Shown here in pieces: positions 1 through 30,116 of a stretch of DNA of 30,116 nt (positions are counted from its first letter, which is position 1; every line of letters begins with the position of its first letter). The notes below the pieces were generated by a model that was not told where the DNA came from, ran no database searches, and was given only the letters and a program-made list of their open reading frames with translations. Source of the DNA: a virus; IMG/VR virus record IMGVR_UViG_3300042465_003308, positions 1 to 30,116 of that record; one strand, written 5' to 3'. The translations under genes and the position numbers were made by a program.

Positions 1-69
1 CCGACGATAGCACAGATAAGAGAGCACAATGCTGTAGGCGTGGCACTAAAATGCGGATGGATTAAATGA
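1..69 (+). CDS. C-terminal end of an unknown protein (partial)
   Basis: The frame is open from base 1 and ends at TGA 67-69, giving 22 residues that end in CGWIK. The stop overlaps the ATG of the next gene as ATGA, the tight coupling used throughout this operon, which is why I accept it as coding. The fragment is too short to assign a family. Its position just before a holin-like gene and the terminase fits a lysis or packaging gene, but that is context only. Confidence 0.5.
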   Translation, partial: PTIAQIREHNAVGVALKCGWIK

Positions 70-296
70 CGATGCAGCATAACAACCCGGATCTTTGGGG
101 CACCTTATTTGAGTCCACGGCAGAACGAACCGGGGCGGTTGTGTCTGCGGCGATGATTTCGTCACCCCTTTGGCTTTCATCGATAAAACCTGTTTCGGAT
201 GCTGCGGCGGCGATTGCTCCAATACTCGGCTGTATTTATTTGTCCCTGCAGATCGGGTTTAAATTGTGGGACAGAACGAGGAACGAAGATGGCTAA
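66..296 (+). CDS. Holin-like small membrane protein
   Basis: A 76-residue protein with a polar N-terminus, a hydrophobic stretch around residues 24-40, a stronger transmembrane segment around 45-62 (AAAAIAPILGCIYLSLQIG), and a short charged tail (KLWDRTRNEDG). This resembles small class II phage holins such as T7 gp17.5, which ends with a comparable QIG-x-K-x-x-D stretch and also lies next to packaging genes. A holin would form inner-membrane lesions that release or trigger the endolysin. The start ATG overlaps the preceding stop, and the 3' end overlaps the next gene by 8 nt. No endolysin lies directly downstream; it may be upstream of the window. Function is inferred from size, topology and position. 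Confidence 0.6.
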   Translation: MTMQHNNPDLWGTLFESTAERTGAVVSAAMISSPLWLSSIKPVSDAAAAIAPILGCIYLSLQIGFKLWDRTRNEDG

Positions 297-444
297 AATG
301 ACGATGAAACAGTGGGAGAAATCCCCTATGGACAAAAAGATGGATAAGAAGCTCGCCGCGAAAGGCATCAAAGAGGGGTCTAAGAAGGACATGGCAATGG
401 ACAAAAAGGCCCTCAAAGCCTACAATGCCAAGAAAGCCAAGTAA
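289..444 (+). CDS. Lys/Met-rich 51-aa protein of unknown function
   Basis: The start ATG at 289 follows a purine-rich ribosome site (GAGGAACGAAG) and overlaps the holin-like gene by 8 nt. The frame is open further upstream, but those starts would overlap the holin-like gene almost fully and lack a ribosome site. The product has about 17 lysines and 7 methionines in 51 residues, with repeated MDKK units, and no hydrophobic segment. Strong positive charge suggests nucleic-acid binding or binding to an acidic partner. A role with the terminase just downstream is possible but only positional. I do not recognise a family. Confidence 0.6.
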   Translation: MAKMTMKQWEKSPMDKKMDKKLAAKGIKEGSKKDMAMDKKALKAYNAKKAK

Positions 445-471
445 TTAGGCCCATTTGAAACTGAGTATAGT

Positions 472-1839
472 ATGGACCTAACCACACAAAATGCCCCAAA
501 AGTTATTGAGTGGCCAGAAAAGCTCCAGTGTCTTTTCTGGCCGCAGGTCAATGATTTGCCTGTGCGGTATAGGGTGCTTTACGGTGGGAGAGGTGGGTCG
601 AAGAGTTGGGGAATGGCGAGGGCGCTGGTGGTGCTGGCGGCAAAAAAGTCCTTGCGTGTGTTGTGTGCTCGTGAATTGCAGAATTCAATTCGAGACTCGG
701 TGCACAAAATACTTTCAGATCAGATTGAGTCTTTAGGGCTTTTGCCTTTCTATCAAATAGAACAGGCGAGGATTTTCTGCCCATCGACAGGGAGCGAGTT
801 TTCTTTCGAAGGAATTCGCAACAATGTCACGAAGATTAAGTCATACGAAGGTGTGGACATCTGCTGGGTTGAGGAAGCGAACAAGGTCACGAAAAATTCG
901 TGGGAAGTTCTTATTCCTACGATCCGTAAAGAGGGCTCTGAAATATGGGTTTCTTTTAATCCGGAGCTTGAGTCTGACGATACTTACCAGCGTTTTGTGT
1001 TATCTCCTCCTAAAAATGCGGTAGTGCAGAAGATTTCGTGGAGAGATAATCCGTGGTTTCCGCAGGTTCTCAAACAGGAAATGCTGGATCTTAAAGCCAA
1101 AGATCGTGACTCGTATCTGCATGTTTGGGAAGGGGAATGCCGGAAAGCGTTGGAGGGAGCGGTTTATGCCGAGGAACTTCGGGATTGCGCGGAAGAAGGC
1201 CGCATCACACACGTTCCGCACCATTCTAGTTCAACAATCAATTTATACTGGGACTTGGGCCGATCTGACCATACTGCTATTATTTTTGAGCAATACGTGG
1301 GAATGCAGCGGAGGATAGTGGATTACTATCAAAACAGGCTCAAAGGGTTAGACCATTACATTCATGTGCTGCGCACACGCCGGTCGGGCACTGGGGAGCT
1401 TTATGAATACGGAACCTGCTGGTTGCCCCACGATGCGAGAGCTAAAACGCTCGGATCGAAAAAATCCATCGAAGAGCAGATGCGGGACGCGGGTTTTAGA
1501 GTCAGAATTGTGCCGAGGCTTTCTAAGTTCGACGGCATTATCGCTGCGCGGAGCATCTTTCCAACATGCTGGTTTGATGCGGCAAGATGTGAGAAAGAGT
1601 TACTTCACGCACTTCGCCATTATCATTATGAAGAAAACTCAGTGACGGAAGTGCTGTCGGCGGAGCCAGTGCATGATTGGTCGTCACATGCGGCAGATGC
1701 GTTTAGATATATGGCGATTGCGTCAAGTGAAGGTGCGACTGACTCTAAGGCTCGACGAGTAGCCGGTGCGCTGAAAAAGCATAGCGGTTTAATGGGGCGT
1801 ATGCAGGAATTTGGCGAAAGCCTTGGATGGTTGGGATAA
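472..1839 (+). CDS. terL: Terminase large subunit
   Basis: 455 residues, the usual length for a phage packaging motor. The N-terminal ATPase has a Walker A at 38-45 (GGRGGSKS) and a Walker B at 130-136 (ICWVEEA) with the catalytic acidic pair. The C-terminal RNase H-like nuclease begins around residue 257 with LYWDLGRSDHTAI, giving Asp261 and Asp266. It ends with the family-typical HDWSSHAADAFRY, which supplies the last metal-binding Asp. The protein docks on the portal, hydrolyses ATP to fill the procapsid and cuts the concatemer. No small terminase subunit is recognisable in the window. It lies 27 nt after the Lys-rich gene and 3 nt before the portal gene. The region before ATG 472 lacks a strong Shine-Dalgarno, so the exact start is slightly uncertain. 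Confidence 0.95.
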   Translation: MDLTTQNAPKVIEWPEKLQCLFWPQVNDLPVRYRVLYGGRGGSKSWGMARALVVLAAKKSLRVLCARELQNSIRDSVHKILSDQIESLGLLPFYQIEQARIFCPSTGSEFSFEGIRNNVTKIKSYEGVDICWVEEANKVTKNSWEVLIPTIRKEGSEIWVSFNPELESDDTYQRFVLSPPKNAVVQKISWRDNPWFPQVLKQEMLDLKAKDRDSYLHVWEGECRKALEGAVYAEELRDCAEEGRITHVPHHSSSTINLYWDLGRSDHTAIIFEQYVGMQRRIVDYYQNRLKGLDHYIHVLRTRRSGTGELYEYGTCWLPHDARAKTLGSKKSIEEQMRDAGFRVRIVPRLSKFDGIIAARSIFPTCWFDAARCEKELLHALRHYHYEENSVTEVLSAEPVHDWSSHAADAFRYMAIASSEGATDSKARRVAGALKKHSGLMGRMQEFGESLGWLG

Positions 1840-1842
1840 CAA

Positions 1843-4065
1843 ATGTCAGAACCTACAAACGAACAACTCGGCAAATTTCAGAAAATCTTCAAGCGAGCAC
1901 AGGATCGCTTTCGGCGCTGTGAGGATTGGGAAAGTTATGCGCGGAGGCTTTTTCTTGACGATTTGAAATTTGCGAACGCCGACCCTGACAATAAATATCA
2001 GTGGCCGACAAGAATGTGGAATGACCGGCAGCGCGACGAGCGCCCGGCACTAACGATCAACAAAACTCGCCAGCATAACCTAAACATCATCAACGATGCA
2101 AAGATGAATAAGCCCGGGATTAAATATCGGGCTGCGGGAAATGGTGCGACGGCAGAAGCGGCGCGGATTTGGGACGGCATTGCGCGACACATTGAATATC
2201 AGTCAAATGCTCCAGCGCATTACGATGTGGCGACCACTTTCCAAGTTACGGCAGGTATTGGATTTTTGCGGGTTGTGACGGACTATGTAAGCGAAGATAG
2301 TTTCGACCAAGATATTTACATCACCTCAATCCCAGATCCTATGACGGTTTACATCGATCCGGACGCAAGGGCTCCGGCGAAAGAGGACATGAGATTTGCC
2401 TTCATTTTTGAAGACATGCCGAAAGATGTTTTTGAGAAGAAATATCCGCAGTATGTGAAGTATATGGGAACGGAAGGTCTGGTCGGTGATCGCGGTTGGC
2501 GGGATGATGACCATGTTCGAGTTGCGGAGTATTTTGAGGCCGAAGACGTTGAAGATGAATTGCTGATGTTTGACGGGCCAGACGGTCAGCCGATGACCCT
2601 TCTGGCTTCTGAACTTCGCAAAGTCGATCCAAAAAGCAAAGTCATCGACGATCCAATGACCCGCAAGCGCAGTGTTTCAAGGCGCGTGATCCATTACCAT
2701 TTCATCATCGGCACACATATCGTTGAGTCAGAAGAAAAGATCTGGCCGGGAAAAACCATTCCGATCATTCCAGTTGTTGGTGAGGAAACAATTATTGAAG
2801 GGCGGATGGATCGTAAAGGCCATACCCGCGCCATGAAAGATCCGCAGCGTATGTATAACTACTGGGCGTCAAGCGCGGTGGAATACGGAGCCTTACAGTC
2901 TAAGACCCCTTGGATTGTAGGAGTAGAAACCGTTGAAGGATTTGAAGAATACTGGGCGACGGCCAATCGTCAAAACCATGCGTATTTACCTTTTAAGTCT
3001 GTTGGAGATGATGGAAAGCCTCTTACTCCTCCTGCGAGAGTAGAGCCGCCTGTTCCTTCGCCGGTTGCGCTAAAAGGGATGGAAGTTGCGGCGATGGAAA
3101 TGCAGATGGTTTCGGGGCAATACGAAAACCAGATGGGCCAGCAAGGCAATGAACGGACGGGAAAAGCGATTGCGGAGCGTCAGCGTCAGGGTGATCGTGC
3201 GACTTATCATTTCATTGATAATCTTGCGATTGCTGTTCGACAAGTGGGTAAGATCGTTTTGGATCTGGTGCCGAAACTTTACGACACGAATAGAATTGTG
3301 ATGATTTTGGCTGAAAATGGTGAGAGTTTGGAGGTCAAGCTCGATCCAATGTTGCAGCAAGCGCATATGCTGGAAGTGAACGAAAATAATGAGGTCATTA
3401 CGCGGATTTTAAATCCTGCTATCGGCCAATATGAAGTTCAAGCAGATGTTGGGCCGGGATATGCTACAAGGCGCGAGGAGGCGTTTAACGCGCTCACATT
3501 AATCCTCACGCAAGCACCAGCACTCACAAGCATCATCGGCGATATTATGTTTAGAGCCGGTGACTTCCCGATGGCGGATGAAGCGGCTGAAAGACTAAAG
3601 CGTATGGTGCCGCCACAAGCACTTGGCCAAGGGCCTACGCAAAACGAACAAATGTTGGCGATGCAGGTTCAACAACTCCAAGGGGCTTTGAAGGCTACGA
3701 TGGACGAGTTGGCGAAGGAAAAAGGCAAGACGCAAGCACGGCTCGAAAAGCGCGAAGTCGAAGTTTACGACGCGATCACCAAGCGTATCGATGTGGTTGG
3801 AAAGCAGGGGCTGTCGGCCCTTCAGTTGGCCAAGCTGCAAGACGACGTTGTGCGGGAAAGTGAAGAAGTGCCGATTAGCGACACTTACGAAGGACATGAA
3901 CAGCAAGACTCTACGCCCGGGGCTCAATATGCTTCGCAACAAGAAAATGGTATGCTGGAAGATCACGAAATTCCGCCGGGAGGCCAAAGAGGTCCTGACG
4001 GCCACGTTTACGCCCCTCATCCAGAAATACCCGGGATGATGGCAAGAGTTACGAGGAGAATTTAA
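1843..4065 (+). CDS. Portal protein, P22 gp1-like
   Basis: 740 residues, close to the unusually long P22-type portal (about 725). The N-terminal third contains the family-like segment ERPALTINKTRQ followed by NIINDAKMNKPGIKYR. The C-terminal region, about residues 595-680, is a long Gln/Lys/Glu-rich helical stretch with coiled-coil character, matching the barrel that distinguishes P22-type portals. The portal forms the dodecameric ring at the unique vertex, binds the terminase during packaging and later the gp4-type adaptor. It starts 3 nt after terL and its TAA abuts the ATG of the next gene, so the two are translationally coupled. The position between terL and scaffold is the P22 order. Confidence 0.92.
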   Translation: MSEPTNEQLGKFQKIFKRAQDRFRRCEDWESYARRLFLDDLKFANADPDNKYQWPTRMWNDRQRDERPALTINKTRQHNLNIINDAKMNKPGIKYRAAGNGATAEAARIWDGIARHIEYQSNAPAHYDVATTFQVTAGIGFLRVVTDYVSEDSFDQDIYITSIPDPMTVYIDPDARAPAKEDMRFAFIFEDMPKDVFEKKYPQYVKYMGTEGLVGDRGWRDDDHVRVAEYFEAEDVEDELLMFDGPDGQPMTLLASELRKVDPKSKVIDDPMTRKRSVSRRVIHYHFIIGTHIVESEEKIWPGKTIPIIPVVGEETIIEGRMDRKGHTRAMKDPQRMYNYWASSAVEYGALQSKTPWIVGVETVEGFEEYWATANRQNHAYLPFKSVGDDGKPLTPPARVEPPVPSPVALKGMEVAAMEMQMVSGQYENQMGQQGNERTGKAIAERQRQGDRATYHFIDNLAIAVRQVGKIVLDLVPKLYDTNRIVMILAENGESLEVKLDPMLQQAHMLEVNENNEVITRILNPAIGQYEVQADVGPGYATRREEAFNALTLILTQAPALTSIIGDIMFRAGDFPMADEAAERLKRMVPPQALGQGPTQNEQMLAMQVQQLQGALKATMDELAKEKGKTQARLEKREVEVYDAITKRIDVVGKQGLSALQLAKLQDDVVRESEEVPISDTYEGHEQQDSTPGAQYASQQENGMLEDHEIPPGGQRGPDGHVYAPHPEIPGMMARVTRRI

Positions 4066-5415
4066 ATGGCCCCGCGCAAGACCCTACAACAAGAGGCTAT
4101 GGAAGCTGGTGAACGGAATGTGGTGCCGGGGCAATCTTGGCTGACCGCGCTTATTCGCGGTATTGGTCGGGAGATGCAAGGTTCGCAAGGAACGCCTTTC
4201 GGACAGGCGACACGCGAAGAGCTTGGATCGCTTGGTTATGAACAAATGCTCCGGGAACAATTCCCAGAGGAGTTTGCTAGAGGGCGTTTGTATGGCTCGG
4301 AAATGTTTCCGACCGACATTGCTTCGTTTTACGCTGCGCGCCCGGGTAGATCGACTTTTGCGCCCGCAATGATGGCTGCGGAAGGCCGGTCGGCCCCTAT
4401 GGCCCTCGAGGCTCCTGCGGCCCGTTTGGCATATACCCCGGTTGCGGAAGCGCCGGTTGCGGCTGCGCCAAGAGGATCGTTTGACGCAAATATGATGGCG
4501 GCTTTTCGTCGGGGTGAAGTTGGGTCACGGCCAGCTGGTCGCCCACAGGCTTACCGTCCGGAAGACTTTTTAGCCATCGAGCAAGGTCCATTTGCACAAA
4601 GCCCGAACGCTTTTGAGGGCAACATGGTGTTGGCGCAACGTCGCGGAATGCCGAGCCCGTCACCTGCAAACTATGATTATCAAGGCCCTGCTACTCCAGG
4701 CCCTGTTACTAATCGACCTGTAAGCGGGTTTGATCGGAACATGCTGGATTGGGCAAGATCCGGACGCACACCTCCGGGCCGCACTGGCGCATTTCGTCCA
4801 GAAGACTTTGCGCCTTATAGCCCAGAAGAAATGGGGCAAGGCGTGGCGCTGCGGGGCCAAACAATGCCGATGGCTCAACGGGGCGGTGTTCCTGCCGTTC
4901 GCAGCGGCTTGCCAACTTTTGCTCAGAACGAGGGCATTCCTTATGGCGAATTCCGCGATGTGACGGGTAATGTGCTGACAGGCCCGGCAGAGGCTGCGGC
5001 TGCGAGAGGTGGCATTCCTTACGGTAAAATTGCAGCTGGCATGGCGGGCGTTGGTTTGCCGATGATGGCTGCGTATTACGGTGGTGGGCAATATCCAGAA
5101 GCTGGAGTTCCAGCCATGGACACAACTCGCGGCGCACAACCACTTCCGCCGATTGATATTTATGGGCGACAAGCGCCGATGAATGGTGTGATGGCTGCAC
5201 AGGCAACACCTAGAAGTGCGCCGGGAGCAAAAACTGCGCGGGCCGGACAGAAGGCTGCACCGATGCCTCCGAGACGGCCAGAGGCAGCGGCTGAACCTGC
5301 GTGGGAAGGTAACATAAATTACCATGTTACCCGCGCGATTGATGCGCTTTTAGGGCAGAATGAAGCGGAACGCGGTCGGCAATACCAGCAGTATTACGAA
5401 CAAAATCCGTATTAA
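4066..5415 (+). CDS. Pro/Ala/Gly-rich virion-operon protein with internal repeats, unknown function
   Basis: 449 residues with no family I recognise. The middle third carries three degenerate repeats: SFDANMMAAFRRG, AFEGNMVLAQRRG and GFDRNMLDWARSG. Two of them are followed by a second element, YRPEDF and FRPEDF. Residues about 325-345 (IAAGMAGVGLPMMAAYYGGG) are Gly/Ala-rich and weakly hydrophobic. The C-terminal part is Pro-rich and includes a PLPPIDIYG motif that recurs in the next gene. Its ATG abuts the portal stop. Proteins at this place, between portal and scaffold, can be internal or assembly proteins. The low-complexity composition fits a flexible internal protein, but this is inference. 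Confidence 0.8.
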   Translation: MAPRKTLQQEAMEAGERNVVPGQSWLTALIRGIGREMQGSQGTPFGQATREELGSLGYEQMLREQFPEEFARGRLYGSEMFPTDIASFYAARPGRSTFAPAMMAAEGRSAPMALEAPAARLAYTPVAEAPVAAAPRGSFDANMMAAFRRGEVGSRPAGRPQAYRPEDFLAIEQGPFAQSPNAFEGNMVLAQRRGMPSPSPANYDYQGPATPGPVTNRPVSGFDRNMLDWARSGRTPPGRTGAFRPEDFAPYSPEEMGQGVALRGQTMPMAQRGGVPAVRSGLPTFAQNEGIPYGEFRDVTGNVLTGPAEAAAARGGIPYGKIAAGMAGVGLPMMAAYYGGGQYPEAGVPAMDTTRGAQPLPPIDIYGRQAPMNGVMAAQATPRSAPGAKTARAGQKAAPMPPRRPEAAAEPAWEGNINYHVTRAIDALLGQNEAERGRQYQQYYEQNPY

Positions 5416-5425
5416 GGGGCACGAT

Positions 5426-6097
5426 ATGGCGGGAGTTCAATACAATTACGAGCCAATTGATCCTCATGCGATTGCGGATTACTTGAACCGTGATTATTAC
5501 AACCCTGCCCCACAAGGCGGCATTCCGCTGCCTCCACGCCGACCCATCGACACCTACGGACACGGCGGGGCCGATCTGCAGTATAGCCCCGCAGATCAAC
5601 GTGCCTTGAATGCTGCGTATCGGGCGCAAAGTTGGGATGAACAGGGGCGGAATTTGGTGCCTGCGGCTATGCAGGCCTACGTTGGAACGCGGTTGTATCC
5701 TGACGAATATCAAGAAATTACGCAAAGAAATTTTGGGCCGTCCGAAACAAATGCGCTTCGTCAAGAGTTTGATCGCCGAGCCTCGAACTATTACACAGGT
5801 GGTTTTGGGGCTAACCCGCTGCAAGGATTTCAACGGGGGCGTATTCCGGATGTAAGTCAATTCGTGCCGTATGATCCGGCTAATGTTCAGCATGTATCGC
5901 CGTATGTGCAATATTCACAAACCGTTGTGCCGGATGTGCGGATGTCTGGACCGGAAAGTATGTTTCAAGGCATTGCTCCTTTTACGAGGGGTGCGTATTA
6001 CAAAGAAACGCCAGAGGGCATAAGGATGAGGAACACCTATACCTCTCCTTTTGGGCAAAGAGATATTAATGTGTTGTTACCTATGGAGCCAAGATGA
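5426..6097 (+). CDS. Unknown late-operon protein, Tyr/Pro-rich N-terminus
   Basis: I chose ATG 5426 (223 aa) because AAGGGG lies just before it; an upstream in-frame ATG at 5360 would overlap the previous gene and has no ribosome site. The N-terminal 60 residues are rich in Tyr, Asn and Pro and include PLPPRRPIDTYG, which echoes PLPP-ID-YG in the protein encoded just upstream. The rest looks like a mixed globular protein without a known signature. The 3' end overlaps the next gene by 4 nt (ATGA). It is probably a virion or assembly protein by position; no homologous family is recognised. Confidence 0.78.
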   Translation: MAGVQYNYEPIDPHAIADYLNRDYYNPAPQGGIPLPPRRPIDTYGHGGADLQYSPADQRALNAAYRAQSWDEQGRNLVPAAMQAYVGTRLYPDEYQEITQRNFGPSETNALRQEFDRRASNYYTGGFGANPLQGFQRGRIPDVSQFVPYDPANVQHVSPYVQYSQTVVPDVRMSGPESMFQGIAPFTRGAYYKETPEGIRMRNTYTSPFGQRDINVLLPMEPR

Positions 6098-6423
6098 GAG
6101 AGCCTTTGATTAAACTCCCCGGAAAAGGGGCACATGCGCATAAAATGGTAGCCGAAACTGCGCAAAAGATGGCGGAAGAAGTGTATGAAAGCTGGGCGTC
6201 TAAGAGCGACCAATTTTATGCCGAGCATCGGGACCTCAAAACCTACGTAAAGTCTTGTTGGCCTTTGTATTTAGATGCCGCTAGAGCCACTCTGGCTCAA
6301 TTGTTGACAACAAATATCGCTGATACCTTGAAAGATCAGATCCACGATGCTTTAGTGAAAGACGCGACATTACGTCGAGGGCGTGAGGGCGTCCTTCAAA
6401 TGAAGAAGGGTAAAGGAGCCTAA
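6094..6423 (+). CDS. Small helical protein upstream of scaffold, unknown function
   Basis: 109 residues, mostly predicted helix, with acidic and basic residues alternating (for example AETAQKMAEEVYESWASKS). The C-terminus is strongly basic (MKKGKGA). The start overlaps the preceding stop as ATGA and the stop lies 1 nt before the scaffold ATG. There is no membrane segment or known motif. It is part of the head-assembly operon, so a head-related role is likely, but I cannot name it. Confidence 0.75.
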   Translation: MREPLIKLPGKGAHAHKMVAETAQKMAEEVYESWASKSDQFYAEHRDLKTYVKSCWPLYLDAARATLAQLLTTNIADTLKDQIHDALVKDATLRRGREGVLQMKKGKGA

Positions 6424-6424
6424 T

Positions 6425-7201
6425 ATGAAAACATTTTACGAAACTATTTTGCGACAAGCTGAAGGGGCGGCAGAGGCTGCACCTGCTGAAGCGCCTGTTG
6501 CTGCCCCACCTCCTGTTGACGAGGCACCTGCACCAGCAAGTGTTGAAGGGGAAGGAGAGGCTCTCGGTAAGGCCTCTCCGTCTCCTTCAGATAGTGAGTC
6601 ACGCCCACCACAGGGCCTTTTAGATCGTATTGGCCAGTTGACTCGTCAAAAGCGTGAGCTTGAAGAACGACTGCAAGCGATGGAAGCTCCGCAGCAGCAG
6701 TATTACGACGCGCCGCAGGCAGCAGGCAGCGTTGATCCGAAACAAATCCAGATGGAGATTTATCGTCAGGCGCAAGAACTGGCGAAACAGAATGAATGGA
6801 AGAATACAACTGACAAGATTTGGAATGAAGGGCTTAGTAAGTATGGCGATTGGGCCCCGCAGTTAAATAATATGGCTCAGATTTTGGGCGGTATTCCTAC
6901 GACCTTGACAGAGGCTGCTATTGAAAGTGGTGCCCCGCATGAGGTATTATACCATTTGGCTAAGAATGTTGATGAAGCTGCCAGAATTGCGCTCCTTCCA
7001 CCCACAAGACAGGCTGTGGCGGTTGCAAAGTTGGCGCAAAACGTCAGCGCACCACGAAAGGTAACGTCGGCTCCTCCGCCGATTTCACCAAAGGTGCAAG
7101 GAATTGGAAGTGCTCCGGCGTCACTCGACGATCCGAACATTTCCATGGAAGAATGGGCGAGACTTCGCAATGAACAAGCGATGAACCGCCGAAGAAGGTA
7201 G
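6425..7201 (+). CDS. Scaffolding protein (putative)
   Basis: 258 residues. Assigned from position directly before the coat gene and from composition. It has an extended Ala/Pro/Glu-rich N-terminus (about 12-45), a charged coiled-coil segment (about 63-90, with LTRQKRELEERLQAM), a helical centre, and a short arginine-rich C-terminus (NEQAMNRRRR). In P22 the scaffold gp8 binds coat through a small basic C-terminal helix-turn-helix, so the basic tail here fits. The protein would template procapsid assembly and leave before or during packaging. It starts after GGTAAAGGAGCC, a strong ribosome site. No sequence signature proves the family. Confidence 0.75.
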   Translation: MKTFYETILRQAEGAAEAAPAEAPVAAPPPVDEAPAPASVEGEGEALGKASPSPSDSESRPPQGLLDRIGQLTRQKRELEERLQAMEAPQQQYYDAPQAAGSVDPKQIQMEIYRQAQELAKQNEWKNTTDKIWNEGLSKYGDWAPQLNNMAQILGGIPTTLTEAAIESGAPHEVLYHLAKNVDEAARIALLPPTRQAVAVAKLAQNVSAPRKVTSAPPPISPKVQGIGSAPASLDDPNISMEEWARLRNEQAMNRRRR

Positions 7202-7358
7202 GTGAGGGGCCTTAAACCCTCTCCCTTTCTGGTCGCAGGGTTAGCGATCTGGGTTGCCTGACAAGAGACGGTCGCAGGCTCCGTCAAAGAAGCAAGGGAC
7301 TCCCCTTGGATTTTGGCATTAGCGAAGCGCATGGTGCGCTCAACCCAAAGGACGAAAG
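7202..7358 (+). promoter_or_regulatory. Structured 157-nt leader before the major coat gene
   Basis: This is the only sizeable non-coding gap in the late operon, where most genes touch or overlap. Reading along the + strand there are four short perfect inverted repeats: GAGGG 7204-7208 with CCCTC 7217-7221, GACGG 7267-7271 with CCGTC 7281-7285, CAAGGG 7293-7298 with CCCTTG 7303-7308, and AGCGCA 7326-7331 with TGCGCT 7335-7340. A 9-bp direct repeat GGTCGCAGG lies at 7231-7239 and 7270-7278. The gap ends in AAAGGACGAAAG just before the coat ATG, a good ribosome site. I see no clear sigma70 promoter. A leader that raises stability or translation of coat mRNA is the simplest reading. Confidence 0.55.
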
Positions 7359-8570
7359 ATGTCTAATACACTCTTAACTATTAACATGATCACACGCGAA
7401 GCTGTTCGCTTGTGGGTCAACACCAACTCCTTCCTACAGCACATCGACACGCAGTATGATGACCAGTTTGCCGTAACCGGCGCGAAAATTGGCCAGTCAT
7501 TGCGCGTCCGTCTGCCGAACGATTACACCGTCCGGACCGGTCCTGTAGCTCAGATCCAAGATACGGCGGAAACCAGCACCACGCTGACCCTCGCCACGCA
7601 GAAGGGCGTTGACGTTTCGTTCAACTCCGTCGAGCGCACGATGTCTTTGGACGACTATTCGAAGCGTATCCTTGCTCCTGCCGTCAACAACCTTGTTGGT
7701 GCAGTTGCAGCTGACGTTATGTCAGGCGCTGAACCTGGCGTTTCAAACCTTGTCGGCAACTTCGACGCTGCCGGTAACTTGCTGAAACCAACGCTCGAGA
7801 CGTTCTTGAACGCGAAGGCGCTGTTGAGCTTACGTTCGGCTCCAACCGACAGCCGTAAGTTCATCCTCGATCCTGTCACGATGGCAAGAACAGTTCAGAA
7901 CTTAACTGGCCTGTTAAACCCAGCGACAGAGATTTCTGAGCAGTATCGCAAGGGTGAAGTTTATAACGCAATCGGCTTCGACTGGTTCGAAGACCAGACC
8001 GTTATTAAGCACACGACCGGCGCTTACTCGTCACCAACGGTTAATGGTGGTAGTCAGACCGGCACGACCCTTGTGGTCAATGCGCTGTCCGGCCCGCTTA
8101 ACCAAGGCGACATCATCACAATCGCTGGCGTGAACGCGGTCAACCGCATCACCAAAGTGACAACGGGCCAGTTACAGCAATTCGTTGTAACCACGACCGC
8201 TGCCGCTGGTGCAACAAGCCTCTCCATCTATCCTGCAATCGTGCCTCCTTCCGGTGGTTCGCAAGTGCAGTATCAGACGGTTGATGCGTCACCTGCTAAC
8301 GGCGCTGCGATCATCCCGCTGACGTTGGCTTCCAGCGTTTACCGCAAAAACCTCGCGTTCTGCCCAGATGCAGTCACGATGGCGACAGCCGATCTTGAAC
8401 TGCCTAAGAACATGCAGGAAACCGCGCGTGAGCGTATGGACGGCGTGTCAATGCGTATGGTGACTGGCTTCGACATTAAGTCGGATCAGTTCATCACCCG
8501 TCTTGACGTTCTTTACGGTTACGTTTGGGTTCGTCCTGAGTGGGCCGTTGTCGTCGCCGACATCATCTAA
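7359..8570 (+). CDS. Major capsid protein, P22 coat (gp5)-like
   Basis: 403 residues against 430 in P22 gp5. The N-terminus (LLTINMITREAVRLWVNTN) and the following QSLRVRLPNDYTVRTG and DVSFNSVERTMSLDDYSKR segments are typical of the P22 coat family with an HK97 fold. A beta-rich block around residues 220-320 (SPTVNGGSQTGTTLVV onward) sits where P22 coat has its telokin-like insertion domain. The protein forms the icosahedral shell around scaffold and portal. Codons in this gene end in C more often than in the neighbours, consistent with very high expression. It is preceded by a structured leader and followed by a strong hairpin. Confidence 0.93.
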   Translation: MSNTLLTINMITREAVRLWVNTNSFLQHIDTQYDDQFAVTGAKIGQSLRVRLPNDYTVRTGPVAQIQDTAETSTTLTLATQKGVDVSFNSVERTMSLDDYSKRILAPAVNNLVGAVAADVMSGAEPGVSNLVGNFDAAGNLLKPTLETFLNAKALLSLRSAPTDSRKFILDPVTMARTVQNLTGLLNPATEISEQYRKGEVYNAIGFDWFEDQTVIKHTTGAYSSPTVNGGSQTGTTLVVNALSGPLNQGDIITIAGVNAVNRITKVTTGQLQQFVVTTTAAAGATSLSIYPAIVPPSGGSQVQYQTVDASPANGAAIIPLTLASSVYRKNLAFCPDAVTMATADLELPKNMQETARERMDGVSMRMVTGFDIKSDQFITRLDVLYGYVWVRPEWAVVVADII

Positions 8571-8575
8571 TCACC

Positions 8576-8605
8576 AAAAAGGGGGGCATATTGCCCCCCT
8601 ACCTC
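8576..8605. terminator. Strong hairpin after the coat gene
   Basis: An 8-bp perfect stem, GGGGGGCA (8581-8588) with TGCCCCCC (8592-8599) and a TAT loop, sits 10 nt after the coat stop. On the + strand it is followed by TACCTC, not a T tract, so it should be a partial terminator or an mRNA 3'-end stabiliser rather than a full stop. On the - strand the same hairpin is followed by five Ts, a better intrinsic terminator for antisense transcription. It could set the high coat-to-tail expression ratio. Confidence 0.6.
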
Positions 8606-8618
8606 AAGGAGCAAGTAA

Positions 8619-8957
8619 ATGGCTAAAGTTCGTCCTTATCTCGGTGTTTACGAAAATATGGATTTTCCAGAATATAAATTTCAAGAATATCCGAAAGTTG
8701 TCGGGTATAAAGATGAGAAAAAGGAAATCCCGATTATTGTCGGAGATGCGAAAGAAGAAGTTGAATTTATCACCAAGGGTGAGCCGGGAGCATTCAAGAC
8801 CCGCGAAGATGAATTGCAGGCAGAACTTGATCGCAAGGCGGTTGAGTTGGAACTTGCGAAGACGCAATTGGCTGAAATGAAAGCGCAGAAAGAATTGGCG
8901 GAAAGCGCCAAAAAGGCTGCACCCAACAAGCCGGTGCTTAACGTCAAGGAAATCTAA
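8619..8957 (+). CDS. Small capsid-region protein with coiled-coil C-half, unknown function
   Basis: 112 residues. The first 55 are Tyr/Lys/Pro-rich and probably compact; residues about 60-100 form a charged heptad-like helix (REDELQAELDRKAVELELAK). It begins after AAGGAG and its stop abuts the ATG of the gp4-like gene. The position between coat and adaptor suggests a head or head-completion role. No family is recognised. Confidence 0.75.
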   Translation: MAKVRPYLGVYENMDFPEYKFQEYPKVVGYKDEKKEIPIIVGDAKEEVEFITKGEPGAFKTREDELQAELDRKAVELELAKTQLAEMKAQKELAESAKKAAPNKPVLNVKEI

Positions 8958-9686
8958 ATGGCCACTACAGCGCTCGACATCATCAATCTTGCTTACAAAG
9001 ACGCTGGTGTGTTGGGCGTTGGACAGTCTTTGCTGGCCGAGGACGTTAATGACGCGCTTGTGCGTTTGAATATGATGATCGCGCAATGGCGCGTGAAACG
9101 CTGGATGGTTTGGCATCTTGTGGATAAAAGCGTTGTGTCCACAGGAGCGCAGTATTACACGGTTGGTCCGGGCGGAGATATTAATGTTTCCGTCCGTCCC
9201 GATAAACTGGAGAGTGCATTTTTTAGAATGCTGCCGGGATCAAGCGGCACACAGTCCGTCGATTATCCGCTCCAGATTTTATTTTCTTACGAAGATTATG
9301 CGCGGATTACGCTGAAAACATTAGTGTCGTTCTCGCAATGTATTTTTTATGACTCCGCATGGCCAATGGGTAAAATCTATCCTTGGCCTTTACCGCAAGC
9401 AAATCTTTACGAAGTGCATATAATTTTAAAGCATGTGCTGGATGAATTCACAGACCTGACATCCACGTTTAACTTTCCTCCGGAGTATCTTGCAGCATTA
9501 CACTACAATCTTGTTGTAAGAACCCGCGCTGCATACCGACTTCCGCCAGATCCGACTTATGAAGGGTTGGCGAAAGACTCCATGCAAACTGTGCGGTCTG
9601 CAAATACGCAGATCCCAAGCCTTGTGATGCCGGATAACTTGGTCCGTCCCGGTGTCTATAACATCTACTCGGACCAAACGAGGTAA
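8958..9686 (+). CDS. Head-to-tail adaptor, P22 gp4-like
   Basis: 242 residues. The N-terminal pattern TALDIINLAYKDAGVLGVGQ, then a LNMMIAQWRVKRWMVW helix and FSYEDYARITLK, matches the P22 gp4 tail-accessory family, and DEFTDLTSTFNFPPEYLAALHYNL is typical of its conserved helical end. The protein binds below the portal ring, closes the packaged head and forms the platform for gp10-type protein and tailspikes. P22 gp4 is shorter (about 166 aa) and has a reported muramidase activity; I see no clear catalytic site here. It is coupled to the preceding gene by TAAATG. Confidence 0.85.
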   Translation: MATTALDIINLAYKDAGVLGVGQSLLAEDVNDALVRLNMMIAQWRVKRWMVWHLVDKSVVSTGAQYYTVGPGGDINVSVRPDKLESAFFRMLPGSSGTQSVDYPLQILFSYEDYARITLKTLVSFSQCIFYDSAWPMGKIYPWPLPQANLYEVHIILKHVLDEFTDLTSTFNFPPEYLAALHYNLVVRTRAAYRLPPDPTYEGLAKDSMQTVRSANTQIPSLVMPDNLVRPGVYNIYSDQTR

Positions 9687-9691
9687 ATCAA

Positions 9692-10090
9692 ATGGCAATA
9701 CCTGATCGTTTTCAGTCCGGCTTTCGTTTAACTGACGGTGACGCAATTGATACCGCTCTTGCAACTCCGCAATGGCAGACAAATTACGGCATTACCGCTT
9801 TAGGCACCGCCCTCGCTTCAACAACTCCTGCGCTTGTTCTTGGACACAATGTGGTCACGACATCAACGGCCAGCAACTATGGCGTTGTTCTTCCAAGTGC
9901 TGTTGCCGGTAGCATCGTGTATTTTTACAATGCTGATAGCGCCGATGCGGTTACGGTGTTTGGCGCTGGTAGCGACACGATCAATGGCACCGCCGGTTCA
10001 ACGGGCGTTTCATATGCTGCAGCAAAACGTGTGCTTTTCATTGCCGTCAACAACGGCGTATGGATTGCGAACGTCCTCGCAGCATCGTAA
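9692..10090 (+). CDS. Small beta-rich virion-type protein, unknown function
   Basis: 132 residues dominated by short beta-type segments and small residues (Ala, Thr, Ser, Val, Gly), for example VVTTSTASNYGVVLPSA and TVFGAGSDTINGTAG. Such composition is seen in decoration, neck or tail-fibre accessory proteins. It lies between the gp4-like and gp10-like genes, with a 5-nt gap before it and a 10-nt gap after. Function is not identified; a head or tail accessory role is inferred from location. Confidence 0.72.
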   Translation: MAIPDRFQSGFRLTDGDAIDTALATPQWQTNYGITALGTALASTTPALVLGHNVVTTSTASNYGVVLPSAVAGSIVYFYNADSADAVTVFGAGSDTINGTAGSTGVSYAAAKRVLFIAVNNGVWIANVLAAS

Positions 10091-10100
10091 GGGGCGTTAA

Positions 10101-11516
10101 GTGGCTCAGATCCAACTTGTTCAAGGTGCATATGAAGCGCGCTCGGTAATAGCGAACGCGCAGAGATGTATCAATCTGTATCCAGAACAGAACACGAAGG
10201 ATGCTGAAGTTCCTTATACGCATTATTGCACTCCGGGGCTGACGTTCTTGACGCAAGGAATTGTTGCTGAAGTGCGTCAGCTCTATACCGCAAGTAATGG
10301 ATATTTGTTTGCGGTGATTGGAGACACAGTTTATTACGTGCCGGATACTTTTGTGTTGCAAACACTTGGAACGATTTCAACACAAAGTGGTCTGGTTAGT
10401 ATGTATGATAACAAGTCCACGTTGATTATTCTTGATGGATCAACGAACGGATGGAGTGTGGATTTGACCACACTAGCTTTCGCAACATTTTCTCCTGCAA
10501 ATTTCGTTGGTGGAAATCAAATTCGTTACATCGATACATTTTTGGTTTCCTCCACGCTTGGAGCCAACATTCAATCAAGTAATTCTGGAGCTACAACTTA
10601 TAACGCACTTTCCGTTGCCACCATGACCGGCGATGCTGATCGGCTTCAAATCATTGACGTTGTGCATAAAGAAATGTGGAGTTTTGGAAAACGCACGACA
10701 GAAGTTTGGAGCAATGTTGGCGGTTTTCCATTTCCTTTTCAACCAATTCCGGGCGTGTTTTTGCAACATGGCATTGCAGCGTTAAGGTCGCTGGCAAAAT
10801 GGGGCCTTAATATTTTCTGGCTTTCGGAAGATAACAATGGTCAGGCGCTGATTATGCAAGGCACGGCCTATAAGGCCGACATCATTTCCACTCCCGCCAT
10901 TGCTGACGCTATTGGCAAATACACAAAAATATCCGACGCGATTGGTTTTTGTTATCAGCAAGGATCACACATTTTTTACATGCTGACTTTTCCGACAGCC
11001 AGCAAAACATGGTGCTACGATCTATCCACCCAACTTTGGCATGAGCGGGCTTATCTGGATGGTAACGGAAATTTAAAACGTCATCGTGCGAACTGCGTTG
11101 CGCAAGCCTATAACAAAACAATTGTAGGTGATTGGCAAAACGGTTCACTCTATTATTTCAATCTTGATGCCTACACAGATGATGGCCAGCCAATTCAGCG
11201 ACTTCGCTCCTTCCCGCATCTTGTGTCGGACGGCGACCGCATAAGCTACACAAACTTTATGGCTGATATTGAAGTCGGCACAGACCTCGATCCAAGCGAC
11301 AACCCACAACTTACACTTCGCTGGAGCGATGATCGTGGAGTAAGTTATGGAAATGGATTGATGCAATCCCTTGGTCGGACAGGTCAATATCGCACAGTGC
11401 CTTCGTGGAGTAGATTAGGCTTTGCGAGAGATCGGGTGTTTGAATTGTCATGGACTGCCGCTTGTGCCTCCGCTTTGAATGGCGCGTGGATACAGGTAGA
11501 GCGGATGGAGACATGA
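10101..11516 (+). CDS. Packaged-DNA stabilisation/tail hub protein, P22 gp10-like
   Basis: 471 residues, the same length class as P22 gp10 (472 aa). The start is GTG at 10101 after AAGGGGCG. The N-terminus has the family-like segments GAYEARSVIANAQRCINLYPE and YTHYCTPGLTFL, followed by repeated beta-strand pairs (YLFAVIGDTVYYV, STLIILDGSTNGWSV) consistent with a beta-propeller-like body. The C-terminal RLGFARDRVFELSW resembles tail-hub ends. It would sit under the gp4-type ring and help retain the genome and bind the tail fibre or needle. It ends 1 nt before the next ATG. Confidence 0.85.
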   Translation: MAQIQLVQGAYEARSVIANAQRCINLYPEQNTKDAEVPYTHYCTPGLTFLTQGIVAEVRQLYTASNGYLFAVIGDTVYYVPDTFVLQTLGTISTQSGLVSMYDNKSTLIILDGSTNGWSVDLTTLAFATFSPANFVGGNQIRYIDTFLVSSTLGANIQSSNSGATTYNALSVATMTGDADRLQIIDVVHKEMWSFGKRTTEVWSNVGGFPFPFQPIPGVFLQHGIAALRSLAKWGLNIFWLSEDNNGQALIMQGTAYKADIISTPAIADAIGKYTKISDAIGFCYQQGSHIFYMLTFPTASKTWCYDLSTQLWHERAYLDGNGNLKRHRANCVAQAYNKTIVGDWQNGSLYYFNLDAYTDDGQPIQRLRSFPHLVSDGDRISYTNFMADIEVGTDLDPSDNPQLTLRWSDDRGVSYGNGLMQSLGRTGQYRTVPSWSRLGFARDRVFELSWTAACASALNGAWIQVERMET

Positions 11517-11517
11517 C

Positions 11518-11769
11518 ATGCAAAAAGTAGTTGTGCCGACATCTCAAAAAGGTTTGGTGGAACCGAATGGGTTTCCTTCTCGCCAATTACAAATCCTTTT
11601 GAGCGCACTTGCCGCAAACAGCGTTCCAACAACCGAAGACTCCTCCACTGGAGCGCCTCTTGGTGCGGTGATTTTGTTACAAAATGCAGCGGTTATGCCC
11701 TCAGGCTGGCAACAAATTGATACGTTGGTGATCGGAGCCAACACCTACAAACTCATAACGCAGGTTTAG
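11518..11769 (+). CDS. 83-aa late-operon protein, unknown function
   Basis: The ATG at 11518 comes one base after the gp10-like stop. The N-terminal half is Ser/Gln/Leu-rich and the C-terminal half contains GAVILLQNAAVMPSGWQQID, which resembles the GWQxxD turn of small tail or fibre-tip domains. It is followed by an ejection-type protein gene after AGGAG. This is a short, moderately hydrophobic protein without a clear membrane helix. Assignment is limited to a probable tail or virion accessory. Confidence 0.68.
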   Translation: MQKVVVPTSQKGLVEPNGFPSRQLQILLSALAANSVPTTEDSSTGAPLGAVILLQNAAVMPSGWQQIDTLVIGANTYKLITQV

Positions 11770-11778
11770 GAGATTACG

Positions 11779-12660
11779 ATGGACCCGGTATCAATTGCGC
11801 TTATGGGCGGTGGAATGCTCGCCGGGAACTTAATTTCCGGCTTTGGTGCGCAAAACGCAGCCAACACACAAGCTGCAGGAGCGCAAAATGCAGGAATTCT
11901 CTCTGCACTTATGCAGCAGCAAGGAATTCAAGCTGCTCAACAAATGTTTGGGCAAGCAAAAGAAGCCCTCTCACCTTATACATCAGCTGGCGGTGACTCG
12001 CTTAAATTGCTTATGAGTTATTTGCAGGGGACAGGTGCGCAACAAGCTGGTGTCGGCGGGGGCGGTGCGAATTTACTTTCTACCTTTGAGCCAACGATGG
12101 AGCGACTTGAAAAAACTCCTGGCTATCAATGGGCAAGAGAACAAGCTCTTGGGGCGATGACCAACAGTGCTGCAGCAAAAGGTCTTGGGACATCTGGAAA
12201 TTTGGTGCAAGGCCTCGGCGCAACCGCAACAGGTCTTGCGTCCCAGACTTTCCAAGATCAATTGAAAAATTATCTTGTGCAAAATCAACAAGCCTACAAC
12301 ATGCTTATGGGACCATCGGAATTAGGTGGCCGCGCTGCAGGACAACTTGCATCATCTGCGACAGGTCTTGGTGGGCAGATGATTGGGGCTTACACAAATC
12401 TCGGCAATACAATAGGCGCAAGCACGATGGGTGCGGCGAATGCACTTGCCGGTGGCCAACAAGCTCTCTCAAGCGCATTTGGAACTGGCGTAAGCAATGC
12501 CGCCTCTCTACCAATGCTTGCGCAAATGTATGGCGGCAATACAAGTCGCAGTTCGTATGGCCAAGTTGGACCCTCAGATTTGTGGAATTTTGCAACAGGT
12601 CAATCAAGTCCGTTTCCTTCGCAAGGGTATAATGTAAATTATGCCGGTGGTGCTCGATAA
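11779..12660 (+). CDS. DNA transfer/ejection protein, P22 gp7-like
   Basis: 293 residues, rich in Ala, Gly and Gln. It starts with a glycine-rich, weakly hydrophobic segment (IALMGGGMLAGNLISGFG). It carries the widespread podophage ejection-protein signature around residues 110-160, TPGYQWAREQALGAMTNSAA then GLGTSGNLVQGLGATATGLA. These proteins are packaged in the head and leave with the DNA to build a channel across the periplasm. It is the first of three ejection-type genes here, matching the P22 7-20-16 cluster in number and order. The C-terminus is Gly/Ser-rich and probably flexible. A good AGGAG site precedes ATG 11779. Confidence 0.8.
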   Translation: MDPVSIALMGGGMLAGNLISGFGAQNAANTQAAGAQNAGILSALMQQQGIQAAQQMFGQAKEALSPYTSAGGDSLKLLMSYLQGTGAQQAGVGGGGANLLSTFEPTMERLEKTPGYQWAREQALGAMTNSAAAKGLGTSGNLVQGLGATATGLASQTFQDQLKNYLVQNQQAYNMLMGPSELGGRAAGQLASSATGLGGQMIGAYTNLGNTIGASTMGAANALAGGQQALSSAFGTGVSNAASLPMLAQMYGGNTSRSSYGQVGPSDLWNFATGQSSPFPSQGYNVNYAGGAR

Positions 12661-12677
12661 CTTTAAGGAGCAATTAG

Positions 12678-14165
12678 ATGCCTGAGATCCCCTTTCCACA
12701 AGCTCCAGAAGCCCCACGGTTCGCACAACCAAATCCGCTCAACACAATGGAGCAGATGCAAGGTTTGGCGCTTCGCGGAATTGAAGCGCAAAAACTCCAG
12801 CAAGCCACTGAGCAACAAGCGTTAATGAACAGGGCTCAAGCGGGCCTTGGTCAAATTATGCAGCAACACGTAAACCCGCAAACGGGAGATGTGGATATTA
12901 ATGCTGTTCTTGTGGACGCAGCTGGACATCCGGAAACGTCTTTGTTGTTTCCAAAGATCGCATCAGATGCGTTGACGATGAAGCTCACAAATCAGCAATT
13001 GCTGAACGCCAAAATCGAAGGAGCCATGAAGAAACAAGAAATCATGGCGAACACATCAGCATCGTATTTAGATAAGGCTGCAAAAACTGGCGATGTTTTG
13101 ACAAAGCAGGACCTTGCTGGAATTTACGGGGAAATGGTTACGGCAGGTGTGCTGTCAAGCGAAGAAGCTGTTAAAGGTCTTGCGTTTATCACATCACAAA
13201 AGATGAACCCGGAAACATTAATTCGCAATATGGCGCAGCGTTCTGCCCAAGGCCTCAAACAAATGGAAGCCTCAAAGCAAACGCTACAATCTCAATACGA
13301 GATGATGTCCGGACAAACCGAAGAAGGCACTCCGTTTCAAGCTCCCCGCGCACAACTTCCCGGCACATTACCTCCGGGGGTCGGCGCTACGCCAAGATCG
13401 CAGGCTGCTCCGCAAGCACCTGCTGAAGAAGATGTCGCGCAAGGCGGGGTGGCTCCTCCTGCTGAAGGCGCGGCTAGGCCGCAGGCTCAACCCTCTGGGC
13501 CTGCGGCTACCCCCGGCATTCGCACAGGGCTTAGTCCAGCTGAACAAGCCTCAATGAAACCGTATCAAGAATATCAAGAAGGCAAAGGGCCTTGGCGAGA
13601 TGAGGAAAAGAAAATTGCTACGAACGCTACCGTTGCAATGGATCTCGAAAGTAGATTGACAAAAGCAAAAGATGCTTTGAGTGAGTTTAAGACCGGCCCG
13701 GGCATGGAAACAAGATCGAAGTTGGCAAAGGCTGCGCAAGCTCTTGGTATGGAGGATCTCGCCGCCAGTTTGTTGGGTGCGCCGGGAAGCAAAAAGGCGT
13801 TGCCGTCCATGCAATACATCGAAAAGCAGATGACTAAAAATGCTTTCGAAGAATTGAAAACTGCGCTTGGAGGCCAAGGTCGCTTTACAAACCTTGAGGT
13901 TGAAAACTTCTTAAAGTCCAACTGGAACCTTGAAACCGATCCTCGCGCAATTGAAACAATGTTTAACGAGGTTCATCGTATTGCGCAGATTGCAAAGTAT
14001 GAAGCACTTGCGGCAGAGCGGTATGGGATGCACAGCCGGTCAAAATATCGTGATCCTGAGTCCTTTAACGTGCTTCACTTTGATAATAGAATGCGTGATA
14101 AGTTGCTGGAAAAAGGTTTGCTACACGAAGGCCCTTATGAAATTAAGCAGCCGGGAGCAAAGTAA
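12678..14165 (+). CDS. Ejection/internal virion protein, P22 gp20 position
   Basis: 495 residues with long amphipathic helices (QGLALRGIEAQKLQQATEQQ), a low-complexity Pro/Ala/Gln linker around 220-275, and a second helical part to the C-terminus. There is no catalytic signature. It lies between the gp7-like gene and the transglycosylase-like gene, the position of P22 gp20. AAGGAG precedes ATG 12678. The last base is the first base of the next start codon (TAATGG), so translation is coupled. The role, an internal protein ejected with DNA, is inferred from order and composition. Confidence 0.72.
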   Translation: MPEIPFPQAPEAPRFAQPNPLNTMEQMQGLALRGIEAQKLQQATEQQALMNRAQAGLGQIMQQHVNPQTGDVDINAVLVDAAGHPETSLLFPKIASDALTMKLTNQQLLNAKIEGAMKKQEIMANTSASYLDKAAKTGDVLTKQDLAGIYGEMVTAGVLSSEEAVKGLAFITSQKMNPETLIRNMAQRSAQGLKQMEASKQTLQSQYEMMSGQTEEGTPFQAPRAQLPGTLPPGVGATPRSQAAPQAPAEEDVAQGGVAPPAEGAARPQAQPSGPAATPGIRTGLSPAEQASMKPYQEYQEGKGPWRDEEKKIATNATVAMDLESRLTKAKDALSEFKTGPGMETRSKLAKAAQALGMEDLAASLLGAPGSKKALPSMQYIEKQMTKNAFEELKTALGGQGRFTNLEVENFLKSNWNLETDPRAIETMFNEVHRIAQIAKYEALAAERYGMHSRSKYRDPESFNVLHFDNRMRDKLLEKGLLHEGPYEIKQPGAK

Positions 14166-16447
14166 TGGCCTACGAAATCACCCCGAAAGATGTTGATGAA
14201 CTTTGGTCAAACCCCTCTCCGACCACAAATCGAGCATCGGTTTACAACCCACAAGAGGCTGCAAGTTATATTGTCGGGGCCGCACAAAAGCGTGGGATTG
14301 ATCCGAATGTGGCTTTGCGCGTTGCACGAAGCGAAGGGCTCAATCAATACACCGGGGATGAAGGCTCCAGCTTTGGGCCTTTCCAATTACACTATGGTGG
14401 TGTAGCGAAAGGTGGAAATGCAGTCGGCGGGCTCGGTGATGTGTTCACGCAGCGCACCGGACTTGACGCGCGAGATCCTCGCACATGGCGGCAACAAATC
14501 GATTTTTCGTTAGATGAAGCGGCGAGAACTGGTTGGGGTCCGTGGCATGGCTGGAAAGGCGATATGCGCGCCGGTCTGCCAGGAGGCACACAAGTCGCTT
14601 CCGCGTCGATGATGAATGATGCTGGCCCACAATCACAAGGCGATTGGCTTGAACAAACGGAACGCACATTTTCCGGACCACAACGTGCGGCCCCTCCCCT
14701 CCCGAAAGCATGGGAAGCTCCAGAGCTAAAACCAATTCAACCTTATATCGCACCGGTTCCTGCAACACCCGCAGAGCCACCAGCAAACTGGGGCGCAGGA
14801 AGATCATTCGCAACAGGTTTGACGTTAGGTGCGGAGCCTTACATCGAAGCGGGCTTGTCAACTCTTGCACACAAACCTGCTGGCATGGGTTATCAAGAAG
14901 CGTTCCGCACAGCTCTTGGCAACATTCAGCGTGAACGTGAGGCGTATCAACAAGCGCGGCCTACAACTTCTATGCTTGCTGAAGGTGCCGGTGCGTTGGT
15001 TGGCACAGCATTACCTATGGGGCTTGCCGGTCGTGGTGCTGCAATGGGTGCAGAAGCGTTAAGTCAGGCCGCTCCGAGAGCTAGACCTGCGATTGAAGCT
15101 GCTACACGTTTTCTTTCCGGCCAAACTGCTGCGACAAGTGAGGGGCTTGGTGCGGGCTTGGCAAGAGGTGCGTCTTACGGCGCGCAAGGTGCAGTTCAAG
15201 GTGTGGGACAAGCGGCTCTTACACAAGCTCTTCAACCCGAAGATGTTGGATTTGGTGAGTCGTTGGCGAGAGGCGCTGCTGGTGGCGCACTTGGTGGGGC
15301 GTTTATCAATCCATTAGTTAGCGGCGTCGTTGCGCCGTTTACTGCACCAATTTCACGCCAGTTGCGCGACATGGCTCAAAACGTCAATGCCAAATTCGGC
15401 CTCAACATTCGCCCAACACAAATTGCACAAGATGCTGAAATCAAAGCCCTCGACGCTCGCGTAATTCCACAACACCTTCACGATGAGCAAGTTATAAAGT
15501 TTAACGAAGAATTGTCGAAACAAGTTGGAATGGCTGGTAAGGATTTAACAAATCCCGAAGTGCAATCGCAGATGCGGAAAGTTGGTAATGATCTTACCAA
15601 TATTGCTGCAAACACTTCGATGGCGACAAACAAAAATCTTTATCAAGACCTTGGCGCTATCCGCCAAGATGTTTACGCCACAACACTCGATGGAAGCCCC
15701 CTTCGAGCCAAAGTTGACGGGATTATCTCTCGCATCTTTAACGAAATTCAGCCTACAAAATCTGGAAGCAAATGGCAGTTTGAACTTCCCGGCACTAAGT
15801 TTCGTGCGCTTACAAAATACCAAGGGCTTATTGATAAGGAACTGGGATCAAGCACCGATCCAGCAATGCGCACGGTAGGGCACGATTTGAAAACAGCGTT
15901 GTTTGATATGTTTGAGGTTGCCGATCCTGCGAAGGCTGGACTCTACAATAAAGCCCGGGCTGATTATCGTAAGCTCACAGCGATTGCACCATTGGCTGAA
16001 AAGTCCACATCCGGAATTCTTGATCCAACAAAAATTCTCTCGCAAGTAAATCGCAAAGGTCTGACAGGTGACATTCGTGAGTTAGCGGAAGCTGGTCAGC
16101 ATTTACCAAAAGCCACATCGACCGGCACCGCAAAACCTGCACCACGAATTACACCTGCCGAAGCTGCACAACAAGCATTGCAATACGGGCCTGTGCCTTT
16201 AGGTGCGTACGCTGCGCATTGGCTTGGCCTTCCTGCAGAAGCAACTGCAATCGGCGCGGCTGCATTAGGTGGCGGTCAGGCCATTGGCGCAGGATTGCGA
16301 AATGTGTTGATGGCGAGTCCGACTGTTGGAAGAAATGTGTTAGAAGGTGGCACGTTAGTGCCGACGCTTGCTCGAGGGGTGGGCGCTTTAGGAATGCGCG
16401 GAGCTGCACAAGTTCCGACAGAAGTTGGTGTTGGAAGGGGTCGATGA
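14165..16447 (+). CDS. Ejection protein with lytic-transglycosylase-like N-terminal domain (P22 gp16 position)
   Basis: 760 residues. The first 140 look like an SLT/phage tail lysozyme domain: ALRVARSEGLNQY supplies the likely catalytic Glu57, SSFGPFQLHYGG (68-79) is the conserved substrate-groove motif, and a Trp-rich WGPWHGWKG follows at 124-132. It would cut peptidoglycan for DNA passage. A Pro-rich linker (about 160-215) leads to a large Ala/Gly-rich region (about 270-390), with stretches such as LARGAAGGALGGAFINPLVS that could insert into the cytoplasmic membrane. A charged helical part follows, then another Ala/Gly-rich end. This architecture fits the largest ejection protein. It overlaps the fibre gene by 1-4 nt. 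Confidence 0.83.
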   Translation: MAYEITPKDVDELWSNPSPTTNRASVYNPQEAASYIVGAAQKRGIDPNVALRVARSEGLNQYTGDEGSSFGPFQLHYGGVAKGGNAVGGLGDVFTQRTGLDARDPRTWRQQIDFSLDEAARTGWGPWHGWKGDMRAGLPGGTQVASASMMNDAGPQSQGDWLEQTERTFSGPQRAAPPLPKAWEAPELKPIQPYIAPVPATPAEPPANWGAGRSFATGLTLGAEPYIEAGLSTLAHKPAGMGYQEAFRTALGNIQREREAYQQARPTTSMLAEGAGALVGTALPMGLAGRGAAMGAEALSQAAPRARPAIEAATRFLSGQTAATSEGLGAGLARGASYGAQGAVQGVGQAALTQALQPEDVGFGESLARGAAGGALGGAFINPLVSGVVAPFTAPISRQLRDMAQNVNAKFGLNIRPTQIAQDAEIKALDARVIPQHLHDEQVIKFNEELSKQVGMAGKDLTNPEVQSQMRKVGNDLTNIAANTSMATNKNLYQDLGAIRQDVYATTLDGSPLRAKVDGIISRIFNEIQPTKSGSKWQFELPGTKFRALTKYQGLIDKELGSSTDPAMRTVGHDLKTALFDMFEVADPAKAGLYNKARADYRKLTAIAPLAEKSTSGILDPTKILSQVNRKGLTGDIRELAEAGQHLPKATSTGTAKPAPRITPAEAAQQALQYGPVPLGAYAAHWLGLPAEATAIGAAALGGGQAIGAGLRNVLMASPTVGRNVLEGGTLVPTLARGVGALGMRGAAQVPTEVGVGRGR

Positions 16448-18168
16448 TGAAAAAAGTTACCGCAGGGCTTACCGCCCTTTTGCTGTCCACAACGTCTTTG
16501 CAATCTGCTACGCTTTTGCCAAACGGCCAGCAGCAATTCATAAGCGGCAGCGGTGTTCCGTATGCCAGTGGCAAAGTTTTTTTCTATTCAAACTATCCAA
16601 CGTGTTCGATTTTGAAAAATACTTGGTCGGATAGTGCCGGATCAGTTCTTAATACCAATCCTGTGATTTTGGACTCCGCCGGTCGTGCGACAATCTTTGG
16701 CACAGGCGGCTATTGCCAAGTTTTAAAAGACTCTAATGATAATACAGTCTGGACAAAATACACATCCGATACTTCTTCTGCATCGAACTTAGGATGGGGA
16801 GGAACTTCTAGCGGCACAGCTAACGCCCAAACCCTTTCTGTCTCCACGTTCACGCAATTAGATGGCCAAACGCTTTACTTTATCGCTGGCACAACAAACA
16901 CAGCATCTATGACGTTGAATGTGAATAGCACAGGCGCTGCAGCTGTTGTGAAAACAAATGGCACAACTACATCGTTTTTAACAGGCTTTGAAGTTGTTGC
17001 AGGTAGTGTTATTGGCGTGACATATGTTGCCGCGACAGGTCAATTCCAACTCATAACCAATCCAAGTGTGCAGCCTCCGGGCGAGGTCGCGTCATTTGCA
17101 ATGAATACTTGTCCAGCTGGATGGCTTGCTGCAGATGGCACCGCATATTCTCGCTCAACATACGCCGGACTTTTCGGAAAGATCAGCACAACATGGGGAA
17201 CAGGTGACGGCTCTACAACATTTAACGTGCCGGACTTTAGAGGATCTTTTCTACGAGGATGGGATAACGGCAGAGGATTTGATACAACATTATCTGGCGG
17301 CGTTGTTACATCTGGTAGCAGTTCTATTACAGGATTAGCTTCTACAGCGTTCATGTATGTTGGTATGCCTGTATCCGGCACTGGTATTCCAAGTAATACA
17401 GTCGTAGGGGCCATCAATTCCTCAACATCGATTACGCTTGGCCAAGCATCTTCTCCTACCACTCCTGTAAATGCTACTGTTACATCTGGTATTTTGTCAG
17501 GCACCACATCACTTGGTAGTAATACCATAACAGGGCTTTCAAGCACTACAGGTCTTACGGTAGGACAAGGCGTTTCTGGCACCGGTATTTTATCTGGAAC
17601 TGTAATCACATCGATAAATAGCACGACACAAATTTCAGTTGGTTTGCCATTAACAGGGAATACTTCAGCAGGTGGAACAACTATAACTGGATTGTCGAGC
17701 ACGACAGGAATGGTTGCTGGCCAATTTATATCGGGTCCAAATATATATGCTGGAACAACTATTTCTTCTATTACAAACTCCACAACTATAGTTATATCGA
17801 TAGGGGCGATTGCTACTGCAACTGCTACCTCTTTATCATTTGGTCCGACAGCAAGTGGCACGAACAACATGACATTTGCTTCCGCTACAACTCCTCTTAC
17901 ATTTACAGGTAGAGCTTTCGCCAGTTATCAATCAGATCAATACGCAAATCATAACCACAGCACAACAGAAGCTGCGCACAATCATGGTATTTCAGCCATC
18001 GGTATGAATGGTGGATCATCAGGCGTTTTTTATACACTAACTACCCCTGCAACCGCTTTTACGAATACTACATCGTCTGTTACAGGATTGTCAGTAGCTA
18101 CTTCCACATCTGGCGGCAATGAAACAAGACCAGAAAACTATTCAGTGTTGTATTGCATTAAGTATTAA
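16444..18168 (+). CDS. Tail fibre with phage collar domain and inserted tandem repeats
   Basis: 574 residues from ATG 16444; a second ATG at 16447 is better spaced from AAGGGG and equally possible. The collar-domain signature is clear: SFAMNTCPAGWLAADG, then FGKISTTWGTGDGSTTFNVP and FRGSFLRGWDNGRG. The end is typical, HNHSTTEAAHNHG (a possible metal-binding His cluster) and ETRPENYSVLYCIKY. Between GRG and the His cluster, roughly 17290-17880, three repeats of about 60 residues are inserted, built on ITGLSSTTG, VSGTGI and ITSINSTT. The N-terminus (MKKVTAGLTALLLSTTSLQSA) looks like a signal peptide, odd for a tail fibre. Probable receptor-binding protein and the last gene of the late operon. 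Confidence 0.82.
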   Translation: MMKKVTAGLTALLLSTTSLQSATLLPNGQQQFISGSGVPYASGKVFFYSNYPTCSILKNTWSDSAGSVLNTNPVILDSAGRATIFGTGGYCQVLKDSNDNTVWTKYTSDTSSASNLGWGGTSSGTANAQTLSVSTFTQLDGQTLYFIAGTTNTASMTLNVNSTGAAAVVKTNGTTTSFLTGFEVVAGSVIGVTYVAATGQFQLITNPSVQPPGEVASFAMNTCPAGWLAADGTAYSRSTYAGLFGKISTTWGTGDGSTTFNVPDFRGSFLRGWDNGRGFDTTLSGGVVTSGSSSITGLASTAFMYVGMPVSGTGIPSNTVVGAINSSTSITLGQASSPTTPVNATVTSGILSGTTSLGSNTITGLSSTTGLTVGQGVSGTGILSGTVITSINSTTQISVGLPLTGNTSAGGTTITGLSSTTGMVAGQFISGPNIYAGTTISSITNSTTIVISIGAIATATATSLSFGPTASGTNNMTFASATTPLTFTGRAFASYQSDQYANHNHSTTEAAHNHGISAIGMNGGSSGVFYTLTTPATAFTNTTSSVTGLSVATSTSGGNETRPENYSVLYCIKY

Positions 18169-18211
18169 GCACATCGAATACTGAGTAGCTAATGGCTCTA
18201 AGGTTTTAGCG
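18169..18211. other. Convergence point of late and early transcription
   Basis: Only 43 nt separate the fibre stop from the stop of the leftward ATPase gene. An imperfect inverted repeat can be drawn: TAGCTAA near 18186-18192 with TTAGGCTA at 18212-18219, one bulge and a long loop. There is no GC-rich stem or long T run in either direction. A weak bidirectional terminator is possible, but read-through with overlapping 3' ends is just as likely. Confidence 0.3.
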
Positions 18212-19402
18212 TTAGGCTAGACCGTGCATGTTGCGGGAACGGGGAATATAACTTTCCGTTCCTGCGACACGCTCAAAGATCCCAGACTTTTCCATTAACG
18301 ATAAAATCTTTTCCGCTTTTTCTGCCGGTGTGCGTTGACACAAAAAGCGCAGGATGAGGGATGAAGCTAAAGGCGCGCGGTGTTTTAAGTAAATCTCAAA
18401 TGAATATTGGAAAGTTTCTTCCATCACTTGATCGTCGGAACGCATAATCATGTCGCGGAAAATTTGCGGCATGAGTTCTTCGATTTCTAAAAGCCATCCT
18501 CTTGCGCGCTCCACATCTTGAAGGCGAATTGCCAACTCTTCCCCTCTCGACATGGCTGCAACCATAGACAATTTAACCGCGAAGATTGTTCCGCGACGGG
18601 GAGTGTAATTGGCGAGCTTTGGGTGGTCAGGAACTGGTGCCCAATTGTCTTTCCGCCATCGTTCCATTTCCGCAATCGCATTCGCATCCCACTTTATCTC
18701 GCCATAGTAGTCGGCAACTTCATCGAGCTTTTTGACAAGCGAAGTTTGTAAGATGTCTTGATTTTTGTATTTGCCGAATAGCGGAACACTTGGCGTGGAT
18801 GATGAATAGACCATAAGCATTCGTGAGGTCCAACCCATCGTCCATGCAGCCTCGGGTAACAACGTGGCAAGAAATCCCGGCTGCGATCCTGTCAAGAGCG
18901 TAGTCATGGGTTTTGGAATGTCGATGGGTTCTTTAAGGCTGTGTCGTCTTTCTTCCCGATAGGAGTCTTTGTGGTCGAATAGTTCATTAATAATGCTCAA
19001 AAAGTTTAAGTCATGCGCATTTAAAAAGACACCGAGTTCTGCTGCGAACACAAACATATGATGATATTCGAGCAGCTTATTGTTTGGCAGCAATACGGAT
19101 CTGTGTGCGCGGGCAAGTGCGTCGATGAAACTTGCAGCCGTCACGCTGTTAGGCGAGATATGATATTTCTTTGTGGCTTTTAGGAGTTGCTCGGCGGGGT
19201 TTATTGCTTGTGATTTGCCGACTCCCGGTGGGGCGACGAGCATGGTATAAAGGTTTGCAAATTGCGGTCCCGCTTTTGTTTGCGTCCAGACGCGCTTTTC
19301 GAGCGCACCGGAGAGCGTTGTGATTGCCGCCCACTTGCGAAAGATTTCCGGCGAAGGCCGTTCTTCTGTGTATGTTAAAAATTGATCGACGAAATCAGCC
19401 AC
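18212..19402 (-). CDS. P-loop ATPase, putative replicative helicase (DUF3987-like)
   Basis: 396 residues. The Walker A is at 58-64 (PPGVGKS) after LYTMLVA. A hydrophobic strand ending in Glu, MFVFAAELGVFL (about 115-126), stands at the Walker B position. TGSQPGFLATLL followed by GWTSRMLMVYSS is the sensor/arginine-finger-like block common in DUF3987 phage ATPases, which are often annotated as helicase or primase-helicase proteins. It is the last gene of the leftward replication operon, 16 nt after the polymerase gene. It probably unwinds DNA for the phage Pol A. No primase zinc finger or TOPRIM is visible, so priming must come from elsewhere. Confidence 0.7.
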   Translation of the reverse strand: MADFVDQFLTYTEERPSPEIFRKWAAITTLSGALEKRVWTQTKAGPQFANLYTMLVAPPGVGKSQAINPAEQLLKATKKYHISPNSVTAASFIDALARAHRSVLLPNNKLLEYHHMFVFAAELGVFLNAHDLNFLSIINELFDHKDSYREERRHSLKEPIDIPKPMTTLLTGSQPGFLATLLPEAAWTMGWTSRMLMVYSSSTPSVPLFGKYKNQDILQTSLVKKLDEVADYYGEIKWDANAIAEMERWRKDNWAPVPDHPKLANYTPRRGTIFAVKLSMVAAMSRGEELAIRLQDVERARGWLLEIEELMPQIFRDMIMRSDDQVMEETFQYSFEIYLKHRAPLASSLILRFLCQRTPAEKAEKILSLMEKSGIFERVAGTESYIPRSRNMHGLA

Positions 19403-19418
19403 GGCGCAAGCGCCTCCC

Positions 19419-20900
19419 TCACAGTTTTTGATTTAATATTGGTGTGCGCTTACGGGGATCTTTGACGTTCTTCCATTTGGCAAGGCCATCTGGGTTGGAG
19501 TTCGCGTCAAAGTTTCCCCAATTCCATCCAACTTTTGCTTCTCCGGGGACGATCAATGTGTGGCCGGAGTGTTCAAACGCGATGTGAAAATGCGAAAGAG
19601 CTTCTTCGATAATCGCAACTTCGTCTTCTGTCTCGCGGTATTGAAAGTAAAGAGCGTCGTGAACTTGGGCTATGAGCTGCACCTGCGGCATGTGATACCA
19701 AACGCGCCAGAGGACGAGGTTTAACCTATCCGCCGTCGCGCTCTGCGGTGAGAACGCAATCGCTTCCCGGAGCGTCGTGTCGTCGTTCGAACGTCCGAAG
19801 AAGGTTCGCTGGCGGCCAAAGGGCGTGGTGATGCTGTGGGTTGTTTGGAGTTGTCCTGCAACCCATCGGTGCCATTTTGGAATTCCTGCGAACCGTTCGA
19901 AGTAGGCTCGTTGGAAATGTTCTGCTGTGGCGGTTGGGATTTTGGCGTGTCTTGCCATTGTTGGGGGAAGGCCTCGGTAATTGCTTCCATGGCCGAGCTT
20001 TTTTGCCATATCTCTGTAGGTAAGGTTTCGATAGAAGGGGGTGTCTGCCACGCGGCGATTATGTTTCGGATCGCTGCTCCATTCGAGGGAAGGCCAAGCC
20101 GTTTGTGCAACAAGGGTATGGAGATCACCAGAATAACAGGCGTCAAGGTAAGACCAATCATTACAAATGATCCCAGAAAGCCATCCAACTTCACGGCTTT
20201 CAGCTTGCTCAAGGTCAATGCCACAAATTTTGTAGCCGCGATCTGCGACAAACATTTTCCGCAAAGACGCCGTGATGTTTTGTAAATTCGTGCCAGTCCC
20301 GAAAGCATTTGTTGAGCTACTAAAGCGCCCTGTTTCAGTGCCCGCGACATTGTAAGAGGTTCGCATTCTACCATCTGGATCGACTTCTGTTTTGAGAACT
20401 GAGAGTTGTTTTGTTGCGTCACGGATTGCGAGGATCGTCGCAACCAAAGGTCGAGCGTGATAGTAGTTGTCTAACTTCTCCAGCGCCTCTCGATCCATTG
20501 ATAGTTTTCGTTCGCCTTTTTTGGAGGTCCAGATTTCTGGAATTCGCATGTGTTTGAAGAAGAAGTCTTGAAGCATTTTAGGGGAATTAGCTTTAAGAGG
20601 CTTATCCCAAACAGCATCGGCAAGACGATCCAGAAGGTGTGTAAGACGAACAATCTCATTCGAGAGGTTTTCAATTCCCTTTTGTCTTTCGTATCCATCG
20701 ATCAAAAATCCTCTTGTCATCATGTCGAGAACGGGAGCTTGTAGCGCCCGGGCGAAATCGTAAATCTTTGGAGCTTCGCCGAGCGCACGGATCGAGCCGA
20801 GCACTTCATGCGTAATGCAACAATCCAACCCGTTATAGATTTGCTCGTTTTCTGGAAGCGTTACGCCTTCCTGCAAGGCGCTGGTGTTTATGATGGGCAT
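19419..20900 (-). CDS. Family-A DNA polymerase carrying only the last exonuclease motif
   Basis: 493 residues. It has TETGRFSSS at 188-196, motif A around Asp229 (ICGIDLEQAE), motif B with Arg296, Lys300 and Tyr308 (RDMAKKLGHGSNY), and motif C at 413-416 (VHDA), so all catalytic aspartates are present. His304 stands where Pol I has Phe762, and Ala416 follows the motif C Asp where Glu is usual. The N-terminus is short: only Exo III (YNGLD, Tyr22-Asp26) is present, while Exo I and II lie in the UDG fusion gene upstream. The two chains probably assemble into one proofreading polymerase. The ATG follows the stop of a 38-aa gene by 3 nt, with little Shine-Dalgarno, so coupling is likely. Confidence 0.92.
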   Translation of the reverse strand: MPIINTSALQEGVTLPENEQIYNGLDCCITHEVLGSIRALGEAPKIYDFARALQAPVLDMMTRGFLIDGYERQKGIENLSNEIVRLTHLLDRLADAVWDKPLKANSPKMLQDFFFKHMRIPEIWTSKKGERKLSMDREALEKLDNYYHARPLVATILAIRDATKQLSVLKTEVDPDGRMRTSYNVAGTETGRFSSSTNAFGTGTNLQNITASLRKMFVADRGYKICGIDLEQAESREVGWLSGIICNDWSYLDACYSGDLHTLVAQTAWPSLEWSSDPKHNRRVADTPFYRNLTYRDMAKKLGHGSNYRGLPPTMARHAKIPTATAEHFQRAYFERFAGIPKWHRWVAGQLQTTHSITTPFGRQRTFFGRSNDDTTLREAIAFSPQSATADRLNLVLWRVWYHMPQVQLIAQVHDALYFQYRETEDEVAIIEEALSHFHIAFEHSGHTLIVPGEAKVGWNWGNFDANSNPDGLAKWKNVKDPRKRTPILNQKL

Positions 20901-20903
20901 GGT

Positions 20904-21020
20904 TCACGCGAAGAATAAGAGGAGAGAGGTAAGGACGAGCCAAATACTGAAAGCAAATTCTTGTCCCGTCAGGATGTAATAAATGAATGCTGCGCCCGCA
21001 GCCCCCGCAACTACAAACAT
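20904..21020 (-). CDS. 38-aa membrane peptide between DUF7220 gene and polymerase
   Basis: Reading leftward, ATG at 21020-21018 shares one base with the TAA of the DUF7220 gene (TAATG). The frame ends at TGA 20906-20904, 3 nt before the polymerase ATG. The 38 residues (starting MFVVAGAAGAAFIYYIL, ending LLLFFA) form two hydrophobic helices separated by TGQEFAFS, so a hairpin membrane protein is likely. The exact fit between neighbours and the coupled start support it as a real gene. Function is unknown; it may partner the DUF7220 protein. Confidence 0.65.
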   Translation of the reverse strand: MFVVAGAAGAAFIYYILTGQEFAFSIWLVLTSLLLFFA

Positions 21021-21244
21021 TAAAGCACTCCATTTTCTTGAATGTAATTAAAAATTCGACGCCAGATATAACTGCGAACAATACTAACAAGGGTGAATAT
21101 GCAGGTGATTAGAAAGGTGTCTTTGTGTGTGGTTTGAAAGTTGAAGTAAGCGAATGTTAGCTCTGCGACGAAATAGGAAATTATAAAACCAGAGGCGGTA
21201 TTTAGCAGGGCCTCGAGAAATGAATGTTTGCGGGATTGTGCCAT
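21020..21244 (-). CDS. DUF7220-like small membrane protein
   Basis: 74 residues with the pattern of DUF7220 phage proteins: a charged start (MAQSRKHSFLEALLNTASGF), a first membrane segment (IISYFVAELTFAYFNF), a polar turn (QTTHKDT), a second membrane segment (FLITCIFTLVSIVRSYI) and a basic end (WRRIFNYIQ). The conserved SRxxSFxEAxxNTxxGF and RSYxxRRxF features are what I recall of the family; the function is not known to me. Its ATG directly follows the TAA of the UDG-exonuclease gene and its stop overlaps the next small gene, so it is embedded in the polymerase operon. Confidence 0.78.
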   Translation of the reverse strand: MAQSRKHSFLEALLNTASGFIISYFVAELTFAYFNFQTTHKDTFLITCIFTLVSIVRSYIWRRIFNYIQENGVL

Positions 21245-22303
21245 TTAATCATCCTTCTTCATCTCCGTGATCTTTTTCCCTCTCATCATTTTCCATGCAG
21301 GTTCCTGCGTGTAAACGGAACCCAAGAAGCCTAAGCCTTTTTGCATCTCTGGGTAGAGGGCATGATGATAGAGCATAGTGTCCTCCCGGCATCCGCGCGG
21401 GCGAAAGCCTTCCTTGATAAGGTATTGGAGATCGTAAAGACCGTTCTGGAATATCTTAGTAATGCTCGGATTTTCTAAAATTGCACGAACAATTTTTCTT
21501 GCATCTTTCTCGATGTTCGCTGTCGGCCAATAGTTTCCGCCCTTGTTCTTGTCCCAGAACGGGACCACCATGGCGTGTGTCGGGCTGGCGCTAAAACCAA
21601 CCATTTCAATCATTCCGAATTTAGTCTCGATGTCACAAGCGCATTCAGATTTGAGGTGCTGATCGACCCATTCAAGAGCCTCGGCGATTGTAGGGTTGAC
21701 AAGAATATGGCGCTCTGGGCGTTTGATCTCAGGGAATTCGCTCTCACGCTTCGCTTTGATAAGGTCGGCAATGGCGATAGGTCGCCAAGCCCAATTTCGC
21801 AATACGGCTGCGGGATGGTAGGTGGGCAGAACCTTGTGTGGGACGAGGGAGGATGTCGCAACAGTTCCACGCAAAGCGCCAATGCCATTAGTATGCAGCA
21901 AAGCCCAACAAGCGGTGCTGCCAAGGGCAATAATGAGGTTGGGGGAAACTTGTGTAAGTTCATCCTTTAGCCTCTCGAGTTCTGGAAGGTATTGCGGTTG
22001 TAGGTATTGGCCGATCTTGCCGAGATGGGGGAGGGTATAACCCTCCCCGCAAGCGTCTTTCTTGCAGCACAAAGCTGCGAGGTCATTGTTTGGTGGCCGC
22101 AAGGCTAACACATTCGTCAGAAAGCAATCGCGTCTTGTAAGGCCCGCTTCCTGCAACATTCGTGTTAGCTCTTGCCCGGAATAGCCTTGAAAGGGCTTGC
22201 CGATTAGAGCTTCCTGTTCGCCCCACGCCTCTCCAACGATTGCAATTCGCGCATCGTGAGGGCCAGCACTATGTGCAAAAGCTGGAGAGGTTTGATAGGC
22301 CAT
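21245..22303 (-). CDS. Uracil-DNA glycosylase fused to the first part of a Pol I-type 3'-5' exonuclease
   Basis: 352 residues in two parts. Residues 1-185 are a UDG superfamily domain (family 4/5 type): GEAWGEQE at 24-31, the following FQGYSGQEL, IIALGSTA at 124-131 and HPAAVLRN at 163-170. Cys79, Cys80 and Cys85 are candidates for an Fe-S site. Residues about 198-340 are DnaQ-like: Exo I Asp224/Glu226 (CDIET), Exo II with Asn287 and Asp291 (FQNGLYD), then DTMLYHHALYP and KGLGFLGSVYT. The chain ends at residue 352 before Exo III, which is found on the polymerase gene. It may excise uracil ahead of synthesis and complete the proofreading site in trans. Its ATG lies 1 nt beyond the stop of the MazG-like gene. 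Confidence 0.87.
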   Translation of the reverse strand: MAYQTSPAFAHSAGPHDARIAIVGEAWGEQEALIGKPFQGYSGQELTRMLQEAGLTRRDCFLTNVLALRPPNNDLAALCCKKDACGEGYTLPHLGKIGQYLQPQYLPELERLKDELTQVSPNLIIALGSTACWALLHTNGIGALRGTVATSSLVPHKVLPTYHPAAVLRNWAWRPIAIADLIKAKRESEFPEIKRPERHILVNPTIAEALEWVDQHLKSECACDIETKFGMIEMVGFSASPTHAMVVPFWDKNKGGNYWPTANIEKDARKIVRAILENPSITKIFQNGLYDLQYLIKEGFRPRGCREDTMLYHHALYPEMQKGLGFLGSVYTQEPAWKMMRGKKITEMKKDD

Positions 22304-22304
22304 T

Positions 22305-22766
22305 TTAGTTTTGTTCTTCCGTAACGATTGCTAAAAGCAACAAGCTGTAAACAACGAGATCATCGATGCGGGCAGATACAGGTTCGGTTCTGTTACGGCC
22401 TTTGTTATTGCGAACGTCTTTCACGTATTGCTGAATTGAGTCGATGTGCTTTCCGGCCAGCATCATCCACACCGTTGACATCGGAAGGTCTTGCTGCTGC
22501 GCGAGGCGGCGGAAGTTCGCAAGGATGTCACCGCTATCGCCATACTCAGAGTTCTTTGTGGTGAACAATTGCTCTGCGCGCTTAATTGCGTCTGCGACGA
22601 TTACGACTTGTGGATTGTTGACAGGAGTTGTGTTCACGAGTTTTGGCCTTTCGCTAACAGATTGTGGAGGTGGAGGGGGCGCAAATTCAACGTCTGCAAT
22701 GGTTTTATACATATCCTCAAGATCGACCGGGATCTGGTCAGCTATCGGTCGTGGTGTCTTGTTCAT
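22305..22766 (-). CDS. MazG-like / DUF1599-type nucleotide pyrophosphohydrolase-like protein
   Basis: ATG 22766 (153 aa) is preferred because AAAAGGAG lies 7 nt before it; a longer frame to 22862 would overlap the methyltransferase gene more. Residues 1-55 are Pro-rich and probably disordered (a run of Pro near 30-34). Residues about 57-150 are all-helical with KNSEYGDSGD (71-80), NF at 84-85, Lys106 and RIDDLVVY (133-140). This K-x-x-x-YG ... NF ... K ... R-x-D-D-x-x-x-Y pattern is typical of phage MazG-related proteins that act on (d)NTPs or are linked to nucleotide modification. Substrate is not predictable. It overlaps the ParB-methyltransferase gene by 29 nt. Confidence 0.65.
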   Translation of the reverse strand: MNKTPRPIADQIPVDLEDMYKTIADVEFAPPPPPQSVSERPKLVNTTPVNNPQVVIVADAIKRAEQLFTTKNSEYGDSGDILANFRRLAQQQDLPMSTVWMMLAGKHIDSIQQYVKDVRNNKGRNRTEPVSARIDDLVVYSLLLLAIVTEEQN

Positions 22767-24210
22767 TTGTTTGCTCCTTTTGAGCGCCTTCGGCGCTTTG
22801 CTCCTTTTGTATTGACGATGCTTTGCGGAGAATACGGAATTGCTGCAAAGCTCTTCTCGCATTCCCTACATATTCATCATTGATCTCAAGGCCGAGAACA
22901 TGCGCGGCCCCAAGAGCTTCTGCCGCCCGCAGCGATGACCCACCACCGCATGTCGGGTCGAGCATTCTTGTGTTGTTATCAACGAACATTTGTAAGAAGT
23001 GTTTTAGAACTGGTTCTGGTTTGGTGTGTGGATGAAACTCCTTGTTTGTTTGTGCCGAGATTGCGTTGCTCACAGGTTTGACCAACAAGCGATCTTCTCG
23101 AGATGCGATCAGGGCTGCTTCGTAAATGCGTCTTGGTTCGCGCTTTGGATCTGGCACGATCCCCACATTGTCGCTCTTGACCCAGATTAACGGGAACTTG
23201 CAGAACGCAAGATCGGGAGCGAGATCGGAAAACATTTGCAAGGTGCGATGCTGGATCGTGATGTCGCCGGAAAGCCAGAACACCAAATGCCCGCTGTGCG
23301 CCATGAGGGTGTCAAGGTTGGTGCAGAGGGTGGTGATTAATTGCTCGTAAACATCCACGGTGTCTTTGTATCCAGAGGTCGTTTGTTTGCCCGACCACTT
23401 TCCTCCAAAAACATTCACGCCATACGGAAAGTCACAGTGAATCAAATTGAAAGGCTCGCCTCGGTATGCAGGAGCCCAGTCGAGAAAGGATTGCTGAAGG
23501 ATGGACGTTTCGGGCGGGATGATTAGGGGCGCGGATCGTGCCGATTTCGGTGGCCCGTTGGGGGCCGTAGGAAGGTCAGGGGCATCGGTCAAAAGATCAT
23601 CAAGGGGGTTAGTGCCGCCTTCCCCATTGAAGGCATCCGCCGCCGCTTCCGTCGCAGTCGATAAGATGTTGCTAACCGCATCTGCAGCCACACGCTCGTC
23701 TTCGCGGGATATGAAGTTGTAGGCTCGAGTAGCGGTTTCGAGGGTTCTAATATTATCCCTATGCAATTCCTTCGCTATTCGGCAGCAGCGTTGAACCCAT
23801 GCTTGCCCGTAACCTATTGATGCTGCGGTCTTTGCGTAACCCCATTCCTCTCCCCCTTTTTGGGAAAGGATGTCGTGGATGTTGGCGATGGCCAAACACT
23901 GATCCTGCCAGCCCAAATCTTTCCGGCGCAGATTTTCTTCGAGTTCGACGAGTTTTTGCTCGATGGGGTCAAGGTCGGCCAGAAGGCGCGCGGGAATGTC
24001 AGGAAGATTGAGCTTGCGGGAGGCTGTGAAGCGCCTTTCTCCTGCAAGAAGTTTGTAGGGCTGACCTGCGGGGCCTTGTTCAGAGGTGACAATAATCGGC
24101 ACCAGCACTCCCCGCAACGGAATGCTTTCCAGCAAATCGTCAACAATAATTTCTTTCCGTTGCCGTGAGCCTCGGTCAATCCAAATATCTTTAAGAGCAA
24201 TGCTGGTCAT
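22738..24210 (-). CDS. ParB-domain / DNA methyltransferase fusion
   Basis: 490 residues from ATG 24210, chosen because GAAAGG lies 6 nt upstream and the longer frame would start with TTG. Residues 1-150 are ParB/Srx-like, with the signature LLAGERRFTASRKL at 54-67 and a helical DNA-binding part after it. An acidic, Pro-rich linker (about 190-230) leads to a methyltransferase. Its motif IV is DFPYG at 260-264, HPHTKPEPVL follows near 393-402, and the SAM-binding motif I is DPTCGGGS at 418-425 with GLEINDEYV after it. The order IV then I indicates a beta-class amino-methyltransferase (m6A or m4C); the variant DFPYG leaves the target base open. The tail is Gln/Glu-rich. It could shield phage DNA from restriction. 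Confidence 0.85.
   Translation of the reverse strand: MTSIALKDIWIDRGSRQRKEIIVDDLLESIPLRGVLVPIIVTSEQGPAGQPYKLLAGERRFTASRKLNLPDIPARLLADLDPIEQKLVELEENLRRKDLGWQDQCLAIANIHDILSQKGGEEWGYAKTAASIGYGQAWVQRCCRIAKELHRDNIRTLETATRAYNFISREDERVAADAVSNILSTATEAAADAFNGEGGTNPLDDLLTDAPDLPTAPNGPPKSARSAPLIIPPETSILQQSFLDWAPAYRGEPFNLIHCDFPYGVNVFGGKWSGKQTTSGYKDTVDVYEQLITTLCTNLDTLMAHSGHLVFWLSGDITIQHRTLQMFSDLAPDLAFCKFPLIWVKSDNVGIVPDPKREPRRIYEAALIASREDRLLVKPVSNAISAQTNKEFHPHTKPEPVLKHFLQMFVDNNTRMLDPTCGGGSSLRAAEALGAAHVLGLEINDEYVGNARRALQQFRILRKASSIQKEQSAEGAQKEQTNEQDTTTDS
22770..22808 (-). promoter_or_regulatory. Duplicated Shine-Dalgarno with hairpin before the MazG-like gene
   Basis: On the - strand the 12-mer AAAAGGAGCAAA occurs twice (22808-22797 and 22781-22770). 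The copies flank a perfect 6-bp hairpin, AGCGCC with GGCGCT and a GAA loop (22797-22783). The second copy is the ribosome site for ATG 22766. The whole element lies inside the end of the methyltransferase gene. It may act as ribosome standby or tune coupling; no mechanism is shown. Confidence 0.5.
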
Positions 24211-24270
24211 AACAGGCCTTTCAGAAGTGAATGGAGAGGGCAAAATGGCTCCTCGCCCTCTCCGTGATTG

Positions 24271-24705
24271 TTATTCGCCTTTAACGCTCTTGATGTTGTT
24301 GCGTGGCGGATCATCTGGGCGCTCAGGATTAAAACGCTGAGTCACATAGGCGATCACACTTTGTCCAACAGCTTCTGGGATCAATTCGTCAAAGCTCGAG
24401 CCGTCGGTCTTGAGGCCGAGCGAAACGAGAAACTCTTTGAGTCTCCAACGAGCGTCAGGTGTGAGGTAAAAGTCGGTAGAAAGTTTACGAGATGAAAGAT
24501 CGATGTCAGCAAGGTCTTTGTCGTCAACGTCATCTGATGTGTGGGTGAATTTAAGAGCGAAACGAACGTAAGGAGTTTTGTTTTTGTTGTTATCGCCATA
24601 TTCGAATGATGAAATGTTGCCGTGATAAGTTCCTTCTGGAAGTGCTGATGGTGCTTTTACATCGTCAAGTTTAGTAGATAAGAGGTCTTTAAAGTTCACA
24701 GACAT
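24271..24705 (-). CDS. SSB-like protein of phage recombination module (putative)
   Basis: 144 residues. After a helical start the sequence PEGTYHGNISSFEYG followed by TPYVRFALKFTH gives the strand pattern of the OB-like DUF669-type phage proteins that accompany Sak4-type ATPases and often act as single-strand binding proteins. The C-terminal part contains DFYLTPDARWRLKEFLVSLGL, also typical of that group. It starts after GGAG and lies between the Sak4-like ATPase and the methyltransferase. Location in a recombination module supports ssDNA binding, but there is no acidic SSB tail. Confidence 0.6.
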   Translation of the reverse strand: MSVNFKDLLSTKLDDVKAPSALPEGTYHGNISSFEYGDNNKNKTPYVRFALKFTHTSDDVDDKDLADIDLSSRKLSTDFYLTPDARWRLKEFLVSLGLKTDGSSFDELIPEAVGQSVIAYVTQRFNPERPDDPPRNNIKSVKGE

Positions 24706-24744
24706 AAGTTTTCTCCATTAAAATAGACCCAGTGACGGGCCAAC

Positions 24745-24765
24745 ATTAACGCCGTTGGCGTTAAT
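24745..24765 (-). promoter_or_regulatory. Perfect 9-bp hairpin at the end of the Sak4-like gene
   Basis: ATTAACGCC (24745-24753) and GGCGTTAAT (24757-24765) form a perfect stem with a 3-nt loop. The hairpin includes the stop codon of the ATPase gene. There is no T tract directly after it, so it is more likely an mRNA processing or stability element, or partial attenuator, than a full terminator. The SSB-like gene continues downstream. Confidence 0.45.
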
Positions 24766-25564
24766 TCCTGACAGCCTTGAAGTAATCAGCAAGGCCGGTA
24801 TCTAGCGGATAGGACGGCTGGACTTTTGAGGGCGCTGTATTTTTGCACTCAATAGTTCCTTGTGAAGTCGTGAAGATCTGGCGTTTAAGATTGGAGCCTC
24901 GGCCAGAGCTTTGCGCAAGCAGAACCGTGTTGAAATAACGACCGACTTTTGGCGGTAACGCCTTGCCGAGAGTATTCGGGTAATAGCGTTCCGGCCCATT
25001 GTCGTCTCCCATCGGTTTGATGTGGCAGTTAATTATCACATTGCATTTCACGCCTTCATCGTAGAGCATTCGCAAAAGGTTCTCGACCAAGGCTTGTGCG
25101 AGGCCCCAATCTGCTTGATGGGGATGCTGCCCTAATCTCCCGTTCATGGCGAGGATGTAGGATAGGGCTGCGTCGGACAACATCGTGAGCGAGTCTAGGA
25201 CAAGAACTGTATTGTCGTCCCATGTGGTGATGGAGCCGTGATTGATCTCCCCGTCTTTCCAATCGCCTAACATGCCAGCCACACGCTGCCACACCGACGC
25301 CTTTGCGGGAATAAGTTTCCCGCCAGCGTTTTTCATGGGCTCGGTAAGCGTGACATACTCGACGTTGTTGATCGCGTCTTTTGTGTAATTGCCATTTGTC
25401 AGGAGGTCGCGCAGCACATCCACGCCGTTGTCAAGGTCAAGAATGCGAACCTTGAAACCAGCTGCCGCGAGTGACGCAAGTGCGCCGGTCTTTCCGGCCC
25501 CACTATCTCCGACGAATAAAAGTTTGGTTGTGGTGTTGGAATGATGATCTTTGAGTGAAGGCAT
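24761..25564 (-). CDS. Sak4-like RecA-fold ATPase (single-strand annealing/recombination)
   Basis: 267 residues with Walker A at 19-26 (GDSGAGKT) after KLLFV, and a Walker B strand NTVLVLDSLTML. This minimal RecA core without an extra DNA-binding domain is the Sak4 / AAA_24 type of phage recombinase. Sak4 proteins anneal or help pair single strands with an SSB partner and often sit beside a Cas4/RecB-type nuclease, as here. The start ATG comes one base after the stop of a 24-aa membrane peptide. The C-terminus contains a segment ending in KTAPS-like polar residues and no further domain. It likely functions in replication-linked recombination. Confidence 0.8.
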   Translation of the reverse strand: MPSLKDHHSNTTTKLLFVGDSGAGKTGALASLAAAGFKVRILDLDNGVDVLRDLLTNGNYTKDAINNVEYVTLTEPMKNAGGKLIPAKASVWQRVAGMLGDWKDGEINHGSITTWDDNTVLVLDSLTMLSDAALSYILAMNGRLGQHPHQADWGLAQALVENLLRMLYDEGVKCNVIINCHIKPMGDDNGPERYYPNTLGKALPPKVGRYFNTVLLAQSSGRGSNLKRQIFTTSQGTIECKNTAPSKVQPSYPLDTGLADYFKAVRN

Positions 25565-25565
25565 T

Positions 25566-25640
25566 TTAATATTTCCAAAGAGCTGAAAGGGTTAAAGCGC
25601 AAACAATAATGCCGATTACGAGCTGCAAGGCCTCGGTCAA
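25566..25640 (-). CDS. 24-aa single-pass membrane peptide with TTG start
   Basis: A TTG at 25640-25638 overlaps the TGA of the nuclease gene as TTGA and has GAGGTGA 4-6 nt upstream. The frame gives about 24 residues: a short polar start (MTEALQ), one hydrophobic helix (LVIGIIVCALTLSALW) and KY. Its TAA ends one base before the ATG of the Sak4-like gene, so it fills the gap exactly. The coupled start and clean helix suggest a real small gene of unknown function. Confidence 0.55.
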   Translation of the reverse strand: MTEALQLVIGIIVCALTLSALWKY

Positions 25641-26572
25641 ATGTCACCTCTCACTTGGAGGGGGTCCCAGATGCGCCTTGTGAAATCGGCTTGCAACCAT
25701 TCTTTTCGGACTGACGGAGGCAATCCACATATTTTGCGGAAAGGACAGCCGCCATACTGGCCGCAAGATTTGTCGTTCATGGGCCAATAGTTGTTCGCCG
25801 CATACAATTCCGCAGTCGCTAAATACTGCCCGAGGTCATAATACCATTCCTCCAACACAGCCTCGGTCCGTGGCACAGTGCCTCGCAGAAAGCGCGTGAA
25901 GGTCTGAGCAATCTGCGCTCCGTCCACAATAATCCCTTCAATCTGAATATTGTAAACGACCTTGCCAGCGATTGCGTAGAGGGTCATCTGATTATCTGGC
26001 GTGAACTTGTCAAAAAATGACGAGTTGATTGTGGATTTTGTAGTCTTGCGGTCCAGCACAAAGGCCTTTCCGTTCAACATTGCCAGCCGATCAAGATGGC
26101 CACAAAGCAAAATGCTCTCGCCGTATTGCGTGGTGTAGCCGGAGTCGAAACGGAATGAAAGCTCGACAGCAGGTTTGCCATTCGCCAATCTGACAGTTTC
26201 AATTGGATCGTTTTCGAACTGCATTAAATACCAGACAACCGACCGCAGCAGCGTCAGGCGGTTTTTGTTTGGATCGTCTGAAATCCAAGGACGATTTTTC
26301 TTCTCGTCCCAAGTAATTGTCAACACATATCTTACCACCTCTCGCAGCGCTTCTTCATAAGGCATTCCACCAAAACGCAAGTGATCGTAGCGTTCCAGCG
26401 CTGAATGGAAATGAAGGCCGAATGTGAGGTGAACGGAGATCTCGCGAGGTTGCCAACCTTCAAGAATTGACAACTGGTAATATCTCGGGCATGTTTTGAA
26501 TGCACCGATACTTGTGGAGTCCCAAGCGATCTGGAAGTTGGGAGACTGCAATGAAAGCGATGAGTTTGACAT
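25637..26572 (-). CDS. PD-(D/E)XK nuclease with Fe-S cysteines (Cas4/RecB-like)
   Basis: 311 residues. Catalytic residues: GHLD with Asp161, then VLDRKT with Asp174 and Lys176, and a conserved Gln195 (DNQMTLYA) of the RecB family motif. Four cysteines, Cys28 (FKTCPRYY) and Cys270/276/282 in SCGQYGGCPFRKICG, have the AddB/Cas4 spacing for a 4Fe-4S cluster. Such enzymes degrade a single strand or process ends. Together with the Sak4-like ATPase and SSB-like gene it makes a phage recombination module. It starts after GGGA; its end overlaps the TTG of the 24-aa peptide. Confidence 0.87.
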   Translation of the reverse strand: MSNSSLSLQSPNFQIAWDSTSIGAFKTCPRYYQLSILEGWQPREISVHLTFGLHFHSALERYDHLRFGGMPYEEALREVVRYVLTITWDEKKNRPWISDDPNKNRLTLLRSVVWYLMQFENDPIETVRLANGKPAVELSFRFDSGYTTQYGESILLCGHLDRLAMLNGKAFVLDRKTTKSTINSSFFDKFTPDNQMTLYAIAGKVVYNIQIEGIIVDGAQIAQTFTRFLRGTVPRTEAVLEEWYYDLGQYLATAELYAANNYWPMNDKSCGQYGGCPFRKICGLPPSVRKEWLQADFTRRIWDPLQVRGDI

Positions 26573-26596
26573 GGGAAGTCCCTGTCTGTTTGGTGA

Positions 26597-26800
26597 TTAG
26601 TTGGTGCTATGCTGTCCACTGCCGGTTTTCACAAACCGATAGCCTTCAGCCTTCAGTCGTTCGAATGCCTCGAGCCGTCCGTGCAAATGCGCGGTGTAGG
26701 CGATAAGGCGTTCCAGCTGGGCGCAAGCCTCCTCCCCCATCCAAGTAGATGCTTGACGGCGCAAGCTATCAACGAGATCCGAAAGTTCCTCGGTTTTCAT
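26597..26800 (-). CDS. 67-aa helical protein, unknown function
   Basis: The ATG at 26800 follows GGAGCCAATAC, a strong ribosome site also seen before the gene at 28410. The product is predicted mostly helical with leucine heptads (LSDLVDSLRRQ and LERLIAYTAHLHGRLEAFERL) and probably forms a small coiled coil. The end is GSGQHSTN. There is no membrane segment and no known family. It precedes the nuclease gene by 24 nt in the early operon. Confidence 0.65.
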   Translation of the reverse strand: MKTEELSDLVDSLRRQASTWMGEEACAQLERLIAYTAHLHGRLEAFERLKAEGYRFVKTGSGQHSTN

Positions 26801-26820
26801 GTATTGGCTCCTAAAGTTTG

Positions 26821-27117
26821 TTAATCTAATCCGGATAACAATTCATCGACTGACAATGTGGGTTTTGGCCCTTTGGCTTTCGGGGCTTTTTTGACTTTCG
26901 GCGTTGCTTCCTGCTGCGCGAACTTTTCCCTCTGCGCACGGAGATAAGCGACGATCTGGTCGGCTTCCGCGTCGGAGATTTGCGGGGCACGGTTCATTAA
27001 TTCTTCAAGAGAAAACGGTGAGGCCTCCTCGAGCGGATCGGTTGTGGGGGCGGCGCTTTGCGCCTCAGTCGGCGATGATGTCGGTGATGGTTGGGTCGAA
27101 TTTGACGGGCTTTGCAT
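26821..27117 (-). CDS. 98-aa Ser/Pro/Thr-rich early protein, unknown function
   Basis: The first 35 residues are low-complexity (Ser, Pro, Thr, Ala) and probably disordered. A helical middle (DAEADQIVAYLRAQREKFAQQ) and a Lys/Pro-rich linker (KVKKAPKAKGPKP) end in LSVDELLSGLD. The start overlaps the ribbon-helix-helix gene by 53 nt, with GGAG 10 nt upstream. The acidic Leu-rich end recurs in other early genes of this window. Function unknown. Confidence 0.6.
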   Translation of the reverse strand: MQSPSNSTQPSPTSSPTEAQSAAPTTDPLEEASPFSLEELMNRAPQISDAEADQIVAYLRAQREKFAQQEATPKVKKAPKAKGPKPTLSVDELLSGLD

Positions 27118-27289
27118 TTGACTTTCGCTCCAAGTGTGAAAGATAGGCGTGAATGATTAACCGTAAGGCTTTCGACCGTCCGACCGCGCGCAGTCCTTGT
27201 CGGCAAAAAAGTGCATCGATACGTTCGAGATCCTTGCTGAATATGTGGAAGTGAATTTTCGTGGTTTCTTCGTTGAGCCTTGCGCCCAT
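27065..27289 (-). CDS. Ribbon-helix-helix-like DNA-binding protein (putative regulator)
   Basis: 74 residues. A strand TTKIHFHIFSK is followed by helix 1 (DLERIDALFCRQG) and helix 2 (VGRSKALRLIIHAYLSHLERK), the MetJ/Arc ribbon-helix-helix pattern with the typical turn G-R-S-K-A. Such dimers bind operators through the strand. It lies downstream of the early promoter and could be an early repressor or activator. GGAG precedes the ATG by 9 nt. The fold is inferred from pattern; the strand residues are unusual (two His). Confidence 0.6.
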   Translation of the reverse strand: MGARLNEETTKIHFHIFSKDLERIDALFCRQGLRAVGRSKALRLIIHAYLSHLERKSNAKPVKFDPTITDIIAD

Positions 27290-27290
27290 T

Positions 27291-27623
27291 TCAATCGTCT
27301 CCGAGAAGGTCGGCTAGGGAGTAAAGCGGCCCTTCGCCTTGAGGATTTTGCTTAACAGGCTGGACCGAAGGTCCATTCGCCGCACTTGTGGCTGGCGCGG
27401 AGGTCTGTGGCTCCGCATTCGGATGACGTAAGTTTTCGTTTCGAACAAGCCAAAGATGATTAGGTGAGGTTGGAGATTTATGGATCTGGATGATTTCGAG
27501 GTCTGGGTCTTTGCGTCTTGCGGTGTAAAGGCGCTGCAAGGATGCTTGATAGTTCCCAACGAGTTCAACTTCGATCCCAAGTTCGGAGTTAAGAGCTTCG
27601 TAAAGGAGTTCTGTTTCGCGCAT
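27291..27623 (-). CDS. 110-aa early protein, unknown function
   Basis: The first 65 residues look compact and alpha/beta (ELLYEALNSELGIEVELVGNY, then IIQIHKSPTSPNHLWLVRNE). The rest is Pro/Ser/Ala-rich, ending in YSLADLLGDD. No Shine-Dalgarno lies before ATG 27623, and the in-frame codon before it runs back to TAG within seven codons, so the start is fixed but translation may be weak or controlled. It lies just after the hairpin array and only 1 nt before the ribbon-helix-helix gene. No family recognised. Confidence 0.62.
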   Translation of the reverse strand: MRETELLYEALNSELGIEVELVGNYQASLQRLYTARRKDPDLEIIQIHKSPTSPNHLWLVRNENLRHPNAEPQTSAPATSAANGPSVQPVKQNPQGEGPLYSLADLLGDD

Positions 27624-27930
27624 TACATGGCCACATGGCTAGAGACAAAAGGGAGGAGCAAGTCGAACATTGAAGTGCCTTGCTCCCCCAAGTGTCTCCA
27701 AGGCCGGGAGGAATGTTTGGCCTTGGAGGTTGTTTGAAGGCAAAGGGGCGGAACGTGCTTTGCGAAGTCGCTCCGCCCCAATGGATTGCATAGTTGTCAC
27801 GCGATGCAGTCCGTGTGTGACTTCGTGCCTTGTGGGGCCTCAAAGTCTTTGCCTACCCCGACGGGGTAGAGCGGAAGGGAGGAACGATGCACTGGGGAGT
27901 CGAAGTCCAGCCATGCGCCCCTCCCTAATA
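27624..27930 (-). ncRNA. 307-nt non-coding hairpin array
   Basis: No credible gene is found here in either strand. The region is a row of strong inverted repeats: 27696-27705 with 27719-27728 (10 bp perfect, CTCCAAGGCC), 27745-27752 with 27772-27779 (GGGGCGGA), 27783-27791 with 27804-27812 (9 bp with one G-T), 27853-27859 with 27863-27869 (CTACCCC, GAC loop), 27877-27882 with 27920-27925 (outer stem), and 27655-27662 with 27679-27686 (GGAGCAAG). The motif TCCTCCC occurs three times on the - strand (27883-27877, 27712-27706, 27657-27651). It could be a structured leader or regulatory RNA of the early transcript; no known class matched by eye. Confidence 0.5.
27646..27690 (-). terminator. Terminator or attenuator at the end of the hairpin array
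   Basis: On the - strand GGAGCAAG (27686-27679) pairs with CTTGCTCC (27662-27655) around a 16-nt loop, followed by TCCCTTTTGTCT. This has the form of an intrinsic terminator with a modest T run. It lies 32 nt before ATG 27623 and downstream of the 27931-28410 gene, so it would act as an attenuator that limits read-through into the replication operon. Confidence 0.45.
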
Positions 27931-28410
27931 TCATGCCGCCTCGTCAAACAAATCCGACAGCAAATCACCAGCGAGCTTACGGGAAGACTCGATCCGTCTT
28001 GCAGCTTCTTGCATGATCTCTGGCTTATGCTGCAGCACTTTCGCCACATACTCTGCGATCTGCTCGGACGAATAGTCAGCAGGATTACCGCCCTTTTTCC
28101 GGATCGCGCTGAACACTTGCTCTTTCGCAATTTTGTTTGCTTCTTTCGCTACAGGATCGGCAGTTGTTTTGGCGCTTCTAGGCGCGAAGCTATAGGCATC
28201 TGCGTAGGTTTGAAATTCAACCTGCAAGTCGTCTGCAGAAATCCCGTCATCTGCGCGCTTCAACTTTGACATCAGCGAGGTGCGGATGTTGTCAGCGAAA
28301 ATATGGTTGAGCTTGTCAGCTTCGAGTTGTGTAAGGACATGGCCTTCAGCGTATGGCTGCTGGACGTTTACCGTGATGTCGTGCGGGAGGTTTAAGGTGC
28401 GAGTTGTCAT
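27931..28410 (-). CDS. First gene of the early transcript, conserved-type phage protein of unknown function
   Basis: 159 residues from ATG 28410, chosen because GGAG lies 5 nt upstream; a frame to 28476 has no such site. The N-terminal block VQQPYAEGHVLTQLEADKLN then NIRTSLMSKL is a pattern I know from many unannotated phage early proteins. A helical middle and an acidic end (LAGDLLSDLFDEAA) follow. It is the first gene after the strong promoter and is separated from the next gene by the hairpin array, so it may be expressed at much higher level than the downstream genes. Function not known. Confidence 0.7.
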   Translation of the reverse strand: MTTRTLNLPHDITVNVQQPYAEGHVLTQLEADKLNHIFADNIRTSLMSKLKRADDGISADDLQVEFQTYADAYSFAPRSAKTTADPVAKEANKIAKEQVFSAIRKKGGNPADYSSEQIAEYVAKVLQHKPEIMQEAARRIESSRKLAGDLLSDLFDEAA

Positions 28411-28503
28411 ATTGGCTCCATTTGACAATAATTGAAGGGTTGATTTGTAACATAACCTTTGGCCCATTACAACCAAAAAACCCCACGCTGGAAGGGAAAA
28501 GTT
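28411..28503 (-). promoter_or_regulatory. 5' leader of the early transcript
   Basis: Expected start of transcription is near 28503, 7 nt after the -10 box, giving a leader of about 93 nt. GGCCC at its beginning (28509-28505) can pair with GGGCC (28465-28461). In between lies GTGGGGTTTTTT, a T run after a weak CCC/GGG stem. It ends with GGAGCCAAT before ATG 28410. A weak attenuator or stability structure is possible. Confidence 0.35.
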
Positions 28504-28509
28504 AGGGCC

Positions 28510-28537
28510 ATTATATACCTACTAGCTGATGGGTCAA
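28510..28537 (-). promoter_or_regulatory. Sigma70-type promoter for the leftward early operon
   Basis: On the - strand a -35 box TTGACC (28537-28532) and a perfect -10 box TATAAT (28515-28510) are separated by 16 nt. Five of six -35 and six of six -10 positions match consensus. It lies in the 203-nt intergenic gap before ATG 28410 and points into the early operon. No operator was recognised, although a ribbon-helix-helix protein is encoded downstream. Confidence 0.75.
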
Positions 28538-28560
28538 CAGAAAGAACGCTGCGTCCGTTC
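28538..28560 (-). terminator. Weak terminator-like hairpin upstream of the early promoter
   Basis: On the - strand GAACG (28560-28556) and CGTTC (28548-28544) form a 5-bp stem with a 7-nt loop, followed by TTTCTGTT. It lies between the end of the 28614-29150 gene and the early promoter, where a terminator would insulate the two leftward units. The stem is short, so this is tentative. Confidence 0.3.
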
Positions 28561-28613
28561 CCGAATTGCTCTTCGCGCAACAGCTGACTTTCTAACGAGA
28601 GGATGATTGAAGG

Positions 28614-29150
28614 TCATTCGCAACTCCATTTCACAGAAGATGCGGTTAGATTAGACGGCCATTGCGTTTCTGTAAAAGACTTATCTTCGAACACCAGCAT
28701 GTTTGTTGGAAGGATGATCAGCCGTCCGTTGTCGAGCGCGCAAAACATAAACTCTTTTGATTGCGAGGGGTCCTCCGTGTAGCCGTCATTGATCGGAATT
28801 GCGGTGAATAAGTAATGCCCTTCTCCGTGGTGCTTGGTGTGAATGCGGAGTCGTCGAAGGAAAGTGTATTCGATGGTTGAGAATTCATGCCCGTAACAAT
28901 TCCAAATCTGTGCGTCTTTCGGCTCCCAAGAAGCCTCTGGTTGCTCCGTGAAGGCGAGTGCTTGAGGCGGAACGCCTCGATACACCGCGCCACATTCAAG
29001 CATAACATGACAGCCCCATGTGCGACCGGGATGGCTGTGAAGGCCAAACCAAGCACAAGGCTCCAGCCCGCTTCCGTTTTTTCGGACAAATTTTGACTCC
29101 ACAAAACAATAAATGTGTTTTGGAAGATTACCGGAAGCTGAATAAATCAC
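28614..29150 (-). CDS. 178-aa phage protein of unknown function, GTG start
   Basis: The start is taken as GTG 29150, which overlaps the preceding TGA as GTGA; a longer frame to 29219 would lie in the previous gene. The N-terminal half contains YSASGNLPKHIYCFVESKF, LEPCAWFGLHSHPGRTWGCH and LECGAVYRGVPPQALAF, a pattern with many Trp, His, Cys and Gly residues that I associate with unannotated phage proteins. The C-terminal half is alpha/beta and ends in Cys-Glu. Cys/His residues could bind metal, but no defined motif is seen. Last gene of the upstream leftward cluster. Confidence 0.68.
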   Translation of the reverse strand: MIYSASGNLPKHIYCFVESKFVRKNGSGLEPCAWFGLHSHPGRTWGCHVMLECGAVYRGVPPQALAFTEQPEASWEPKDAQIWNCYGHEFSTIEYTFLRRLRIHTKHHGEGHYLFTAIPINDGYTEDPSQSKEFMFCALDNGRLIILPTNMLVFEDKSFTETQWPSNLTASSVKWSCE

Positions 29151-29350
29151 GGAGTGTAAGCCTTTCGAATTGCAGATGCAGCGTTGGGCGCAAAAACGTC
29201 TTCTGCGATTTGCGCGCATTCTTCTCTAATCTGCGGCTCGATGTAGTCGTAAGCGATCTGGGAAATGTCTCGCATGGTGAAGTATGTGGGAGCTTCGTCA
29301 AGGAGTGTTGCAAGACGTTCGATCATTGCTGACTTCTGGTGTGGCGTCAT
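29147..29350 (-). CDS. 67-aa helical phage protein, unknown function
   Basis: Start ATG 29350 has AGGAG 7 nt upstream, which supports it despite a 53-nt overlap with the DnaA-like gene. The C-terminal part, REECAQIAEDV then AASAIRKAY, is a common ending of small phage proteins of unknown role. There is no membrane segment or metal site. It is coupled by GTGA to the next gene. Confidence 0.68.
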   Translation of the reverse strand: MTPHQKSAMIERLATLLDEAPTYFTMRDISQIAYDYIEPQIREECAQIAEDVFAPNAASAIRKAYTP

Positions 29351-29756
29351 TGGTGCTCTCCTCTCTCACTCGCCTTCTTCCGTAATAGGCGTAGATGACT
29401 GTGGTGTGGTCTTTGTTGATCGCTCTACCTATTCGAGGAAATGATGCGTCGGTTTCGTTTCGTGCGCGCTTTACGAATTCCGATCTTGCGAGCACCAGCA
29501 CTTTGTTCCGCTTTTTGCCTACGAGTTCGTTTGGGATCACGCGGTATGAAAGGCAGACTTCAAGCATGATCCTTCGCAATGAGTCCGGCATTGGAGGCAG
29601 CTCATTGATCTGATCTTTCTCAAACTTAATCAGCACCGTGTTCGGCGGCACGATGTATGCCCATGACGTTCTGCTCGGTGCAGATTTTGGTGGTTTTCGT
29701 TTGTAGGTTTTGGCGCGTTTGGAAGGTTCCCATCCAGCGTAACGGAATAGTTGCAT
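29298..29756 (-). CDS. Stand-alone DnaA domain IV-like DNA-binding protein
   Basis: 152 residues. Residues about 66-128 match DnaA domain IV: VCLSYRVIPNELVGKKRNK, VLARSEFVKRA, FPRIGRAINKDHTTVIYAY; the KDHTTVIYA block is the DnaA signature motif with helix-turn-helix and basic residues that read the DnaA box. The N-terminal 60 residues are Lys/Pro-rich and contain no AAA+ ATPase, so it cannot melt DNA alone. The C-terminal tail is polar. It may mark a phage origin or compete with host DnaA. The start shares one base with the preceding stop. Confidence 0.83.
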   Translation of the reverse strand: MQLFRYAGWEPSKRAKTYKRKPPKSAPSRTSWAYIVPPNTVLIKFEKDQINELPPMPDSLRRIMLEVCLSYRVIPNELVGKKRNKVLVLARSEFVKRARNETDASFPRIGRAINKDHTTVIYAYYGRRRVREESTNDATPEVSNDRTSCNTP

Positions 29757-29971
29757 TATTCATCACCCCCAAGTAATCGTTTTCCTCGCCGGATTGCTTC
29801 TTCAAATGATATGCTGCGGTCGTAGTAATCTCGACTAACAAACCATTGAAGGCAATGACGTAGTTCTTTTTCGCGCTGATTATAATCCTCAAATGCTCGG
29901 CGGAGAACGGCGAGTTCAAAATCCTTTTCTTCCAGCATTCGTGTAAGACGTTCGATGTCTCCCTGACTCAC
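29756..29971 (-). CDS. 71-aa coiled-coil protein, GTG start
   Basis: I choose GTG 29971, which overlaps the TGA of the upstream gene as GTGA. An alternative GTG at 30007 would overlap that gene by 40 nt. The protein is mostly one charged helix with heptad character (DIERLTRMLEEKDFELAVLR) followed by FVSRDYYDRSISFEEAIRRG. No family is recognised. It precedes the DnaA-like gene with a one-base stop/start overlap and could be a partner of it, but this is speculation. Confidence 0.6.
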   Translation of the reverse strand: MSQGDIERLTRMLEEKDFELAVLRRAFEDYNQREKELRHCLQWFVSRDYYDRSISFEEAIRRGKRLLGGDE

Positions 29972-30116
29972 AGCTTTGGCTCTTTCTCCGTCTGGGTCAG
30001 CACACACTTCGTCACAATGCTGCGTTCGAGCTTTCGCATGTCGGTGCGCGCCTTTTCACAGGCGCTCCAGTCATAAAATGGCACGAAAGTCGCCCCGCCG
30101 ATGTGGATCACGAATA
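29968..30116 (-). CDS. C-terminal part of an unknown protein (partial)
   Basis: A frame open to the right edge of the window reads leftward and ends at TGA 29970-29968. The visible 48 residues include FVIHIGGATFVPFYDWSACE and RKLERSIVTKCVLTQTEKEP. The stop/start overlap with the next gene (GTGA) supports it as coding. Alternation of strand and helix suggests a compact domain. No family assigned; the N-terminus lies outside the window. Confidence 0.5.
   Translation of the reverse strand, partial: FVIHIGGATFVPFYDWSACEKARTDMRKLERSIVTKCVLTQTEKEPKL

Follow-up and report, generated by a model that had tools for sequence, protein, structure and literature searches.

Read from its genes, one large phage group, so far almost undescribed, makes its DNA polymerase as two proteins, with the break between them passing through the proofreading active site. 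The polymerase belongs to family A and is probably the phage replicase. Because the break crosses the proofreading active site, both proteins very probably must join to proofread. We consider it highly probable that this is a two-subunit family-A polymerase whose ancestral chain was broken once and whose two chains assemble into one proofreading site. The ancestral single chain would have had the order uracil-DNA glycosylase (UDG), 3′-5′ exonuclease, polymerase. A single break in the loop that leads from a Trp-Lys element downstream of Exo II to the Exo III helix would have given chain 1 (UDG with the Exo I and II motifs) and chain 2 (the Exo III motif with the polymerase), produced from the same operon. 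On assembly, Asp224, Glu226 and Asp291 of chain 1 would meet Asp26 and Tyr22 of chain 2 in a DnaQ-like site.

The window, i.e., the whole stretch of DNA analysed, is a 30,116-base IMG/VR virus record. It carries a terminase gene and genes for a P22-like portal and coat, together with a replication block that lies on the minus strand, as do all window features given below. Chain 1 (352 aa, 21245..22303) comprises a family-4-like UDG domain (residues ~13-190) and the first part of a DnaQ-like 3′-5′ exonuclease (residues ~196-352), and its ORF ends in ...EPAWKMMRGKKITEMKKDD. Chain 2, the Pol A chain (493 aa, 19419..20900), opens with MPIINTSALQEGVTLPENEQIYNGLDCC and comprises the Exo III helix and the thumb-palm-fingers. 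Exo I (D224-I-E226-T227, 21623..21634) and Exo II (N287-x-x-x-D291, 21431..21445) are encoded in chain 1 and Exo III (Y22-N-G-L-D26, 20823..20837) in chain 2. The next gene (18212..19402) was identified by profile match as DUF3987 / phrog_14296 “DNA primase.” Elsewhere in the window, a single ORF (22738-24243) combines a ParB-like N-terminal domain with a C-terminal DNA methylase domain.

Pfam searches of the UDG-exonuclease protein identified UDG (PF03167, 6e-23) and DNA_pol_A_exo1 (PF01612), the latter aligned at profile positions 58-128 of 173 only, and the second chain matched DNA_pol_A (PF00476, 2e-36). Against the PHROGs profile phrog_17 “DNA polymerase,” chain 1 covers positions 477-788 and chain 2 positions 809-1239, and are thus consecutive parts of one profile. 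The DNA_pol_A domain and the conserved motif A Asp (D229), motif B Arg/Lys (R296/K300) and motif C His-Asp (H414-D415) place the enzyme among the family-A (Pol I-like) polymerases. It departs from the Klenow-like layout, in which exonuclease and polymerase share one polypeptide, as two ORFs are present with two genes between them. All the DnaQ-like exonuclease motifs (Exo I D-x-E, Exo II D and Exo III Y-x-x-x-D) were found, spread over both chains, and neither chain holds a complete site, given the partial PF01612 match of chain 1 and the location of Exo III in chain 2. The ORFs, Pfam and phrog_17 matches and motif positions agree with an earlier note on this DNA, which gave the same outer coordinates (19419-22303) and the same distribution of Exo I, II and III over two genes.

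A search of viral contigs with the UDG-exonuclease protein returned 72 loci, and nearly all of those reaching the junction are split at the same place. Wider alignment scans recovered at least 185 split loci in a first set, and at least 70 more came from a later fetch that sampled the early-branching group. After removal of near-copies, at least 183 distinct split gene pairs share the break, and these diverge to ~40% identity yet keep it. The cultured example is Caulobacter phage Kuura (genes 029/028/027/026), the only record of the split form seen in searches of 50,697 phage records. Kuura_029 has the accession WCD44107.1, is labelled “hypothetical protein” and is the UDG-exonuclease chain; the break is occupied by 028 and 027, and 026, with the accession WCD44104.1, is labelled “DNA polymerase”; the Kuura paper makes no mention of exonuclease or uracil. 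The same break in at least 183 distinct pairs is therefore neither chance nor an assembly error. With Kuura as a further instance, we rejected assembly error, and the split exonuclease that the earlier note had described is borne out as a real feature.

The earlier note had reasoned that, with neither chain complete, the two products must assemble or proofreading is lost. If it were lost, the Pol A chain would be exonuclease-deficient and the UDG-exonuclease chain a remnant or otherwise employed. Such a state is known from divPolA1, a phage family-A polymerase in which all three exonuclease aspartates are replaced (PMC11348598). However, among the 183 distinct split pairs listed here, D224 and E226 are present in all 181 that cover these positions, and N287, D291, Y22 and D26 are present in 183/183, while the UDG residues on the same chain drift. 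The gene order of UDG-exonuclease, cargo and polymerase is also maintained. Single-chain relatives have the same exonuclease residues, except for one with His in place of Asn at N287. As the exonuclease residues are invariant in both genes, we conclude that both halves are selected for one active site. Of the two outcomes in the earlier note, assembly is thus supported; loss is disfavoured by this invariance and by the Klenow-like model of a relative described below, and we regard it as very unlikely.

The UDG residues behave differently. In T. thermophilus (Tth) UDG, E41, E47, F54, N80 and H155 have catalytic roles, and by alignment these correspond to E25, E31, F38, N64 and H163 of the window protein, so that its core motifs are intact. 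Motif A (G24-E-A-W-G-E-Q-E31, 22211..22234), aligned to the T. thermophilus and T. maritima UDGs, is variable across split pairs, as is the His of motif B (H163-P164, 21812..21817), located by alignment. Of the 177 split pairs with a residue at the H163 position, 49 have Ser, Pro, Ala, Asn or Gly instead of His. Both E25 and H163 are lost in 26/183 split pairs, and all 26 keep the exonuclease residues. UDG activity would thus appear to be more dispensable than the proofreading site. The loci L197, L201 and L207, with their relatives L294-L371, form the early-branching split group, in which the UDG motifs are degenerate (e.g., VMDFPSSNE for VGEAWGEQE) and the UDG domain and exonuclease residues are still present.

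Family 4 UDGs bind an iron-sulphur cluster through four Cys, with ligand positions near the N-terminus. The window protein has the UDG fold and core motifs in common with the family 4 UDGs (T. maritima 1l9g and T. thermophilus 1ui0) and UdgX, but it is fused to half an exonuclease, and no Cys was found in its first 50 residues, where the N-terminal iron-sulphur ligands of family 4 would lie. These features bear on the suggestion, made in the earlier note, that a UDG attached to the polymerase couples uracil removal to copying. Taken as the main role of the UDG-exonuclease chain, and hence the reason for the attachment, such coupling fits with the retention of the UDG domain in split chains and with the intact catalytic equivalents in the window copy. 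It fits poorly with the 26 pairs that have lost the E41 and H155 equivalents while keeping the exonuclease site, with the missing N-terminal cysteines, and with the fact that single-chain UDG-exonuclease-polymerases were already known. Coupling may occur in the window phage, whose UDG motifs are intact, but we give it only a small chance of being the general reason for the arrangement.

Structure models are consistent with the assembly of the two chains. Modelled alone, window chain 1 has a well-predicted UDG domain and first exonuclease part, and its last 44 residues (309-352) have block pLDDT values of 30-41. In the related locus L051, the polymerase ORF lies in frame just past the TGA of the UDG-exonuclease gene (L051:2710-2749), and readthrough would fuse the chains. 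We used this locus as a proxy for the assembled pair, with the TGA read as Trp and the chains of other phages as separate alignment rows. The alignments used for modelling contained no rows from annotated phage records, and the tails of chain 1 and part of the chain-2 N-termini had been cut off in them. The read-through model has a mean pLDDT of 90.2 and a pTM of 0.85. Its residues 291-320, equivalent to the beginning of the stretch that is disordered in the window chain, have block means of 92, 79 and 72, and values drop below 50 in just one segment, residues 324-342, which surrounds the artificial junction. The contrast is suggestive of a chain-1 tail that becomes ordered when joined, for two models that differ in query and alignment. 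In Foldseek comparisons with Klenow, the alignment of the L051 model spans 661 columns and has a TM of 0.76 by target length, versus 155 columns and 0.18 for window chain 1 alone. The joined model shares the exonuclease and polymerase fold with Klenow / E. coli DNA polymerase I, though the latter is one chain and has no UDG. The joined L051 pair is thus predicted to be one Klenow-like enzyme. The earlier note had proposed structure prediction of the two chains as a complex; the outcome for this proxy from a relative is favourable to a joint fold. In combination with the alignments, we infer from these models that the two chains physically assemble and have exonuclease activity.

Chain 2 begins with an N-terminal extension (residues 1-21, MPIINTS..., 20838..20900) with the motif M-[KRP]-I-I-x-[TN], and 172/174 sequences have T or N at position 6. 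In split pairs, chain 1 continues for ~13 residues past the Trp-Lys, and chain 2 has roughly 20 or more ahead of the Exo III Tyr; in single-chain relatives the Trp-Lys and this Tyr are ~17 residues apart, without M-x-I-I-x-T. Within the extension, the L051 model has a strand at 346-349. We infer that the extension, a conserved trait of the split lineage that single chains lack, folds as a strand and probably helps to dock the two chains. Covariation between exonuclease columns and the chain-2 N-terminus showed ~twofold enrichment in the top pairs, with a similar mean-score shift in the UDG control.

The break in the window holds two genes. The first encodes a 74-aa DUF7220 protein (21020..21244; PF23858, 6e-23) and is preceded by AAGGA, and the second is a 38-aa hydrophobic ORF (20904..21020) preceded by GGAG, with relatives in close kin. 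Both products are predicted, by hydrophobicity, to be membrane proteins. The DUF7220 start is the base right after the UDG-exonuclease stop (TAA, then ATG), the two small genes overlap in TAATG, and the 38-aa ORF is joined to the polymerase gene by TGA-ACC-ATG, with no clear ribosome site seen upstream of the window polymerase start. Given these tight start/stop junctions, the four genes look like a translationally coupled operon.

The same junctions bear on whether an intron, a frameshift or stop-codon readthrough could join the frames into a single chain. Phage polymerase genes commonly contain group I introns, which have been suggested for the split polymerase of phages MEP401/402 (PMC10580990), and a few relatives have a gap of -4 to +6 bp, at which the frames could be fused by recoding. 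Across the split loci, however, gap length varies between -4 and 2805 bp and the contents are unrelated, two tightly joined ORFs occupy the break in the window, and chain 2 begins with a conserved region of its own. No intron family match was found in window positions 18000-24500; given this result and the gaps of a few bp in relatives, we rejected an intron at the break. A joined product is, in our judgement, extremely unlikely.

In the preferred reading, two separate chains leave the break as a tolerated cargo space, which unrelated small genes would have entered repeatedly. A DUF3987 match follows the polymerase gene in 149 split loci, and among these, 136 have >150 bp in the break and 25 have >150 bp between polymerase and DUF3987. 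The gap ORFs form 153 clusters. Matches among the 94 gap ORFs scanned included DUF7768 (26), DUF1937 (15), HNH_3 endonuclease (10) and DUF4406 (10), plus others, where one ORF may match more than one family. The break thus appears to act as a cargo slot. The earlier note was correct that two small genes sit in the break, but instead of being a feature of this phage, the DUF7220 gene and the 38-aa ORF seem to be one of many cargoes in a conserved slot.

Invasion by a homing endonuclease could itself have caused the split, with the slot being a mobile-element insertion site. Models for such a slot are mobE in Aeh1 nrdA and the break in T4-type gene 43. The HNH_3 matches counted above are in line with such an origin, as is the difference between close relatives by the insertion of one HNH gene. 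The T4-type precedent adds to this, with an endonuclease gene inside the gene 43 break in one phage (PMC2988022). Against this, most gaps have no recognisable endonuclease and the HNH genes occupy varying positions in the gap, and for these reasons they may have invaded an existing gap. We therefore hold an endonuclease origin to be possible but somewhat unlikely; it is compatible with the two-subunit explanation. In the close window relatives L006, L008, L015 and L029, HNH-type genes occur at different break positions, on either side of the DUF7220 pair.

Phylogenetic analysis points to a single origin of the conserved break. In a tree of the exonuclease and polymerase columns, a branch with SH-aLRT 98 separates all 104 split rows from the rest. 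A second tree included 23 single-chain relatives and omitted the longest branches, and there the branch for 40 split rows has SH-aLRT 97 (both are quick trees without bootstrap). The nearest relatives of the split lineage are single chains; the single-chain UDG-exonuclease-polymerases that the earlier note had proposed to look for in related phages were thus found. One old fission accounts for all members of the split lineage in the trees (support 97-98), and no re-fused member was found inside this lineage among those fetched, mostly with split proteins as queries.

A scan with single-chain relatives as query added at least 78 newly fetched single chains and one split locus (L276). L276, like L067, falls within the single-chain group, and each was split separately in the loop that is broken in the split lineage. 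Their junctions (L067:5170-5215, and at the UDG-exonuclease stop in L276) are independent and apparently recent, and lack the M-x-I-I-x-T extension; each is on a single contig, where a sequencing error is possible. Two other relatives, L077 and L079, are broken at other places. The break of L079 (Vibrio phage VS-ABTNL-3, 5662-7090) is inside the polymerase domain and holds a 184-aa ORF, resembling published OM43 phages. Among the single chains, L214 (5005-8268) and the polymerase ORF of L236 (locus 5001-8297) have an intein-like insert in the polymerase domain, which begins C...LTPxGW, ends in Asn and lies near motif B. A third candidate for such an insert is L277 (1132 aa).

Parts of this arrangement have known counterparts. 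Pseudomonas phage PaBG gp205 and its group have a single-chain family-A polymerase with the UDG-exonuclease-polymerase order (PMC7412058). Our searches also matched the solved phiLo polymerase (9qhs), a single chain of the same type for which the literature search found only unrelated work, and exonuclease motifs were seen in the single chains of Microcystis phage Mel-JY34 and Desulfofustis phage LS06-2018-MD01. All of these share the domain order of the split pairs, but their exonuclease is unbroken. Among split polymerases, the OM43 phages MEP401 and MEP402 have a family-A enzyme with a small ORF in the break (PMC10580990); there, as in VS-ABTNL-3, the break is inside the polymerase domain and leaves the exonuclease domain in one chain, whereas here it is in the exonuclease. 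T4-type gene 43 is split into 43A and 43B in Aeromonas phages 25 and 44RR, and the phage 25 halves co-purify as an active polymerase (PMC2988022). As here, a replicative polymerase is made in two chains, but it belongs to family B and is not described as UDG-linked. By analogy with 43A/43B, and with the L051 proxy predicted to fold as one, the window pair may work as a two-subunit polymerase. Our searches of the open-access literature yielded no description of a family-A polymerase in which a split through the exonuclease site is a conserved lineage trait, and nothing specific to this UDG-linked split. Single-chain UDG-exonuclease-polymerases and scattered split phage polymerases are thus already known, and what appears to be new is a lineage-wide break through the proofreading site.

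We give a slim chance to a further possibility, namely that this is an ancient obligate two-subunit enzyme in which chain 2 alone is a working, non-proofreading polymerase. The ratio of the chains could then set the mutation rate, and genes in the break could influence that ratio via translational coupling. The lineage is nearly invisible in annotation: the exonuclease half in Kuura is labelled hypothetical, and annotation thus misses the proofreading half of the enzyme. These phages offer a naturally occurring system for reconstitution, in which one can ask how proofreading communicates with polymerisation, what is gained from a split polymerase, and whether the dosage of proofreading is tunable.
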